NCBI GenBank assembly: GCA_036489885.1
Contig: DASXEW010000003.1
Span: 806,001 to 870,000, forward strand
Direction of reading: 5' to 3'
Origin: Candidatus Baltobacteraceae bacterium
Lineage (GTDB): Bacteria > Vulcanimicrobiota > Vulcanimicrobiia > Vulcanimicrobiales > Vulcanimicrobiaceae
DNA: 64,000 nt
Part shown: piece after piece, positions 1 to 64,000 of the stretch
Position numbering within the stretch: position 1 is the first letter of the stretch
Layout of the letters: every line of letters starts with the position of its first letter
Translations under genes and position numbers: made by a program
Notes under the pieces: generated by a model
Database searches by the model: none
Told to the model about the DNA's origin: nothing
What the model saw: only the letters and a program-made list of their open reading frames with translations

Positions 1-910
1 CGAGAAAGCGCCCGTTCTCTTCGTCGGTCACTACGATACGGTTTGGCCGGCCGGAACGCTCGCGCGCAAACCGTTTACCGTTGCGGACGGCGTCGCACGC
101 GGCCCAGGAATTTTCGACATGAAAGCCGGCTTGGTGCAAGCGCTCTGGGCGGCGAAACTCTTGCACGAAGAAACGAGCGCACCGCCGATCGTTTTCTTTG
201 TAAATTCTGACGAGGAGATTGGTAGCCTGACCTCCAGAGGTCGGATCGAACAAGAAGCCCGAGCGTCGCGTGCGACGCTCGTGTTCGAGCCCTCGTTTCA
301 CGGCAAAGTAAAAACGGCGCGCAAAGGCGTCGGCATCTATACCGTCGAGGTCGAGGGCCGCGCCGCGCACGCGGGCTCCGAACCGGAAAAAGGCATCAAT
401 GCAATCCACGAGCTGGCGCGCGCAACGCTTGCGATCCACACGCTGAACGATCCCGCGAAGGGGACGACCATCAACGTCGACGTCGTTGCGGGCGGTACGG
501 TTCGCAATACGATTCCGCCGTACGCGCGCGGTGAGATCGACATGCGCGTCGCGACGAATGCGGAGGCCGAGCGCATCGAAAAAGCCATGCGGGCCTTGCA
601 TCCGCATCATCCGGAGGCGAAATTCACGATAACGGGAGGACTCAACCGTCCGCCGATGGAGCGCACGCCAAAGATTGCCGCGCTCTACACACGCGCACGC
701 GAAGTCGCTTCACGCCTGGGTTTCACGCTCGGCGAAGCCTCGGTCGGCGGTGGAAGCGACGGCAATTTCGCGGCCGCAGTCGGCGCGGCCGTCCTCGACG
801 GCATCGGTGCGCTCGGAGAAGGCTCGCACGCCGAGCACGAGCACGTCATCGTCGATGGGCTGGCCGAACGTACGGCACTGGTCGTCGAGCTGCTGCGCTC
901 GTTACCCTAA
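1..910 (+). CDS. M20-family metallopeptidase (carboxypeptidase G2/ArgE-like), 5' end outside window
   Basis: The reading frame is open from base 2, so the gene begins upstream of the window and about 302 C-terminal codons are visible. Zinc-peptidase motifs of family M20 appear in order: GHYDTV at visible codons 9-14 (metal His and the Asp beside it), GIFDMKAG (bridging Asp, codon 39), NSDEEIGS (catalytic and metal Glu, codons 71-72), then a dimerisation domain containing AAHAGSEPEKG, and a C-terminal GSHAEHEHV carrying the last metal His. The family hydrolyses terminal amino acids or acyl groups from small peptides and amino-acid conjugates in the cytosol; the substrate cannot be told from sequence. 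The first in-frame ATG (119) lies after essential residues, so it is not the start. It converges with resC, 14 bases away. Confidence 0.9.
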   Translation, partial: EKAPVLFVGHYDTVWPAGTLARKPFTVADGVARGPGIFDMKAGLVQALWAAKLLHEETSAPPIVFFVNSDEEIGSLTSRGRIEQEARASRATLVFEPSFHGKVKTARKGVGIYTVEVEGRAAHAGSEPEKGINAIHELARATLAIHTLNDPAKGTTINVDVVAGGTVRNTIPPYARGEIDMRVATNAEAERIEKAMRALHPHHPEAKFTITGGLNRPPMERTPKIAALYTRAREVASRLGFTLGEASVGGGSDGNFAAAVGAAVLDGIGALGEGSHAEHEHVIVDGLAERTALVVELLRSLP

Positions 911-924
911 GCTGATCGCCGGCG

Positions 925-1908
925 TCAGACTTTGTACGAGTGCAACCCGCTGATCCAGATGTTCACGCCGAGATAGCAAAACATAATTGTCGCGAATCCG
1001 AACACGGACAGCCACGCCGAGCGCATGCCGCGCCACGCGATACGCGTGTGCAAGTGCATGTACGACGCGTAGACGATCCAGGAGACGAGAGCGGCCGTCT
1101 CTTTTGGATCCCACTGCCAATAGGCGCCCCACGATTCTTTCGCCCACATCGCGCCGGTGATGATTCCGATCGTGAGCAGCGGCAAGCCGACGCCGACGAC
1201 CCGATAGATCATCACGTCGAGCTTGGCGAGACTCGGCAATGTCGCGAGCCACATTGCAACGGCGTCGCCGTTTTCTGCGGCGGCTGCGATCGCCGGCGTA
1301 TCGCCGCGCGGCGTACCAATCACAATCTCATCATCCGCAAGCGCCGAGTACGTACTTTGCACCGTCACCGGGATCGAACCCGCCGGTGTTGCGGCGGCAG
1401 CTTTCACGGAAGAACCGCTGGCGAAGCGCCGTTCGCCATAATATTTGATCAGATACAGTACCGAGACGACAAACGAAAGCATGAACGACGCATACGACGA
1501 GACGACCAGCGGAACGTGAATTTTGATCCAGTAGGATTGTAGCGCCGGAACCGGCGGCATGAAGCCTTCATTCCAGGTCGTCGCGTAGCCCAGTGCGATC
1601 GCCGCGATCAACAACACAAATCCGCCCGCAAACCACAACCGGTAGCGGAAGGCGAAGATCAGGAAAATGAGGACGCCCATCGCCGAGAAGAGCGACAGCG
1701 AGCCGTACAGGTTGGTGAGCGGCCAAATGCCCGAGATGGCCCAACGCGTGCCGAGCTCGGCAAATTGTGCGAGGCATCCCACGATTGCGAGCGGCATTCC
1801 AAAGCGCTGCATCAGCTCGCTTCGAGAGAGGAAGTACGCGATCAACACGAGTGCGCCGGTCACGTACGCGGCGAGCGCGATCGCGAGCAAAATTTGATCT
1901 AACTGCAT
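925..1908 (-). CDS. ccsA: Cytochrome c biogenesis protein ResC/CcsA (System II heme handling)
   Basis: A 327-residue polytopic membrane protein with the tryptophan-rich WWD heme-handling motif (WGAYWQWDPKETAALVSW, from residue 260). Candidate heme-ligand histidines lie near residue 130 (KIHVPLVV), in MHLHTR near 286 and in SGLHSYKV at the C-terminus. In System II, CcsA with ResB/Ccs1 carries heme across the membrane and attaches it to CXXCH apocytochromes. An Ala/Gly/Ser-rich loop of about 60 residues (roughly 165-225) is inserted before the WWD domain and looks poorly conserved. The start ATG at 1908 is preceded by GAGGAGAA. The gene overlaps the end of resB by 10 bases, so the two are probably translationally coupled. 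Confidence 0.93.
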   Translation of the reverse strand: MQLDQILLAIALAAYVTGALVLIAYFLSRSELMQRFGMPLAIVGCLAQFAELGTRWAISGIWPLTNLYGSLSLFSAMGVLIFLIFAFRYRLWFAGGFVLLIAAIALGYATTWNEGFMPPVPALQSYWIKIHVPLVVSSYASFMLSFVVSVLYLIKYYGERRFASGSSVKAAAATPAGSIPVTVQSTYSALADDEIVIGTPRGDTPAIAAAAENGDAVAMWLATLPSLAKLDVMIYRVVGVGLPLLTIGIITGAMWAKESWGAYWQWDPKETAALVSWIVYASYMHLHTRIAWRGMRSAWLSVFGFATIMFCYLGVNIWISGLHSYKV

Positions 1909-3284
1909 GCGTTCGTTTCTCCTCGAATGGCCGCGCGGCGTAATGCCACAACGAGCTCACGGAACTGATCTTCGAAAACTTCGTAACCCTTGACCGTCGT
2001 AGCCGCGATGCCGAGCGTCCATTTGCGGCCGCTGCCGTTTAGTTTGACGTACAAGCGTGCGGGCAGAAAATAGAACGCGGTGCACAAGCCGGTCAACAGC
2101 ACGAATGCACCGATCCCTACCAGACCCATCCCCGGATCGTAGCGATACTGAAAGCCGCTATAGATTTTGTAACGCGGAACGGAAAGCCGGTAACCGCCGC
2201 CGAGATCGATCGACGAACCGACCGGAATCAAACCCGACGCCATCGCCGTATCGCCGGCAATCATTCGCACGACCACAGCCGGATTGTTGGGACGCGGATC
2301 GGCGGTCGGACGTCCGGTTTTGGGATTGAGGGTTCCGATGAACTGATCGTACTCGAGCGCGCGGTCGCCGCCCACTGAGAACGAGTCGCCTTCCTTTAAA
2401 AGGTCCGTCGGCGAGTTCGGCGTGACATGACCGTCCTTCGTGAGAACGAACTGCGCGCCGAATCCGTAGGCCGCCTGATAGTAGAGCGTCCCATCGATAT
2501 CGAGGGGATGATTGACGCGGATCGTCGCCGAGCGCGCGATGCCGTCCTTACCGACGTATTCCACCTGCGAGACGTAATCGATCGGCTGATACACGAGGCC
2601 GGCTTTGGTTTGAATCGGATCGAAGCGATAATTGAAGCGGTCGAGCTTGATCTGCGCACCGGTCTGCGCGATCTTCGCGGTCGAACCGGTGAGGATTGCC
2701 GTCTCACCACTGAACCCACGCGCCCAATACCAGGTTGTGCCGGCTGCGATAATGACGAACCCTATGTGGGCGACGAGCACGCCGCGCCGCGCCCAGTTGT
2801 GCCGATCCGCAAACGTCCATTCCTCGCCCCCCAGCTCGCGTTTGCGCACGAACCATCCCGTTGAACGGAAGAACCCTTCGATCCGCTGGCGAATCTCGCG
2901 TTCGTCGCCCTCTAGCGGAATCGTAGCGTGAAGCGGGATTCGATCGATTGATACTGCGCGCAAAGGTGGAAGCCGCGCCGGAATGACGCGCTTGAACGTG
3001 CAGACGGCAAGCGAAGTGAGTATGAGCGCAATGATTCCGACGTATGCCGCACTGTGATAGATGTTGTCGAGGTCGAGCCGCAGGATCAAGCGCGCGAGCG
3101 GTGGGGCATAGTTCGCCCAATAGAAATCTTGCGTCTTGCCTTGCTCGACGATCACGCCGATCAGCGTGAGAAAACCCCACACCGCGAACAGCGAGACGGC
3201 GAAATAGACGCTCGCGAACAAGCGTAAGAAATCTTGCGCGGTCTCCCGCAGTCCGGCCCGCAGATGCTCGGCGGCTGTCGCCAT
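1899..3284 (-). CDS. resB: ResB/Ccs1-like cytochrome c biogenesis protein
   Basis: This 461-residue protein has the ResB layout: N-terminal transmembrane segments (about 22-45 and 80-100), a third near 170-190 (GVLVAHIGFVIIAAGTTWYW), a large extracytoplasmic domain (about 190-370) and a last segment near 375-400 (GMGLVGIGAFVLLTGL). ResB is the partner of CcsA in System II cytochrome c maturation and is thought to guide heme and hold apocytochrome. It sits directly downstream of tatC (10-base gap) and overlaps ccsA, forming a tatA-tatC-resB-resC run. No dedicated thioredoxin-like ResA/CcsX is seen in the window. Confidence 0.92.
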   Translation of the reverse strand: MATAAEHLRAGLRETAQDFLRLFASVYFAVSLFAVWGFLTLIGVIVEQGKTQDFYWANYAPPLARLILRLDLDNIYHSAAYVGIIALILTSLAVCTFKRVIPARLPPLRAVSIDRIPLHATIPLEGDEREIRQRIEGFFRSTGWFVRKRELGGEEWTFADRHNWARRGVLVAHIGFVIIAAGTTWYWARGFSGETAILTGSTAKIAQTGAQIKLDRFNYRFDPIQTKAGLVYQPIDYVSQVEYVGKDGIARSATIRVNHPLDIDGTLYYQAAYGFGAQFVLTKDGHVTPNSPTDLLKEGDSFSVGGDRALEYDQFIGTLNPKTGRPTADPRPNNPAVVVRMIAGDTAMASGLIPVGSSIDLGGGYRLSVPRYKIYSGFQYRYDPGMGLVGIGAFVLLTGLCTAFYFLPARLYVKLNGSGRKWTLGIAATTVKGYEVFEDQFRELVVALRRAAIRGETNACS

Positions 3285-3294
3285 CGATATTAGC

Positions 3295-4074
3295 CTACGT
3301 GAGAGCGCTCTCGCGCTGCCACGACCGTTCCAGCAAGATGATGATCCAAATGCTGACTTCGTAGAGGATGAAGAGCGGCGCCGCCATCAGCATCATCGTC
3401 GTCGGCTGGCCGTCGGGTGCGGCGACCCCGCCCGCGAGGAGCGAGCCCATGATCGCGTAGCGCCGGAAGGTGCGCAGCGATTTCGAGCTGACGAGGCCGA
3501 TGCGGGCCAACATGATCAGGATCATCGGTAATTGGAAGATCAACGCGAATGCGAGGAAGAGTAGCAGCACGAGATTCAGCGTCGAGCCGATTCCGTACGT
3601 CTCCGTCGCGATCAAGCTCGTCAAGAGCGTCGTCCCTTTGATCACAACCGGGATGACGACGAAGTGCGCAAACAAAATCCCGACGATGGCGAGGCCGATC
3701 GACGGTACGATCAGCTTGTAAACCATGTTCCGGGTCTTCGGATGAATCGCCGGTACGATGAACATCCAGATCTGATGCATGATTACCGGCAGACCGATGA
3801 TGATTGCGCTGTAGAGAGAGAATCGAAACATGGTGCCGACCGCGTCGACGGGTCCGAACGCGTGCAACGTAACGTTCGGATAGTATTGGTGCTTCATCCA
3901 GTTGATCACATAGATCGACGGATAGAACATCCCGATCCCGATCACGGTTATCGTGATCGCGCAAACCATAAGACGAGTACGGAGCTCCCGCAGGTGCTCC
4001 GTGAACGTCATCTCCTTTTGGTCCCACTCGGATGGTTCGCCGTCGCCCGCGGGACGGCGGCGTTCAAGCAACAA
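3295..4074 (-). CDS. tatC: Sec-independent protein translocase TatC
   Basis: TatC forms the twin-arginine signal receptor of the Tat translocon in the cytoplasmic membrane. The protein shows the N-terminal cytoplasmic signature HLRELRTRL, then about six hydrophobic segments, in 259 residues, the usual family size. The longest start is TTG at 4074, 6 bases after the tatA stop. An ATG at 4011 (MTFTEHLRELR) fits the usual TatC N-terminus better but its AGGAG abuts the start codon, so the N-terminus is uncertain by 21 residues. It is co-directional with tatA and resB/resC; no tatB is seen, consistent with a two-component TatAC system, though another tatA/B could lie elsewhere. Confidence 0.95.
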   Translation of the reverse strand: MLLERRRPAGDGEPSEWDQKEMTFTEHLRELRTRLMVCAITITVIGIGMFYPSIYVINWMKHQYYPNVTLHAFGPVDAVGTMFRFSLYSAIIIGLPVIMHQIWMFIVPAIHPKTRNMVYKLIVPSIGLAIVGILFAHFVVIPVVIKGTTLLTSLIATETYGIGSTLNLVLLLFLAFALIFQLPMILIMLARIGLVSSKSLRTFRRYAIMGSLLAGGVAAPDGQPTTMMLMAAPLFILYEVSIWIIILLERSWQRESALT

Positions 4075-4080
4075 GCTCGA

Positions 4081-4308
4081 CTACGGGGTCGTCGTGGTAG
4101 TGGTCGTCGTGCCCGCGGTCTTTTCATCGGATTGCTTCCGCGCTTCTTCACGAGCGCGTTCGGCAGCGACGTCGGCTTCAGCCTGACCGACCACGAATTC
4201 TTTTTTCGCGTTTCCGAGACTGCGCGCAAGCTTCGGCAACTTGTCGGCTCCGAAGAGCAGAACCGCCGCGCCGACTACGAGCGCAATCTCCATTGGACTC
4301 CCAAACAT
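4081..4308 (-). CDS. tatA: Sec-independent protein translocase TatA
   Basis: A 75-residue TatA/E-type pore subunit: a short N-terminal membrane helix (MEIALVVGAAVLLFG), the FG hinge, an amphipathic helix (ADKLPKLARSLGNAKKEF) and a charged, Ala/Glu/Lys-rich tail. The C-terminus ends in a run of eight threonines encoded by an (ACG/ACC/ACT)n tract, an odd low-complexity tail. The start ATG at 4308 has GGAGG with a rather long 11-base spacer. It is the first gene of tatA-tatC-resB-resC; the 170-base upstream gap is the likely promoter region. Confidence 0.93.
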   Translation of the reverse strand: MFGSPMEIALVVGAAVLLFGADKLPKLARSLGNAKKEFVVGQAEADVAAERAREEARKQSDEKTAGTTTTTTTTP

Positions 4309-4478
4309 GTTTTAAAAAACCTCCGGTTTCACGGCGCTTTCGGTCTTAAAGGGCGCTCCGCCCCCGGCTGCGCGCCCCCCACGCTTCGCGTGGGGCCCCC
4401 GAGCCGACCTCGCAACGACGCCGGTGTCACAGCACGATACCACTGTGCTCGGTCCATGACCATTACTCTAAAAGGGAT
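4309..4478. other. Intergenic gap upstream of tatA with strong GC palindrome
   Basis: The 170-base gap between the polyprenyl synthase gene and tatA contains no ORF. It holds a very GC-rich block (4350-4412) with an 8-bp perfect hairpin at 4377-4395. It should contain the tatA promoter, but I cannot pick convincing -35/-10 boxes. The block resembles a mobile or REP-type intergenic repeat, though only one copy is in this window. Confidence 0.5.
4377..4395. repeat. Perfect GC-rich hairpin in tatA upstream region
   Basis: CCCCACGC, a 3-base TTC loop and GCGTGGGG form an uninterrupted 8-bp stem inside a C- and G-rich block. No U-tract follows on either strand, so it is not a canonical rho-independent terminator. 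It may be a processing or stabilising hairpin, or the core of an interspersed repeat. Confidence 0.5.
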
Positions 4479-5459
4479 TTAAGAGTTCCGAGAAAGGCGA
4501 TCGGCGAGCGAGGCAAGCTGGTCGCGGGCGTCGTTTTGGTCGGTTCCCAAGCCGCCGAGGGCCAGCTTTGCCCGCTCGACATACGTGTGGATCGCGTCGT
4601 GGGTAGCCTCGAAGGCGCCGATGCGACCCATGCGCGCGATCAAGTCGGCAATCGCAGCGGACTCCGCCTGCTCGTCGACCTCCGCGTCGAAAAACTCCTC
4701 GACGCGCGCGCGAAACTCGGCGTCCCCCTTTTTCAGTGCACAGATGAGCGGAATCGTGACTTTCCGCTCGCGCAGGTCGTTGCCGACGGGTTTGCCGAGG
4801 GCCGCCTCGTCCGAGGTGACGTCAAGCAGATCGTCCATCATTTGGAACGCGATCCCGTAGTGAATGCCGAACTCGCGCAACGCGCGCACGCCCGCGCCCT
4901 GACCGCCGCAGATCGCACCGCACTCGGCCGACGCGCCGAATAGCGTCGCAGTCTTTTTTTCGACGATCTCGACGTAATCGTCGAACGGCAAATCCAAATT
5001 CCCCATCGCGCGCAGCTGGAGCACTTCGCCGTCGCAGATCGCCGCGAGCGTCGCGGAGAGAATGTGAGGAATCGGTGCATCGTAACCGGCGGTGACATTC
5101 TTGAAAATCCAGGCGAACAGGTAATCGCCGGCCAGGACGCTGATGCGATTGCCGAAGTCGACGGCAGTCGCGTTGACGCCGCGACGCGTCTGTGCGCCGT
5201 CGACGACGTCGTCGTGAATCAACGTCGCAACATGGATCAGCTCCATGTACGCCGCAAGCGCAAGATGGTCGGCCGCATTTCCGCCCATCGCTTCGGCCGC
5301 GAGCAACGTGATGCGCGGACGCAAGCGCTTTCCGCCGGCGGCCAGCATGCGACGCACTGCTTCCGTGATTAACGGATTGTCGGTTTGAAAACGGTGCCTG
5401 AAGAAATCCTCGACGAGCGCGTAGAGATCGCGCTCGCTCGCACTACGGGGTTCGATCAC
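4479..5459 (-). CDS. Trans polyprenyl diphosphate synthase (heptaprenyl/octaprenyl class)
   Basis: A 326-residue prenyltransferase with both aspartate-rich motifs: HDDVVD at residues 82-87 (first, FARM, with Arg-rich GAQTRRG after it) and MMDDLLD at 207-213 (second, SARM), plus GGKRLRPR near 42-49 and GNDLRERKVT after the SARM. It adds isopentenyl units in trans to an allylic diphosphate, giving the quinone side chain or an isoprenoid precursor. The residues before the FARM are not bulky aromatics, which suits a long-chain product. It overlaps the menG stop by 4 bases (ATGA), so menaquinone side-chain synthesis is the natural reading. Chain length cannot be fixed from sequence. Confidence 0.9.
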   Translation of the reverse strand: MIEPRSASERDLYALVEDFFRHRFQTDNPLITEAVRRMLAAGGKRLRPRITLLAAEAMGGNAADHLALAAYMELIHVATLIHDDVVDGAQTRRGVNATAVDFGNRISVLAGDYLFAWIFKNVTAGYDAPIPHILSATLAAICDGEVLQLRAMGNLDLPFDDYVEIVEKKTATLFGASAECGAICGGQGAGVRALREFGIHYGIAFQMMDDLLDVTSDEAALGKPVGNDLRERKVTIPLICALKKGDAEFRARVEEFFDAEVDEQAESAAIADLIARMGRIGAFEATHDAIHTYVERAKLALGGLGTDQNDARDQLASLADRLSRNS

Positions 5460-6172
5460 GGTGCGACCCCGACGTGGATTGCAATCGCGCCCATTCCAAG
5501 ACGGATAATGCGCACGTCGCGGAACCCGGCGTCGCGGTAGCGCGCGGCTAACCCCTCGGCGTCCGGATAGTTGGTGAGCGACTGCGGCAGATAGCTGTAT
5601 GCCGCGCGCGATCCGCCAACGAGTCCGCCGATGAGCGGAACGAGCCGGTAGAAGTAGATATCGAACAGTTTCTTGATCAGCGGGTTGCCGGCTTTGGAAA
5701 CGTCGAGATTCACGAAACGCGCGCCGGGACGTAGCACGCGGCGGATTTCGCGAAGGGTGGCCGTAATGTCGACCACGTTACGCATCGAGAAACCCATCGT
5801 CGCGCCGTCGAAGGATACATCTTCAAACGGCAACTCCAGCACGTCGCCGCAAACGAACGTCGTGCGATGCTGCTGATCTTCACTCAGGGCGCGTTCGCGC
5901 GCAGCGGAAAGCATCGGCTCGCAAAAGTCGATGCCGGTCACGTGCATCGCTTTGTCTCTGCGAAGCAGATGAAAAGCCAGATCGCCGGTGCCGGTGCACA
6001 AATCGAGGATGGTTCCTCCCGGCGGCGCTGCAAGCTCGCGCACGGCTCGGCGCCGCCACGACTCGTCAACGCCGGCGGTGAGAATGCGGTTCGCGGTGTC
6101 GTAGCGGGGTGCGATCGCCGCGAACATCTCGCGGACCGCGGTGCCTTTTTGCAAGGCGACCTGCTTAGTCAT
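5456..6172 (-). CDS. menG: Demethylmenaquinone methyltransferase MenG/UbiE
   Basis: A 238-residue class I SAM methyltransferase with the UbiE/MenG hallmarks: FAAIAPRYDTANRILTAG at the N-terminus, the SAM-binding loop LDLCTGTGDLA (residues 56-66) and GFSMRNVVD in the middle. It performs the last C-methylation of menaquinone or ubiquinone synthesis. The frame is open farther upstream, but the start at 6172 is chosen because it gives the family N-terminus and an ATGA overlap with the tatD stop. The next gene, a polyprenyl diphosphate synthase, overlaps by 4 bases, so tatD, menG and the synthase look like one transcript. Confidence 0.92.
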   Translation of the reverse strand: MTKQVALQKGTAVREMFAAIAPRYDTANRILTAGVDESWRRRAVRELAAPPGGTILDLCTGTGDLAFHLLRRDKAMHVTGIDFCEPMLSAARERALSEDQQHRTTFVCGDVLELPFEDVSFDGATMGFSMRNVVDITATLREIRRVLRPGARFVNLDVSKAGNPLIKKLFDIYFYRLVPLIGGLVGGSRAAYSYLPQSLTNYPDAEGLAARYRDAGFRDVRIIRLGMGAIAIHVGVAP

Positions 6173-6936
6173 AGGGAGAGCAATTCCCGCGCGTTTCTGC
6201 TGGTAACGCCGAGCAGCTCGATACGATCGTAGACCAGTACTTCGCACAAGCGGTCGAGCGTGTAGCTCATGAACGACGGTTCGTTGCGCTCGCCGCGCTT
6301 CGGTTGCGGAGCCAGATAGGGGCAATCCGTTTCGAGTACGATGTGCTCGACGCCGACCGTTCTCACCGCTTCACGCAATCGATCCGCGTTTTTGAACGTG
6401 ACCACGCCGCCGATTCCGAGAAAAAAACCAAACTCGCTCGTGAGCGTTCGCGCCTCGGCGGCCGTCCCGCTGAAGCAGTGCACGATTCCGCGCATGCCGT
6501 CGAACTTGTGCTTGCGCAGTGTTTCAACGAAGGTCGGAAATGCTTCGCGTTGATGAAAGACAAGCGGCATGTCCCGGACGCGCGCATACGCGAGCTGTGC
6601 TTCCATGATTTTCACCTGTACGTCACGCGGACTATGATCGTAGTGAAAATCGAGGCCGGTCTCACCGATTGCCCGCGGCTGGACCGGAGCCCGTGCCAAT
6701 AGCGCGTCAAACGCCTCCGTAAGGTTGGCCGGAGCATCCTTTGCTTCGTGTGGATGGACGCCCATGGTCCATGCCAGGCCGGCCTGGTCGGCAAGCTGCA
6801 TAGCTCGCTCGCTGTCGTCCAGATCGCAGCCGATCGTGACGATGGTTTCGACGCCCGCGTCGCGCGCGCGCCTGAGCACGTCGTCGCGGTCTTCGTCGAA
6901 CTGAGGATCGTGGATGTGTGCGTGCGTGTCGATCAC
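6169..6936 (-). CDS. tatD: TatD-family metal-dependent hydrolase (3'-5' DNase/RNase)
   Basis: The 255-residue TIM-barrel hydrolase has all expected metal sites: DTHAHIHD (residues 3-10), GETGLDFHYDHSP, the LVFHQREAF histidine, IVHCFSGT and LETDCPYLAPQPKRG. TatD enzymes are metal-dependent exonucleases of the amidohydrolase superfamily used in DNA turnover or repair; despite the name they are not part of Tat export. Start is GTG at 6936. It leads the tatD-menG-prenyl synthase transcript and diverges from the TonB-like gene with a 112-base gap. Confidence 0.92.
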   Translation of the reverse strand: MIDTHAHIHDPQFDEDRDDVLRRARDAGVETIVTIGCDLDDSERAMQLADQAGLAWTMGVHPHEAKDAPANLTEAFDALLARAPVQPRAIGETGLDFHYDHSPRDVQVKIMEAQLAYARVRDMPLVFHQREAFPTFVETLRKHKFDGMRGIVHCFSGTAAEARTLTSEFGFFLGIGGVVTFKNADRLREAVRTVGVEHIVLETDCPYLAPQPKRGERNEPSFMSYTLDRLCEVLVYDRIELLGVTSRNARELLSL

Positions 6937-7048
6937 TCAGAGCCGCTTCGCAACAATCCGTGCCCATTCCCAGGTTCTTTTAAGGCAAAGGCCGCTTGTT
7001 TATCGGAGGCGCTTCGGCGCGAGGGTGCCGAACCACGCTAAAGTTCAG

Positions 7049-7912
7049 ATGATTTCCCGCTCCGACATCAAGAAGCGCAGCTACCGTCTCCTCGAGATCG
7101 CAGTCGTGGTCTCGTTTGTATTGCATTTGCTGTTCGGTGGCCTTGCGATGTTTCATCGCACCACGATCGCCAAGCTGTTGCAACAGGTGGAGAAGAAGGA
7201 AGAAAAAGACGTCGCGCTTTCAACCTCGATCACGATCGAGAAGCGAACGGCGCCTCAGCCGAAGCCGAAACCGGAGCCGAAACCGGAGCCGATGAAGCCG
7301 CAGCCCGTGACGCGACTGGTTCCACGCACCGTTCCGGTCCCGCGCTCGGCGCCGCAGGAGATTTCGAAAGTCGTTCCGCGTGCAAAAGAGCACATCGCCG
7401 TCAACAAGCCGCAGGTTGTGGCGCGCATCGCCGTACCCAAGACGAATCCGAACAGGTTGACGCAAGCGCAGCTCAACGAAATGACCGAGCGTTTCACGGA
7501 AACGATCGATGCGGCGCGCGCCGCCAACGATCCCACGCACGTCACGTCGACGGCGCCTCCAGCAACGATGAAGCATGCCCATCTCGACATCTCAGGTATC
7601 AACTATTTGCTGACGCACGGCGAAGGGATACTCTCGCCGCAAAGCTATTTTGCAGTTGCCGGCGGCGAGTGCTATTACGTCAACTATCAGATCAATTTCG
7701 GCGACGGCGGCTTCGATACGGGTCCCGTATATTGGCCCATCTGTTACACGCGGCGAAACGACCCGTTTGCTAATAACTGGTCGCATTTTCCGTTACCGCC
7801 CCCGCAGCCGGGCTGGTCGCCGACACCGGCCCAGTGGGCGGTTATCAGCTCACACCGATTGCTGCGTACGTATTTTCCGGGTCGATTCCCGGACTCAGAC
7901 AACGGAAACTAG
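7049..7912 (+). CDS. Membrane-anchored proline-rich (TonB-like) protein of unknown function
   Basis: The 287-residue protein has an N-terminal membrane anchor (about 13-35, LLEIAVVVSFVLHLLFGGLA), a Glu/Lys-rich stretch, then a periplasm-spanning PK/PE repeat (PKPKPEPKPEP, about 70-85) and a folded C-terminal part (about 185-287) with two Cys, GGECYYVNY and VYWPICYT. The anchor plus X-Pro rod is the build of TonB, but I do not see the TonB C-terminal domain and no exbB/exbD or receptor is nearby. The start at 7049 is the ATG just before the basic SRSDIKKRSYR segment; the open frame extends upstream as non-protein-like sequence. Its end overlaps the metG end by 4 bases (convergent). Function unknown. 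Confidence 0.75.
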   Translation: MISRSDIKKRSYRLLEIAVVVSFVLHLLFGGLAMFHRTTIAKLLQQVEKKEEKDVALSTSITIEKRTAPQPKPKPEPKPEPMKPQPVTRLVPRTVPVPRSAPQEISKVVPRAKEHIAVNKPQVVARIAVPKTNPNRLTQAQLNEMTERFTETIDAARAANDPTHVTSTAPPATMKHAHLDISGINYLLTHGEGILSPQSYFAVAGGECYYVNYQINFGDGGFDTGPVYWPICYTRRNDPFANNWSHFPLPPPQPGWSPTPAQWAVISSHRLLRTYFPGRFPDSDNGN

Positions 7913-9447
7913 GCGCCGGCTTCGGGCGTCTCGATTCGCGGAAACAGCGCATCGCCCGGACGCGTGACCGTCCCAGCTGCAAGCCGTCCCCATGTCAGCT
8001 CGTCGCTCCACGAGCCTTCTGGCTTGCCTTCGAGTCCAAGCTGCGACCACATCGCTTCGGATTTTTCCGGGATGAACGGATGCAGTAAAAGCGCGAGCCA
8101 GCGTAAGCCTTCGCACAGTTCGTAGAGCAAGGCATCGAGATCGACGTCGCGGCCTTCCTTAAAAAGAACCCATGGCTTGTGCTCTTCGATCGCGCGATTC
8201 AGCTCGGTGACCAGTTCCCAAATACGATCGAGCGCACCGCGAAAATCTAGCTCGAAGATGCGGGCTTGTACGTCGTCGCCGAGCCCGGCGAAACGTTCCG
8301 CCAGCGTCGACTCGACCGCGGCCGGGACGATGCTCTCGCGATAACGCGCCAGCATCGCGAGCGAACGGCGCAAGAGATTGCCGAGATCGTTGCCGAGGTC
8401 GCCGTTGTGCCGATGACGGAATTTATCGCGCGAGATCGAGAAGTCGTTTCCGAATGGTGCTTCGCGCATCAGAAAGTACCGGATCGAATCGGCGCCCAGC
8501 TCGGTGGCAACCTCGAACGGATCGATGACGTTGCCCTTGCTCTTACTCATCTTCTCGCCTTCGACCGTGATCCAGCCGTGTGCGTAGACGAGTCGCGGCT
8601 CTTCGAGTCCAAGCGCCCATAACGTTGCCGGCCAGATGATCGTGTGAAAGCGCGCGATCTCGCGGCCGATCAATTGAACGTTTGCGGGCCAGAACGTTTT
8701 GAAGCGTGCACCGTCATGTTCCCAATCGAGCGCCGTGATGTAGTTCAAAAGCGCATCGAACCACACGTACATGACGCCGCCCGACGGCAAGGGAATTCCC
8801 CACGCAAGATTTGCACGCGAGATCGAGAGATCGTGCAAGCCCTCTTCGAGTAGCGAGACCATCTCGTTGTAAACACGCTGCGGCCGCACCCAATTCGGGT
8901 TGGCGCGAAAGTGCGCGAGCAAACGGTCGCGATAATGCGAAAGGCGGAAGAACCAATTTTCTTCCGCGACCCATTGCACTTCACGGCGGCATTCGGGATT
9001 CGGACAACGGCCGTCGATCAGCTCGGATTCGAGCCAGAACGTCTCGTCGTTGGTGCAATACCAACCTTCGTACGTGCCAAGATAAACGTCACCGCTTTCC
9101 TTGAGTTTCTCGAAGACTTTGATGCATGCCGAAATGTGGCGCGGCTCGGTCGTGCGGATGAAATCGTCATACGAGATCTCGTACGTCGATGCCAGGCTTT
9201 GCCACCGCTCGATCAACTGATCGGTCCACGCTTTGGGACTCAAGCCGGCTTGCGCCGCAGCATTCGCGACCTTGCCGCCGTGCTCGTCGGTGCCGGTCAG
9301 AAAGAACGTCTGGCGGCACGTGCGCGCGGTCCGGGCCATCACGTCGGCCGCAACTTCGGTATAGGCGTGCCCGATGTGCGGATTGCCGCTGATGTAGTAG
9401 ATGGGGGTCGTGACATAAAACGGCGGGCGCGCTTTGGGGTCGGTCAT
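7909..9447 (-). CDS. metG: Methionyl-tRNA synthetase
   Basis: A 512-residue class I aminoacyl-tRNA synthetase charging tRNA-Met. The HIGH signature is HIGH at residues 24-27 (YYISGNPHIGHAYTEV) and KMSKS is GEKMSKSKGN near residue 310. A small zinc-knuckle region (YCTNDE..., CPNPECRREV) lies in the connective peptide. The length matches the short bacterial type without the C-terminal EMAP/Trbp111 dimerisation domain. ATG at 9447 is chosen over a frame extension to 9489 because MTDPKARPPFYVTTPIYY is the usual N-terminus and the extension runs into rsmI. It follows rsmI by 7 bases and converges with the TonB-like gene. Confidence 0.96.
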   Translation of the reverse strand: MTDPKARPPFYVTTPIYYISGNPHIGHAYTEVAADVMARTARTCRQTFFLTGTDEHGGKVANAAAQAGLSPKAWTDQLIERWQSLASTYEISYDDFIRTTEPRHISACIKVFEKLKESGDVYLGTYEGWYCTNDETFWLESELIDGRCPNPECRREVQWVAEENWFFRLSHYRDRLLAHFRANPNWVRPQRVYNEMVSLLEEGLHDLSISRANLAWGIPLPSGGVMYVWFDALLNYITALDWEHDGARFKTFWPANVQLIGREIARFHTIIWPATLWALGLEEPRLVYAHGWITVEGEKMSKSKGNVIDPFEVATELGADSIRYFLMREAPFGNDFSISRDKFRHRHNGDLGNDLGNLLRRSLAMLARYRESIVPAAVESTLAERFAGLGDDVQARIFELDFRGALDRIWELVTELNRAIEEHKPWVLFKEGRDVDLDALLYELCEGLRWLALLLHPFIPEKSEAMWSQLGLEGKPEGSWSDELTWGRLAAGTVTRPGDALFPRIETPEAGA

Positions 9448-9454
9448 CGCGCGC

Positions 9455-10288
9455 TCAGTTCGCTTGCTTTCGTCGCGAGGCCCGCGCATAGAGGTCGCGC
9501 CGCTCGCCGAGGCCCCTCGCCGCGAGATCCTTCGCGATGTCCGTGACCGAGTGGCCGGCTGAGAGCGCCTTGTCGATCGCGCGATCGATTTCGTCGTCGG
9601 ACGGAGCAGCCGGCGTCGCGTCGATGCTCACCGGACCGACCACGAGGACGATCTCACCGCGGACGGGCTTCTCGAGGGCCGCGAGCACTTCGGCGGCCGT
9701 GCCGCGCAAGTGCTGCTCGTGCAGTTTCGTCAGCTCGCGCGCAACAAAGATCGGCGTGCGCGGCGCGAGCTCGGCCAGCGCTTCGAGCGTAGCCGCGATG
9801 CGATGCGGCGCGTCGTACCAGACCGTCGTAAGCGACGAAGCGAGCGCGCGTGAAAACGCGTCGCGACGGCTGCGTTGCGTCCGCGGTACGAAACCTTCGA
9901 ATGAAAACCGTCCGAGATCGAATCCCGAAAGCACCGCGGCTACGACGAATGCGCTCGGTCCCGGCAGGACTTCAACGCTGATGCCGCTGGAACGCGCATG
10001 GCGCACCAGCTCGATTCCCGGATCCGAGACGCCGGGCATCCCGGCATCGGTTACGACTGCTACCTTTTCAGTTCGCGCCCGTTCAACGATCGCTTCGAGC
10101 GTACTGCGCGCCGAATGTTCGTCGTAGTGCAAGAGTTTCGGAGCGGAAATGTCGAGTGCGCTCAAAAGCCGTCGCGCGACCCGTGTATCCTCGGCGACGA
10201 TCGCGTCGGCTTCGCGCAGCACGTCGAGCGCGCGTAGCGTGATGTCGCGCAAATTGCCAAGCGGGGTCGGCACGAGAATGAGGCTCAT
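9455..10288 (-). CDS. rsmI: 16S rRNA (cytidine1402-2'-O)-methyltransferase
   Basis: A 277-residue tetrapyrrole-methylase-fold enzyme. Motifs are LVPTPLGNLRDITLRAL at the N-terminus, EDTRVARRLL near 37-46, VTDAGMPGVSDPG (about 80-92) and VLPGPSAFVVAAVLSG. RsmI 2'-O-methylates C1402 of 16S rRNA in the decoding centre using SAM. The ATG at 10288 overlaps the stop of the upstream MFS gene (ATGA); a longer frame to 10777 lies inside that gene and is spurious. Pairing with metG suggests a translation-related transcript. Confidence 0.94.
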   Translation of the reverse strand: MSLILVPTPLGNLRDITLRALDVLREADAIVAEDTRVARRLLSALDISAPKLLHYDEHSARSTLEAIVERARTEKVAVVTDAGMPGVSDPGIELVRHARSSGISVEVLPGPSAFVVAAVLSGFDLGRFSFEGFVPRTQRSRRDAFSRALASSLTTVWYDAPHRIAATLEALAELAPRTPIFVARELTKLHEQHLRGTAAEVLAALEKPVRGEIVLVVGPVSIDATPAAPSDDEIDRAIDKALSAGHSVTDIAKDLAARGLGERRDLYARASRRKQAN

Positions 10289-11424
10289 GCGATTGCGTGC
10301 CGCCGTTGCGTTACGCCGATCGCAATTGCGACCAGCCCGCACATGACCGGAAGGATGCCGACGTAATGCACGTTGATCGTGAGGATGCTCGTCGAGACGA
10401 GCGGTCCGAGGATAAACGCGAACGAGTTCAGCGAGTCGTTCACGCCCATGATCGTTCCGCGCCGGTCGGCCGGTGCGCAATCGGAAACGAGCGCACTGAG
10501 CGTCGGCCGGACGAATGAATTCGCGAGTGCCCATAAGACGAGTGTAATAAAAAACGTCGGCAAATCGTGGACGAACCCGACGTACGACATTGCGATCACG
10601 CCGAGAGTTAGCCCCGTGAGCAAGATGTTCCGTGGACCGAACCGGTCGGTAAGCCGGCCGATCAGGAAGAGTTGCACGCTGACGCCGATCACGGCAAATG
10701 CGGCGTAGAGCAGGCTCGTTTGCGATGGTCCGAAACCGAGTACGCGTTCCGAGAACAGCGCGAAAACGGTTACCCACATTGTAAAGAACAGCGCGAAAAA
10801 GAGCACCTGTAAGAGCAACGTACGTAACGCAGGCTCCGCTAGCGACGTGAAAATGTCACGCAGCGTCGGCGGGTGTTCGGGAGGTTGGTGCGACTCGGGC
10901 AAAATCACGACCGTCAGCACGATCGTGACGACTTGCAGCGCGGCCGCACAGAAGAACGGAACGGGATATCCGTAGCGTACGAGCAGACCACCGATGACCG
11001 GCCCGAACAAGAATCCCAGACCGAATGTTGCGCCGACGAGACCGAACGCGCGTGGCCGGTCCTTCGGTTCAGTGAGATCCGCAACATAGGATCCCGTGAC
11101 GCCCATCGTCGCCCCCGCGATTCCCTCGATCGCGCGCGCGATGAAGATCATCGCCAGCGAGCCTCCGATTCCGAGCAGGACGTACGACAATACGGAGATA
11201 CACTGCGCAGCGATCAAGACGACGCGCCGGCCGGCGCGATCGCTGATTCGTCCCCATACCGGAGAGGCCAGAAAACCGAACACCGCGACCGTCGCGACGA
11301 TGGCGCCGACCACAAAAGGCGTCGCGCCGTAATGCTCCGCGTAATACGGAAGCAGCGGGATCAACAACGTGAATCCCAATACGTCGACGAACGTGATGGC
11401 GAGGATCGGAAAGAGCTTGGTCAC
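10285..11424 (-). CDS. Major facilitator superfamily exporter (TetA-like)
   Basis: The 379-residue protein has about 12 hydrophobic segments and the MFS motif A in the first cytoplasmic loop (GRISDRAGRRVVL). The N-terminus (FVDVLGFTLLIPLLPYY) and the proline/glycine-rich fifth segment (GPVIGGLL) resemble drug:H+ antiporters of the TetA/DHA1 type. It is probably a proton-coupled efflux pump of the inner membrane; the substrate is unknown. It lies 3 bases after the ABC permease gene and overlaps rsmI by 4. Confidence 0.85.
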   Translation of the reverse strand: MTKLFPILAITFVDVLGFTLLIPLLPYYAEHYGATPFVVGAIVATVAVFGFLASPVWGRISDRAGRRVVLIAAQCISVLSYVLLGIGGSLAMIFIARAIEGIAGATMGVTGSYVADLTEPKDRPRAFGLVGATFGLGFLFGPVIGGLLVRYGYPVPFFCAAALQVVTIVLTVVILPESHQPPEHPPTLRDIFTSLAEPALRTLLLQVLFFALFFTMWVTVFALFSERVLGFGPSQTSLLYAAFAVIGVSVQLFLIGRLTDRFGPRNILLTGLTLGVIAMSYVGFVHDLPTFFITLVLWALANSFVRPTLSALVSDCAPADRRGTIMGVNDSLNSFAFILGPLVSTSILTINVHYVGILPVMCGLVAIAIGVTQRRHAIA

Positions 11425-11427
11425 GGA

Positions 11428-12636
11428 CTACGTCCGCAACACGGTCCAAATCTGTGAAAGTTTCGGTGGGCGGCCATACAGGAGCAACCCTACACGGTAC
11501 AGCCTTCCGGCAAAAGGCACGATCACGGCAAGCGCAGCGATGTTGAGCAGCACCGCTATCCCGACTTGCCAGAGCGGAATCGTCGCGACCATATAACGCG
11601 TGAACATCACGAACGGTGAGAGCAGCGGGATAAAGCTCGTCACCACGACCGTTTGCGAGTTCGGAGCTTCGAGTGCGAACTGCGCGATGAAAAACGCCGC
11701 GATCACCGGTAACACCAGTGGAAACGTGAACGAACCCAGATCTTCGGTGCGGCTGATGAGCGACGCCGCGGCGGCGTATAGCAGCGAATATTCCAAGAAG
11801 CCGATCACGAAGAAGATCAGGAAAACAATGACCAGCTCGGGTGTAATCGCGCTGGTAAAGGCTTGGAAGTTTTCGATTGCGCCGGCTTTCGTGCCGACGA
11901 TGATCTCCGTTAGCGACCAGATCACGAGTTGCAATATTCCCGCAAGACCGGTCGCGAGCACCTTGCCGCCCAGCAGTGCGGCGGGCGAGATTGCAGCGAC
12001 CAGCAGCTCTGCGATGCGGCTCGTTTTCTCTTCCGCGACGGAAGCCATCAGCATCTGACTGTTGAGCAGCGTGATGAGATAGAGGACGAAAACGAGAAAC
12101 ATCGTTACGCCGCGGGTTGCTTCGGCCCGCGTCGCATTGTCGAATCGGCCGCCGACTCCTCGCACGTCGATCCGGATCGATCTGAATTTCTCGACGAGTT
12201 GGGCCGGGATACCGGTTCCCAGCGCGATGTTGAGTGGCGCAAGATTGCGCGTGATGCGCGCTGCCGGAAACGTTCCGGGATCGTCCGCATAGACGACGGC
12301 ACGCAAGCCGGCTTGATCCTTCTCGACATCAACGAGCGCTGCGATGTCGCTGTGCTCGTGAAGAAACGCACGCGTCACCTGTGCCGGCGCGGTGTCGACG
12401 TCTACGATCGTGAAGTTGTCGGCGCCCAAGAGGTCCTCGGCTTGCGAACGTACGGAGGACGTCCCGGTGACGCCGATATGTTTGCCTGAGTTCGAGACGC
12501 CACGCTCCATGAGCGCCGGCAAAACCGAAAAGACCGCGATCATGACCACGCCGATCCCGGTGCCGATCAGGAACGGCCGCGAGCGAATGCGCCAGATGAA
12601 TTCGGCGGAAAAGACGAGTCCGAAATCTGCGAACAT
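11428..12636 (-). CDS. ABC-2 type transporter permease (NatB-like)
   Basis: A 402-residue permease with one N-terminal membrane segment (about 22-42), a large extracytoplasmic domain (about 45-185) and a C-terminal membrane block (about 190-375) including NSQMLMASVAEEKTSRIAELL, the EEKxxR signature of the ABC-2/NatB class. Such permeases work with NatA-like ATPases to export small molecules or sodium. It starts 1 base after the natA-like gene stops, so the two form one exporter. No substrate can be assigned. Confidence 0.85.
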   Translation of the reverse strand: MFADFGLVFSAEFIWRIRSRPFLIGTGIGVVMIAVFSVLPALMERGVSNSGKHIGVTGTSSVRSQAEDLLGADNFTIVDVDTAPAQVTRAFLHEHSDIAALVDVEKDQAGLRAVVYADDPGTFPAARITRNLAPLNIALGTGIPAQLVEKFRSIRIDVRGVGGRFDNATRAEATRGVTMFLVFVLYLITLLNSQMLMASVAEEKTSRIAELLVAAISPAALLGGKVLATGLAGILQLVIWSLTEIIVGTKAGAIENFQAFTSAITPELVIVFLIFFVIGFLEYSLLYAAAASLISRTEDLGSFTFPLVLPVIAAFFIAQFALEAPNSQTVVVTSFIPLLSPFVMFTRYMVATIPLWQVGIAVLLNIAALAVIVPFAGRLYRVGLLLYGRPPKLSQIWTVLRT

Positions 12637-12637
12637 G

Positions 12638-13540
12638 CTACGCCGTCTCCGTAACCGCGCGGCGGTAGATTTCTTCGAGCGATGGCTCGAGCGGCTCGAA
12701 GCGCGTCACTGGTGCGGCCGCAACGAGATTGCGAAGCACTGCGGCGAAATCTGTACCGCTCGGTACGCGGGCGCGCAGCTCGCCGTCCGCAGACGGCAAA
12801 ATCTCCGCATCGTTCATCATCTCGAAAACGTGACGAAGGCGCGAGTCATCAGGTTGAATGACGATCGTGCGTGTCGGCCAAGTGGACCGCAACGACGCGA
12901 GCGTACCGGCGGCGCGTGCAGTTCCGTCCGCGATGATGCAAAAGCTGTCGCACAGCGTTTCGAGCTGCCACATTTGATGACTCGAGAGCACGAGCGTCGT
13001 CCCGTTCTTGCGCAACGTTTCAAGCAGTTCGTAGACCGTCTGCGCATTGACGGGATCGAGTCCGGAAAACGGTTCGTCGAGGATGAGCAAGTCGGGACCG
13101 TGCGCCGCAGCGCACGCCACTTGGACTTTTTGCTGGTTGCCCTTGGAGAGCTCGCCGCAGGGTCGCTGGGTGTACTCGGCTAGCCCCAGATCCGCGATCC
13201 AGCGATCGGCCTTTTCGGCCGCTTCGGACGCGCGCAAACCGTGCAGCCGCGCAAAGTAGATAATCTGTTCCTTAACCTTCAGCTTCCCGTACAGTCCGCG
13301 TTCTTCGGGCAGATAGCCGAAGTGCCGCCGGCTGCCGCGATCGATCGGCGCTCCGCGCCAACGCACGCTGCCTCCGTCGGGGACGAGGATGCCGAGGATC
13401 ATACGCATCGTCGTCGTTTTACCGGCGCCGTTGGGTCCGAGCAGCCCGAACGTCGTCCCGGACGTCACCGAAAAGTTAACGTCTCTTACTGCCGGGACGG
13501 AGCCGAAAGAACGGCGGACGTGGTCGACCTCAAGAGCCAT
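12638..13540 (-). CDS. ABC transporter ATP-binding protein (NatA-like)
   Basis: A 300-residue ATPase with Walker [10 protein letters not shown] (about 34-42), a degenerate signature LSKGNQQKVQVA and Walker B LLILDEPFSGLDP, and an H-loop serine-histidine (VLSSHQMWQLE). The GNQQK signature variant is common in NatA/export-type ABC-2 ATPases. A C-terminal regulatory extension of about 80 residues follows. It energises the permease encoded immediately downstream. It is the first gene of the minus-strand run ending in metG and diverges from the DHH phosphoesterase gene with only 35 bases between starts. Confidence 0.9.
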   Translation of the reverse strand: MALEVDHVRRSFGSVPAVRDVNFSVTSGTTFGLLGPNGAGKTTTMRMILGILVPDGGSVRWRGAPIDRGSRRHFGYLPEERGLYGKLKVKEQIIYFARLHGLRASEAAEKADRWIADLGLAEYTQRPCGELSKGNQQKVQVACAAAHGPDLLILDEPFSGLDPVNAQTVYELLETLRKNGTTLVLSSHQMWQLETLCDSFCIIADGTARAAGTLASLRSTWPTRTIVIQPDDSRLRHVFEMMNDAEILPSADGELRARVPSGTDFAAVLRNLVAAAPVTRFEPLEPSLEEIYRRAVTETA

Positions 13541-13575
13541 AAGGAGCCATTACCTGATTAGCGAAGGTGCGCCCT

Positions 13576-14460
13576 ATGAGGCTAGTAACACGAGCCGATC
13601 TAGACGGCTTGACTTGTGCGATTTTGCTCTCCGAAGTCGAACAGATCGACGAGGTTGATTTCGCGCATCCCAAAGACGTACAAGACGGCAAAACTACGCT
13701 CACGAAAAACGACATCCTGGCGAACTTGCCGTTCGACGAACGTGCCGGATTGTGGTTCGATCACCACATCAGTCAAGCCGATGCATCATGGAATGATTTT
13801 GCGGGTGCATACGACGTGGCACCGAGTGCAGCGCGCGTGATCGCGAATCACTATAAGTCGCCGAAGTTTGCGCGCTACGAGAATTTGCTCGAAGCGACCG
13901 ATCGCATGGACGCAGCCGAGCTGACGCGTGACGACATCGTTTCGCCCAAGGGCTGGATTCTCGTCGGTTACACGCTCGATCCGCGCACCGGTCTCTCCGA
14001 TTTCCGTCCGTACTTCCGGCACGTGATGGAGCTGGTCAAGCACAAGAACGCAGACGACGTGCTCAAGGATTCTCAAGTCCAGGAACGCGTCGTAAAGCTG
14101 CGAGCCGAAGAAGCCGCTTTTCTCGAATCGCTCAAAGAGAACTCGAAAGCCGACGGCAACGTCGTGGTCACCGATTTTCGTGGTAAAGGCGAATTACCGC
14201 ACGGAAATCGCTTTCTGATATACACGCTCTTTCCCGAACAGAACGTGTCGATACGTGTCGCCGACGGTTTCAACAAACAGTTCACGAGCATTCAAGTCGG
14301 GCACAGCATTTTGAATCGCACGTGCAAGACGAACGTCGGCGAGCTGTTGCTCGAGCACGGCGGCGGCGGTCATTTCGGCGCGGGGACATGCCAACCCAAA
14401 TCCGAAGAGGCCAGCGATGTCCTCGCCTCAATCATCAGCGTCCTCAAAGAGAACGGCTAG
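13576..14460 (+). CDS. DHH-family phosphoesterase
   Basis: This 294-residue protein begins with TRADLDGLTCAILL (Asp residues of DHH motif I) and has WFDHHIS (DHH motif III) near residues 60-66, then a C-terminal DHHA1 domain with GGGGHFGAGTC. Members hydrolyse phosphoester or phosphoanhydride bonds with Mn2+/Co2+: exopolyphosphatase, nanoRNase or cyclic-dinucleotide phosphodiesterase. Homologues of this layout are often labelled exopolyphosphatase-like, but activity cannot be decided here. The ATG at 13576 has AAGG 8 bases upstream; an in-frame GTG at 13567 adds 3 residues and is less likely. Confidence 0.88.
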   Translation: MRLVTRADLDGLTCAILLSEVEQIDEVDFAHPKDVQDGKTTLTKNDILANLPFDERAGLWFDHHISQADASWNDFAGAYDVAPSAARVIANHYKSPKFARYENLLEATDRMDAAELTRDDIVSPKGWILVGYTLDPRTGLSDFRPYFRHVMELVKHKNADDVLKDSQVQERVVKLRAEEAAFLESLKENSKADGNVVVTDFRGKGELPHGNRFLIYTLFPEQNVSIRVADGFNKQFTSIQVGHSILNRTCKTNVGELLLEHGGGGHFGAGTCQPKSEEASDVLASIISVLKENG

Positions 14461-15253
14461 CAGCTTTATAACGCTCGATGGCCGCGTCAGCGTCGTAACA
14501 GGCGCGAGTCGTGGCATCGGTGCGGCCGCATCGCTCGAGCTGGCAAAAGCCGGCTCTGCGATTGCGTTGCTCGACATCGACGAGAAGCTCGCATCCGAGA
14601 CCGCGCGCTCGGTTGCCGAGCAGACCGGCGTCGTCACCCGCGCGTACGCATTGAACGTCACCGATCGCCCGGCAATTACGCGTGTCATCGCAAAGGTCGC
14701 TGAAGATTTCGGTGCGATCGATCATCTGATCAACAACGCCGGCATTCAATTTATTAGTCCTATAGAATCGTTTCCGGACGACAAGTGGGACCTCGTACGC
14801 GGGATCGATTTGGACGGCGTGTTCAACATGACGAAGGCGGTCTGGCCGCATTTAAAGGCGCGCGGCCGCGGACGCATCGTCAACCTCGCGAGCGTGCAAG
14901 GCATCATCGCAACGGAATACAAGCCCGCGTACGTCGCATCGAAGCATGGTGTCATCGGGCTCACGCAAGCGACGGCGCTCGAAGGCGCACCGATCGGGAC
15001 GACGGCGAATGCAGTTTGCCCCGGTGCGGTGCTTACCGATCTCGTGAAGAGTCAGGCGGCCGATCTCGCGCGCTCCTACGGCGGAATCACGGAAGAGGAA
15101 GCGCTCAAGCGTGCATTTCTCGTCAACATGCCGACGCAGCGTTTCATCATGCCCGACGAAATTGCGCAGCTCATTACGTACTTGTGCACGGACGCAGCAA
15201 AATCAATTACCGGCTCCGCTATCGCCATCGACGGCGGCTGGACGGCGCACTAG
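14417..15253 (+). CDS. Short-chain dehydrogenase, probably 3-hydroxybutyrate dehydrogenase
   Basis: A 278-residue SDR with the cofactor loop GASRGIG (29-35), NNAG (106-109), catalytic Ser159, Tyr172 and Lys176 (YVASK) and the C-terminal SITGSAIAIDGGWTA. The acidic residue in LLDID at the end of the second strand indicates NAD+ preference. Details such as KPAYVASKHGVIGLT and NAVCPGAVLTDLV match D-3-hydroxybutyrate dehydrogenases, which interconvert 3-hydroxybutyrate and acetoacetate in PHB or ketone-body metabolism. The start lies 44 bases inside the DHH gene and has GAGG 6 bases upstream. The first 20 residues are a Ser-rich extension. Another SDR substrate is possible. Confidence 0.8.
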   Translation: MSSPQSSASSKRTASSFITLDGRVSVVTGASRGIGAAASLELAKAGSAIALLDIDEKLASETARSVAEQTGVVTRAYALNVTDRPAITRVIAKVAEDFGAIDHLINNAGIQFISPIESFPDDKWDLVRGIDLDGVFNMTKAVWPHLKARGRGRIVNLASVQGIIATEYKPAYVASKHGVIGLTQATALEGAPIGTTANAVCPGAVLTDLVKSQAADLARSYGGITEEEALKRAFLVNMPTQRFIMPDEIAQLITYLCTDAAKSITGSAIAIDGGWTAH

Positions 15254-15259
15254 TCCGGG

Positions 15260-15288
15260 TTGACTTTACGCACTCGCTCTGATAGCCT
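15260..15288 (+). promoter_or_regulatory. Candidate sigma-70 promoter for the 24-codon ORF
   Basis: TTGACT (15260-15265), a 17-base spacer and TAGCCT (15283-15288) form a reasonable housekeeping promoter; the -35 is 5/6 and the -10 keeps the three most conserved positions (TA...T). Transcription would start near 15295, about 26 bases before the small ORF. Confidence 0.55.
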
Positions 15289-15320
15289 GATACGCACACC
15301 AAGAAAGGAGGTAACATACG

Positions 15321-15395
15321 ATGTCGACTTGTCTCAATTACGGCGTTCCGTTCGGCACGAATCTTCTTTCGCGGGTGCTTTCCGCAGTCTATTAG
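15321..15395 (+). CDS. 24-residue peptide ORF with near-perfect Shine-Dalgarno and own terminator
   Basis: An ATG at 15321 follows AAAGGAGGT (15304-15312), a near-perfect anti-16S match with ideal spacing, and opens a 24-codon frame ending in TAG. The peptide starts MSTCLNYGVPFG and ends LSRVLSAVY: one Cys, hydrophobic, little charge. A promoter lies upstream and a rho-independent terminator begins 23 bases after the stop, so this is a self-contained unit of about 150 nt. It could be a translated small protein, a secreted or signal peptide, a RiPP-type precursor or an mRNA-like regulatory RNA. I recognise no family. It is too short for standard gene callers. Confidence 0.65.
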   Translation: MSTCLNYGVPFGTNLLSRVLSAVY

Positions 15396-15417
15396 CTCAA
15401 ATTTAGACTGACGATGG

Positions 15418-15445
15418 GCCTCCGCGAAAAGCTGGAGGCTTTTTC
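15418..15445 (+). terminator. Rho-independent terminator
   Basis: GCCTCC (15418-15423), a 10-base loop and GGAGGC (15434-15439) form a 6-bp stem followed at once by TTTTTC. It closes the 24-codon ORF unit. The spacing (23 bases after the ORF stop) also allows an attenuator, but no regulated gene follows closely enough to make that compelling. Confidence 0.8.
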
Positions 15446-15518
15446 ATGAGCGCATAGCGCTCACGGCTCTTGCCTTCAGCAGAGTATTTCTTACTGCGTT
15501 CTCATGAAAGGCACGGAG

Positions 15519-15722
15519 ATGTTTTCGCATTCCCTCTCCGCACTTGGCGAAGAGCGTCGCGAAGCGTTGCTCGACGAAGCACGTCGCGCGCGACTCGCCC
15601 GTGCGGCAAATTCCGGCGTTCGAAAACGACGACATCGTCTCGCAGGCGTACTCGTTGCACTCGGGCGTGCAATAATCGCGATCGGCGCACGGCTCGAAGC
15701 CGAGGAAGAAATCGCGATTTAG
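15519..15722 (+). CDS. Small basic protein with C-terminal membrane helix, unknown function
   Basis: The 67-residue product has a charged N-terminal half (EERREALLDEARRARLARAA), a basic stretch (GVRKRRHR) and then a hydrophobic helix (LAGVLVALGRAIIAIGARLE), the build of small bacterial anchored proteins that end in an ALG-x-GxxLE helix. ATG at 15519 is chosen because AAAGG lies 7 bases upstream; an in-frame ATG at 15504 would add 5 residues but has no ribosome-binding site. No family or function can be assigned. Confidence 0.55.
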   Translation: MFSHSLSALGEERREALLDEARRARLARAANSGVRKRRHRLAGVLVALGRAIIAIGARLEAEEEIAI

Positions 15723-15723
15723 C

Positions 15724-15752
15724 TTGCGGTCCCCCTGGCTTTGTGCTACAAA
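15724..15752 (+). promoter_or_regulatory. Promoter for leaderless membrane-protein/regulator operon
   Basis: TTGCGG (15724-15729), a spacer of exactly 17 bases and TACAAA (15747-15752) precede the GTG at 15759 by only 6 bases. Transcription would therefore begin at or next to the start codon, giving a leaderless mRNA, which fits the lack of any Shine-Dalgarno sequence. Confidence 0.6.
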
Positions 15753-15754
15753 GC
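15738..15754. promoter_or_regulatory. 17-bp palindromic operator overlapping the -10 box
   Basis: GCTTTGT, a 3-base GCT spacer and ACAAAGC form a perfect 7-bp inverted repeat lying across the -10 element. A winged-helix protein encoded as the second gene of this operon (16361-16714) is the obvious candidate ligand, making this a probable autoregulatory repressor site. Confidence 0.65.
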
Positions 15755-15758
15755 TAGG

Positions 15759-16364
15759 GTGGATCGCCAGCAAGCAGCGGCAGATTTGGCCGAAGTCCGT
15801 CTGCGCCTCGCGAGCGTACAGCGCTTTCCCGGGTTTTCGGGTGCCGCCGCAATTGCCAGCGGAATCGTCTGCCTCGTGGCCGGCGCTTTCCAGGGCCTCG
15901 TGGCCCCGCACCCTACGACGGCTCAGGAGCTGCGCGTATACGAGACGATTTGGTTCTCGACGCTGGCCGTCGCGCTCGCGTTCAACTATGGCGCGGTCGG
16001 TTTTTGGCTCTTGCGCAATCACGGCCGCCACGCGGTCGAGCAGAGCCGTATCGCCGCGGTAGCGATTCTGCCGTCGCTCCTCTTTGGTGGGACGCTTACG
16101 CTCGCGCTTGCATCCGGCAACGCCTGGAATCTTCTGCCCGGCATTTGGTACGGCGCCTACGCGGTCGGTTTGTTTGCGTCGCGTACGCTGGTTCCGGCGA
16201 GCGTAATGACGGTCGCCGGCGGGTTCGGTGTTATCTCGATCGCGCTGCTCTTACCGTTTTCGGTGTTTTCACTCGCGTGGTGGGTCATGCCGCTCGGCTT
16301 CGGTTTCGGGCAGATCATCATCGGATGGTGCTTGGCGCGCGATCGCGCGGAGTTCTGGGTATGA
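15759..16364 (+). CDS. Multi-pass membrane protein coupled to winged-helix regulator
   Basis: A 201-residue integral membrane protein: a short amphipathic N-terminus (QQAAADLAEVRLRLASVQ), then about six hydrophobic segments (near 25-45, 58-80, 93-113, 115-135, 140-162, 168-190). No catalytic motif is seen. GTG at 15759 is preferred because a promoter ends 6 bases before it; a TTG at 15741 is in frame but inside the promoter. It overlaps the regulator gene by 4 bases (ATGA). Membrane protein plus small winged-helix regulator is a recurrent pair of unknown physiological role. Confidence 0.8.
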   Translation: MDRQQAAADLAEVRLRLASVQRFPGFSGAAAIASGIVCLVAGAFQGLVAPHPTTAQELRVYETIWFSTLAVALAFNYGAVGFWLLRNHGRHAVEQSRIAAVAILPSLLFGGTLTLALASGNAWNLLPGIWYGAYAVGLFASRTLVPASVMTVAGGFGVISIALLLPFSVFSLAWWVMPLGFGFGQIIIGWCLARDRAEFWV

Positions 16365-16714
16365 GGGAAGCGCCGTTTGCCTATACTGGGCTCGAGCGCA
16401 TCTTTCACGAGCGCGGACGGCTCGCGGTCTGCACGTGCCTGGTTGCAAACGCGGATGGTCTTTCGTTCGCAGATTTGCAAGCCGCGTGCGGACTGACCGA
16501 TGGAAACCTGAATCGCCATCTTTTTGCCCTCCGTGAACTGGGAGTCGTCGATGCGCGCCGAGTGCGCGGCGACCGTGGCCGTCCACAAACGATTTATCGC
16601 ATCACTCGCACCGGCCGTGCGCGCTTCCTCGCATACGTCGATGAGCTCGAATCACTCGTCAATGACGTACACGAACACGCCGCGGCGACTCTTCGGAAGG
16701 CTTCAGCTACATGA
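16361..16714 (+). CDS. Winged-helix transcriptional regulator
   Basis: The 117-residue protein is a single winged helix-turn-helix domain: FADLQAACGLTDGNLNRHLFALRE is the HTH with its recognition helix, followed by the wing RRVRGDRGRPQTIYRITRTGRARF and a short C-terminal helix that probably dimerises. This is the compact HTH type (MarR/PadR-like, HTH_34) found beside small membrane proteins. It overlaps the membrane-protein gene and the uppS gene by 4 bases each, so all three are probably co-translated. The palindrome at 15738-15754 is its likely operator. Confidence 0.85.
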   Translation: MREAPFAYTGLERIFHERGRLAVCTCLVANADGLSFADLQAACGLTDGNLNRHLFALRELGVVDARRVRGDRGRPQTIYRITRTGRARFLAYVDELESLVNDVHEHAAATLRKASAT

Positions 16715-17412
16715 CAACGACCGTACCGCGCCACGTCGCGATCATCATGGACGGCAATCGCCGCTGGGCGCAGTCCAAGGGTCTTCCCGTCAGCGACGGC
16801 TACCGGCTCGGCGTCGACGCGCTGCGTCGCACGGTTGAGGCCGCTGCGCGCGCGGGCATCGAGGTGCTGACCGTCTTTGCGTTCTCGGAAGAGAATTGGT
16901 CGCGGCCGGCCGATCAGACGCGCGGCATCATGGAACTGTGCCGGCTTGCGGCAATCGGACAGGTGCACGATCTCATTCGCGACGGCGTGCGTGTTCGGCT
17001 GTGCGGCAGACTTGCGGCGCTTCCGCTTGCAACGCGCGAAGCGCTCGAACGTCTGTGCGCCTCGACGTCGACCAACTCAGGGATTACGCTCAACCTTGCG
17101 ATCGATTACGGCGGACGGCGTGAAATCGCAGACGCAGTACGCGCGCTGGCGCGCGAGGTCGAGCGCGGCGTGCGAACAGCAGCCTCGATTGACGACGAGA
17201 CGATCGCAACGCGTCTCTATACGGCCGGGCTTCCCGATCCGGATCTCGTCATTCGGACCGGTGGCGAACGCCGAATCTCCAACTTCTTGCTGTATCAGTC
17301 GGCTTACGCAGAGTTTTCTTGGACCGAGACCTTGTGGCCGGATTTTGGTGAAGCTGACCTTATGGCCGCGCTCGCAGATTTCGAACGGCGTCAGCGCCGC
17401 TACGGGACCTAA
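16711..17412 (+). CDS. uppS: Undecaprenyl (cis-polyprenyl) diphosphate synthase
   Basis: A 233-residue cis-prenyltransferase. The N-terminal HVAIIMDGNRRWA has the catalytic Asp14; FAFSEENWSRP is the substrate-binding segment, and the C-terminal DLVIRTGGERRISNFLLYQS and YAEFSWTETLWPDF complete the signature. It makes the C55 lipid carrier for peptidoglycan and cell-surface polysaccharides from farnesyl diphosphate and IPP. The start overlaps the regulator stop (ATGA), an unusual partner for an essential gene. Confidence 0.95.
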   Translation: MTTTVPRHVAIIMDGNRRWAQSKGLPVSDGYRLGVDALRRTVEAAARAGIEVLTVFAFSEENWSRPADQTRGIMELCRLAAIGQVHDLIRDGVRVRLCGRLAALPLATREALERLCASTSTNSGITLNLAIDYGGRREIADAVRALAREVERGVRTAASIDDETIATRLYTAGLPDPDLVIRTGGERRISNFLLYQSAYAEFSWTETLWPDFGEADLMAALADFERRQRRYGT

Positions 17413-17421
17413 GAAAACCTA

Positions 17422-17445
17422 ACCTCGGCCGGGAAGGGCTGAGGT
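17422..17445 (+). promoter_or_regulatory. Hairpin that would sequester the ribosome-binding site of the monooxygenase gene
   Basis: ACCTCGGCC (17422-17430) can pair with GGCTGAGGT (17437-17445): nine pairs with one G-U wobble and a 6-base loop. The 3' arm contains the GAGG Shine-Dalgarno just before the ATG at 17447, so folding would block initiation. There is no U-tract, which argues against a terminator for uppS. Thermosensor, protein-binding or accidental structure are all possible. Confidence 0.4.
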
Positions 17446-17446
17446 A

Positions 17447-18919
17447 ATGGCAGACGTCCTAATCGTAGGCGCGGGGCCTACCGGACTCACGCTCGCGATT
17501 CAGCTTGCGCGCTACGGCGTACCCGTTCGCATCGTCGACTGGGTGCCGGAGCCGATGCGCGAGTCGCGTGCCCTCGCGATTCAGCGTCGGAGCATGCAGC
17601 TTTTCGAACGCATCGAGGTTGCTGCGCTCTTGGTCGAGCGCGGCTTGCATTATCGCGAAGTGTTCGTGCATACGCCGCAAAAGGCGATCGTGCAACAGGA
17701 GCTCGACTTGCTCGCCGTACCGCAGAGCGAGACCGAGCGCATTCTCGGTGAGTGGTTGACGGTCCGCACCGGCACCCAAATCGAGCGTGGCGTGCGGCTC
17801 GTGCATCTCGAACAAGAGCCAGGCAAAGTCCGCGTGCATTTTCGCGGGCCTAGCGGCGAGACATCGGGCGAATACTCGTACGTGGTCGGATGCGACGGTG
17901 CGAACAGTACCGTTCGACATTTGCTCGACGTGCAGTTTTCCGGCGAGCAAGTCTCGGAGAGCTTCGCGCTCGGCGATCTGCAGATCGACGCGGATTTTCC
18001 GCGCGACGCCGTATCGATTCATCAAACGAGTGTGAACCTCGTCGCGATCTTTCCGTTGCCGAACGATCTCACGCGCGTGATCATCGAACGCGCCGCAGGG
18101 TTTGAATCCCTGCCGACACTCGATGATTTCCGCTCGGCGTTGTATCTGGCCGGAATTCAAGCGCGCAGCTACGGAGATCCGGTCTGGATCTCACAGCTCG
18201 TCACGAATCAGCGGCGCACGTTGACGATGGCAAAGGGACGCGTGTTCCTCGCCGGTGATGCAGCCCACACGCATTCACCACTCGGTGCGCAAGGGATGAA
18301 CGCCGGCATCCAAGATGCGGAAAATCTCGCATGGAAGATCGCGCTCACGTATCGGCACGGAGCCTTCGCAACGGTCCTCAATTCATACGCGACCGAACGT
18401 GAAGCAATCGCAGCCAAGCTCGTTCGCAAAGTGCGTTCGCCTCGGGATCGCATCGCAGCGTTCGTCGAGCAGCCGGTCATCTACGATCGCAGCCCGATTG
18501 TGATGCGCGCAGCGACGCCGAAACCTGGTCCGGGCTCGCACGCTCCCGACGGGGCGTTGATTCGAACGCTCGACGGAACGGAAACAACAGTCTCCGCGAT
18601 GTTCTCGACGCTGCGTCACCTCATGCTCGTGTTCACATACCGGCGCGATCAGTTCACTCACGAGATGCTCCTTGCGATGCAAGTCCACGCCGATCTCGTC
18701 GACGTACAAATCGTTGCGCGTGATGATTCGGTAGCGGGCGCGCAGCTGCTGGACGCGGCTGGAAGCGTCTTTCGCGCATTCGGCGCGGACGGTGAACCGC
18801 AATATGTGTTGATTCGTCCGGACGGCTACATCGCGGCACGTGGGGCACTACGCGACCACCGTATCGTCACGACGTATCTCTCGGACACTTTCGGGGTAAT
18901 AACCGCCCAAGCTCCGTGA
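17447..18919 (+). CDS. FAD-dependent aromatic monooxygenase (PheA/TfdB-like flavoprotein hydroxylase)
   Basis: A 490-residue class A flavoprotein monooxygenase. It has the Rossmann GxGxxG (VLIVGAGPTGLTLAIQLA, residues 4-21), a DG-type motif (VVGCDGANSTVRH) and the second FAD motif GRVFLAGDAAHTHSPLGAQG near 265-284. The C-terminal 100 residues look like the thioredoxin-like domain of phenol hydroxylases. It would hydroxylate a phenolic ring using NAD(P)H and O2. As first gene of an operon with an aldehyde oxidoreductase and homogentisate dioxygenase, a phenylacetate-type or hydroxybenzoate-type substrate is plausible; the exact one is not readable from sequence. Confidence 0.82.
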   Translation: MADVLIVGAGPTGLTLAIQLARYGVPVRIVDWVPEPMRESRALAIQRRSMQLFERIEVAALLVERGLHYREVFVHTPQKAIVQQELDLLAVPQSETERILGEWLTVRTGTQIERGVRLVHLEQEPGKVRVHFRGPSGETSGEYSYVVGCDGANSTVRHLLDVQFSGEQVSESFALGDLQIDADFPRDAVSIHQTSVNLVAIFPLPNDLTRVIIERAAGFESLPTLDDFRSALYLAGIQARSYGDPVWISQLVTNQRRTLTMAKGRVFLAGDAAHTHSPLGAQGMNAGIQDAENLAWKIALTYRHGAFATVLNSYATEREAIAAKLVRKVRSPRDRIAAFVEQPVIYDRSPIVMRAATPKPGPGSHAPDGALIRTLDGTETTVSAMFSTLRHLMLVFTYRRDQFTHEMLLAMQVHADLVDVQIVARDDSVAGAQLLDAAGSVFRAFGADGEPQYVLIRPDGYIAARGALRDHRIVTTYLSDTFGVITAQAP

Positions 18920-19512
18920 AATTTCCCAGAATAAGCCGCAAACGGTTCATCGTTCGTGCCGCTGTTCCAACGCTGGCGGCGAGCGCCGGAGTACGTCCCG
19001 ACTTCGCGCCGGCAGCCGAGCAGCCGCTGGAAGAGCGGGGCCCCGGCCCGATTCCCGTTAGCCTGAAAATCAACGGCGAGACACACACGCTCGCTCTCGA
19101 GCCGCGCGTCACGTTGCTCGATGCGCTGCGCGAACGCCTCGGATTGACCGGCACCAAGAAGGGCTGCGATCAAGGCACGTGCGGCGCGTGCACGGTCCTG
19201 GTCGACGGCCGCCGCGTCAACGCGTGCCTGACGCTCGCCGTGATGGCCGAGGGAAAAGCCGTTACGACGATCGAGGGTCTCGGCTCGCCGGAGTCGTTGC
19301 ATCCGATGCAGGCGGCGTTTCTTTCCAGCGACGGCTTCCAATGCGGCTATTGCACGCCGGGGCAGATTGTTTCTGCGGTCGGTCTCGTGTCTGAACGTCG
19401 CCCCACGAGCGACGATTCGTCGATTCGCATGTGGATGAGCGGCAACATCTGCCGCTGCGGCGCATATCCCAATATCGTTGACGCGATTCGCAAAGCGGGG
19501 CGTCACGCGTGA
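18916..19512 (+). CDS. paoA: [2Fe-2S] subunit of molybdenum aldehyde oxidoreductase (PaoA-like)
   Basis: The 198-residue protein has two [2Fe-2S] domains: ferredoxin-like Cys84, Cys89, Cys92, Cys104 (CDQGTCGACTVL...NACL) and the alpha-helical set Cys143, Cys146, Cys179, Cys181 (GYCTPGQ and NICRCGAY). It relays electrons from the Mo-cofactor to FAD. A 35-residue N-terminal extension (SRKRFIVRAAVPTLAASAG) looks like a twin-arginine-type signal with KR replacing one arginine, as expected for a periplasmic PaoABC-type enzyme; export is therefore likely but not certain. It starts with GTG and overlaps the monooxygenase stop (GTGA). Confidence 0.85.
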   Translation: MKFPRISRKRFIVRAAVPTLAASAGVRPDFAPAAEQPLEERGPGPIPVSLKINGETHTLALEPRVTLLDALRERLGLTGTKKGCDQGTCGACTVLVDGRRVNACLTLAVMAEGKAVTTIEGLGSPESLHPMQAAFLSSDGFQCGYCTPGQIVSAVGLVSERRPTSDDSSIRMWMSGNICRCGAYPNIVDAIRKAGRHA

Positions 19513-20495
19513 ATCTTTTCCGATTTGCGCGCGCCGGTACGGCCGGCGCTGCGATCGCGACGGTTGAGGGCGATCCGCGCGCTTCGTACATTGCAGGCGG
19601 AACGAATATCGTCGACCTGATGAAAGACGACGCGGTCATGCCGTCCCTGCTCGTCGACATCACGATGCTGCCATTCGCGCACATCGACGCCGATGATTCG
19701 ACCGTTCGCATCGGCGCGCTCTCGCGAATGAGCGATGTTGCAGACGCGAAAGCCGTGGTGCATGGCCTTCCCGCCGTCTCGCAAGCCTTGCTCGAGAGCG
19801 CATCACCGCAACTTCGCAATATGGCGACGATCGGCGGCAATATCATGCAGCGCACGCGCTGCGCATACTTCCGCGATGTCGCGACCGCGTGCAACAAGCG
19901 TTCCGACGGGACAGGGTGTTCGGCACTTGGAGGCGTCAATCGCATGCACGCAATCATGGGTGGCAGCGACCGCTGCATCTGCGTGCACGCCTCGGACCTC
20001 GCGGTTGCACTGGTCGCGTTCGACGCGATGCTGCACTTGCGTGGTTCGGCCGGTGAGCGGACGATGCCGCTATCTGATTTCTATCTGTTGCCGGGTTCGA
20101 CGCCCGCGCGCGAGACGGCGCTTGCGCACGGTGAGCTGATCGCCGCGGTCGAGGTTCCCCTCGCCGCGTACACCCGTAATTCGACATATTTGAAAGCGCG
20201 CGATCGCAGCCAGTACGAATTTGCGCTTGTGTCGGTGGCGGCGGGTCTCGACATCTCCGGCGGACAGATCCGCGCCGCACGGATTGCGCTCGGCGGCGTC
20301 GCGCCCGTCCCGTGGCGCGCGCGTGAAGCCGAACGCGCACTGCAAGGTCAAACTCCGTCGCGAGCCGTTTTCACTGCAGCCGCGCAGAGCGCGCTTCGCG
20401 GCGCGCGCGGTTACGGTCAAAATGACTACAAGATACCGCTCGCGCAGCGCGCGATCGTCCGCGCATTGCAAACGGTATCCGGGAGCGCCGCATGA
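19509..20495 (+). CDS. paoB: FAD/[4Fe-4S] subunit of molybdenum aldehyde oxidoreductase (PaoB-like)
   Basis: A 328-residue CoxM-family flavoprotein with the FAD-binding motifs AGGTN (29-33) and IGGN (108-111). Between them and the C-terminal domain lies a Cys-rich insert (Cys118, Cys128, Cys137, Cys156, Cys158; RCAYFRD, CNKR, GCSAL) that in E. coli PaoB holds an additional [4Fe-4S] cluster. That insert distinguishes the PaoABC class from ordinary CO dehydrogenase or xanthine dehydrogenase medium subunits. It starts with GTG in a GTGA overlap with paoA and its end overlaps paoC (ATGA). Confidence 0.87.
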   Translation: MNLFRFARAGTAGAAIATVEGDPRASYIAGGTNIVDLMKDDAVMPSLLVDITMLPFAHIDADDSTVRIGALSRMSDVADAKAVVHGLPAVSQALLESASPQLRNMATIGGNIMQRTRCAYFRDVATACNKRSDGTGCSALGGVNRMHAIMGGSDRCICVHASDLAVALVAFDAMLHLRGSAGERTMPLSDFYLLPGSTPARETALAHGELIAAVEVPLAAYTRNSTYLKARDRSQYEFALVSVAAGLDISGGQIRAARIALGGVAPVPWRAREAERALQGQTPSRAVFTAAAQSALRGARGYGQNDYKIPLAQRAIVRALQTVSGSAA

Positions 20496-22624
20496 GCAAA
20501 CTCGTCGGCGACCCCATCGCACGCGTCGACGGCGCGCTCAAGGTAACTGGCCGGGCGAAATACACGGCGGAAGTTCCGATCGCAGGTCTTACGTACGCGG
20601 TGATGGTGACGAGCACGATCGGCAACGGCAAGATCGTCTCGATCGATCAGTCGCAAGCACGCAAAGAACCTGGTGTGATCGTGATTCTGACGCACGGAAA
20701 TGCTCCGCGCGTTCACATTGCCGAGCCAAACGGACAAGCGCGCGTTTTGCGCGTGCTCCAGGATGACATCGTCTACTATGACCGCCAACCCGTCGCAGTT
20801 GTCGTAGCCGACACGTTTGAGCGCGCCACTCATGCCGCCTCTCTGCTGCGAATCGAGTATACGGCGCAACCCGTAGCAACGCGCATCGAAGCCGGAACTC
20901 CTTACGCGCCCAAAGCCATCCAAGGCCATGCGGCGGATTTGAAACGCGGCGACGCGGACACCGCCTTCGCGTCGGCCGCCGTCAAGCTCGATCGGACGTA
21001 TCGCACGCCGATCTATCATCATAATCCCATGGAACCACACGCGTCGACCGCGACATGGGATGGAGACAAGCTCACGGTCTACAACGCGTCGCAGGGCGTC
21101 GATGGTGACCGGCGTGTCTTGGCGAGCACGTTTGGACTTCCGGTTCAAAGCGTGCGCGTGATCTCGTCGTACATCGGCGGCGGTTTCGGCTGCAAGGGCA
21201 CGCCGTGGTCGCACGTCGTTCTGGCCGCGATGGCAGCGAAGGTTACGAATCGTCCGGTCAAGCTCGTTCTGACGCGACCGCAGATGTTCAGCTCGGTCGG
21301 ACACCGGCCGGAAACGATTCAACGTGTCGCATTGGGCGCCGACCGTAACGGCAAGATTGCGGCGCAAATCCACGAGGTCACGTCGCACACGTCAACGTTC
21401 GATGAGTTCACCGAGCCTTCGGGACGCTTTAGCGTCATGCTCTACAACGTTCCGAACTCGCGCATCACTCAGAGGCTCGTTCGCTTGAACACCGCGACGC
21501 CGACCTTTACACGAGCACCCGGCGAGACAAGCGGGTCCTTTGCGTTTGAATCGGCGATGGATGAGCTCGCGTACCAACTCGGGATCGATCCGCTCGAGCT
21601 GCGTTTGCGTAATTACGCGGAAACCGACCCGGATTCGCGATTGCCTTATTCGAGCAAATCGCTGCGTGCGTGCTACGAGCAAGGCGCCCAGCGCTTCGGT
21701 TGGAGCCGCCGCAATCCAAGAGTCCGCAGTATGCGCGACCGCAACCTGCTGGTCGGCATGGGCGTCGCGACCGCCGTCTATCCGTCAAATCGGAGCGAAG
21801 CCGGTGGACTCGTGCGCATCTTCCGTGACGGAACGGCGCTCGTGAACAGCGCGGGCGTCGACATCGGAACGGGTGCTTATACCGTGTTCACGCAGGTGGC
21901 TGCCGAAACGTTAGGATTCCCCGTCGAGCGTGTTCGGATCGGACTTGGCGATACGGCGATGCCCATCGCGCCGAATGCCGGCGGCTCGCAGCTGACGGCG
22001 AGCGTCGGGACCGCGATCAAGCTCGCGGCGGATGACGCGCGCACAAGGGTCGCGGCGCTCGGCAACGTCTCTCCGGATAGGTTGACGTCGCCGGAAGCCT
22101 ACGCGGCGATCTTGCGCAAGGCCGGCGTTGCGAGCGTTGACGGAACTTCGGATGCAAAGAAGCCGGATGATTCGCAGAAAAAATTCGCGACGCTCGCGTT
22201 TGGTGCGCACTTTGCGGAAGTGCATGTCGATCCGGATCTCGGCCAGGTGCGCGTCGCGCGCTTCGTCGGCGCGTTTGCATCCGGGCGCATCCTGAACGCG
22301 CAGACGGCGCGCAATCAATACATGGGCGGCATCGTGTGGGGCATCGGTAACGCGCTGACGGAGATCACGCGCACGGATTTGCGCAGCGGCCGCATCATGA
22401 CGGCAAACCTTGCCGAATATCTCGTTCCGACGAACGCCGACGTTCCGGCCATCGAGGTCGTAATCGTACCGGAGGAAGATCCGCACATCAATCCGATCGG
22501 CGTCAAAGGCATTGGTGAGATCGGCATCGTCGGCGCGGCACCCGCGATCGCAAACGCGGTCTATCACGCGACGGGTGTGCGTGTGCGCGAATTGCCGATT
22601 ACGCCCGACAAGCTATTGACCTAG
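20492..22624 (+). CDS. paoC: Molybdopterin-binding subunit of aldehyde oxidoreductase (PaoC-like)
   Basis: The 710-residue large subunit binds the Mo-cofactor and substrate. The N-terminal a/b-hammerhead domain (GDPIARVDGALKVTGRAKY) is followed by the Mo-binding core with GGGFGCKG near residue 229 and GGSQLTASVGTA near 500. The base catalyst is Glu676 in GVKGIGEIGIVGAAPA. Related enzymes oxidise aromatic and aliphatic aldehydes to acids with water as oxygen donor. Translation is coupled to the FAD subunit by an ATGA overlap. A dedicated chaperone (PaoD/XdhC) and cytosine-type cofactor genes are not in the window. Confidence 0.9.
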   Translation: MSKLVGDPIARVDGALKVTGRAKYTAEVPIAGLTYAVMVTSTIGNGKIVSIDQSQARKEPGVIVILTHGNAPRVHIAEPNGQARVLRVLQDDIVYYDRQPVAVVVADTFERATHAASLLRIEYTAQPVATRIEAGTPYAPKAIQGHAADLKRGDADTAFASAAVKLDRTYRTPIYHHNPMEPHASTATWDGDKLTVYNASQGVDGDRRVLASTFGLPVQSVRVISSYIGGGFGCKGTPWSHVVLAAMAAKVTNRPVKLVLTRPQMFSSVGHRPETIQRVALGADRNGKIAAQIHEVTSHTSTFDEFTEPSGRFSVMLYNVPNSRITQRLVRLNTATPTFTRAPGETSGSFAFESAMDELAYQLGIDPLELRLRNYAETDPDSRLPYSSKSLRACYEQGAQRFGWSRRNPRVRSMRDRNLLVGMGVATAVYPSNRSEAGGLVRIFRDGTALVNSAGVDIGTGAYTVFTQVAAETLGFPVERVRIGLGDTAMPIAPNAGGSQLTASVGTAIKLAADDARTRVAALGNVSPDRLTSPEAYAAILRKAGVASVDGTSDAKKPDDSQKKFATLAFGAHFAEVHVDPDLGQVRVARFVGAFASGRILNAQTARNQYMGGIVWGIGNALTEITRTDLRSGRIMTANLAEYLVPTNADVPAIEVVIVPEEDPHINPIGVKGIGEIGIVGAAPAIANAVYHATGVRVRELPITPDKLLT

Positions 22625-22644
22625 CTGCGCCGAAGCCGCAGGCC

Positions 22645-23808
22645 ATGCCGTTCTACGTTCGAGAGGGCAAGCTGCCCGCGCAGCGCCATACGCAGTTCCG
22701 CAAGCCAAACGGAGGATTGTATGCCGAAGAGCTGATCTCGACCAAAGGCTTCGAAAGCATCTACTCGCTCGCATACCATGTACGGCCACCGACCGCAACG
22801 CTCGACGTGCGCGCTTGGGAACGTCCGTTCGTGCGCTACATGCCCAACGATCCGCTCAAGAACCGTCACTGGTTCACGGCGCGCGTGAAAGCCGAAGGGG
22901 ACGCCGTCGAGGGCCGCGTCCCGCTCGCCGGCAACGACGACATTGTGATCTCGACTGCGACGGTCTCGAAACCGATGGACTATTTTTTCCGCAACGCCGG
23001 CGGCGACGAGCTGCTTTTCGTCCAAGCCGGCAACGGTGTTCTGGAATCGCCGCTGGGCGAAATCGCGTATCGCGCGCACGACTATCTCATCATCCCGTGC
23101 GGCGTTGCGTATCGTTTGCAGCCGGGCAACAAGACCGAGCTGTTCGTCGCCGAGTGTAGTGGGCCGATCGAGATCCCCTCAAAATTCCGGAATCCGTTCG
23201 GTCAGCTCAAAGAGCATGCACCATACTACGAACGCGATTTTCGCGCGCCGGTCTTACGCGAGCCGCACGACGAACAAGGTGAATTCGAAGTACGCATCAG
23301 TGCGCGCGGACGCACCGCGATTCACGTCGTCCAGAATCATCCTTTCGACGTCGTCGGCTGGGACGGATACTGCTATCCGGTCGCCTTCAATGCCGACGAC
23401 TATGCGCCCGTGACGGGCAAGCTGCATCAACCGCCGTCGACGCACGTCATTTTCGAAGCCGCCGGTGCAGCGTTTATTCTTTTCGCGCCACGGCTATTCG
23501 ACTATCATCCGCAAGCAGTCCCGGCTCCGTACAATCACGCTAGCGTCGATTGCGACGAGATCATCTACTATGCGAGCGGCAACTTTATGAGCCGCCGCGG
23601 CATCGAAGAGCGTTCGATCACGCTGCACGCAGCGGGCGCAATCCACGGTCCGCAACCGGGTGCAGTTGAAGCCTCGCTCGGAAAACAGGCGACGGACGAG
23701 CTGGCCGTTGCCGTCGATTGCTTTGCGCCGCTGCGAATCGCGGAGCCGGCGTTCTCAATCGAGGATGCCGGCTACTTCCGCTCGTGGGTCGCGGTTTCGA
23801 AACCGTAG
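22645..23808 (+). CDS. hmgA: Homogentisate 1,2-dioxygenase
   Basis: A 387-residue double cupin of the short bacterial homogentisate dioxygenase type. The C-terminal metal region reads DYHPQAVPAPYNHASVDC, then DEIIYYASGNF and IHGPQPG, matching the His/Glu/His iron site. The N-terminal HTQFRKPNGG and VRYMPNDPL are also typical. It opens the ring of homogentisate to maleylacetoacetate in tyrosine, phenylalanine and 4-hydroxyphenylacetate breakdown. It follows paoC by 20 bases and ends 1 base from the convergent amidase gene. Maleylacetoacetate isomerase is not adjacent; an FAH-family hydrolase is encoded at 39168. Confidence 0.9.
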   Translation: MPFYVREGKLPAQRHTQFRKPNGGLYAEELISTKGFESIYSLAYHVRPPTATLDVRAWERPFVRYMPNDPLKNRHWFTARVKAEGDAVEGRVPLAGNDDIVISTATVSKPMDYFFRNAGGDELLFVQAGNGVLESPLGEIAYRAHDYLIIPCGVAYRLQPGNKTELFVAECSGPIEIPSKFRNPFGQLKEHAPYYERDFRAPVLREPHDEQGEFEVRISARGRTAIHVVQNHPFDVVGWDGYCYPVAFNADDYAPVTGKLHQPPSTHVIFEAAGAAFILFAPRLFDYHPQAVPAPYNHASVDCDEIIYYASGNFMSRRGIEERSITLHAAGAIHGPQPGAVEASLGKQATDELAVAVDCFAPLRIAEPAFSIEDAGYFRSWVAVSKP

Positions 23809-23809
23809 C

Positions 23810-25096
23810 CTACGTCAGAATCCTGTAGATCGAGTCCGCAATCCCAAACAGCGCTTCGTCGTTGCTGCGTCGCGCGATGATTTGTGCGCCGATCGGTAAA
23901 TTTGAGGGCCCACGAAACACCGGTATCGTGACGACGGGGACCTGAAGAGCCGTCCACATTCCGCAGAGCGATGAATTTCCGGTGTCGCCGAAGCCGACGG
24001 GAGCTTCGCCTACGACGGGCGACGTGAGCAAGACGTCGTAGTCGTTAAAGATCGCATCGAGCATCCCGCGCGTTTGCTCGACGTGAAGCTTCGCTTGCGA
24101 ATAGCGCTCGAACGTGCAGCTTAGGCCGTTCTTGAGTCGTCCTTTCCGCAACGTCTCGCTAATCTGATCCCAGTGATTCTCGATCTCCCAGGTGTAGTTG
24201 CGTGTAAACTCATAGCTGGAGATCCATTTGTGCGCTTCTTCCATCTCGTTGAATGCTGTGGGAAGCGTGACGTCGCGCACGTCGATACCTGCCTGCTGCA
24301 ACCGAAGCACAGCCTCCTCGAACAGCGCGCGCGTCGAGGGCTCGACCTCGTCCCATTTGTGCGTTCGGCAAAAAGCGATGCGAGGCTTGAGTACTTTACT
24401 TAACTCGCTTTCACGCTCACGTCCGAGCAGCGCATCTCGATAACGCGAAATGTCCTCGACCGATCGCGCATAAATACCGAGTGTGTCAAGGGACCAAGCG
24501 GATTGTTTGACGCCGGAACAGGTGAGCGTGCCAAACGTCGGGCGATAAGCGAACACTCCGCAAAACGAACCGGGTTTAATGGTCGAACCTGTCGTTTGCG
24601 TTCCGAGGGCGACGGGAACCATCATGTCGGCCACAGCCGCGGCCGAGCCACTCGATGAGCCGCCTGACGTTCGGGCAGGGTCAAGTGGATGCCGCGTTCG
24701 TGCCGGGTGACGATTCGCGAATTCCGTCGTGACCGTCTTACCTAGGAGGACGGCATCTGCCTTACGGCTCAGTGCGACGCACGCTGCGTCCGTTTTCGGC
24801 TGATGGCCGGCGTAGATCGGTGAACCGTATTGGCTCGGGATATCCGCGGTATCGATGATGTCCTTTACGCCGAACGGGACTCCCGAAAGAATGCCGCGTG
24901 CTCCGCGGACGTCGAGAGATCGCGCAGTCCGCATAACAGCCTCGCGATCGATGTATTCCCAAGCTTGCACCGCATCTTCACGTTCATCGATTCGCTCGAT
25001 ACAGGCTCGTGCTATCGATTCGCAGGTGACCTCGCCGCGACGTACGGCTCGAACGATGTCGGATGCGGTCAGCTCATTGAGGCGAATGCTCAGCAT
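23810..25096 (-). CDS. Amidase (amidase signature family)
   Basis: A 428-residue serine amidase with the Ser-cisSer-Lys triad: Lys78 in GVKD, cis-Ser147 in SGGSSSGSAAA and nucleophile Ser171 in TGSTIKPG. The family hydrolyses amides in the cytosol; GatA, hydantoin- and allophanate-related enzymes and many catabolic amidases share this fold. It is the last gene of the minus-strand tctB-tctA-selenoprotein-352aa-tctC-amidase run and starts 1 base after tctC stops, so it probably acts on the imported substrate or a later intermediate. It converges with hmgA with a single base between stops. Confidence 0.9.
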   Translation of the reverse strand: MLSIRLNELTASDIVRAVRRGEVTCESIARACIERIDEREDAVQAWEYIDREAVMRTARSLDVRGARGILSGVPFGVKDIIDTADIPSQYGSPIYAGHQPKTDAACVALSRKADAVLLGKTVTTEFANRHPARTRHPLDPARTSGGSSSGSAAAVADMMVPVALGTQTTGSTIKPGSFCGVFAYRPTFGTLTCSGVKQSAWSLDTLGIYARSVEDISRYRDALLGRERESELSKVLKPRIAFCRTHKWDEVEPSTRALFEEAVLRLQQAGIDVRDVTLPTAFNEMEEAHKWISSYEFTRNYTWEIENHWDQISETLRKGRLKNGLSCTFERYSQAKLHVEQTRGMLDAIFNDYDVLLTSPVVGEAPVGFGDTGNSSLCGMWTALQVPVVTIPVFRGPSNLPIGAQIIARRSNDEALFGIADSIYRILT

Positions 25097-25097
25097 G

Positions 25098-26081
25098 CTA
25101 GCTCAGTGGAATGTTCGCGGCCTTGGCGACTTTCGCCCATTTTGCGACGTCGTTTCGTACAAACTCCGCGAAGCTTTGCGGCGAGCCCCCAACCGGAATC
25201 AAGATGGCGTCGCGCAGAGGTCCCTCGAGATCAGGAGCGCGCAGGGCTTTGGTGAAAATTGCGTTGAGCGAATCGACGGCGGCCTTTGGCGTCTTTGCGG
25301 GCGCGACGATTCCGTACCACTGATTCACATCGAAGCCCGGGACGCCCGATTCGGCGACCGTCGGCACATCCGGTAACGATTTGAGCCGCTCCGTGCTTGA
25401 TACCGCGAGCGCTTTGAGCTTGCCGGATTTTACGTAGGGCAGAATGGCGGGAGCCGGTGCCATGACGATCGCGACATCACCACGCAATGCTCCGAGGATC
25501 GCGGCGGCGGTGCCGTTGTACGGTACGTTCATGAGATTGATTCCGGTATCGCTGGCGAGCAGCTCAACGCCGAGACGCAGCGGGCCGCCTTGATCGCTCG
25601 AATAGTTGATTTTTCCGGGCGACGCCTTCGCAAGCGCTTCCAAGTCCCTCAGCGTCTTGGCCGGGAACGAAGGATTGAGCGCGATGATGTTCGGCGTGCG
25701 TGCGAGATACGCGACCGGTGCAAAATCGCTAATAACGTTGAACGGAAGGCTTTTGTAAATGCTTTCGCTGATCGTCCAGTTTGCTGTCGCAAGCAAAACG
25801 GTATATCCGTCCGGATTGGCTCGTGCGACCAATTCCGCGCCGATATTTCCGTTCGCTCCACCGTGATTCTCGATTACGAAGTCCTGACCGGCGATCTGGC
25901 TTACCTTCGGGCCGATGATGCGCGCCATCGCGTCCGCACCGCCGCCGGGCGGGAAGGGAACGATGAGGCGAACAGGGCCGCTCGGAAAGGAATCTGCATA
26001 TGCTGGTGATGCCACGATGAGGGATGCTGCGCCGCCGATAAGACCTAAAGCGGTGCTTCGGTTCAATCGCTTCTCGGACAT
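25098..26081 (-). CDS. tctC: Tripartite tricarboxylate transporter substrate-binding protein (TctC/Bug family)
   Basis: The 327-residue protein has a Sec-type signal peptide (STALGLIGGAASLIVASPAYA, about 8-29) and the Bug signatures PVRLIVPFPPGGGADAMAR and ENHGGANGNIGAE near 36-85. Bug proteins bind carboxylates, amides or similar small solutes in the periplasm and deliver them to TctA/TctB. Here tctA and tctB lie upstream, separated from tctC by the selenoprotein and the 352-residue gene. The ligand is unknown. Confidence 0.92.
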   Translation of the reverse strand: MSEKRLNRSTALGLIGGAASLIVASPAYADSFPSGPVRLIVPFPPGGGADAMARIIGPKVSQIAGQDFVIENHGGANGNIGAELVARANPDGYTVLLATANWTISESIYKSLPFNVISDFAPVAYLARTPNIIALNPSFPAKTLRDLEALAKASPGKINYSSDQGGPLRLGVELLASDTGINLMNVPYNGTAAAILGALRGDVAIVMAPAPAILPYVKSGKLKALAVSSTERLKSLPDVPTVAESGVPGFDVNQWYGIVAPAKTPKAAVDSLNAIFTKALRAPDLEGPLRDAILIPVGGSPQSFAEFVRNDVAKWAKVAKAANIPLS

Positions 26082-26107
26082 ATATTTCTCCGATGTGGGG
26101 GAATCGG

Positions 26108-27166
26108 TTAGTGTGTCTGTGCGATGACCTTTGTAACGGGGACATGGGGAATCTGCTCGTGCGAAAATCCGGGAAGATACACGGTATGAATTCCCGTTCC
26201 ACCTAGGACGCCGAGATAAATATCCTCGGGTGTATCAACCAGCGACACCTTGCCGTCTTTGATCCGTCCCTTCTTTTCCAAGAACGGGATGTCGCTACTA
26301 CGGAAGAACGACGTCGGTAACAGCGTGTACTCGTAGATCATCTCTTTCGCTTTCGTCTTAGAGATGCCGGCGTCAGCCAAGAGCTGCACGCGTTCCGGAT
26401 TGAAGAGCAAGACGGCGGACAAGCTTCCTGCGTAAAGTGCGGTGTTACCCAACGAGACCATTGAGAGCGCAGTGTGCTGCAAGAGACCTTCAGGTGATTG
26501 ATCCCAATCCAGCGGTGCGAGAAGCCCGATGTACGACGTCACGCGAAAGACGGAGATCGTGCTTTGGTCGGCCTTGAACCCGCGCTCGACGTGGAATGGT
26601 TCCCAGGCTGAACTTTCTTCGTCTTCGCCCGTGCAGAACGTGTATTGGAGGGGCGACGCGAAGCACGTGCGAGCGTAGCCTCCCGGTGAAAAGCCGCCGA
26701 TGTTGATCATCACGAGCCGCATGGCCCGTCCGATCGTCGCATTCGAGCGCCATCCCGGTCCAAGCGCCCCGCGTGCGCAGTTGAGATCGATCTCCTTGCG
26801 CACCGGTCCGTTGATCATGAAGAAAGGCGTTTCGGGGCGAAGACCGACTAGCGTTCCGAGCGGAAAAAGCGGATCAGCAATCGCTTCCACGGCCGCAACG
26901 ACCGTCGGAAAATACTCCGGCAAACATCCTGCCATCACCGCGTTTGCTGCGATGCCACGCACCGTGCACGGACCTTTACGCGGCGGCATGATGTAAAAAA
27001 CCTCGTCCGGATCCCGGTCAACGGTCGCCAGGAAGCGTTCGATACGGTCGGCTGTCGGTGGTATTACCGGGAGGCCGTCGGTCCAATGGTTGTCGACGGC
27101 GTATTGAAAGAAATCCTCATACGGATTTTCCGCGGAGCTAACCGGTACGTCGACCGTTTTGGTCAC
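26108..27166 (-). CDS. Unrecognised 352-residue protein translationally coupled to the selenoprotein
   Basis: I do not recognise a family with certainty. The protein has no signal peptide or clear membrane helix. Notable segments are ENPYEDFFQYAVDNHWTDG at the N-terminus, GLPVIPPT, a Cys pair region (GPCTVRGIAANAVMAGCLPE), NGPVRKEIDLNCARGALG, and the Gly-rich NIGGFSPGGYARTCFASPLQ, followed by an acidic CTGEDEESSAWEPFHVERGF. Conserved-looking cysteines near residues 65, 80, 130, 165 and 175 would suit redox partnership with a selenol. It starts with GTG whose last two bases are the first two of the selenoprotein TGA stop (GTGA), so the pair is probably made together in fixed ratio. Confidence 0.8.
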   Translation of the reverse strand: MTKTVDVPVSSAENPYEDFFQYAVDNHWTDGLPVIPPTADRIERFLATVDRDPDEVFYIMPPRKGPCTVRGIAANAVMAGCLPEYFPTVVAAVEAIADPLFPLGTLVGLRPETPFFMINGPVRKEIDLNCARGALGPGWRSNATIGRAMRLVMINIGGFSPGGYARTCFASPLQYTFCTGEDEESSAWEPFHVERGFKADQSTISVFRVTSYIGLLAPLDWDQSPEGLLQHTALSMVSLGNTALYAGSLSAVLLFNPERVQLLADAGISKTKAKEMIYEYTLLPTSFFRSSDIPFLEKKGRIKDGKVSLVDTPEDIYLGVLGGTGIHTVYLPGFSHEQIPHVPVTKVIAQTH

Positions 27167-27729
27167 TTTTGCGCCTCGAACGACGCGACCAATTCCGGCA
27201 GAAGCGTATCGATACGCTCGTGGATTCCCGGATCATCGAGGTAGATTACCGGGTTGGCCGTTACGAGCACCGGGATGTGCGGATATCCCAGCGAGGTTAG
27301 TAGTTGGTGGGCTCTTGTCTCAAAGACATCCGTGACGATGACCGTCGCGGGGATGCCCCTCTTTTCGAACTCGACACATGCGTGGCAACTCCACAGCGTG
27401 CATCCGCCTCAATCGGCGACACCGGATGTCATCAAATCTATGCCGTGTGCGAGCTGATCGATCTCCGGACCAATCTTGGCAACACGCTCGGGATGCGTGA
27501 ACTGCCAATCAGGATTATGGAATATCGCTTCCTTCACATCGGTATCCGAGTTGAGACGCTTTGCAAACGCCTCCATAAAGGGCGGTGATATTGCCTTCCA
27601 GTTAGGCAGGCAAATCACGGTTTTTCCCTTGATGCTGGCAGGCCGTTTCGGCGGCATCGCAGCTGGAGTCTGAACGAGATCTTGATAGTCTGCGACGGGA
27701 ACGACGACGCTCAACGTATTCATGGCCAT
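27163..27729 (-). CDS. UGSC-family selenoprotein (Sec107 encoded by in-frame UGA)
   Basis: Read through the UGA at 27411-27409, this is one 188-residue protein; read as a stop, it is truncated to 106 residues and the well-conserved second half has no start. Around the UGA the protein reads SGVAD-Sec-GGCTLWSCHAC, then EKRGIPATVIVTDVF and LGYPHIPVLVTANP. This is the layout of the UGSC selenoprotein family (Sec-Gly-Ser-Cys; here Sec-Gly-Gly-Cys), whose selenol and Cys three residues later form a CxxC-like redox motif. A SECIS hairpin follows the UGA. The start at 27729 is chosen for AAAGG 8 bases upstream; ATG at 27723 is an alternative. The molecular reaction is unknown; Cys homologues are described as redox-type proteins. 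selA, selB, selC and selD are not in the window and must be elsewhere. Confidence 0.93.
27373..27411 (-). promoter_or_regulatory. Bacterial SECIS element (UGA plus hairpin)
   Basis: Counting the U of UGA (27411) as 1: GAUGCACGC (positions 8-16) pairs with GCAUGUGUC (31-39) with one C-A mismatch and two G-U wobbles; U17 is bulged; GUGG (18-21) pairs with CCAC (27-30); the loop is AGUUG with G23 and U24. In E. coli fdhF the SelB-binding determinants are bulged U17 and loop G23-U24, the same positions. The hairpin lies wholly in the coding sequence, as in bacteria. Confidence 0.92.
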
Positions 27730-27815
27730 GTTACTCGCCTTTCGGGCGCGCAAGGTTCCATCAATTTTACATCGCTTTTCGTCCAAAAAGGAATGAGGAA
27801 AATCCTGAGAGAACG

Positions 27816-27835
27816 CCCTGACTGTCGGTTCAGGG
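27816..27835 (-). other. Inverted repeat at the tctA 3' end
   Basis: CCCTGA (27816-27821) and TCAGGG (27830-27835) can form a 6-bp stem with an 8-base loop overlapping the tctA stop, in the 100-base gap before the selenoprotein gene. No U-run follows on the minus strand, so it may set mRNA stability rather than terminate; the genes downstream are probably still co-transcribed. Confidence 0.35.
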
Positions 27836-29341
27836 AAAGATCTGTGATCGACGGCGTTGCGCATCACGAACCGCTACGAAGATTTGCGAGACGATGAGCG
27901 CGGCGCACAAAATCACAAAGCATTCGCTAATCGGATGCTGCAAGAATATTCGAAGATCGCCGTGCGAAAGCAGCAACGCACGGCGTCCGTTCTCTTCGAC
28001 GAGCGGGCCGAGAATATAACCGAGTAAAATCGGCGCTGGCGGAAAATCGAGTGCTAACAAGATTGCGCCGGCGATCCCGAAAAATAGCAACTCGTATACG
28101 TTAAATAACGAATTGTTCGTCGTGTACACGCCGACACACATGAAGAACAACGCGGAAGGGAACATGAAGCGGTAGGGTACCTGAAGCAGCTTCACCCACA
28201 CGCGAATCAACGGTATATTGAGCACCACCAGCAAGATGTTGCCGATCCAAAAGCTCGCTACGAGTCCCCAAAAAATGTCGGCGTGGTCGGTAATGAGCTG
28301 GGGGCCGGGCTGAATACCTTGGATTAGCAGCGCGCCGAGGATAAGCGCCATCACGGCATCGCCTGGAATCCCCAGCGTCATCGTCGGGATGAAGTCCACC
28401 TGCGTCTTCGAGTGTGCCGCAGCTTCCGGTGCGGCTACGCCTTCAATTGCGCCGCTTCCGAAGCGTTCGGGCGTGCGTGAGATACGGCGCTCCACCGAAT
28501 ATGCCACAAAAGTTGTGATATCAGGGCCTGTTCCGGGCATCGCACCGAACATCGTCCCGATCAATGTGCCTCGGAGCATTGGTAAGAATGCTTGTTTTAA
28601 CTCCGCGAGCGACGGCCGGAGATCGCGCAACCGAACCGCGACTCTAGAGGCGGAAACAACCGTTCGATTTATGCCTCTTAGAAAATTACCGATTCCGAAC
28701 AATCCGAGCGCCAGCGCGACGAGGTCGGCGCGGTCGCTGAGATCGATGAAGCCGAAGGTAAATCGCTGCGTTCCGCTATTGATGTCCGTGCCGATCAGAC
28801 CGATGATCATGCCGAGGATCGTCATCGCGATTCCTTTGAGCGGGGATTTGCCTGCCATCGTCCCGCCGGTGAGAAGACCGAACATCATGATCGAAAAGAT
28901 TTCCGCCGGCCCGAACTTGTACGCGAGCTTCACGAGAAGCGGTGATGCAAAAATCATGACCGTGATGCCGGCCGACGCTGCAAAAAATGAAGAGATGACC
29001 GCGATTCCGAGAGCCTTTCCGCCCTTGCCGTTCCTGGTCATCTGATATCCATCGATGCAAGTTACCGCGTGCGCAGCGTGCGATGGAATGTTTAGCAGAA
29101 TTGCTCCGATCGCACCGCCGTATTGGGATCCGTAGAAAATGCCGGCCAGCATCAGTATTGCCGGTACGGCGTGCATCGTGTGGGTGAGCGGCAGCAAGAG
29201 GGACATCGCGGAGAGCGCGCCCATACCGGGCAAAACGCCGATCAAGTTGCCCATCAGGACGCCAAAAAGCGACCAGACTAGATTATGTGGTTCGAGTGCG
29301 ACACTAAACCCGTAGAGCAGATCGGTGAGGGCTTGGTGCAT
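27830..29341 (-). CDS. tctA: Tripartite tricarboxylate transporter large permease TctA
   Basis: The 503-residue protein has about 11-12 membrane segments and the TctA signatures GVLPGMGALSAMSLLLPLT and ILLNIPSHAAHAVTCIDGYQM near the N-terminus, and PGTGPDITTF plus TMTLGIPGDAVMALILGAL in the middle. It is the main channel of the TTT secondary transporter, driven by the proton or sodium gradient. tctB is 6 bases upstream; tctC is three genes downstream. The set is complete, so a functional importer is expected. Confidence 0.93.
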   Translation of the reverse strand: MHQALTDLLYGFSVALEPHNLVWSLFGVLMGNLIGVLPGMGALSAMSLLLPLTHTMHAVPAILMLAGIFYGSQYGGAIGAILLNIPSHAAHAVTCIDGYQMTRNGKGGKALGIAVISSFFAASAGITVMIFASPLLVKLAYKFGPAEIFSIMMFGLLTGGTMAGKSPLKGIAMTILGMIIGLIGTDINSGTQRFTFGFIDLSDRADLVALALGLFGIGNFLRGINRTVVSASRVAVRLRDLRPSLAELKQAFLPMLRGTLIGTMFGAMPGTGPDITTFVAYSVERRISRTPERFGSGAIEGVAAPEAAAHSKTQVDFIPTMTLGIPGDAVMALILGALLIQGIQPGPQLITDHADIFWGLVASFWIGNILLVVLNIPLIRVWVKLLQVPYRFMFPSALFFMCVGVYTTNNSLFNVYELLFFGIAGAILLALDFPPAPILLGYILGPLVEENGRRALLLSHGDLRIFLQHPISECFVILCAALIVSQIFVAVRDAQRRRSQIFP

Positions 29342-29347
29342 TGTCGC

Positions 29348-29809
29348 CTACTGCCAACTGAAAAGCGGGAACTCGACCTTCAATGCAACGGCGAAGAGAA
29401 GTATGCAAACGACGACGATCGCCAGCGCGAGGAGGAGTGCATCCTTGAGCGTGTTCTGACGATCGCCGAGTGCGGAAATCAGGACGACCGAAAAGCTGCC
29501 GCCCGCAAGTCCAAGATGCTTTCCGACGATCGCGAAGGCGAGGACGCCGCCGATAATTGCGATCCAGCCGCGCCATTCCGGGCGTTCCATCGTTCCGGGT
29601 GACGTACGCGTACGCAGCCCATTGATCGCAATTGCGGCACCGACGAGCGCAAGCGCGACTCCAAGAGTCACGGGAAAGAAGCCGGGCCCCATGATCTCGA
29701 GCGTTCCGACTTGATACGAAGTGCCTTGATAAGCAGCCCCGGTGCCGATCAAAAACATAAGCGCGCCGCCGATGATATCAGTCGTGCCCCTTGTTCTCAA
29801 GGCTTGCAT
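29348..29809 (-). CDS. tctB: Tripartite tricarboxylate transporter small permease TctB
   Basis: A 153-residue membrane protein with four hydrophobic segments (about 12-28, 38-60, 78-98, 118-145) and the TctB-like PGFFPVTLGVALALVG. It is the small membrane subunit of the TTT importer. ATG at 29809 is preferred over a frame extension to 29896 because it begins just before the first membrane helix and the extension would overlap the divergent hydantoinase start region. The ribosome-binding site is weak. The start regions of tctB and the hydantoinase gene are only 47 bases apart. Confidence 0.85.
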   Translation of the reverse strand: MQALRTRGTTDIIGGALMFLIGTGAAYQGTSYQVGTLEIMGPGFFPVTLGVALALVGAAIAINGLRTRTSPGTMERPEWRGWIAIIGGVLAFAIVGKHLGLAGGSFSVVLISALGDRQNTLKDALLLALAIVVVCILLFAVALKVEFPLFSWQ

Positions 29810-29856
29810 CCAAGTATGATTCAGGCTGCGCTGAGCCTCTCCTCGGGAGAAATGTT

Positions 29857-31287
29857 GTGCTTGACCTGATCGTACGCAGCGATACAGTCGTGACACCAGG
29901 CGGAGTCGGTGACTACGAAGTCGCCATACACCAGGAAAAAATTGTTGCAGTTGGCGCGCGTGGCACGTTTAGAAATGATCAAGCGCATGCCGTGATCGAG
30001 GCAACCGGCAAAATCGTCATCCCCGGTGGAATCGATCCGCACATCCACTGCAAGTGGGGCACACCGGTAGGGACGGTCAGCGCGGGATCAGAGGTCGTCA
30101 GCCGAGCGGCACTTTACGGTGGTACCACAACGATTATTGATTTCGCCGTTTGGGATGAGGGGCTAACGCTACAGGACGCGATCGAACGAAGAGAGGGTGA
30201 CTTTCGCGGGCAGTGCCATTGCGACTATGCCTTTCACGTCACGCTTCACGGTGCCGTTCCCGAGAACGTCATCGCACAAATTCCGGAAACAATTAGCGCG
30301 GGATATCCTACTATAAAGATCTACACGACGGACGTCCGGCCGGCGCGTAAGAACTGGAAGCTGCACTTCGGTGACATCTGGGAAGTGCTTCAGCAGCTCG
30401 CCGGCAATGGTGGCCTCGCGTGCATCCATTCCGAAGACGACGATCTCGTCATGCATATGTACAAGAAGCTCTTTGCGCAAGGGCGCGGCCATTTCTCCAA
30501 TATGGCTGAAGTGCACAGCGCGCTCTCCGAAGATTTGTCCTTCCGGCGCGTGATACGGCTTGCCGAAAATGTGGAAGGCGCCGCGCTCTATCTCATGCAC
30601 GTCAGCGCAGCCGCGGGCGTGAATGCGATCGAGGAATCGCGGGCTAAAGGGTTTCCAATATATGGGGAGACGCTCCACCAATTCGCCCTATTCACGAGTG
30701 AGGATTACAAGCGTCCGAACGGACAGATCTATCACACGTATCCGTCTCTTAAGACAGGTGCGGATCAAGTAGCGCTCTGGGACGCGATAACGAGGTCGGG
30801 AGCGCTTAGTACGATGTCGACCGACGGCGTGTGCACGCCCTATTCGGTGAAGATTGCGCGCGAACAAATTGACGACACGACCGGAGGTAATGTCGGTGTC
30901 GAACCGCGCGTAAGCGTCGTCTACACCGAGATGGTTACGAAACGAAAATGTACGCTTGAGCATTTCGTCGACGTGATCGCAGCGAATGCAGCGCGCATAA
31001 TGGGGCTTTATCCTCGCAAGGGGGCTATCACGGCCGGGAGCGACGCGGATATAACGATTCTAGATCCGCGTTCCTCGCGAAAGATTCAGAAAGAGAACCT
31101 CCACGAATCGGACTACACACCGTGGGAAGGTTACGAAACAGCGGTCTGGCCTTCAACGACGATCCTGCGTGGAAAAAGAGTCGTCGAAGACGCTGTGTTC
31201 TTGGGTACGCCGGGCGGCGGCCAGAACGTGCCGCGTAAGATTGCGTCCGATATTCTATCCGGAGCCGCCTTGAGCCGTAAAACCTAG
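29857..31287 (+). CDS. Hydantoinase/dihydropyrimidinase-family cyclic amidohydrolase
   Basis: A 476-residue TIM-barrel amidohydrolase with the complete binuclear metal set: His62 and His64 (DPHIHCKWG), carbamylated Lys154 (PTIKIYTTD), His191 (ACIHSEDD), His248 (LMHVSA) and Asp323 (STDGV). Such enzymes open five- or six-membered cyclic ureides or imides (hydantoins, dihydropyrimidines). GTG at 29857 is preferred: GGGAG lies about 7 bases before it and the protein then starts at the normal point. Transcribed divergently from the TTT/selenoprotein operon, whose amidase could act on its product. Its end overlaps the next minus-strand gene by 4 bases. Confidence 0.9.
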   Translation: MLDLIVRSDTVVTPGGVGDYEVAIHQEKIVAVGARGTFRNDQAHAVIEATGKIVIPGGIDPHIHCKWGTPVGTVSAGSEVVSRAALYGGTTTIIDFAVWDEGLTLQDAIERREGDFRGQCHCDYAFHVTLHGAVPENVIAQIPETISAGYPTIKIYTTDVRPARKNWKLHFGDIWEVLQQLAGNGGLACIHSEDDDLVMHMYKKLFAQGRGHFSNMAEVHSALSEDLSFRRVIRLAENVEGAALYLMHVSAAAGVNAIEESRAKGFPIYGETLHQFALFTSEDYKRPNGQIYHTYPSLKTGADQVALWDAITRSGALSTMSTDGVCTPYSVKIAREQIDDTTGGNVGVEPRVSVVYTEMVTKRKCTLEHFVDVIAANAARIMGLYPRKGAITAGSDADITILDPRSSRKIQKENLHESDYTPWEGYETAVWPSTTILRGKRVVEDAVFLGTPGGGQNVPRKIASDILSGAALSRKT

Positions 31288-31973
31288 CGGAAGGTTTGTG
31301 AGTTCTCCGGCGGCGGCGCGTTCGGCGGAGGCGGCGGAGCGTTTTGCGGCTGCGGCTCGGCCGGCGGATAGCCGTTGCCGCGTTCTTGTTCTTGCGGACG
31401 CGCCGGGACGAGACGCACGTTCACGCTCGAGTTGGCCGGGATACTGACGTCTTCGCGATTGTTTTTCGCAATGAGAAAGCCGCCCGCAGCGCCAAGAAAT
31501 CCGCCGGCGTTCGTGCCGATCCACTTACCGAGAATGTTTCCGACGATCATGCCGCCGAGCGCGCCAAGGGCTTCCTTCGCGCCGTTGTTCGTCGTTTTGA
31601 CGTTCACGCGCGTCACCTCGCCGGCGATCGGATAGATCGCACCGTTCGAGAGCTGCAACGTATCAAAAGAAAGATAGACCTGTCCGCTCTGTCCTTGACC
31701 CGCGTGCTGCGCGGCAGCAACGCGTCCGAACATGCGAGCGCCCGTTATCGAGCCGTCGACTGAGTCCACGTTGACGAGCACGACTTGATCGCCGACGTGT
31801 GCGGTTTTCGAGCTAATGCTTTGCAGCATCGTTCCATTGAACTGCGACCCGGGTTCGGGCGCATACATCGGCGCACGTTGGGGCGCCATACCGTCGGGCG
31901 GCGCTACCTGCGCGAGCGCTATCGTCGGCAGACAAATGAACGCCGCCAGGGCGGCCAACAAGCGAACAGCCAT
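31284..31973 (-). CDS. Secreted glycine-zipper protein, unknown function
   Basis: The 229-residue protein has a signal peptide (LLAALAAFICLPTIALAQ, residues 4-21), an extracytoplasmic beta-rich middle (about 45-130), a glycine-zipper segment (GGMIVGNILGKWIGTNAGG, about 139-158) that could insert in a membrane, and a low-complexity C-terminal tail rich in Pro, Asn and Gln (PPPPPNAPPPE). Glycine-zipper proteins are usual envelope components in diderms. No catalytic motif is seen. It converges with the hydantoinase gene, the two stops overlapping by 4 bases. Confidence 0.75.
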   Translation of the reverse strand: MAVRLLAALAAFICLPTIALAQVAPPDGMAPQRAPMYAPEPGSQFNGTMLQSISSKTAHVGDQVVLVNVDSVDGSITGARMFGRVAAAQHAGQGQSGQVYLSFDTLQLSNGAIYPIAGEVTRVNVKTTNNGAKEALGALGGMIVGNILGKWIGTNAGGFLGAAGGFLIAKNNREDVSIPANSSVNVRLVPARPQEQERGNGYPPAEPQPQNAPPPPPNAPPPENSQTFR

Positions 31974-32036
31974 ACTAAGTTCCTAACAGAGATTTCTGGG
32001 GCTGGGCTTGTTCCGTACCCGAAATTTAACCGCGGC

Positions 32037-32759
32037 TCAACCGAAGTCGTCGTAGCCGGTTGCTTCGAAGCTCTCGGCAGCCAGGCGCCAGCCGTATGCC
32101 AGCAGCGGCAAGCAGCGCTCGACGAATCGAACGGAGCGCTCAACGAGTGCGCGCGAGCTGAGCATCTTGACCGGCAGGTCGTCGTGGATAAGAAAGTTCC
32201 GCAAGCGAAAATATGGTCCGAGCGGCGTATCGTTCAGATGTGTGAAGCCGCGCGGCATGCGTTGCAACGAATCGTCTTCGTCGTCGGGATGAATGAGCTC
32301 CAGCTTCGTGCGTTTCAGCGCGCGAATCACCTTGGTGAAGTCTTTCGGATCCTCGGACATCGCTATGCGCCAACGCTGCAACAGTTTGGGATGCATGTCG
32401 TAGAAAGCGAGTGAGAGGAACGGTTCCTTCGGCGTGACGTGGATGTAAAGTCCGCCCGGCGTATGTCGTCCGCCGTCGGGTGAAAGATACGCGGCAAAGT
32501 GCGTCTTGTACGGAAGCTTGTTCTTACTGAATCGCACGTCGCGATAGATTCGGAAAATCGAGCGGCGCAAATCACCGTATACCGGGATGCGCTTACGCTC
32601 GAAGCGATTGGAGAGCTCGTTGACGAGCCTCTGCATCGGGAGTAGCAAATCTTCTTCGTAGATGTGCTTGCGGGCCAAAAACCACGCGCGATCGTTGTTT
32701 TTGGCTAAATCGCGTAGAAAACGGAGCCCCCGTGGGGGGAAGCCTTCAAATCTCTCCAT
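32037..32759 (-). CDS. DUF2461 family protein
   Basis: A 240-residue soluble protein whose N-terminus (FEGFPPRGLRFLRDLAKNNDRAWFLARKHIYEE) and middle (KLPYKTHFAAYLSPDGG, GGLYIHVTP) match the DUF2461/TIGR02453 family. The biochemical role of the family is unknown. It is transcribed divergently from a secreted-protein gene only 17 bases away. Confidence 0.87.
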   Translation of the reverse strand: MERFEGFPPRGLRFLRDLAKNNDRAWFLARKHIYEEDLLLPMQRLVNELSNRFERKRIPVYGDLRRSIFRIYRDVRFSKNKLPYKTHFAAYLSPDGGRHTPGGLYIHVTPKEPFLSLAFYDMHPKLLQRWRIAMSEDPKDFTKVIRALKRTKLELIHPDDEDDSLQRMPRGFTHLNDTPLGPYFRLRNFLIHDDLPVKMLSSRALVERSVRFVERCLPLLAYGWRLAAESFEATGYDDFG

Positions 32760-32764
32760 GCGGG

Positions 32765-32770
32765 TATAAG
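32765..32770 (+). promoter_or_regulatory. -10 box of a leaderless promoter
   Basis: TATAAG lies 6 bases before the ATG at 32777. There is no Shine-Dalgarno sequence between them, so the mRNA probably begins at the start codon. A -35 box 16-18 bases upstream is poor (GCCTTC region). Confidence 0.45.
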
Positions 32771-32776
32771 CGACCC

Positions 32777-33184
32777 ATGCTTCTTACTGTACTTTTGGGC
32801 ACCTTGCTTCTCGCGCAAAACACGGCATGCAGCGGGGCCGATCCGGCAATCATCTCCGTCCGGATTGCGAGCAGCTCGGTGCAAGCCGGAAACACCATCT
32901 ATCATCTCAGCGGCATCGTCCAGAACGTCGGTAAAGCCAAACAGGCTTCAAACGTACTGCAGTTCGTCGACATCGATCTCGGTGGGACGGGTAAGGTCGA
33001 CAATCGCGGCATCCCGCCGCTCGCACCCGGACAGCAATATACGTTCGGCTACGACTTCAAACGCTCGTCGGACGCGGGCGCCGGCTCATCGCGCTTGCAC
33101 TTCAAGCTCGATTTTCGCCGACCGTCACCGCCGGGCTCGCAAGATTGCAACGCCGGTGACGACGGGTTCACGCTGAGAGTGTAG
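32777..33184 (+). CDS. Small secreted protein, unknown function
   Basis: The 135-residue product has a signal peptide (MLLTVLLGTLLLAQNTACS); the Cys in TACSGAD could be a lipoprotein cleavage site, though the preceding residues do not fit a good lipobox. The mature part (about 115 residues) is beta-rich and resembles an immunoglobulin-like or CARDB-like domain (VRIASSSVQAGNTIYHLSG). Two further Cys sit in DCNAGDD. Likely leaderless (see 32765). It runs tail-to-tail with lhr. Confidence 0.65.
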   Translation: MLLTVLLGTLLLAQNTACSGADPAIISVRIASSSVQAGNTIYHLSGIVQNVGKAKQASNVLQFVDIDLGGTGKVDNRGIPPLAPGQQYTFGYDFKRSSDAGAGSSRLHFKLDFRRPSPPGSQDCNAGDDGFTLRV

Positions 33185-33232
33185 CGAGTTCGAGGGAACA
33201 GGCGGGGCATCGCGCCACCACCGCGTCGCAAT

Positions 33233-36200
33233 CTAGGCTGATGCAGTGGCGTTCGGCAGCCAGCGGACGTCGCTGGGTGCGAGCTCGGCTGGAACGCCGT
33301 CGATCAAACGAACGCGGCCCGCTGCAGCAGCGTCGCCGCGTGAGCCTGGGAGAATCACGCCGATCAAATTCAGCGGATCGCTCGGTGCGAGCGTGATCTC
33401 TTCGCCGCTCGGCGCGCTGCGACGAACCGCGCGGACCGCATCGAGCGCTTCGGGCAGTGCGAACTGTTCGCCGACGTAGCCTGCGACGAATCGTCCGCCG
33501 CGGATCTCGCCTTGCGCTTCCATGCGCCGTAGCTGCCAGAGGATCTCGCGCCACGGCGGCAAGTTGATCTCGCGCGCCACGATGTCGCGGAAGATGATCC
33601 CCCAGCGCGCGAGCAGCATGTGCGCAGCGCTTTCGGCTTCGAGCGTATGCGATTCGCCGGTGAGGACCGGCAGCCGCGTCCAGCGTCCGCCCGCAGAACG
33701 CGGCCGTTGACGTAAGCCCTTTTCGCCGAGACGGCGTTTGCTGTCGATCAGTGAACGCAACGCATCGAAGCGATCGGCGCTGACGAGTCCCGCAGCTGCA
33801 AGCTCCCAGAGCGCTTCCTCGACTTCAGCCGGCAGACGTCCCGTTTCGCGAACGATATCGTTGAAGAACGGTGCGCGCCAGCGGTCGATCGCGGCTAGCA
33901 CTTCGCGTGCGCCTCCCGAAAGCGGTGCGCGTTCACCGTCGCCGCCGACGATCAGGTCTTCGGCACGTTCGCGCAAGAAAAATGCAATCGGCGCAAGTCG
34001 CGTTGGACGGATGCGCTTCTTGCGTCCTTCCTGATCGACGGCGTCGACAGAGGGATGCGCGGAGAGCCGTCCCCACATCACCTCGCCCGTGTGACAAAGT
34101 TCGTCCAAGAATTCCGGTTTGTAGCCGGCGACGCGGCGCGGCAAAATTTGCGTCTCCCACCAGATTGCCGGAATCTCGTAGCCTTCCAGCTGCCGGATGA
34201 CGTTCAGCGTCCCCTCGACGCCGTGCAGGCGTGTCCCCAGCGCAACGTGTTGCCAACGCACGAGAAAGCGCATGAACTCGGCCGACGTCACCGGTTCAAT
34301 TTCGCGCCGCAGCTTGCCGAGCGTCATCCGATGGATGCGCGCGAGCAGCCGCCGATTGCACCACTCGTCTTCTTCCTGTGATCTAAAGCGTCCGGGCAGA
34401 ACCTGACCTTCGCCGACGAGCTGTGCGATCGCAATCTCGACGACGTCGTCCGGACGACCGAATTTTGCCGCAAGCTCTGCGATCGTGACTGGTCCGAGTA
34501 CTTCGAGCCAGCCGCGAATGAGTTCCGCAAACGCCGCTTCGCTCGTTTCGGGAAGCGGACGCGACGACGGCACGGCGTCGATTATCGGATCGAGGTTGGC
34601 TTCTGGATAGATGCGCTGTGCGATGTCGAGGCGTTCCGCGCTCGTCCAGAACGCGCGCTCGCCGAACCACAGCGTTGCTGCGCGCCGCTGCGCGACCAGT
34701 TCGTCGTAGAACGCGCACCACGCAGCGTGCGGCGGAACCGCGATCAGTGAGAGCAGTGCGTCGTGCAGCTCGTCGGCGTTGCGGACGACCGGCCACGATT
34801 CCCCAATGACTTCGGCGATTGCAGCCGGGTCGAGGATGCCGACGCCGTCGCTGCCGTCAACTGCCGTACGCATGGTGCGGCGCAGGGTGACGGCGCGGGC
34901 GCGACGTTCCTCGAGTGGTGCATCGTCGAGATATGCGTACGGATTCGAATTGAGAATCTCGTGACAGAACGCCGAGGGCTCGGGAGTGTCGATCGCAACC
35001 GTGCGTAGCTCGCCACGTTCGAGCCGGCCGAGAATCTCAACCCAACCGTCGAGATCCATCGCTTCGTGCAAACAGTTGTCGATCGTTTCGCGGACCAGCG
35101 GATGATCCGGGATGCGAATCGGTCCGTCGAGATTTTCCGGACATGCGGCCTGATCCGGGAACACCGCCGCCATCAGGTCTTCCGAGCGCATGCGCAGCAG
35201 CTGCGGCGGCACCTTGCGTCCGCCCGTGAATCGCAGAATCGCAAGCGCACGCATCGCGTTCCATCGCCAGCGTGACGCGAACATCGGCGCGGGCAACATT
35301 GCTTGCGTCAGCACTTCCTTCGCACTCGCCGTCTTGAGAAATTCGAAGACGGCATCGAGCGGGAAGGCGTGCGAGTCGCTGAGTGAGAGAACGATACCGT
35401 TGTCGGTCGCAGCCGCCTGCAACTCGAGATTGAACGAACGGCAGAAGCGCTTGCGTAGCGCGAGTCCCCATGCGCGGTTGATCCGCGCTCCGAACGGAGC
35501 GTGCAGGATCAACTGCATCCCGCCGCCTTCATCGAAGAATCGCTCGGCGACGATCGTGTCTTGGGATGGAACGACGCCAAGAATCGCTTTGCCGGCTTGC
35601 ACGTACGCAATCGCTTGCGCCGCGCCGCCTTCATCGAGCGAGCACTGTTCCATCAGCATCGCGTGCGCCGCCGTCATGTCGCTTGCCGACAGCCGCGCAA
35701 TCTCTTCGCGCAAATTCGAGACTTCACGCGAAAGCTCGACCGTGCGTCCTAAACCCTCACCGTTCCAGAACGGAATCGACGGGGGCGCGCCTTGCGCGTC
35801 CTCGACGCGCACGACACCCTGTTCGACACGCTTGATCCGCCACGACGTCGTCCCTAACAGGAAGATGTCACCGGCCATGCTCTCGACGGCGAAATCTTCA
35901 TCGAGCGAGCCGATCGTCGTGCCGTCGGGCTCGGCGATCACCGCGTAGGATGCAACGTCGGGGATGGCGCCGCCGGACGTGATGGCGGCAAGTCGCGCAC
36001 CGCGCCGTCCGCGCATGATCTTGTTGACGCGGTCGTGATGGAGGAATGCGCCGCTGCGGCCGCGCGACGTCGCAATGCCGTCGGCCAGCATCGCGACGAT
36101 CTCGTCGAACTCTGCCCGCGAAAGATCGCGGTACGGATAAGCTCTGCGAACGAGCGCGAAAAGCGCGTCTTCGTTCCATTCGTCGGTTGCACACGCAGCA

Positions 36201-37438
36201 ACGATTTGCTGGGCGAGAATGTCGAGCGGCTGCGGTGGAATGCACAGCGCATCGATCTCACCGATGCGAATCGAGCGCACGAGCGCTGCACATTCGATCA
36301 GCTCATCGCGCGTGAGGGCGAAGAGTACGCCCTTCGGTGTTGCGCCGACCCAGTGACCGGAACGTCCGATGCGTTGCAGTGCGGTCGCGATCGAGCGCGG
36401 CGAGCCGAGCTGAACGACGAGATCGATCGTTCCGATGTCGATGCCGAGCTCGAGCGACGCCGTTGCAACGACTGCCCGAATCTCTCCGGCCTTCAGACGC
36501 TGCTCGGCGACGAAACGTGCCGGTCGCGAAAGACTGCCGTGATGCGGCAAGACGACATCCGGCCCGAGACGCTTCGTAAGCGCGAAGGTGACCCGCTCGG
36601 CCATGCGCCGCGTCGGAACGAAGATGAGCGTCGTGCGATTGGCCCCGATCAGCTCGCAGATGCGATCGTAGACGTCGTCCCACATCTCGTTGCTCGCGAC
36701 ATGGCCGAGCTCGTCGCCCGGAATCTCGACTGCGAGCTCCATCTTGCGGCGGTGACCGATATCGATGACGGTCGCATTCGGGCTGAGATATTCAGCCACG
36801 CTCTCGAGCGGCTTTACCGTCGCAGAGAGCCCGATGCGCTGTGGTTTACTTCCGCCGCTCGACATGACGAGATGATCGAGACGGGCCAATGTCAGTGCGA
36901 GATGCGAGCCACGCTTGTCGTCGGCGAGCGCGTGAATTTCGTCGACGATGATCGTTCCGACGGAGCGCAGCAGATTGCGCGAACGTTCGGCCGTCAAGAA
37001 GATGAACAACGATTCCGGCGTCGTCACCAAGATATGTGGCGGCGTGCGCAGCATCTTGGCGCGCTCGCTTTCGCTCGTGTCGCCGGTGCGTACCGCGGTG
37101 CGGATCGGCGCGAGCCCGATACCTCGCTCGCTCGCAAGCGCATTCAGCTCGCCGAGCGGCGTCTCGAGATTGCGGCGGACGTCGTTGGTCAGCGCGCGCA
37201 AGGGAGAAACGTACAGGACCAGGGTCTGATCGGGGAGGCCGGCCGGCGTCTGCGCGCGCCGCACCAGCTCGTCCAGGCACAATAGGAAGGCAGCCAGCGT
37301 CTTACCTGAGCCGGTCGGGGCCGTGATGAGCACATCGCGGCCAGAGCGAATCTCGGGCCAGCCTAAGCGCTGCGGCTCAGTCGGCTCGCCGAAGCGCTGC
37401 GCGAACCAGTCGCGGACGATCGGGTCGAACTCAATCAC
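33233..37438 (-). CDS. lhr: Lhr-type superfamily 2 ATP-dependent helicase
   Basis: At 1401 residues this is a full-length Lhr (large helicase-related). Walker A is APTGSGKTLAA (about 40-50), the DEIH box is at 166-169 (VDEIHALADDKRGSH) and motif VI is IGRSGHWVG. The long C-terminal part contains Lhr-specific winged-helix and beta-barrel domains. Lhr translocates 3'-5' on single-stranded DNA, unwinds RNA-DNA hybrids and is linked to DNA repair. It is monocistronic; a 79-base gap separates it from the peroxiredoxin gene. Confidence 0.93.
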   Translation of the reverse strand: MIEFDPIVRDWFAQRFGEPTEPQRLGWPEIRSGRDVLITAPTGSGKTLAAFLLCLDELVRRAQTPAGLPDQTLVLYVSPLRALTNDVRRNLETPLGELNALASERGIGLAPIRTAVRTGDTSESERAKMLRTPPHILVTTPESLFIFLTAERSRNLLRSVGTIIVDEIHALADDKRGSHLALTLARLDHLVMSSGGSKPQRIGLSATVKPLESVAEYLSPNATVIDIGHRRKMELAVEIPGDELGHVASNEMWDDVYDRICELIGANRTTLIFVPTRRMAERVTFALTKRLGPDVVLPHHGSLSRPARFVAEQRLKAGEIRAVVATASLELGIDIGTIDLVVQLGSPRSIATALQRIGRSGHWVGATPKGVLFALTRDELIECAALVRSIRIGEIDALCIPPQPLDILAQQIVAACATDEWNEDALFALVRRAYPYRDLSRAEFDEIVAMLADGIATSRGRSGAFLHHDRVNKIMRGRRGARLAAITSGGAIPDVASYAVIAEPDGTTIGSLDEDFAVESMAGDIFLLGTTSWRIKRVEQGVVRVEDAQGAPPSIPFWNGEGLGRTVELSREVSNLREEIARLSASDMTAAHAMLMEQCSLDEGGAAQAIAYVQAGKAILGVVPSQDTIVAERFFDEGGGMQLILHAPFGARINRAWGLALRKRFCRSFNLELQAAATDNGIVLSLSDSHAFPLDAVFEFLKTASAKEVLTQAMLPAPMFASRWRWNAMRALAILRFTGGRKVPPQLLRMRSEDLMAAVFPDQAACPENLDGPIRIPDHPLVRETIDNCLHEAMDLDGWVEILGRLERGELRTVAIDTPEPSAFCHEILNSNPYAYLDDAPLEERRARAVTLRRTMRTAVDGSDGVGILDPAAIAEVIGESWPVVRNADELHDALLSLIAVPPHAAWCAFYDELVAQRRAATLWFGERAFWTSAERLDIAQRIYPEANLDPIIDAVPSSRPLPETSEAAFAELIRGWLEVLGPVTIAELAAKFGRPDDVVEIAIAQLVGEGQVLPGRFRSQEEDEWCNRRLLARIHRMTLGKLRREIEPVTSAEFMRFLVRWQHVALGTRLHGVEGTLNVIRQLEGYEIPAIWWETQILPRRVAGYKPEFLDELCHTGEVMWGRLSAHPSVDAVDQEGRKKRIRPTRLAPIAFFLRERAEDLIVGGDGERAPLSGGAREVLAAIDRWRAPFFNDIVRETGRLPAEVEEALWELAAAGLVSADRFDALRSLIDSKRRLGEKGLRQRPRSAGGRWTRLPVLTGESHTLEAESAAHMLLARWGIIFRDIVAREINLPPWREILWQLRRMEAQGEIRGGRFVAGYVGEQFALPEALDAVRAVRRSAPSGEEITLAPSDPLNLIGVILPGSRGDAAAAGRVRLIDGVPAELAPSDVRWLPNATASA

Positions 37439-37517
37439 GGTGCATCCTAGAAATAGCGAGAGCGGAAAGGAGTTTCATCCTTCCCGCCCTCGATGCCACC
37501 AGTAGGGCACTGAGCTT

Positions 37518-38168
37518 CTACTTGGGCTGGGGCGTCATCCGTAGGTACGGCTTGATGGTCCGGTAGCCCGGGAAGCGTTTGTCCGCATCTTCGTTGCTGA
37601 TGGCCGTTGTGATGATGACGTCGTCGCCTTGCTTCCAATTCACCGGCGTTGCGACCGAGTGTTTGTCGGTGAGCTGAAGCGAATCAATCACGCGCAGTAT
37701 CTCATCGAAATTGCGTCCGCACGTTTGCGGATACGTGATCATGAGCCGAACTTTCTTTTTCGGATCGATCACGAAAACCGTCCGAACCGTGAACACCTCA
37801 TCGTGCGCAGGATGCATCATGCCGTACATGCCGGCGACTTTGCGCTCCGGATCCGCAATGATTGGATAATCGACTTTTGTGTTTTGCGTTTCTTCGATGT
37901 CTTTCACCCAGCCGCTGTGCGAATCGACGGGATCGACCGACAGACCGATCACTTTGACGTTGCGCTTCTTGAACTCCGGGAGCAGTTTGCCAACGTAGCC
38001 GAGTTCGGTGGTACAGACCGGCGTGAAATCTTTCGGATGTGAGAATAGGATCGCCCAACTGTCGCCGATCCAATCGTGAAAGCGAATCTTACCTTGCGTG
38101 GTATCCGCTTCGAAATCCGGCGCGGTGTCGCCGAGCCGCGGCATCGAGGCCGCGATCGTGGTACTCAT
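37518..38168 (-). CDS. 1-Cys peroxiredoxin (Prx6 type)
   Basis: A 216-residue AhpC/TSA-family peroxidase. The peroxidatic Cys52 sits in DFTPVCTTE; the Arg of FTVRTVFVID completes the site. There is no resolving Cys near the C-terminus, and the long C-terminal domain (HSVATPVNWKQGDDVII) is typical of Prx6-type 1-Cys enzymes. It reduces H2O2 and organic hydroperoxides in the cytosol. It follows a serine hydrolase gene (36-base gap) on the same strand. Confidence 0.92.
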   Translation of the reverse strand: MSTTIAASMPRLGDTAPDFEADTTQGKIRFHDWIGDSWAILFSHPKDFTPVCTTELGYVGKLLPEFKKRNVKVIGLSVDPVDSHSGWVKDIEETQNTKVDYPIIADPERKVAGMYGMMHPAHDEVFTVRTVFVIDPKKKVRLMITYPQTCGRNFDEILRVIDSLQLTDKHSVATPVNWKQGDDVIITTAISNEDADKRFPGYRTIKPYLRMTPQPK

Positions 38169-38204
38169 GGCTATTTAGCTCCTCGCTGTTTTGTAGGGTG
38201 CGGT

Positions 38205-39089
38205 TTATGACCGCGACAGTAACTTTTTGAGGAAGGTTTCGTGCTTCCACGAGTTGCTCTGGCCGAAATGCACGACGACTGTGTCAAAGGCAAACAAAAC
38301 GTAAAGCGCCTGCCCGCCTGATCCGCTGGCGTAAACGATCCCCGGAACGTCGGGAAACGGAGTGAGCCAAAAACCGAGTCCGTAGCGCGGGTTCGCGCGC
38401 GAGCCTTCGAAACACGCCGTGACGGAGGCTTCGCTTAGAATGTTCTTTCCTTTATAGGTGCCGCGCCCCAGCAAGAATTGCCCGAACTTGAGCCATTCGA
38501 GCGGCCCGAGCGACGCCCCGGTCGGGAGCGGATGCGTTCCGTCTTTGAGCTTGCGCCACGCCTGGATCTCGAGGCCGATCGGGTCGAGAATACGTTCGCG
38601 CAAATAGTCGTGCGGCTCGATAGTGCGTGGTGCAAGTTTGCGGCGCAGCACTTCACCGAAGATCTGCAGAGCGATTCCGCCGTATGTAAACGTAGCGCCC
38701 GGCATCGTTTGCAGCGGCAATGCTATCGCTGCCGCAGCCCCGGGGACCGCGTTGCCCAATCCGCCGAATCCGAATCCGGCCGTGAGATTCAGCAAATCGC
38801 GTATTGTCACGAGCTCTTTGCGCGGATTCTCTTCCCACTCGGGAATCGTTCGCGCAACTTGCTCGTCGAGGCGCAGCAAACCGTCTTCCTGGGCTGCCGC
38901 CGCTGTGATTCCCCAGAAGCTTTTCGTCCCGCTGTAGATCGCGTGAGGACGATCCGACGCGTACATCGGCCCGTAACACTCGAAGCTGACCTTGCCGCCG
39001 CGCGCGACGACGAGCGCGTGCAGCTTGTGCCGTTCCGCATATGCGAGCGCCGCATCGTAGTCGAGCTTGGGAGCCGGTGTGACGGCCAT
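38205..39089 (-). CDS. Serine beta-lactamase-like hydrolase
   Basis: The 294-residue protein has the SxxK active site Ser53-x-x-Lys56 (YSGTKSFWG) and class-C-like segments LLNLTAGFG, FTYGGIALQIFGE and YGLGFWL. The family includes esterases, D-aminopeptidases and true class C beta-lactamases; no signal peptide is seen, so a cytosolic esterase or amidase is likelier than antibiotic resistance. ATG at 39089 is chosen because the open frame upstream to 39437 is not protein-like and overlaps the divergent FAH-family gene. Confidence 0.82.
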   Translation of the reverse strand: MAVTPAPKLDYDAALAYAERHKLHALVVARGGKVSFECYGPMYASDRPHAIYSGTKSFWGITAAAAQEDGLLRLDEQVARTIPEWEENPRKELVTIRDLLNLTAGFGFGGLGNAVPGAAAAIALPLQTMPGATFTYGGIALQIFGEVLRRKLAPRTIEPHDYLRERILDPIGLEIQAWRKLKDGTHPLPTGASLGPLEWLKFGQFLLGRGTYKGKNILSEASVTACFEGSRANPRYGLGFWLTPFPDVPGIVYASGSGGQALYVLFAFDTVVVHFGQSNSWKHETFLKKLLSRS

Positions 39090-39167
39090 GCCGGGGCATA
39101 CTCGGCCACACGATATTGGGCCTCGTGGGGATAGGGAACGGCGCGACCTTCGGCGCATGGGGCGGCC

Positions 39168-40028
39168 ATGCGAATTGTGAGTTATCGAGTAGGCGGCGGC
39201 TCCTGGCGCGCCGGCGCGGAGCGCGATGGTTCGGTTATCGACATCGCCGGTGAGGGCAATCTTTCGGTCAAGGCGTTGCTTGCCGGTGGAAAGGCTGCGC
39301 TCGACGCGGCGGCCACGCGCGAGAAAAGCAGTAAGCCTGTCAGCGGAAACGTCGAGATCGGCCCCGTCATTCCTGATCCCGACAAAGTTATTTGCATCGG
39401 GTTGAACTACCGCAAGCACGCCGAAGAAACGGGACAACCGCTTCCCACAGTCCCGACGATGTTCCCGAAATATCGCAATTCGCTCATTGCGAACGGCGCG
39501 CAGATCGTGTTGCCGCGCAACAATCCGGGCAACGTCGATTACGAGAACGAGCTAACGATCGTGATCGGCAAGAGCTGCAAGTACGTGACCGAAGCCGAAG
39601 CGCTCGAGTATGTTGCCGGTTATACGATCATGAACGACGTCAGCGCGCGCGATCTGCAAATGCAGACGAGTCAATGGGGCGCCGGCAAAGCGGTCGACAC
39701 GTTCGCACCGCTCGGACCTGCGCTCGTTCCGGCATCCGAGATCGGCAATCCGCAGAAGCTTGCGATCAAAACGCGGCTCAACGGACGTGTCGTGCAAGAT
39801 TCCAATACCTCGGACATGGTGTTTAGCTGCGCGCAAATCATCGCGTTTCTGAGCAACTTCATGACGCTCGAACCGGGTGACGTTATTGCGACGGGGACGC
39901 CGGAAGGCGTCGGCTTCAAGCGCCAACCGCCGCTCTTTCTCAAAGATGGCGACATCATCGAACTCGAGATCGAGAAGCTCGGCATCCTGCAAAATCCTGT
40001 CGTTTCAAAGGTGCCCGCAACGGTCTAA
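39168..40028 (+). CDS. Fumarylacetoacetate hydrolase (FAH) family protein
   Basis: A 286-residue FAH-fold enzyme with ICIGLNYRKHAEE, the metal-binding DYENELTIVIGK, GYTIMNDVSARDLQ and DVIATGTPEGVG. FAH-family enzymes cleave C-C bonds or decarboxylate 2-oxo acids with Mg2+ (fumarylpyruvate hydrolase, acylpyruvase, FAA hydrolase). It may serve the homogentisate pathway with hmgA at 22645, but the two are 15 kb apart and the short single-domain form is more often an acylpyruvase. Confidence 0.87.
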   Translation: MRIVSYRVGGGSWRAGAERDGSVIDIAGEGNLSVKALLAGGKAALDAAATREKSSKPVSGNVEIGPVIPDPDKVICIGLNYRKHAEETGQPLPTVPTMFPKYRNSLIANGAQIVLPRNNPGNVDYENELTIVIGKSCKYVTEAEALEYVAGYTIMNDVSARDLQMQTSQWGAGKAVDTFAPLGPALVPASEIGNPQKLAIKTRLNGRVVQDSNTSDMVFSCAQIIAFLSNFMTLEPGDVIATGTPEGVGFKRQPPLFLKDGDIIELEIEKLGILQNPVVSKVPATV

Positions 40029-40044
40029 CCGCGTGTAGAAAAAC

Positions 40045-41298
40045 ATGAACGACGACACGCTTGCGATTCTGGTCGGAGGGGGACCGGCACCGGGTATCAA
40101 TGGCGTCATTGCTTCGGCGACGATCGAAGCGATCAATAGCGGTTTGCGTGTCATCGGCTTATACGACGGTTACCTGCACATTGCGCACGGTGATATCTCC
40201 CACGTCCGCGAGCTGACAATCGAAAACGTCTCGCGGCTTCATTTTACCGGCGGCTCGTATCTGCGCACGTCGCGAACGAACCCAGCCAAAGACGACGCGA
40301 CGCTGCAGCGCTGTATTCGCTCGCTCTTCGAGCTTGGCGTCCGCTATGTCATCGCAATCGGCGGCGACGACACGACGTACGGCGCCGCGCGAATTGCAGC
40401 GCAGACGAAGGGCCGCCTCGGAATCGTAACGGTCCCGAAGACGATCGACAACGATCTGCCGCTTCCAGACAACGCGCCGACGTTCGGGTTCGAAACGGCG
40501 CGCACGGTCGGAACCGGCATCCTCGAAAATTTGATGGAAGATGCGCGGACCGCATCGCGCTGGTATTTGGCCGTCACGATGGGACGCAAGTCGGGTGCGC
40601 TCGCACTTGGAATCTGCAAGGCCGCGGGCGCGACGCTCGCTGTGATTCCAGAAGAGTTCGGGAGTGAGATTCTTTTCGACGATGTCGTCGATACGATATG
40701 CGGCTCGATCATCAAACGCAAACAGCTTGGCGCCGATCACGGCGTCGCGGTGATCGCCGAAGGGATCGCCGAGCGCATGGACATTCAGAAGCTCGAGTCC
40801 GAACACGTTACGCGCGATGCATACGGTCACACACGCCTCGCCGACATCCCGCTCGGCATGATGCTGCGCGATGCCGTCCGCGATCGGCTCTCGCAGCTGG
40901 GTCTCGACAACACGGTCGTCACGAAGGACATCGGTTACGAGCTGCGCTGCGCAAAGCCGGTGCCGTTCGACGTCGAGTACACGCGCACGCTCGGCTACGG
41001 CGCGGTACGGCATCTGTTAGCCGGCGGCAGTGGTGCATTGATCGCGCTTTCGGGCGGACACATGGTTCCGGTAACGCTTGAGGAGCTGACCGACCCTAAT
41101 ACCGGTCGCATACGGGTCCGGCTGGTCGACGTCACGACCGAATCGTACGAGGTCGCGCGCAAATACATGATCCGCCTCGAGCCGAGCGATCTTGAAGAGC
41201 CACGGCTATCGCGCCTTGCCGTTCAGACCTCGCTCTCACCGCAGGAGTTCGCGAGCCGGTTCGGCAGAGTCGTCGGGGAGCCGGCACCGGCTCGATAG
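40045..41298 (+). CDS. pfkA: 6-phosphofructokinase, probably PPi-dependent
   Basis: A 417-residue PFK. The phosphoryl-donor loop reads IGGDDTT (105-111), with Asp in place of the second Gly of ATP-PFK GGDGS, and PKTIDNDLP (131-139) has the Lys after Pro; both changes are associated with pyrophosphate-dependent PFK. MGRKSGALAL and FGFETARTVG provide the fructose-6-phosphate site. Such an enzyme works reversibly in glycolysis and gluconeogenesis. It lies 16 bases after the FAH-family gene. Confidence 0.88.
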   Translation: MNDDTLAILVGGGPAPGINGVIASATIEAINSGLRVIGLYDGYLHIAHGDISHVRELTIENVSRLHFTGGSYLRTSRTNPAKDDATLQRCIRSLFELGVRYVIAIGGDDTTYGAARIAAQTKGRLGIVTVPKTIDNDLPLPDNAPTFGFETARTVGTGILENLMEDARTASRWYLAVTMGRKSGALALGICKAAGATLAVIPEEFGSEILFDDVVDTICGSIIKRKQLGADHGVAVIAEGIAERMDIQKLESEHVTRDAYGHTRLADIPLGMMLRDAVRDRLSQLGLDNTVVTKDIGYELRCAKPVPFDVEYTRTLGYGAVRHLLAGGSGALIALSGGHMVPVTLEELTDPNTGRIRVRLVDVTTESYEVARKYMIRLEPSDLEEPRLSRLAVQTSLSPQEFASRFGRVVGEPAPAR

Positions 41299-41305
41299 GA
41301 GCGGA

Positions 41306-41854
41306 TTGGGCGAATACAAGGACGTCGTCGCGGACGCGGTCGAGCACCACGATAGGCACGGCGTCTCGCGGATTACGCCGATTGCCGCTGCGGTTATCGC
41401 CGTGATGGCGGCGCTCGTTACGCTGCTCGTCCATCAGCGTTCGAATCAAGCGCTTACCGCCAAGAACAATGCGATCTTGGCGTTCACGCACGCGAGCGAC
41501 GCGTACGGTTACTATCAAGCGAAATCGATCAAAGAAGATGTTTACACCGTCGCGCTCACGACGAGCGCGCACCCAACGGCGGCGTTGCGCAAAGTCGTCC
41601 AGCACGAGCATCAATCTAAAGCAACGGTGCTTGCCCAAGCGCGAGACTACGAGCAACAAGCCGACGCCTATGATTCCAAGAGCGAGCGCTTCGTGCACTC
41701 GTACGAAATACTGGAGATCTCCGCCACGTTTCTTGAAGTCGCAATCGTGATTCTCTCGATCTCCACGATTGCCGGCACGATCATTCTTCCGGTGATCGCC
41801 TCGGTGTCGACCCTCGTCGGCGTCGGCTTTGCGATCGCCGGCATACCAGTTTAG
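41306..41854 (+). CDS. DUF4337 membrane protein
   Basis: The 182-residue protein has one N-terminal membrane helix (about 20-42, ITPIAAAVIAVMAALVTLLV), a coiled or helical middle (about 45-130) with NNAILAFTHASDAYGYYQAKSIKE, and two C-terminal helices (about 135-180). This layout matches DUF4337. The function is unknown. Start is probably TTG at 41306 with AGGAG just upstream; no ATG or GTG gives the right N-terminus. It lies 7 bases after pfkA and 9 before the D-aminoacylase-like gene. Confidence 0.75.
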   Translation: MGEYKDVVADAVEHHDRHGVSRITPIAAAVIAVMAALVTLLVHQRSNQALTAKNNAILAFTHASDAYGYYQAKSIKEDVYTVALTTSAHPTAALRKVVQHEHQSKATVLAQARDYEQQADAYDSKSERFVHSYEILEISATFLEVAIVILSISTIAGTIILPVIASVSTLVGVGFAIAGIPV

Positions 41855-41863
41855 GGTGCGCAG

Positions 41864-43555
41864 ATGTACGATCTAATTATCAAAGATGCACGCGTCGTCG
41901 ACGGTACCGGCCGAGCGGAATATCGTGCAGACGTCGGGGTCGAAGGCGATCGCATTGCCCAGATCGGTGCGATCACCGGGCCGGCGCGCGAAGTGATCGA
42001 CGCGGATGACCGCGTCCTCTCACCGGGGTTTGTCGATGTGCACACGCACTACGACGCGCAGATTACGTGGGATCCGGGTGCATCGCCGTCGCCGTCGCTC
42101 GGCGCGACGACGGTCGTGATGGGAAACTGCGGCTTTACGATTGCTCCCGCACCGCCGGCGCTGCGTTCGCTGATCGCACGCAATCTTGCCGTTGTCGAAG
42201 GCATGTCGCTCAAAGCACTCGAGCACGGGATCGATTGGAGCTTCGAGAGCATACCGGAATATTTAGCGATGCTGCGCAGCAAAGGCTTCGTTCCAAACGT
42301 GGCCGTGTTCGCCGGTCACTCGACGCTGCGCACTGCGGTGATGGGAGAAGCTGCTTCGCAGCGCGCCGCAAACGATGACGAGCTCGCAGAGATGCGCGCG
42401 TTGCTCAGTGAAGCGCTCGACGCCGGGGTGATCGGTCTCGCTTCGACCCAAAGTCATAGCCATTTCGGCGATGGCGGCGCGCCGATGCCGTCGCGCCTGG
42501 CCGACGAACGTGAATTTCGAACGCTCATCGGCACGCTTGGCGAAGTTGGGCGCGGCGTTTTCATGATTACCGGCGGTCCGGGCACGTCGGGAGAATTTCT
42601 GGAAGAGATGGCGGCAACGACGCGCCGTCCGGTGATTTGGGCCGCAGCTTTGCACAGCACCGCCGATCCCGAACGTTGCTACGGCCTCCTGCGCCGCTGC
42701 ACCGAGGCAACGGACCGCGGCCATCCGATGTACGCGCAAGTCTCGTGCCAGCCGTTGACCATGGAGTTCACGCTCTGCAATGCGTATCCGTTCGGAAGTT
42801 ACGAATTGTGGAGCGAGCTGCGCGGCGGTAAACCCGAAATCGTTCGCCGGAAAGTCTCCGACCCGCAATTTCGCGCGACACTACGTGACGCATTCGCGCA
42901 GCGGCAGCGCGGGAAACTCTTCTATGGGGATTGGAATCGCGTTTGGATCTCAGCGGTCGCCGAGACGCGCAATGGTTCGGTCGAGGGTTTCACGGTCGCT
43001 GAGGTTGCGGAGAGCCAGCGCAAAGATCCGCTCGATGTCTTTTTCGATTTGGCGCTGGACGAGAACTTGGCAACGATGTACTCGGCGCACGTGCTCAATT
43101 ACGATGAAGACGCAGTCGAGCAGCTTCTCAAGGACGATGTCAGCATCATCGCGCTCTCGGATGCGGGCGCGCACCTTACATTCCTCTGCGATGCGGGTTA
43201 CGGACTGCACTTGCTGGGTCACTGGGTGCGCGAGCGGAAGAGCTTAACGCTCGAAGATGCAATCCGGCGCATCACGTCGTGGCCGGCTGACATTTATGGA
43301 ATTCGGGATCGCGGACGGATCGCGGTCGGCGCGCACGCGGATCTCTTGCTCTTCGACCCGGAGACGATCGGCGTCTCACGCCCGCGCCGCGTACACGATC
43401 TTCCGGGTGGTGACAGCCGTCTGATTCGCGATGGCCGCGGTATCGCAGGCGTGTGGGTGAACGGAACGCGTGTCGTCACCGACAACGTCCCGATACACAA
43501 CGGTCAGCGTCCGGGCTTGTTGCTCGACAACTTCGCGAAGACGGCGGCTATCTAG
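41864..43555 (+). CDS. D-aminoacylase-like amidohydrolase
   Basis: A 563-residue amidohydrolase-superfamily enzyme: His60 and His62 (DVHTHYD), NCGF in strand 3, a long insert with ASTQSHSHFGDGG, and the Asp of SDAGAHLTFL near residue 431. Family members hydrolyse N-acyl-D-amino acids (D-aminoacylase) or related amides in the cytosol. The second His after DAGAH is usual. The exact substrate is unknown. Its end overlaps the convergent dehydrogenase gene by 4 bases. Confidence 0.85.
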   Translation: MYDLIIKDARVVDGTGRAEYRADVGVEGDRIAQIGAITGPAREVIDADDRVLSPGFVDVHTHYDAQITWDPGASPSPSLGATTVVMGNCGFTIAPAPPALRSLIARNLAVVEGMSLKALEHGIDWSFESIPEYLAMLRSKGFVPNVAVFAGHSTLRTAVMGEAASQRAANDDELAEMRALLSEALDAGVIGLASTQSHSHFGDGGAPMPSRLADEREFRTLIGTLGEVGRGVFMITGGPGTSGEFLEEMAATTRRPVIWAAALHSTADPERCYGLLRRCTEATDRGHPMYAQVSCQPLTMEFTLCNAYPFGSYELWSELRGGKPEIVRRKVSDPQFRATLRDAFAQRQRGKLFYGDWNRVWISAVAETRNGSVEGFTVAEVAESQRKDPLDVFFDLALDENLATMYSAHVLNYDEDAVEQLLKDDVSIIALSDAGAHLTFLCDAGYGLHLLGHWVRERKSLTLEDAIRRITSWPADIYGIRDRGRIAVGAHADLLLFDPETIGVSRPRRVHDLPGGDSRLIRDGRGIAGVWVNGTRVVTDNVPIHNGQRPGLLLDNFAKTAAI

Positions 43556-44421
43556 CCGGCTGCAGCTGCCTCTGAAACCGCGTCGATCGCCATGACGGCG
43601 AGATCGCGGTCTCCTAAACCGACGGCGATCAGGTCGTCAATACGCTCGGCAATTGCCGGCAAGACGTGCAGCTCGACGTCGGCGGCATCCGCCATCTCGC
43701 GCATCAGGCGCACGTCCTTGCGTGCCATCGTCAGCTCGAACGACGGCCTGAAATCTCCGGCGGCCATTTTCTTTCCGCGAATGTCGATCGAGTTCGTGGC
43801 CTTGAAGTGCGAGAAAAGTGCGTGCGCGCTACTTGGCTCGACGCCGACGCTGCGAGCCATCCCGTAGACGTCGGAAAGCCCGCTGACGATCGTTACGATC
43901 ATCGCATTTCCGAACAGCTTGAATGCGGCTGCGTGGCGCGGATCCTCGCCCACGTTCCAGACCTCGCCCGTCATTTTCCTCAGATGGTCTTCGGCTTTCT
44001 TCACGCGCGCTGCCGGACCGCAAACCAGCATCAAACCCGTACCTTCGCGTACGGTTGCCGGCGACATGAACACGGGAGCGTGCAAGAACGCGACGCCGGC
44101 CTTATCGCCGCGCGCGGCGCGCTCCGCCGCACCGGCAGGTGACGTCGTCGTGTGGTCGATGACGAGCGTACCTTTTGGAATGCGCTCGAGAATGCGATCG
44201 AGCAAGCCGTCGACCGCCGCATCGTCGGAAAGAATAATATGCACGATCTCGACGCCGTCGAGTGCTGCGAGCGGATCTTCGAAGGCTTTGGCTCCGAACG
44301 ATTCGAGCGCGCGTGCTTTGTCTGCGGTGCGATTCCAAACGTGAACGGTGTTGCCGCTTTTCAACCACCGCTCTGCCATTCCACTTCCGAGTCTTCCGGT
44401 TCCGAACAGGGCGATTTTCAT
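43552..44421 (-). CDS. Beta-hydroxyacid dehydrogenase (3-hydroxyisobutyrate dehydrogenase family)
   Basis: The 289-residue protein has the NAD(P) Rossmann motif ALFGTGRLGSGMA (4-16), an Arg after the second strand (WNRTADKA) suggesting NADP+ preference, substrate-site DHTTTSPAGA (about 99-108) and the catalytic Lys region FKLFGNAMI. Enzymes of this family reduce or oxidise small beta-hydroxyacids such as tartronate semialdehyde, 3-hydroxyisobutyrate, or related carbonyls. It is co-directional with glpD (4-base gap), so might be the last gene of the glycerol block. Confidence 0.85.
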   Translation of the reverse strand: MKIALFGTGRLGSGMAERWLKSGNTVHVWNRTADKARALESFGAKAFEDPLAALDGVEIVHIILSDDAAVDGLLDRILERIPKGTLVIDHTTTSPAGAAERAARGDKAGVAFLHAPVFMSPATVREGTGLMLVCGPAARVKKAEDHLRKMTGEVWNVGEDPRHAAAFKLFGNAMIVTIVSGLSDVYGMARSVGVEPSSAHALFSHFKATNSIDIRGKKMAAGDFRPSFELTMARKDVRLMREMADAADVELHVLPAIAERIDDLIAVGLGDRDLAVMAIDAVSEAAAAG

Positions 44422-44425
44422 GCGG

Positions 44426-45625
44426 CTATCTTGGGGTCGAAAGTACCAAATCCTCGGTTAGCGATCTCACTTTTTGAAGGTCCGCATTGCGCGCTGCAAC
44501 GTCGATTGCGTCCACCGCCATGCGTCGATACGTCGTCCATTTGCCGCCGAGGACGCTCACCAAGCCTTGTGTGTCGCTTTCGATCAGATGCTCGCGCGAA
44601 AGCGCGGCTGACCTGCCGCCGCCCGCGTGAATCAGCGGCCGAAGACCAGCGTACGTGTCGACGATCTGCGCGCGTGTGACCTGACGCTCGATGTAGCGAT
44701 TGAGATGCGCGATTAGGTAATCGATCTCGGCATCGGAGGCTTTGGGGTCATCGTCGAGGGGCGCATCTGCGACTTCAGTCGTGCCGACAAGCGTCTTCCC
44801 TTTCCACGGCAACGCGAAGATGACGCGTTTGTCGTCGGTCTTCGGAATGATAAAGCCGTCGCTACCGCCGAGGACGTCCGGCGGGAAGACGAGGTGCGAT
44901 CCGCGGCTGGGTGCCAGCATCTGCTTGGCATTCGGATCCGAGAGGCGGCGGATGATATCCGACCGTGGTCCGGTAGCGTTCACAACCACACGCGCCGAGA
45001 CGATTCGTTCCTCGCCGCCCTCTGCGCGTGCGATCACGCCGTTAAGGCGAGCGTTCGTGGAAATGAGTCGCACGATTCGCTCGTGTTCGTGGAGCTCGGC
45101 ACCGAGGTTGCGTGCCGTCTGTGCGAGCGCCGCGAGCAAACCCATCTCGTCGAACTGCGCGTCAACGTAGCGGACTCCGCCGGCAATCTTCTGGTGCCGC
45201 AAGTTCGGCAGATGCTCGAAGGTCTCGCTCGCGGAGAGCGTCCGGCTCGGTTCGAGATTCGCGCGTCCGGCCAGTGCGTCGTAAATCCGCAACCCGGTCG
45301 CGTAGTAAGCGCGCTCGAACACGGTGCGGACGGGGACGATGATGCCGATCGGTTTGACGAGGTCAGGCGCATTGCGCCGGAGGATCGCGCGCTCCGCAAG
45401 CGCTTCGCGGACGAGGCCGATCCGGAATTGTTCGAGGTAACGAACGCCGCCGTGAATCAGCTTCGTCGAGCGGCTTGACGTGCCGGTGCCGAAAGCCCCG
45501 GCCTCAAAAAGCGCCGTGCGATAGCCGCGCGAGGCCGCGTCGACCGCGCAGCCCAGACCCGTCGCGCCGCCGCCGATGATTACGACGTCGAAGCGGTCGT
45601 TGCTGCTCGGATCGCGCGTTGCCAT
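44426..45625 (-). CDS. glpD: FAD-dependent glycerol-3-phosphate dehydrogenase
   Basis: A 399-residue GlpD-type flavoprotein with FAD motif [12 protein letters not shown] (14-25), [19 protein letters not shown] near 49-67 and [13 protein letters not shown] in the substrate domain. It oxidises glycerol-3-phosphate to dihydroxyacetone phosphate and passes electrons to quinone. It is about 100 residues shorter than E. coli GlpD and ends shortly after the [12 protein letters not shown] segment, so it lacks most of the C-terminal helical domain. The start lies 46 bases inside glpK, with no better alternative in frame. Confidence 0.9.
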
Positions 45626-47076
45626 GCTGCGAGCCTTTCGTCACGAATGCTCGCAATGATCTTTGAGTGAAAGCGCTTGCCGACGCGCCAGTGCTGCGCC
45701 ACCTCATCGAAGTCGCGCCAAACGCCGGCCTCCACGCCGGCGATGTACGCGGCGCCAAGCGCCGTCGTCTCAAGCGTCGCCGGCCGGACGACGTCGCACC
45801 CGAGTATGTCGGCCTGCAGCGCAAGCAGTAAATCGTTTGCAGCCGCCCCGCCGTCGACACGCAGCTCACCGAGCGCCGTTCCGGCGTCGCGCGTCATCGC
45901 GCTTACGACTTCCGCGGTCTGCAACACGATCGCATCGAGCACCGCCCGTGCGATGTGCGCGCGCGTTGTTCCGCGCGTGAGGCCCACGATCGTTCCACGT
46001 GCGTATGGATTCCAATACGGTGCTCCAAGACCCGTAAACGCCGGGACGAAAACGACGCCGTCACTGTCGTCGACTTGCGCGGCAAGCGTTTCGATCTCGG
46101 CCGCCGATGTAATGATGCCGAGTCCGTCACGCAGCCACTGCACGGCCGCGCCGGTCACGAAGATCGAACCCTCGAGCGCATATGTCGCATGACCGGGTTC
46201 CGTTCCGAGCGCGACGGTCGCCAGAAGGCCGTGCTTGCTGCGCACGATGCGCTCGCCGGTGTGCAGGACGACGAACGATCCGGTTCCGTACGTGTTCTTT
46301 GCGAGACCCGGCGCGAAGCCGGCTTGACCCGCAAGCGCCGCCTGTTGATCGCCGGCGATCCCCGTGATCGGAATCGACGTGCCGAACAGCTGCGGATCGG
46401 TTGCTCCGAACGTTGCAAGCGAGGGCAGCGCTTCCGGCAATAGCGCCCGTGGAATGTCGAAGATCGCAAGCAGCTCGTCGCTCCAGGCGAGTTTTTCGAG
46501 ATCGAAGAGCAGCGTGCGCGAGGCGTTCGTGTAGTCGGTGGCGTGTGACTCACCGCCGGTGAGCTTCCATAAGAGCCACGCGTCGACCGTACCGAATGCA
46601 AGCTCGCCGCGTTCGGCGCGCGCCCGCAATCCCGGAATGTTGCGCAACAGCCACTCGATCTTCGTGGCTGAGAAATACGGATCGAGACGCAAGCCGGTCG
46701 CGCGTGCGACGCGCGGTGCGTGCCCCGCAGCTTCGAGCTCCGAGCAACGCTCGGCGGTGCGGCGATCTTGCCATACGATCGCGCGATGAACCGCGTTGCC
46801 CGTGTCGCGCTCCCATACGATCGTCGTCTCGCGTTGGTTGGTGATGCCGATCGTCGCAATTTCACTCGGCGAAATACCGGCGTCGGCGATTGCGCCACGC
46901 GCCGTTGCGAGCTGCGTCGACCAAATCTCTTCGGGATCGTGCTCGACCCAGCCCGGTTGCGGAAAATGCTGCGTGAATTCTTGCTGCGCCAAGCCACGCG
47001 CACTGCCGGTGGCGTCGAAGACGATCGCGCGTGAGCTCGTTGTCCCCTGATCGAGGGCGAGGACGTATTTACTCAC
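45580..47076 (-). CDS. glpK: Glycerol kinase
   Basis: A 498-residue FGGY-family kinase, the usual size. ATP/Mg motif [14 protein letters not shown] (7-20), glycerol-site [10 protein letters not shown] and [14 protein letters not shown]-type [14 protein letters not shown] and [19 protein letters not shown] near the C-terminus. It phosphorylates glycerol to glycerol-3-phosphate for GlpD, encoded next. Start is GTG in a GTGA overlap with the YmdB-family gene. Confidence 0.96.
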
Positions 47077-47855
47077 AGATCCGGCAAGAAACGTTCGAGC
47101 TCTTCAGCTTCCGTGTCGAGCACGACGGCGCCGATTTGAATTGGCCCGGTTGCGAGCCTAAACCCCGGCTCGAGCTTGCCGCGCATTCGACGGACGTACC
47201 ATTCGGGCGCCATGCCGACGACTCCGAGACTCGGCCCGCACATCCCCGCATCACCGCAGAAAAATGTACCCTTCGGAAACTGTTCCAGGCGCAGCGTCGG
47301 TTCGTGCGTGTGCGTCCCGACGACGAGTGCAGCGCGTCCGTCGATCGCATGCGCAAACGTTCGCTTTTCGAGAACGCGCTCGCCGTGGAAATCAACGATC
47401 ACGACTGCATCCTTCGGGAATGTCAGCTCCTCGAAAACGTCGAGCGCTTTTCGCGCCTTGAGCGGCGGGTAGAGGGCGCTCGTGCCGATCAGATTGACGA
47501 CGACCAGTGGCCGGCCGTCGACGTCGATCTTGAGCACGCCGCGTCCCGGCGCCGGTTCGGTCATGTTGTGCGGACGCAAGACGTTGTCGCGTTCGTAGAC
47601 GTTTTGCGATGAGAGCTTGTCCCAAGAATGGTTGCCGCCGGTTAGCACGTCGACGCCGGCATTAAGCAAAATGTCGGCCAGCTTTTCGTCCAACCCGTAC
47701 GCGACGTTTGGGTCTTCCAACTGGGTGACGAGCGCGTTCTCGACGTTCGCGACGATCACGTCGGCCGTCGTCTCCGCGCGCCACTTGTGCATGTGATGTG
47801 CGAGCAGCTGTGTTGCTTCCATACCGACGATGTCACCAAAGAAAAGAATCCGCAT
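47073..47855 (-). CDS. ymdB: YmdB-family metallophosphoesterase
   Basis: The 260-residue protein has calcineurin-type metal motifs FFGDIVG (5-11), ANVENA, GGNHSWD, VDFHGE and [10 protein letters not shown], which match the YmdB/TIGR00282 family of dinuclear metal phosphodiesterases (2',3'-cyclic nucleotide phosphodiesterase activity is known for B. subtilis YmdB, which affects biofilm regulation). Placed between the GDPD/permease remnant and glpK, it overlaps glpK by 4 bases; a role in handling phosphodiesters of glycerol is possible but speculative. Confidence 0.88.
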
Positions 47856-47868
47856 TAGTTTAACAACA

Positions 47869-48033
47869 TTAGCCTTTGACGGCGCCTTCCATCAACGTGT
47901 TCAATATCTGCTTGCGAGCGAAAAAGAAGACAATCAACGTGGGCAACGTCGCCAGCGCTGCGCCGGCCATGAGTGTGCCCCAGTGGTTTCCGCCTTCGCC
48001 CGCCACGACGAAGAGCGGCGCGCCCCACTTCAC
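47869..48033 (-). pseudogene. Remnant C-terminus of a sugar-type ABC permease (MalG/LacG-like)
   Basis: A 54-codon frame encodes HWGTLMAGAALATLPTLIVFF and ends RKQILNTLMEGAVKG with a stop. This is the C-terminal end of MalG-family permeases (last membrane helix and GAVKG tail). Nothing upstream in frame is permease-like: the GDPD gene ends 3 bases into it. It differs from the intact ugpE product, whose C-terminus is [12 protein letters not shown], so it is the leftover of a different permease rather than a duplicate of ugpE, and suggests a deletion brought the GDPD gene in. Confidence 0.75.
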
Positions 48034-48779
48034 GTGAGGTCGTTCCAGGCCGGCCCGATCTTGTCGATGCGATCAGTGCAGATCGCGTCCACACCCCATT
48101 CCGCGAGACTGCGCGCGCGCGAGAGATCGTTTACGGTATAAGCCATCACGAAGAGGCCGGCATCCTTGAACGCGCGTACGACTTCGGCATCGAGGTGCGT
48201 ATGCGCAACGTGAATCGCTTCGCATTCCAAGCGCCGCGTACGGTCGCGCCAATCCGGCGGAACCTTCGTGACGAGCAATCCGCGTGGAAGGTCCGGAACG
48301 GCATTACGCGCCGCACCGAGCGCGTCTTCCGAAAACGACGAGAGGAGCGGCGGCGTTCGTCCAAGCCAGAGTCGCGCGGCTTCGATCGCGACGCTGGTTC
48401 CGGTTTGCGCGTCGTGTCCCAGCGACGGCTTGATTTCGAGGTTCACGCCCATATCGAGCCGCTTCAGCGTCTGCGCGAGATCGGTGAGCGTCGGCATTCG
48501 CTCGCCTGCGAACTTCGCATCAAGCCAGGAGCCTGCGTCGAAGCCGGCGATTTCGTTGTAGGGAAGATTTGCGGCCGCGCCGTGACCGTTGCTCGTGCGA
48601 TCGATCGTGTCATCATGTAGCAAGAAGAGCACGCCGTCACCGCTCAGCTTGACATCGCATTCCGCGAGCTTGAAACCAAAGCGTGCGCCAGTTTCAAACG
48701 CTGCGAGCGTGTTCTCCGGGGCTAACGATCCGCCGCCGCGGTGTGCTACGACGCCCGCGTACGGCCAGGTTCCCCTCAC
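48030..48779 (-). CDS. ugpQ: Glycerophosphodiester phosphodiesterase
   Basis: The 249-residue GDPD-fold enzyme has [18 protein letters not shown] (10-27), [26 protein letters not shown] (His and Asp/Glu metal and acid-base residues) and NLEIKP near 111-116. It hydrolyses glycerophosphodiesters to glycerol-3-phosphate plus an alcohol. There is no signal peptide, so it is cytosolic like UgpQ and acts after import by the adjacent Ugp transporter. It overlaps ugpC by 4 bases (ATGA). Confidence 0.92.
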
Positions 48780-49864
48780 GCCTCTATTCGCTTACCATCG
48801 CTGGGATCGAAAAAATGGAAAAGTCTCGGCCGGATTGCAAGCGCGAAATTCTGACCGGACGCCGGCAACGTTTCGTTCGGCAAGCGCGCGACGACGTTTT
48901 GAGCGCCCCAATGGCCGTAGGCAAGATTCTCCGCTCCGAGGCGCTCGCAATAATCGACCTTCAGCTCGGCGCGCGCGCTCCCGTCGGCGAGATTCTCGGT
49001 TGCGGCTTGCAGATGCTCGGGACGAATGCCGAGGATAATCTCCCGTCCGGCGATCTCCGCCGAGCGCTTCGGCAACGGCAGCGTCGGTCCACCGTCGATG
49101 ACGAAGTCCTCACCGCCCGGAGTGATGCGGCCTTGCAGCAGATTCATCGGAGGCGAACCGATGAAGCTCGCGACGAACAGCGTTGCGGGCTGCTCGTAGA
49201 TTTCGGTCGGTGTACCAACTTGCTGGACGTCGCCCTTATTCATCACGATTGCGCGGTGTGCGAGCGTCATCGCTTCGACCTGGTCGTGCGTGACGTACAA
49301 GCTCGTCGTGCGCAAGCGTCCGTGCAGGCTCTGGATCTCAGAGCGCATCTGGACGCGCAGCTTCGCATCGAGGTTCGAGAGCGGCTCGTCGAATAAAAAT
49401 ACCGCGGGTTCACGAACGATTGCGCGTCCCATTGCCACGCGCTGCCGCTGTCCACCCGAAAGCTCGCGTGGCTTGCGGGTTAAGTAGTCGTTGAGCTCGA
49501 GGATGTTCGCTGCCTTTTCGACCCGCGTGCGAATGTCGGCTTTACTCATCTTGCGAATCTTCAGACCGTACGCCATGTTGTCGTAGACCGTCATGTGCGG
49601 ATACAGTGCGTAGTTCTGAAAGACCATTGCGATGTCGCGATCCTTCGGTTCCAGCCGGTTGACGACGTTGCCGTTGATGCGGATTTCTCCGGACGTGACG
49701 CTTTCCAGACCGGCAACCATGCGTAACAAGGTCGATTTGCCACAGCCCGACGGCCCGACGATGACGATGAACTCGCCGTCACCGATATCGACATTGACGT
49801 CCCGCAAGACGAACGTCTTGCTGTTGTAGGACTTTGCGACGCTATCAAACGTGAGACTTGCCAC
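48776..49864 (-). CDS. ugpC: Glycerol-3-phosphate-type ABC importer ATPase (UgpC-like)
   Basis: A 362-residue ATPase of the MalK/UgpC (CUT1) class: Walker [13 protein letters not shown]-loop [14 protein letters not shown], signature [16 protein letters not shown], Walker [15 protein letters not shown]-loop [12 protein letters not shown], then the OB-fold regulatory domain (about 240-362). It powers ugpA/ugpE, encoded immediately upstream. Context with GDPD, glpK and glpD supports sn-glycerol-3-phosphate or glycerophosphodiesters as substrate; sequence alone gives only a CUT1 sugar-phosphate or sugar importer. Confidence 0.92.
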
Positions 49865-49865
49865 G

Positions 49866-50711
49866 CTATTTCTCCGACTCGACGAGGCCGCGCACGAACC
49901 AGCGCTGCATGAAGAGCACGACCAGCAGCGGCGGCAACATCGTGAGCAGCGTTGCGGCCATCACGAGCTGCCAGGCCGTTGCGACGTCGCCGTTCCCCAT
50001 CATGCTCTTCACGCCGACGACGGCCGTAATCATCTGCGGAACGTTCGTAGCGAGAATTGGCCACAGATATTGGTTCCAGCCGTAGATGAAATCGATCACG
50101 AAGAGCGCGGCGATTACGGTTTTCGTCAGCGGAACGGCGATGTCGAAGAAAAACCGCATCGCGCCCGCACCGTCGACCCGCGCGGCTTCGACCAGCTCAT
50201 CCGGCAGCGCAAGGAAAAATTGACGGAACAGAAACGTCGACGTTGCCGAGGCGATGAGTGGAATGATTAATCCCGAGTAGCTGTTGATCAGATGTAAGTG
50301 CGATACGACTTCGACCGTCGGAAAGATGCGAACTTCGACGGGGAGCATCAACGTCACGAAGATCGCCCAGAAGACAAGAGTGCGTAACGGAAAACGGAAG
50401 TACACGATCGCGAAGGCCGACACGATGGAGATCACGAGCTTGCCGACCGTGATGCCGATTGCCATGATGAAACTGTTTGCCATCATGCTGCGGAAGGGGT
50501 AGGCGGCGTTGCCCGTACCGTGCTGCCAAACGTCGGTGATGTTTGCCCATAGGTGCGTTCCGGGCGTGAGAGGCAGCGGTACGTGCACCGCTTGTTCCGC
50601 GGTCAGCGTCGCTGCGACCAGCGCGATGTAGAGCGGAAAGGCAACGAAGAGCACGCCCAAGATCAGTACGGCGTGGCAGAGCACGTTTGTGAGCGGACGG
50701 TTTTCGATCAT
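49866..50711 (-). CDS. ugpE: Glycerol-3-phosphate-type ABC importer permease (UgpE-like)
   Basis: A 281-residue MalG-type permease with six membrane helices and the cytoplasmic EAA loop [24 protein letters not shown] near residues 180-202. It forms the inner-membrane channel with UgpA. Its first codons overlap the ugpA stop by 4 bases and ugpC starts 1 base after its own stop. Confidence 0.92.
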
Positions 50712-51589
50712 CCGTACTGAACCTTGCGTTCGATGTAACGGAACTGGATGACCGTAAGTCCGATCACGATCGCCATCAAAACGACCGATTGCGCACCCGA
50801 TTTACCAAGATCGAAGCTCTGGAAGCCTTCGAAGAAGATCTTGTAGACGAGCGTGGTCGTCGCCTGAACGGGGCCGCCGCCCGTTGCGGCGTCGATGATC
50901 GGGAACGTGTAGAAGAACGCGTACACGATGTTGACGACGAGCAAGAAAAATGTGGTCGGCGAGAGCAGCGGCATCACGACGTCAAAAAAACGTCGCAGTG
51001 GTCCCGCACCGTCGATCGCAGCCGCCTCAGTGAGCGATTTCGGAATCCCTTGCAGTCCTGCGCTGAAAAAGACGAAGTTGTAGCTGATCTGCTGCCACAC
51101 CGAAGCCACGACGACGAGAAACATGGCTTGTCCCGGATTGATCGCGTGGTTCCAGACAATGCCGAATCGCGCGAGTGCGTACGTGATCACGCCTAGGCTA
51201 GGGTTGAACAAGAACGACCAAAGCACGGCCGCAATTGCAGGCGGTACGGCGTACGGCCAAATCAGCAGTGTCTGATAGATAACCTTGCTTCTGCCGGCGC
51301 GGTTAGCCGTCGCGGCGAGGACGAGTGAGATAACGAGACCGCTGATCGTCACCCAGGCGCTGAAGACGATCGTCGTTCGAAAGCTTGCGAGATAACGCGG
51401 ATCGGAAAAGAGCGCGCGGAAATTTTCGAGTCCGACGAAGTGCGTCGAGAATCCGAATGCGTCTTGGGCCTGCACGGACTGGACCAACGCCTGTCCGGCA
51501 GGCCACAAGAAGAATAGGATCGTTACAATGACCTGTGGAGCGACCAACACATATGGAAGCCAGGGACTTCCAAAGTTCGATCGCTTCAC
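50708..51589 (-). CDS. ugpA: Glycerol-3-phosphate-type ABC importer permease (UgpA-like)
   Basis: A 293-residue MalF/UgpA-type permease with six membrane helices and the EAA loop [20 protein letters not shown] near residues 180-199. It pairs with UgpE. It begins directly after the ugpB stop with no intergenic base, so the ugpB-A-E-C set is one transcript. Confidence 0.92.
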
Positions 51590-52909
51590 TTATCCGCCGT
51601 TTGCTGTTTGGAAACTCCGCAAGAGGTCGTTGCCGCGCGCAACGGCATCGTCTAGGGCTTGCTTCGCGGACTTCTTTTGGCTCCAGACGTTCTCGAGTTC
51701 TTCGTCGACGACGGTGCGGATCTGTGGCATGTTTCCGAGCCGCACGCCACGCGTCCACGCGAGCGGAGGATGCAACAGCATCTGCTGGATTGGGACCTCG
51801 GGATGATCCTTATAGAAGCCCTTGAGCTGAAGGTTTGCGTACGCAAATTTGGTTATTGGGAGGTAGCCCGTCTCCGCGCTCCAGAGTCCCGCAATGTCGG
51901 GCGAGGCGAGGAAGTTGAAAAACTTCGCGACGCCCTTGTAGACTTCCGGAGACTTTCCGTTCAATACCCAGAGACTAGCGCCGCCGATGATCGCGTTTTG
52001 CGGCGCACCTTTGGCGGGATCGTACGGCATCATCGCTTCGCCGTATTTAAATTTCGAATACTTGATGATGTCACCCAGTGATCCGGACGACTCCATCAAC
52101 ATGCCGCAATCGCCGCTGTAGAATTTCGGCGTCGGTTCGTCTTTGCGCCCGACGTACGTGAACGTTCCATCCTTCGCCATCTTCTGCAAGAGTGCAATGT
52201 GCTTCACTTGCAGCGGTCCGTTGAACACAAGCTTCGTACCCAGCCCGCCGAAGCCGTTGTCTTCGGTCGCGTACGGCAGCCCTTCCCACGCGCTGTATTG
52301 TTCGAGCTGGATCCAGCCTTGCCAACCGGTCGTAAATCCACACGCCATTCCCGACGCTTTGAGCTTTGCAGCGTCGGAGGCTACTTCGTCCCACGTTTTC
52401 GGCGGCTTGTTCGGATCGAGACCCGCCTTTTGGAAGGCATCCTTATTATAGTAGAGCACCGCAGTCGAGCTGTTGAACGGCATCGATACCAGGCGCGCGG
52501 GATTGCCTTGGCTGTAGTAGCCTGCAATCGTCGGGATGAACGCGCTCGTGTTGAGCGAGACTCCCGCTTTCTGAAACACTTCCCACGTTGGGATTACGGC
52601 CTGCTTCGCGGCCATCATCGTTGCGGTCCCGACCTCGAAGACTTGCAAGATCGCCGGTGCGTCGCCCGCGCGATACGCGGCGATCCCGGCAGCCATGCTC
52701 TGGTCGTACGTCCCCTTGTAAAGGGCGACGATCTTGTAGTCGCTCTGCGATGCATTGAATTTATCGACGATATCGTTCAGGTAGATTCCGAGCTGCGATC
52801 CCATCGAGTGCCAGAATTGGATTTCGATGGGAGCGGCCTTCGCGGGCTGCGGCGTTCCTAGCGTAAGAAACGCGGCCGTTAACGCGAGGCAGAGGATTCG
52901 TCTGATCAT
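51590..52909 (-). CDS. ugpB: Glycerol-3-phosphate-type ABC importer binding protein (UgpB-like)
   Basis: The 439-residue periplasmic binding protein has a signal peptide (ILCLALTAAFLTLGTPQPAKA, about 5-25), followed by IEIQFWHSMGSQLGIYLND, the standard UgpB start, and TPKFYSGDCGMLMESSGSLG in the middle. It captures the substrate for UgpAEC. ATG at 52909 has GGAG upstream; the open frame extends further without a signal-like N-terminus. It diverges from the branched-chain-type binding protein gene with a 167-base gap. Confidence 0.9.
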   Translation of the reverse strand: MIRRILCLALTAAFLTLGTPQPAKAAPIEIQFWHSMGSQLGIYLNDIVDKFNASQSDYKIVALYKGTYDQSMAAGIAAYRAGDAPAILQVFEVGTATMMAAKQAVIPTWEVFQKAGVSLNTSAFIPTIAGYYSQGNPARLVSMPFNSSTAVLYYNKDAFQKAGLDPNKPPKTWDEVASDAAKLKASGMACGFTTGWQGWIQLEQYSAWEGLPYATEDNGFGGLGTKLVFNGPLQVKHIALLQKMAKDGTFTYVGRKDEPTPKFYSGDCGMLMESSGSLGDIIKYSKFKYGEAMMPYDPAKGAPQNAIIGGASLWVLNGKSPEVYKGVAKFFNFLASPDIAGLWSAETGYLPITKFAYANLQLKGFYKDHPEVPIQQMLLHPPLAWTRGVRLGNMPQIRTVVDEELENVWSQKKSAKQALDDAVARGNDLLRSFQTANGG

Positions 52910-52990
52910 CCTGTCTCCATAGCAAATGGCGGCCCGGTTTTTGGGCGCTGTGCGGCCAAACCAACTGCGCCGGTTCCGCAAGTGCTCCCT

Positions 52991-53008
52991 CTTTAAGATG
53001 ACTTAAGG
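52991..53008. promoter_or_regulatory. Inverted repeat in the divergent ugp/liv promoter region
   Basis: CTTTAAG (52991-52997) and CTTAAGG (53002-53008) form an imperfect palindrome (one mismatch) with a 4-base spacer, midway between the divergent ugpB and binding-protein starts. It could be an operator for one or both operons; no regulator gene is in the vicinity. Confidence 0.35.
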
Positions 53009-53076
53009 TGCGCTCGCGCGAAGCCCGGCGGGCCTACGTGGCGTGGGCGCTTTCGCATTTGAGGAGGAGGCTGGTC

Positions 53077-54405
53077 TTGGGAGTCAAGCGGACAGATTTC
53101 TTGAAAACGGCCCTTGGCGCGTCAGCCGGTCTGTCGGTTGCGGCGACTGCGACACCATGGTCGAGCGCGGCGGATGAGGCGGTTGGAAATTACCCAGCAG
53201 GCACGAGCGGCAGCGAGATATTCGTCGGGCTGCTTTGTCCGACGACGGGCTCGTATTCGGCGGACGGCGAGGATGAGCGTAAGGGCTACATCCTTGCGAT
53301 GGAAGACCTGAATAACGGCACAGGCGTCATGGGGAAAATCCCGTCACTTGCCGGCAAAAAAGGGCTGCTCGGCAAGAAGGTCACGTACAAGGTCGCGGAC
53401 ACCGAGACAAAGCCGGATACGGCGATTCAGCGCGCGACCGAGTTCATGACGCAGAACAAAGCGATCATGATATCAGGTGGAGTCAGTAGTGCGGTAGACA
53501 TCGCGTTGCAAAAGCTGGCGCAGCAACAGAAAGTTCTCTATATGGTAGGTGCGAGCGGCTCCAACGATACGACGGGGAAGGATTGCCAACGCTACGGCTT
53601 CCGTTCGCAGCTTGACGCCTATATGGTTGCAAAAGCGATCGATCCGTATCTGGTCAAAGCCTACGGACCGAAGAAAAAGATGATCTTCCTTACGCCCGAC
53701 TACAGCTACGGTCACTCGCTGACAAACTCGATGCGAGCCGATCTCGAAAAGCTGGGCTGGACTACGGTCGCCGACGTCGTCGCGCCGTTCCCAACGAGCG
53801 ACTACAGCTCGTATCTCACCAACATCGCGAACTCGGACGCCGATGTATTCATTAACATCGAGTTCGGCAACGACGGTATATCGTCCACGAAGCAAGCCGT
53901 GCAGTTCGGCATCACCAAAAAGATGAAGCTCGTGATCCCGAACATCTCGACGTATCTGCCGGACGGTTTAGGCCCGGACATCATGCAAGGCGTGTACGGC
54001 ACGCAAGATTGGTACTACGCCTTTGCGGACCGCTTCCCGCTCTCGAAGCTATTCCTCGAGAGCTTCCAAAAGCGGTTCCCGGGCGTAATTCCGCGCTGGA
54101 CGGCGCACATCGCCTATGCGCAAACCGCGATTTGGGCCGATGCCGTCACGCGTGCGAAGACGTTCAATCCTCCGGTCCTCATTAAGACACTCGAGGAAGG
54201 AAAGCCGATCGAGCTGATGCTCGGCAAAGTGTACTACCGCGCCGCCGATCATCAGCAGGTTCGGCCGTGCCCGGTCCTGCGTGGCAAAGCCGGAAGCGCG
54301 ATGAAGAACAAGGACGACTTCTTCGATATCGTTGCGCTCGTGCCGGGCGAACAATGCATGCAGCCGTTGGACGAGACCAACTGCCACATGGGTTCTTACA
54401 CCTAA
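53077..54405 (+). CDS. Branched-chain-type ABC importer binding protein
   Basis: A 442-residue periplasmic binding protein of the Leu/Ile/Val-receptor fold (Peripla_BP_6): GLLCPTTGSYSADGEDERKGY, GGVSSAVDIALQ, FLTPDYSYGHS and AHIAYAQTAIWADAV. The N-terminus KRTDFLKTALGASAG looks like a twin-arginine-type signal with KR in place of RR, so Tat export is possible. TTG at 53077 is taken as start because GAGGAGGAGG precedes it by 6 bases; no ATG or GTG fits. The C-terminus has three Cys (CPVLRG, GEQCMQ, NCHMG). Substrate unknown; family members carry amino acids, amides or aromatics. Confidence 0.88.
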   Translation: MGVKRTDFLKTALGASAGLSVAATATPWSSAADEAVGNYPAGTSGSEIFVGLLCPTTGSYSADGEDERKGYILAMEDLNNGTGVMGKIPSLAGKKGLLGKKVTYKVADTETKPDTAIQRATEFMTQNKAIMISGGVSSAVDIALQKLAQQQKVLYMVGASGSNDTTGKDCQRYGFRSQLDAYMVAKAIDPYLVKAYGPKKKMIFLTPDYSYGHSLTNSMRADLEKLGWTTVADVVAPFPTSDYSSYLTNIANSDADVFINIEFGNDGISSTKQAVQFGITKKMKLVIPNISTYLPDGLGPDIMQGVYGTQDWYYAFADRFPLSKLFLESFQKRFPGVIPRWTAHIAYAQTAIWADAVTRAKTFNPPVLIKTLEEGKPIELMLGKVYYRAADHQQVRPCPVLRGKAGSAMKNKDDFFDIVALVPGEQCMQPLDETNCHMGSYT

Positions 54406-54422
54406 AGCACACCACGTCCTAA

Positions 54423-55289
54423 ATGCATCTCATCGAAGCGCAAGCCCTCAACGGGCTTGCGCTTGGTGCGATTCTCGCTCTCGTTGCGCTCGGCTTGACG
54501 ATCGTGTTCGGTTTGCTGGGTTTCGTCAATTTCGCCCACGGCGCGCTCTTGATGGTCGGCGCGTACGCGGGTTGGATCGTCTACTCGCAAACCAATCACT
54601 TCTTTCTGGCGATGCTCGGTGCGCTCGTCATTACCTTTATCGTGGGGATCGTAATCGAACGTGTCTTGATACGCCTTTATTACGCACGCCCAAAACAGGA
54701 TCAAATTCTCGTCACGTACGGTTTGGCGATCATTCTGGTCGAAGTCGTGCGCGCAATCTTCACCGGGCAGACGCGTCTGCTTTCAACGCCTGCTTGGGCG
54801 AGCGGTATCGTCAATATTGCCGGAATCTACTATCCGCAGTATCGCGTCATCGTGATTGCGATCGCGGCAATCACGCTGGCAATCATTTACCTCATCTTGT
54901 TCCGCACGCGCATCGGACTGATCGTTCGCGCGGGTATCGACGACGTCGTCATCGTCAATATCCTCGGCATCAACGTCAAACGAACGTTCATGCTCGTCTT
55001 TGCGCTCGGAGCGGCGATCGCAGGTCTGGCTGGAATCGTTGACGGGCCGTTGCTGGCCATTAATCCCGACATGGGTACCGATGTTTTGGTTCAGTGCTTT
55101 GTCGTGATCGTGATCGGCGGTGTCGGGTCGTTCTTCGGCGCGATCCTCGGAGGCATCGTCGCCGGCGAGATCATCAGCCTTACGACAGCATTTGCGCCCG
55201 ACTACGCGTCGGTGATGCTTTACGTTGCGATGGCGGTCGTGCTCATCGTGCGGCCGCAAGGTTTGCTCGGTGTCGAGGGGCGCGCGTAG
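54423..55289 (+). CDS. livH: Branched-chain-type ABC importer permease (LivH)
   Basis: A 288-residue permease with about eight helices and LivH segments: AQALNGLALGAILALVALGL at the start, GFVNFAHGALLMVGAY, and VVIVIGGVGSFFGAILGGIVAG near the C-terminus. It forms half of the channel with LivM; 17 bases after the binding-protein gene and abutting livM. Confidence 0.93.
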   Translation: MHLIEAQALNGLALGAILALVALGLTIVFGLLGFVNFAHGALLMVGAYAGWIVYSQTNHFFLAMLGALVITFIVGIVIERVLIRLYYARPKQDQILVTYGLAIILVEVVRAIFTGQTRLLSTPAWASGIVNIAGIYYPQYRVIVIAIAAITLAIIYLILFRTRIGLIVRAGIDDVVIVNILGINVKRTFMLVFALGAAIAGLAGIVDGPLLAINPDMGTDVLVQCFVVIVIGGVGSFFGAILGGIVAGEIISLTTAFAPDYASVMLYVAMAVVLIVRPQGLLGVEGRA

Positions 55290-56285
55290 ATGCGTATGAG
55301 CACGCAGCGAATGCTGCTCGGCCTTCTTGGACTGGCCGTGTTCCTCGTGCTCTTCCCAATCGTATTGCAGGCGGGCGGCGGCGGAATCGCTCTTGCATCG
55401 CGCATTCTCGTGCTGGCGCTTTTTGGGCTCGGCGTCGACCTGATCTTTGGTTTTGCCGGCTTACTCTCGTTCGGGCAAGCGGCATTCTACGGCGTAGGCG
55501 GCTTCGTTTCCGGCTATCTGCTGATTTCGGGGACGGTGCACAGCACGCTTCTGGCGCTTGCGATTGGTACGGCTGCGGCAGCGTTCGCCGGTATTTTGAT
55601 CGGTGCGCTGAGCATGCGGCAAGTCGGCGTCTATCTCGCGATGCTCACGCTGGCATTCGCGCAGATGTTTTACTTTCTGGACATCTCGGCGCTCCGTAAC
55701 TACACCGGCGGCGAAAACGGATTGCCGGGCGTCCCGCGCGCATCGGTGCTCGGCCTTCATTTCACGTCGAACCACGAAGCCTACGCGTTCATCGCGATCG
55801 TCTACTTCATCGCATTTGCGATCATGTGGCTGATTGTACGCTCGTCATTCGGACACGTGTTGCGCGCGATCTTGGAAAATCCCGAACGTGCGGCAGCGGC
55901 CGGCCACGACGTCTACCTTTATAAGGTCGTCGCTTTCACGATTGCGGCTGCGTACGCAGGTCTCGCGGGCGGTTTGCTCGGCATGTTCCAAGGCTATCTC
56001 CCGCCCGACATGTTTACGATCGACACGTCAGGACAGATCGTCGTCATCGAGGTGATCGGCGGTCCGGGAACTCTTGTTGGTCCACTAATCGGCTCGATCG
56101 TGTGGATTTATCTCTCGCAGGTGTTCCAGGACTTCAGCGCGGTCGCGGGCTTGTGGCGGCTTATGCTCGGCATCGTGTTCGTGCTGCTCATCACCGGCTT
56201 CCGCAGCGGCATTGCCGGTGGAATTATTTTGTGGATTCGGGGCATGGCACGCCGGCGCTCCGCCGTCGCAACCGGTGGCGACTGA
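55290..56285 (+). CDS. livM: Branched-chain-type ABC importer permease (LivM)
   Basis: A 331-residue permease of the LivM type with about ten helices: GVDLIFGFAGLLSFGQAAFY, ARASVLG, RAILENPERAAAAGHDVYLY and VIEVIGGPGTLVGPLIGS. It pairs with LivH. Its stop shares one base with the livG start (TGATG). Confidence 0.93.
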   Translation: MRMSTQRMLLGLLGLAVFLVLFPIVLQAGGGGIALASRILVLALFGLGVDLIFGFAGLLSFGQAAFYGVGGFVSGYLLISGTVHSTLLALAIGTAAAAFAGILIGALSMRQVGVYLAMLTLAFAQMFYFLDISALRNYTGGENGLPGVPRASVLGLHFTSNHEAYAFIAIVYFIAFAIMWLIVRSSFGHVLRAILENPERAAAAGHDVYLYKVVAFTIAAAYAGLAGGLLGMFQGYLPPDMFTIDTSGQIVVIEVIGGPGTLVGPLIGSIVWIYLSQVFQDFSAVAGLWRLMLGIVFVLLITGFRSGIAGGIILWIRGMARRRSAVATGGD

Positions 56286-57040
56286 TGCCGCTGCTTGAAG
56301 CGCGTTCGCTGACGCGCCGCTTCGGCGGCTTGGTCGCGGTCGATTCCGTCTCGCTTGCGATCGAGCCCCTGACGGTGACCGCGTTGATTGGTCCGAACGG
56401 TGCGGGCAAAACGACATTCTTCAAGATGCTCGCAGGCGAGATAGCGCCGAGCGCAGGCGAAGTCTACTTCAAAGACAAGCGCATCAGCGACCTCGGCATG
56501 ACACGCGTCGTACAGCTTGGCGTCGCGAAGAGCTTTCAAATCACGCAAATCTTTCCGCGCCTGAGCGTCGAGGAAAACGTCCTCGTTCCGGCACTTGCGG
56601 CGACGCGTGGAAAGTTCAAGCTCGACGCACTTGTCCCGTTGTCGGGCGCGAAGAAGGCCCACGAGATTGCGGTGCGGGTGCTGCGGGAAGTCGATTTGCT
56701 CGAACGCCGCAGAGTCCGCGCAAGCGATCTCTCATACGGCGAGAAGCGGCGTCTCGAAGTCGCGCTCGCGCTTGCCACGCAACCGGAAGTGTTGCTTCTT
56801 GACGAACCGGCGGCGGGTATGAGTCCGACCGAACGTACCTCGATGATCGAGCTGATTCAAACCTTGCGCAAGAGTGTGACGATCGTGATCGTCGAGCACG
56901 ATATGGACGTCGTCTTTGGTCTTGCCGATCGCATCGTCGTGCTACAGGACGGTAAGCAAATCGCCGAAGGCTCCCCTTCGGAGATTCGCGGTAACCCGCG
57001 CGTGCAAGAAGCGTATCTCGGAACAGGCGGCGTCGAGTGA
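56285..57040 (+). CDS. livG: Branched-chain-type ABC importer ATPase (LivG)
   Basis: A 251-residue ATPase: Walker [15 protein letters not shown], signature [15 protein letters not shown], Walker [15 protein letters not shown]-loop VEHDMDVV. The conserved C-terminal QEAYLGTG is usual for LivG. ATG at 56285 is chosen; a frame extension to 56102 lies within livM. GTGA overlap with livF. Confidence 0.94.
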
Positions 57041-57735
57041 GTTTACTCGAAGTTGATGCGATCAACACCTACTACGATGAGTCGCACGTGCTCTTCGACG
57101 TGTCGCTGCGCGTTGAGGAGGGTGAAGTCGTCGCGCTGCTTGGCCGCAACGGTTCGGGCAAGACGACGACGATGCTTACGATCATGGGTATTCTCGCGCC
57201 GCGCACGGGAACGATTCGTTTTGCAGGGACGACGATCAGCGGCAAACAGCCTTACGAGATTGCGAAGCTCGGCGTCCAGCTCGTGCCCGACACGCGCCGC
57301 ATCGTCAAAACGATCACGGTCGAGGAAAATCTGCAGCTCGCAGCGCTAACCGCGAAATCACGCTGGACGCTCAAACGGATCTACGAAACGTTTCCGCGCC
57401 TGGAACAGCGCAAGAATTTCATGGGCCGCTCGCTCTCAGGCGGCGAGCAGCAAATGCTCGCAATCGCGCGCGCGCTGATCCGCGATGCACGTATGCTCTT
57501 GCTCGACGAGCCCTTCGAGGGACTCGCGCCGATCATCGTCCGCGATCTGCTCGAAACGACGAAGCGCCTCGCAGCCGAAGGGCGCACGATTGTGATCGTC
57601 GAGCAAAACGTTCGCGCTGCGCTCGTTTTGGCGCATCGCACGTACGTCCTCAATCGCGGACACGTCGAGCTCGAAGCCACTCCTGCCGAGCTTCAATCAA
57701 AGCCCGACGTCATGCACCAGTATCTCGGGGTCTAG
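57037..57735 (+). CDS. livF: Branched-chain-type ABC importer ATPase (LivF)
   Basis: A 232-residue ATPase: Walker [15 protein letters not shown], signature [15 protein letters not shown], Walker [15 protein letters not shown]-loop [10 protein letters not shown] and C-terminal QYLGV. GTG start in a GTGA overlap with livG. It completes the binding protein-H-M-G-F importer. Confidence 0.94.
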
Positions 57736-57736
57736 C

Positions 57737-57780
57737 GGTCCCTCGACTACGGCGCCTCGCGCTTACGCTCGGGATGACAA
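57737..57780. repeat. REP-like intergenic sequence between livF and the flavin monooxygenase gene
   Basis: On the minus strand this stretch begins TTGTCATCCCGAGCG and ends TAGTCGAGGGACC. Sequences of this form (TGTCATCC-GAGCG...GAGGGACC) are common REP-like repeats in many bacterial genomes. It fills the convergent gap and supplies the last codons and stop of the monooxygenase gene. Only one copy is in the window. Confidence 0.55.
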
Positions 57781-59139
57781 GGGCAGTTTCCAAGCGCCGA
57801 TGGCGGGTTTCGGCATACCCAAGTGCTCGCGCAACGTCGAACCGGTATATTCTCTGCGGAATAGACCGCGCTTTTGCAACTGCGGGACGACGAGGCGCAC
57901 GAAATCCTCGTAGGCGCCCGGAATGTGCGTCGCCGCGATGACGAATCCGTCGCAACCTTCATCGCTGAACCACTCTTCGAGGCCGTCGGCGACGTCTTTG
58001 GCCGATCCCACGAACAACGGATGCTCGCGAACGTTCCCGCGATTGCTGACCTCGACGAAATCGCGGACGCTCGGATTCTTCTTACCGCTCAGCGCGACGA
58101 CCTGATCGCGGATCGCCTGCAAACCGCTGATATTCGCGAGTTCGTCGTCCGTGAACGGCTCATCGAGCCCTTTGGAAGCGAAGTCGAAATTGAGGACTTC
58201 CGACAGCAAGACAACGCCGTCGATCGGCTTTGGAAGCGACTCGATGAGCGCGAGCTTCTCTTCGGCCGCGGCGCGCGTTTCGCCGACGACCGTGACGACG
58301 AGCGGACAAATCTTGACGAGCGTCGATTCACGTCCGAGCAGTTGTACTTGCGTCTTAAAGAGCTGATAGAACTTTTTCGCGAGCTGCAAATCCGGATGCA
58401 GCGCGAAGACCAGCTCCGACCAGCGTGCCGCAAACGCTCGTCCTCGTCCGCTTTGTCCGGCTTGAATGACGACGGGATAACCTTGCGGCGAGCGGGGCAC
58501 CGTGAACGGCCCGCGCGACGTGAACCAATCGCCGCGGTGCTCGAGCGGATGGACCTTGGATGGATCCGCAAAGCGTCCGCCCTTGTCGCCGATGATCGCA
58601 TCGTCTTCCCACGTGTCCCAGTGGCCGTGAACGACTTGCATGAATTCTTCGGCGCGATCGTAGCGCATGTCGTGCGGCAGCGCCTCGTCGCGCCCCATGT
58701 TCGCGGCTTCGGAATCGTTTAGCGATGTCACGACATTCCAGGCGGCGCGTCCGCGCGTCATGAGATCGAGCGTCGCAAAGACGCGTGCGACGTGGAACGG
58801 CTCGTAGTACGTCGTCGAATACGTCCCGCCGATGCCGATGCGCGACGTCGTCGCAGCCATCATCGACATGACCGGAACGAGATCCATCTTGACGGTGCGA
58901 ATTCCGTTTGTGACGGCCTCGATGTAGTCGTCGCCGTATTTGTCCGGCATCGCGAGCCGGTCATCGAAGAACGCGAGGTCGAATTTCCCGTCCTCGAGCG
59001 TCCGTCCGATCCGCTGATAGTATTCGGGCGTCAGGAAATCGCTCATCGTGTCGGGATGCCGCCACGAGTAGACGTAGTTCGAGCAATTCTGCGCCTGCAG
59101 AAATGCAACGAGCGCCATCTGCGAGTTGACTTGCGCCAT
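57763..59139 (-). CDS. NtaA/SnaA/DszA-family FMNH2-dependent monooxygenase
   Basis: A 458-residue luciferase-like monooxygenase: N-terminal SWRHPDTMSDFLTPEYYQRI, FDLAFFDDRLAMPD, AWNVVTSLNDSEAANMGRDE, FTVPRSPQGYPVVIQAGQS. This NtaA/DszA subgroup cleaves C-S or C-N bonds with reduced FMN supplied by a partner reductase, here the SsuE-like product encoded just upstream. The final residues SSRA and the stop come from the repeat at 57737-57780, so the original C-terminus may have been altered. Substrate unknown. Confidence 0.9.
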   Translation of the reverse strand: MAQVNSQMALVAFLQAQNCSNYVYSWRHPDTMSDFLTPEYYQRIGRTLEDGKFDLAFFDDRLAMPDKYGDDYIEAVTNGIRTVKMDLVPVMSMMAATTSRIGIGGTYSTTYYEPFHVARVFATLDLMTRGRAAWNVVTSLNDSEAANMGRDEALPHDMRYDRAEEFMQVVHGHWDTWEDDAIIGDKGGRFADPSKVHPLEHRGDWFTSRGPFTVPRSPQGYPVVIQAGQSGRGRAFAARWSELVFALHPDLQLAKKFYQLFKTQVQLLGRESTLVKICPLVVTVVGETRAAAEEKLALIESLPKPIDGVVLLSEVLNFDFASKGLDEPFTDDELANISGLQAIRDQVVALSGKKNPSVRDFVEVSNRGNVREHPLFVGSAKDVADGLEEWFSDEGCDGFVIAATHIPGAYEDFVRLVVPQLQKRGLFRREYTGSTLREHLGMPKPAIGAWKLPLSSRA

Positions 59140-59151
59140 GTGCTCTGCTTT

Positions 59152-59661
59152 CTAGCTCAAGAGCGCCTGCATACCTGCCTTCAAACGGTCGTAGTTCTCT
59201 GCGCTGAGGGTCGCGCTGCCGTCGTCGCGCAGCTCGATTGCCTCGTTCGTGAGATACAACCCGTCGAGGACGCGGCTTGCTCCGAGAACGGAGAGCACGG
59301 GCTTGAGCGCGTAGTCGACCGAGAGCATATGCGCACTTGATCCGCCCGTCGCAATGGGGTACGCTGACTTGCCGCGTAACGCACCATCCGGCAGATAGTC
59401 CAAGAACGTTTTGAGCAGTCCGGAGTACGCCGCCTTATAGACGGGCGTCGCAACCACGATCGCACGCGCATCAGCAATCAATCCGTGGGCGCGAGCCAGC
59501 GCCTCCGAGGCGCGGCCGAAGAGCAGGCCATCTGCCGGAAGTTCACGCAACTCGAGCAAGGTCGATTGCCCGGGGTCGGCCAGCTCTCGCGCCACGCGCA
59601 GGACGGCCGTCGAACGCGATGGACTCGACGGACTCCCGGCGAGCAGCACGATCGCGCTCAC
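59152..59661 (-). CDS. NAD(P)H-dependent FMN reductase (SsuE/MsuE-like)
   Basis: A 169-residue flavodoxin-fold reductase: LLAGSPSSPSRSTAVL (phosphate-binding loop, 6-21), VVATPVYKAAYSGLLKTFLDYLP (about 69-91), and ATGGSSAHML. It supplies reduced FMN to two-component monooxygenases, and the adjacent NtaA-type gene (12-base gap) is the natural partner. Its start overlaps the M20 stop by 4 bases. Confidence 0.9.
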   Translation of the reverse strand: MSAIVLLAGSPSSPSRSTAVLRVARELADPGQSTLLELRELPADGLLFGRASEALARAHGLIADARAIVVATPVYKAAYSGLLKTFLDYLPDGALRGKSAYPIATGGSSAHMLSVDYALKPVLSVLGASRVLDGLYLTNEAIELRDDGSATLSAENYDRLKAGMQALLS

Positions 59662-60968
59662 GGCGGGGTTTCGCCGAGCGAAACGAGTGCAGTCGCGAGT
59701 GCTTGCGCAGCCGGTGCGATGTTCGACTCATCGATGTCAAAGTGTGGCGTGTGATGCCCGGTGTTCGTCGGGGAACCGACGCACGAGTAAATCGCAAGAC
59801 CGCCGCGCTCTTGCACGCGCTTCATGAAGAATGTTGCGTCCTCGCTGCCGACGGCAGCTTTCGGTTCAAGCGTTGTCCGAATATTCGGAACTCCCGTGGT
59901 CGCGCGTGCCACGGCTTCCCCAAGCGGAACGCTCGACTCGGCTGTCGTTGTGCGCCCCGCCAAGATGATGTCGACGTCGACGCCTTCCATCTCTGCAGCG
60001 CCTTTGATCACCGCGTTCGCACGCTCGATCATGTAATCGCAGATCTGCTCCGTATCGCCTCGAACCTCCATCATGAAGAAGGCTCGATCAGCGATGACAT
60101 TGCGGCCGGCTCCGCCTTCGAGCACGCCGACGTTAATCCGTGAACGACCGGCGCTGTGGCGCGCGATCCCGTACAGTCCGACAACCGCGTGCGCCGCTGC
60201 GAGCAGCGCGTTGCGTCCTTGTTCCGGATGTCCACCGGCGTGCGCCGCCTGTCCCTTGAAGGTAACGTCGAGCTTCGCGCTCGCGAGCTGACCCGTCACA
60301 ATCGGATAGAACACGTGGCTTTCCGAATTCATACCCACGTGAATCGCGACAAAGAAATTGACGTCGTCGACGACGCCGGCGTCGCGCATCGGGATTGCGC
60401 CACGTCCGCCTTCTTCCGCCGGTTGGAAAATGAACTTCACCTTCCCGTAAATGCGATCGCGCTGCGATGCGAGCATCTCCGCGACCGCAAGGCCGATCGC
60501 GGCATGCACGTCATGACCGCAGGCGTGCATGATGCCTTTATGCGACGACACGAAGGCCTCGCGTACCGGCAGATGCGTGTTGTCATCCGCTTCGAGAATC
60601 GGCAGCGCATCGATGTCGCAGCGCAATGCGACGACCGGACCCGGCTGCGCTCCGCGAAGCGTACCAACGATGCCGGTAAAGCCGCCTTCGAACCGTGCCA
60701 GCCATTTCGGATCGGCGCCCTCGTCCTTTGCACGCGCGAACGCGGCGTGTACGACATCGTCGCCGGGGACTCCGACGCGGCTGCGTGCATCCATTACGTC
60801 GCGTCCGGTTTGCACTTCGATTCCGAGCCCGTCGAGCCGCGCAGCAATCGCGCTCGCGGTACGAAACTCGGTGAGACCAAGCTCGGGGAATTTGTGAAAA
60901 TCGCGGCGCGTTGCAATCGCGCGCTTCGCGATCTCATCGGTTAGGCGAACCGGATCGAAGGTTTTCAT
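59658..60968 (-). CDS. M20D-family amidohydrolase
   Basis: A 436-residue metalloaminoacylase of the YxeP/HipO/IAA-amino-acid hydrolase type: RRDFHKFPELGLTEFRT at the N-terminus, HACGHDVHAA near residues 145-155, PAEEGGRGAIPM and a C-terminal NTGHHTPHFD. It removes an N-acyl group from an amino-acid conjugate. The long frame to 61520 overlaps a permease gene and is spurious; ATG at 60968 gives the right N-terminus in an ATGA overlap with dppC. With the flavin monooxygenase it resembles the YxeK/YxeP pair of Bacillus. Confidence 0.9.
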   Translation of the reverse strand: MKTFDPVRLTDEIAKRAIATRRDFHKFPELGLTEFRTASAIAARLDGLGIEVQTGRDVMDARSRVGVPGDDVVHAAFARAKDEGADPKWLARFEGGFTGIVGTLRGAQPGPVVALRCDIDALPILEADDNTHLPVREAFVSSHKGIMHACGHDVHAAIGLAVAEMLASQRDRIYGKVKFIFQPAEEGGRGAIPMRDAGVVDDVNFFVAIHVGMNSESHVFYPIVTGQLASAKLDVTFKGQAAHAGGHPEQGRNALLAAAHAVVGLYGIARHSAGRSRINVGVLEGGAGRNVIADRAFFMMEVRGDTEQICDYMIERANAVIKGAAEMEGVDVDIILAGRTTTAESSVPLGEAVARATTGVPNIRTTLEPKAAVGSEDATFFMKRVQERGGLAIYSCVGSPTNTGHHTPHFDIDESNIAPAAQALATALVSLGETPP

Positions 60969-61831
60969 GCGGCGAGGTTTTGGCGCTCGGCCGCAATCGC
61001 GCCTTGCGTGACGGGATCGAGCGTGTCGCGCAGCCAGTCGCCGAGCAAGTTGATCGCGAGGACCAAGATAACAAGCGCTAGTCCCGGCATCACTGCAAGC
61101 CACCACGCGCCGCTGAACAAATATTGATAGCCTTGCGCGATGCGAATGCCGAGCGACGGCGTCGTGATCGCGACGCCGAGTCCCAGAAACGAGAGGGTCG
61201 CCTCGAGCTCTATCGCGCGCGGGATGTCGACCGCGATTTGCACGAGGGACGGACCGACGACGTTCGGCAGAATGTGCCGGGCGAGAATGCGCGGCAGCGA
61301 TGCGCCGAGACCACTCGCGGCAACGACGTACTCTTTCGTTCGCTCCGCAAGGACGCTCGAGCGTATAAGCCTCGCGTACTGCGCCCAACCGACGATCCCG
61401 ATGACGATGATGACCTTTTCCAGACCCCGCCCCAGCACGGCCAGAACCGCGAGTGCGATCAGCACCACGGGCAGCGAGAGCTGCACGTCGGCGATGCGCA
61501 TCGTGAGATGTGCGAACCAACTGTTGGGACGGTAGCCGGCGAGCAGACCGATCGGTGCGCCGATGACGACGCTGATCGTAACCGCGCAGAACCCGACCAG
61601 AAGACTGACGCGCAGGCCGTACAAAATGTTTGCGAAGATGTCGCGTCCCAGCTCGTCGGTCCCGAGAAGATAGAATCCGGAGAGCGTGTGACCGAGCGGG
61701 GGCGTGAGGCGTGAAAGTAAGTCTTGATGCTGTGGATCGTGCGGCGCAGCGAACGATGCAAATATTGCAAGCACGATCATCGTTAGCAAGACGATTGCCG
61801 GAATACGCGGGAGATCGCGCAGCTTACCCAT
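60965..61831 (-). CDS. Oligopeptide-type ABC importer permease (DppC/OppC-like)
   Basis: A 288-residue permease with the OppC N-terminal helix, YLLGTDELGRDIFANILYG, six-helix core and an EAA-like loop VVAASGLGASLPRILARHILPN. It is one half of the channel for a peptide/nickel/opine-class importer, paired with the permease gene upstream (8-base overlap). Confidence 0.92.
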   Translation of the reverse strand: MGKLRDLPRIPAIVLLTMIVLAIFASFAAPHDPQHQDLLSRLTPPLGHTLSGFYLLGTDELGRDIFANILYGLRVSLLVGFCAVTISVVIGAPIGLLAGYRPNSWFAHLTMRIADVQLSLPVVLIALAVLAVLGRGLEKVIIVIGIVGWAQYARLIRSSVLAERTKEYVVAASGLGASLPRILARHILPNVVGPSLVQIAVDIPRAIELEATLSFLGLGVAITTPSLGIRIAQGYQYLFSGAWWLAVMPGLALVILVLAINLLGDWLRDTLDPVTQGAIAAERQNLAA

Positions 61832-62741
61832 ACGTCACGCGCGGATCGAGGAAGCTGTACATGAGGTCGACCGCGAGATTGATCAGCGTGAAGAGACCGG
61901 CGATCACGATAACGTACGCAACGACGATCGGATAGTCGAGCCGAGCGATGGCGTCGAGCGCCAGCCGGTTCATCCCGGGAAGTGCGAAGATCGTCTCGGT
62001 GATGACGGCGCCGCCGAGCAGCTGGCCGAACTGCAAGCCGAACGCAGTCACGAACGGCAGCAGCGCGTTGCGAAGCGCGTGTTTGAGCGTTACGACGATC
62101 GTCGGAAGTCCTTTGGCGCGTGCCGTGCGTACGTAGTCTTGCGAGAGTTCGCCGATCAGTGCAGTGCGAATCAGCCGCGTAAAGAGCGCGATACGGTAGA
62201 ACGCGAGCGTAAACGCGGGTAAGACGAAATTACGCCAATCGCCGACACCCGACGACGGAAACAGCTCGAACTCGACGCTGAAAATCAAGATTAGCAAGAT
62301 GCCCAGAAAGAACGTCGGGATCGACGACCCGAGCACCGAGACGAGGCGCAGCGTTCGATCGAGAGCTCGTCCGGGCCGAAGCGCCGCGATGATTCCGAAC
62401 GGCACGCCAAAAACGAGCGCAACGACCATCGCTGCCACGACGAGCTCGACCGTGACGCCTAAGCGCTGCAGGACGAGCGTCATCGCCGGCTCCGACGTAT
62501 AAAACGAAACGCCGAGATGTCCATGAAGCACGTCGCCAAGGAAGTGTATGTACTGCGCGCTGAGCGGTAGATCGAGCCCGAGCGAGTGCGCAAGCTCCGC
62601 GCGCTGTGCTTGCGTCATCGTCTCGGGCGCGAGAACGGCGATCGGGTCGCCGGCAGCGTGCAGCAGCACGAAGACGACGGTCACGACCGCCCACATCGCG
62701 AGGATTGCTTGTAGGAGGCGGGTTAGGACGTATTGCGCCAC
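61824..62741 (-). CDS. Oligopeptide-type ABC importer permease (DppB/OppB-like)
   Basis: A 305-residue permease of the DppB type: N-terminal TRLLQAILAMWAVVTVVFVL, LGLDLPLSAQYIHFLGDVLHG, GVPFGIIAALRPG, and the EAA-like loop VRTARAKGLPTIVVTLKHALRN. No ATPase gene is present downstream on this strand, so the DppD/DppF-type ATPases must lie beyond the window or elsewhere. Confidence 0.92.
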   Translation of the reverse strand: MAQYVLTRLLQAILAMWAVVTVVFVLLHAAGDPIAVLAPETMTQAQRAELAHSLGLDLPLSAQYIHFLGDVLHGHLGVSFYTSEPAMTLVLQRLGVTVELVVAAMVVALVFGVPFGIIAALRPGRALDRTLRLVSVLGSSIPTFFLGILLILIFSVEFELFPSSGVGDWRNFVLPAFTLAFYRIALFTRLIRTALIGELSQDYVRTARAKGLPTIVVTLKHALRNALLPFVTAFGLQFGQLLGGAVITETIFALPGMNRLALDAIARLDYPIVVAYVIVIAGLFTLINLAVDLMYSFLDPRVTYG

Positions 62742-62742
62742 G

Positions 62743-64000
62743 TCATTTGCGCGACATCATCCATGCAAGGATGAGCTCGTCGGACGGACGCGATTCCCAT
62801 GCAACGTGGTTGTTGACGCCGGCAATGACGTCTTCCCAATAAAGCGGTACGTACGCGAAGTCTTTGCGCTCGGCGACTGCATAGCCTTGACGCTCGGCCT
62901 GAATGCGGAAATGCGGATCGAAGATGCTCGCGGCGCGCGCCATCGTCTGGTCGGCGCTCGGATCGCAATAATGCTCGCGATTTGTGAAGCCGTATCCAGC
63001 CGCATTATCCTTGCAATGAAAGACGGTTTCCCAGGCGCTGATCGGATCCGTCGTTCCCCAACCGGCCATGTACAGCGTGAAGTCGCCTTTGTCCATATTG
63101 GGAAAGAAGATCGTCTTTGTGACCGCGTTGACCTGAACGGTGATTCCGGCTTGCGCGAGCATGCCCGCCAACGCTTGCGCGACCACCGAATCGTCGAGAT
63201 AGCGGTCGGTCGTTGCGTCGAGACGGACGGTAAAGCCGTTAGGGTAACCGGCCTCCGCGAGCAATTTCTTGGCGCCGGCCGGATCGTACGGTAGTCGTTT
63301 GACGGATGGATCGAATGACTCGATTGCGGGGGCATTCCATTGTGTGGCCGGAACAGCGGCGCCGTTGAAGACCTTGTCGCGCAACGCATTGACGTCGATC
63401 GCTTGATAGACTGCACGACGCACGCGCGGATCCATAAACGGGTTGTTGCCGCCGGGGATGCCGGGCGTTCCGGTCTTGCGCCAATAGTCCATCGCGAGAT
63501 AGATGATGCGCACGCCGCCGACAGCCGTGATGTAGGCGCTTCCGCTGTGCTTGACGCGTTCGAAATCCTGCGGATCGATTTTCTCGGCGACCTGGACTTG
63601 ACCCGAAAGCAACGCGGCGAGTCGCGTCGCGCCGTTCGAGATGTTCTCGAGCTTGACGTAGTTGAAAGTCGGCTTAGATCCCCAATAACCGTTCCATGTG
63701 CGTAGGTCGAGATGATCTTGCGCAAGCCAGCTGACGAACTCGTATGGACCTGTTCCGACCGGATGCGTGTTGAGAAACTCGCGGCCGTCGCGCTTGATCT
63801 CGACCTCGGGCATGACCGGGATTTGCGAGAGATCGAGCGGGATCTGCGGGTTCGGCGTTTTTGTCGTGATGATGACGGCGTTCGGACCCTCAGGATCGAC
63901 CTTTGAAACGGTGACGAGAAAGTTTCGAATCTGCGCCTTCGGATTCGTCGCCGCATCCATGATCGAGTCGGCGACGTCTTGCGACGTCATCGCACGGCCA
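62743..64000 (-). CDS. Oligopeptide-type ABC importer binding protein, start outside window
   Basis: The frame is open to the window edge, so the N-terminus and signal peptide are missing; about 419 C-terminal residues are visible. It is an extracellular solute-binding protein family 5 member: TSQDVADSIMDA near the edge (normal mid-protein sequence), THPVGTGPYEFVSW, DPRVRRAVYQAIDVNAL, AKKLLAEAGYPNGF. It captures the ligand for the two permeases 1 base downstream. Confidence 0.92.
   Translation of the reverse strand, partial: GRAMTSQDVADSIMDAATNPKAQIRNFLVTVSKVDPEGPNAVIITTKTPNPQIPLDLSQIPVMPEVEIKRDGREFLNTHPVGTGPYEFVSWLAQDHLDLRTWNGYWGSKPTFNYVKLENISNGATRLAALLSGQVQVAEKIDPQDFERVKHSGSAYITAVGGVRIIYLAMDYWRKTGTPGIPGGNNPFMDPRVRRAVYQAIDVNALRDKVFNGAAVPATQWNAPAIESFDPSVKRLPYDPAGAKKLLAEAGYPNGFTVRLDATTDRYLDDSVVAQALAGMLAQAGITVQVNAVTKTIFFPNMDKGDFTLYMAGWGTTDPISAWETVFHCKDNAAGYGFTNREHYCDPSADQTMARAASIFDPHFRIQAERQGYAVAERKDFAYVPLYWEDVIAGVNNHVAWESRPSDELILAWMMSRK

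Follow-up and report, generated by a model that had tools for sequence, protein, structure and literature searches.

The analysed window is a stretch of 64,000 nucleotides from the genome of a Candidatus Baltobacteraceae bacterium (host genome; 3.48 Mb, 96% complete). Within the window, the genes tctB-tctA-UGSC-partner-tctC-amidase likely form an operon, where 'partner' refers to the gene that directly overlaps the end of the UGSC gene. The respective features are (window positions):

23810..25096, minus strand: amidase, at the end of the likely operon (PF01425, E 2e-66)
25098..26081, minus strand: TctC, the transporter's substrate-binding protein (PF03401, E 4e-67)
26108..27166, minus strand: partner gene, 352 aa, with a GTGA start overlapping the UGSC stop; no Pfam, NCBIfam or PDB match
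27163..27729, minus strand: predicted UGSC-family selenoprotein gene, 188 codons, Sec at codon 107
27381..27395, minus strand: core of a SECIS-like hairpin, UGUGG-AGUUG-CCACG, 16-30 nt after the UGA and in register with 89 relatives
27409..27411, minus strand: UGA read as selenocysteine 107 based on alignments, site counts and sel genes; motif Sec-Gly-Gly-Cys with the putative resolving Cys110
27830..29341, minus strand: TctA, large membrane subunit of a tripartite tricarboxylate transporter (PF01970, E 9e-141)
29348..29896, minus strand: TctB, small membrane subunit, start uncertain (PF07331, E 4e-17)
29791..31287, plus strand: dihydropyrimidinase/hydantoinase-like gene (profile matches), divergent from the operon; its true start is probably inside the frame

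The divergent hydantoinase-like gene is a possible pathway neighbour of the operon. Its identification as ErtD of the ergothioneine pathway was rejected, given 180 bits vs. a cut-off of 600. Positions 19509-23808 of the window hold genes for molybdenum hydroxylase subunits and, after them, a divergent cupin gene of homogentisate-dioxygenase-like type.

When 27729-27163 (minus strand) is translated with TGA as U, we obtain 106 residues, Sec107 and 81 further residues up to a TGA stop, which overlaps the GTG start (27166) of the downstream gene as GTGA. This confirms what a sequence-only reading had described, i.e., an in-frame UGA at 27411-27409, 81 more codons and the GTGA junction. The truncation it expected from standard gene callers is reproduced as well: under the standard code the frame terminates at 27409, which leaves 106 codons from ATG 27729 (152 from GTG 27867). 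The frame shows no further stop or frameshift, and conserved residues are found on either side of the UGA.

Next, we considered the family assignment. The Pfam UGSC model (PF24696) provides a single unbroken match for residues 24-184, i.e., across the UGA (E 9e-29, 101.2 bits; curated gathering cut-off 25 bits), in line with the UGSC membership already suggested from the sequence. The NCBIfam UGSC equivalog NF041046 yields 76.5 bits and thus stays below its curated cut-off of 125 bits, such that we consider the gene a divergent UGSC member and place it in the broader Pfam family. Its highest identity to any compared member is 30%, and it resides on a very long branch of the tree (2.04 changes per site). 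The nearest kin are two Betaproteobacteria copies (support 100/98), for which the partner and then TctC follow downstream of UGSC. Sec107, Gly108 and Cys110 are invariant in the alignments, and the window gene carries the [Sec/Cys]-Gly-x-Cys motif, whose third residue varies among UGSC relatives (S, A, G, N). The nearly invariant His159 is replaced by Asn.

Among 88 relatives from many phyla with a readable site, 86 show Sec and 2 show Cys at position 107, i.e., the homologues carry the residues the sequence-only reading had named for this position. The respective motif counts, which leave out five partial or atypical matches, are UGSC 68, UGAC 9, UGGC 8, UGNC 1 and CGSC 2. The Sec-Gly-Gly-Cys of the window, taken as a UGSC pattern from the beginning, is therefore an ordinary variant (8/88).

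The search for sel genes that had been proposed reveals a complete Sec-insertion machinery in the host genome: selA and selB are adjacent (C3:937562-940774), a Sec-type selD is encoded at C3:303143-304069 and a tRNA-Sec with anticodon UCA at C3:963841. The selD gene has an in-frame TGA of its own, that is, the host's selenophosphate synthetase is itself a selenoprotein. Two additional host UGSC genes (C3:1260267 and C1:495285) show the TGA at the same place. The third host UGSC locus (L215) is near a molybdenum hydroxylase cluster. The host also encodes a separate selenoprotein, namely a PrdB/GrdB-like protein with in-frame UGA (LLTGA-Sec-PMC; C3:1240946-1241350, minus strand); the second UGSC gene is about 19 kb away. 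Within the phylum, UGSC is present in 18/149 genomes. There, 26/29 UGSC places have one in-frame TGA; of the other three, one covers only the part before Sec and two, from two genomes of one genus, are free of TGA.

Furthermore, nearly all of the 89 relatives show a hairpin with an AGU-type loop 14-32 nt 3' of the UGA in one common register. Over 90 sequences, on average 6.9 of 8 pairs are formed vs. 4.7 expected from a random choice of synonymous codons, with above-expectation pairing for 88/90 sequences. Shifting the register reduces the number of pairs to 1.3-3.9, and two positions occur both as G-C and as C-G. All five core pairs are formed by the window's hairpin (UGUGG/CCACG, one U-G), which also shows the AGU loop. 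Taken alone, however, it does not surpass synonymous shuffles, and its folding z-score is only about -1. That is, the hairpin is a strong family-wide signal that is not significant for the window sequence alone. When the window was scanned with Rfam, no match reached the gathering thresholds.

We read the UGA as Sec because the Pfam match crosses it, the sel genes are present, Sec outnumbers Cys by 86 vs. 2 among the relatives and the hairpin is in register. Judged by these comparisons, it is virtually certain that the gene encodes a UGSC-family protein with its UGA at the family-wide Sec site. A true stop followed by a decayed remnant, or a sequencing error, could be suspected from the long branch and the Asn for His159, but is extremely improbable given the intact frame with residues conserved on both sides, the full sel system and a UGA common to two paralogues and tens of relatives; the sequencing error that the sequence-only reading had named as a possible refutation cannot account for such a shared UGA.

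The sequence-only reading also deemed the gene's partners noteworthy. This holds specifically for the overlapping downstream gene, which is found beside UGSC nearly everywhere. The partner family (352 aa), without sequence match in Pfam, NCBIfam or PDB, shows the invariant blocks DGLPxxPPT, NAVMAGC and GR; Cys81, Asn142, Arg147 and Glu181 are invariant and Cys178 is present in 52/57 sequences. Scanning one genome per species, we identified at least 581 relatives, from which 79 loci were kept; 69 of these 79 contain UGSC. Of 104 partner genes, 92 are within 1.2 kb of a same-strand UGSC gene (84 of them within 300 nt), and several of the remaining 12 sit at contig ends. UGSC comes first in 67 of the 92 pairs and the partner in 25. 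In addition, single-ORF UGSC-partner fusions are found in Variovorax, Sporomusa and Vibrio, and partner-UGSC-partner triads in haloarchaea. Based on these gene arrangements, UGSC and partner almost certainly constitute a conserved two-gene module. The swapped order, the fusions and the triads argue for a physical complex of both proteins, and we infer that they form one enzyme.

Several loci deviate from a simple pair. On two haloarchaeal plasmids (L149:6321-8966 and L155:6337-8966), one Cys-type UGSC is located between two partner genes. One Chloroflexi genome has three tandem UGSC-partner pairs (L059:8338-13726), and two further loci (L064 and L114) also show several pairs, suggesting substrate diversification. 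L064 furthermore holds a UGSC paralogue with a CDQGVT active site (4161-4694) that lacks Sec yet adjoins a partner gene. Four Poribacteria loci (L084, L116, L120, L127) have partner genes of about 310 aa with no UGSC nearby. Finally, the fusions on the Sporomusa and Vibrio plasmids (L146:7377-9101 and L152:7374-9059) have DMGT/S in place of Sec-x-x-Cys and adjoin aconitase X and DUF126; they are possibly a non-redox offshoot.

Beyond the pair, we looked for a conserved neighbourhood and found none: neighbours vary, with TctC being the most common. Recurring are TctC, TRAP and peptide-type binding proteins, CoA transferases, LLM flavoproteins, MmgE/PrpD and amidohydrolases. The binding proteins together with the CoA transferases, MmgE/PrpD and amidohydrolases point to small-acid metabolism.

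We also studied potential electron sources. A thioredoxin-reductase-type gene adjoins the pair or is part of its cluster on plasmids of Arthrobacter (trxB-trxA-partner-UGSC, plasmid annotation), Roseovarius (partner-UGSC-trxB), Variovorax SRS16, V. boronicumulans, Haloterrigena and Neorhizobium. Among the genome loci, such a gene is upstream of UGSC in three Alphaproteobacteria loci (L072, L117 and L122) and nearby in L066. All nine close cases as well as L066 show the CxxC motif. By a rough estimate, chance would place such a gene somewhere in the whole stretch for about 1-2% of loci. A local thioredoxin reductase is absent from most UGSC-partner loci.

For UGSC, the AlphaFold2 model (pLDDT 92, pTM 0.84) alternates between strand and helix in five units, and Sec107 is positioned where the helix after strand 3 begins. 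The predicted fold is thus doubly wound alpha/beta and not the beta-alpha-beta-alpha-beta-beta-alpha order of thioredoxin. Foldseek with this model reports generic flavodoxin-like folds only (query-normalised TM up to about 0.5), and no thioredoxin is among the best matches listed. This bears on the view of a 2008 metagenome survey, in which UGSC would be a thiol oxidoreductase or peroxidase of thioredoxin fold with a general role in redox housekeeping. The UxxC motif is compatible with this view, and PMC2398784 classes UGSC as likely Trx-like. We consider it rather improbable, since the confident model has a different strand-helix order and since a substrate-specific enzyme better fits the changing catabolic neighbours, the numerous paralogues within a genome and the partner that stays the same.

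PDB sequence searches with the UGSC and partner profiles returned nothing credible. Profile-profile comparison relates UGSC to PrdB-like proteins (86.5% probability, E 4.6e-6 for one comparison; profile of 17 sequences, one from the host, C3:1240946) and to GrdB (67.8%; profile of 3 sequences), in both cases with Sec aligned on Sec, where all values refer to single pairwise comparisons over about 100-140 columns and are no database E-values. The control comparisons gave 9.3% for GrdE and 0.1% for class I fumarase. HMMER finds no match between UGSC and PF07355 (GrdB/PrdB) at E up to 10. Since the likeness is seen at the HMM-HMM level only, we say that UGSC may work like GrdB/PrdB, not that it is one.

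The partner model is confident, too (pLDDT 91.5). Its profile reaches about 0.3% or less against each of PrdB, GrdB, GrdE and fumarase. Its weak Foldseek matches to class I fumarase alpha and Toblerone folds (query-normalised TM below 0.3; fumarase profile probability 0.3%) were not taken as a family assignment, and kinship to the pyruvoyl subunit GrdE/PrdA (PF09338; 0.1% vs. the GrdE profile, no Pfam match) was rejected.

Given the Sec site in common with GrdB/PrdB, the conserved Cys at the third position after it and the thioredoxin reductases linked to the pair, the best reading for UGSC is a GrdB/PrdB-like reduction. In this scheme, a small carboxylate would enter via TctABC and bind mainly to the partner protein. 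The selenolate of Sec107 would attack the substrate, and Cys110 would resolve the intermediate, leaving a selenenyl-sulfide. The latter would be reset by a thioredoxin-type dithiol that is fed by NADPH via thioredoxin reductase; a housekeeping enzyme would serve loci without a local one. Overall, the substrate would undergo reduction by two electrons or reductive cleavage, as for the GrdB/PrdB subunits of glycine/D-proline reductase, with the unrelated partner standing in for the pyruvoyl subunit. Since the partner is unrelated to GrdE/PrdA, the substrate-activation step of glycine/proline reductase is left unaccounted for. The neighbouring amidase and hydantoinase hint at an amide- or ureide-containing acid as substrate.

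Of the individual parts, a dithiol-linked reductase is probable, while a GrdB/PrdB-like reductive bond cleavage has slightly less than an even chance. The overall picture, i.e., a selenoenzyme linked to thioredoxin whose substrate, an imported carboxylate held by the partner, is reduced or reductively cleaved, could be right or wrong with about equal odds. Counter to the reductase reading, the distant fused relatives in Sporomusa and Vibrio lack both Sec and Cys. They keep both domains with DMGT/S beside aconitase X, which speaks for a pair without redox chemistry, i.e., a lyase, isomerase or hydrolase that consumes no electrons and uses Sec as a covalent nucleophile or to bind a metal. Lyase-type genes recur near the pair, and among PDB folds the partner comes closest, if weakly, to class I fumarase alpha subunits. 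We nevertheless regard such a pair as unlikely: the UxxC pair is kept in all but a few Sec/Cys forms, CxxC thioredoxin-reductase genes recur adjoining the pair, and neither profile (0.3%) nor fold (TM below 0.3) relates the partner to fumarase.

The literature searched gives the UGSC family a name and an abundance, but we found no function for it there. It accounts for 8.2% of selenoprotein genes (PMC9402790), and a 2026 review lists it among the largely uncharacterised families (PMC13188914). PMC2398784 mentions a UGSC/Unknown_1 fusion, in which UGSC is joined to a conserved domain of unknown function. In the literature searched, we found no description of a constant UGSC partner, unless it is this fused Unknown_1 domain. 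While the window gene is a new, divergent member of a long-named family, what is new here is UGSC as half of a two-gene module with an unnamed partner family. With the constant partner, the GrdB/PrdB link and thioredoxin reductase as candidate electron source, this orphan family can now be tested as an enzyme of two proteins, and the Cys versions (Roseovarius, including THAF8, Arthrobacter, including ERGS1:01, Variovorax, haloarchaea) permit tests without Sec insertion. The pair may serve an undescribed selenium-dependent process, as the sequence-only reading had supposed. More tentatively, it could represent a third Sec-dependent branch of reductive cleavage beside glycine and D-proline reductase, spread over many phyla and with a Cys form in haloarchaea, which would use a non-pyruvoyl activating subunit and tie each paralogue to its own carboxylate uptake.

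Compared to the UGSC family (PF24696; NF041046), the window gene agrees in length, Sec-x-x-Cys, the match across the UGA, hairpin position and the adjoining partner. It differs from typical members in its UGGC motif, the NF041046 score below cut-off, an identity of at most 30% and Asn for His159. In contrast to PrdB, the Sec subunit of D-proline reductase (PF07355), UGSC has no HMMER match to PF07355, its partner is not PrdA and many hosts are outside the amino-acid-fermenting anaerobes. In both, a hydrophobic strand precedes Sec-x-x-Cys, and a helix and E..GIPT come after it; both are also accompanied by genes that encode a second subunit and supply reductant. Unlike GrdB (glycine reductase protein B), UGSC is without the long N-terminal region, has no adjoining GrdE, GrdA or GrdC, and its partner is unrelated to GrdE. 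Still, its Sec-Gly-Gly/Ser-Cys aligns with the Sec-Gly-Thr-Cys of GrdB and the following E..GIP, and GrdB systems use the thioredoxin-linked chemistry that we propose for UGSC.
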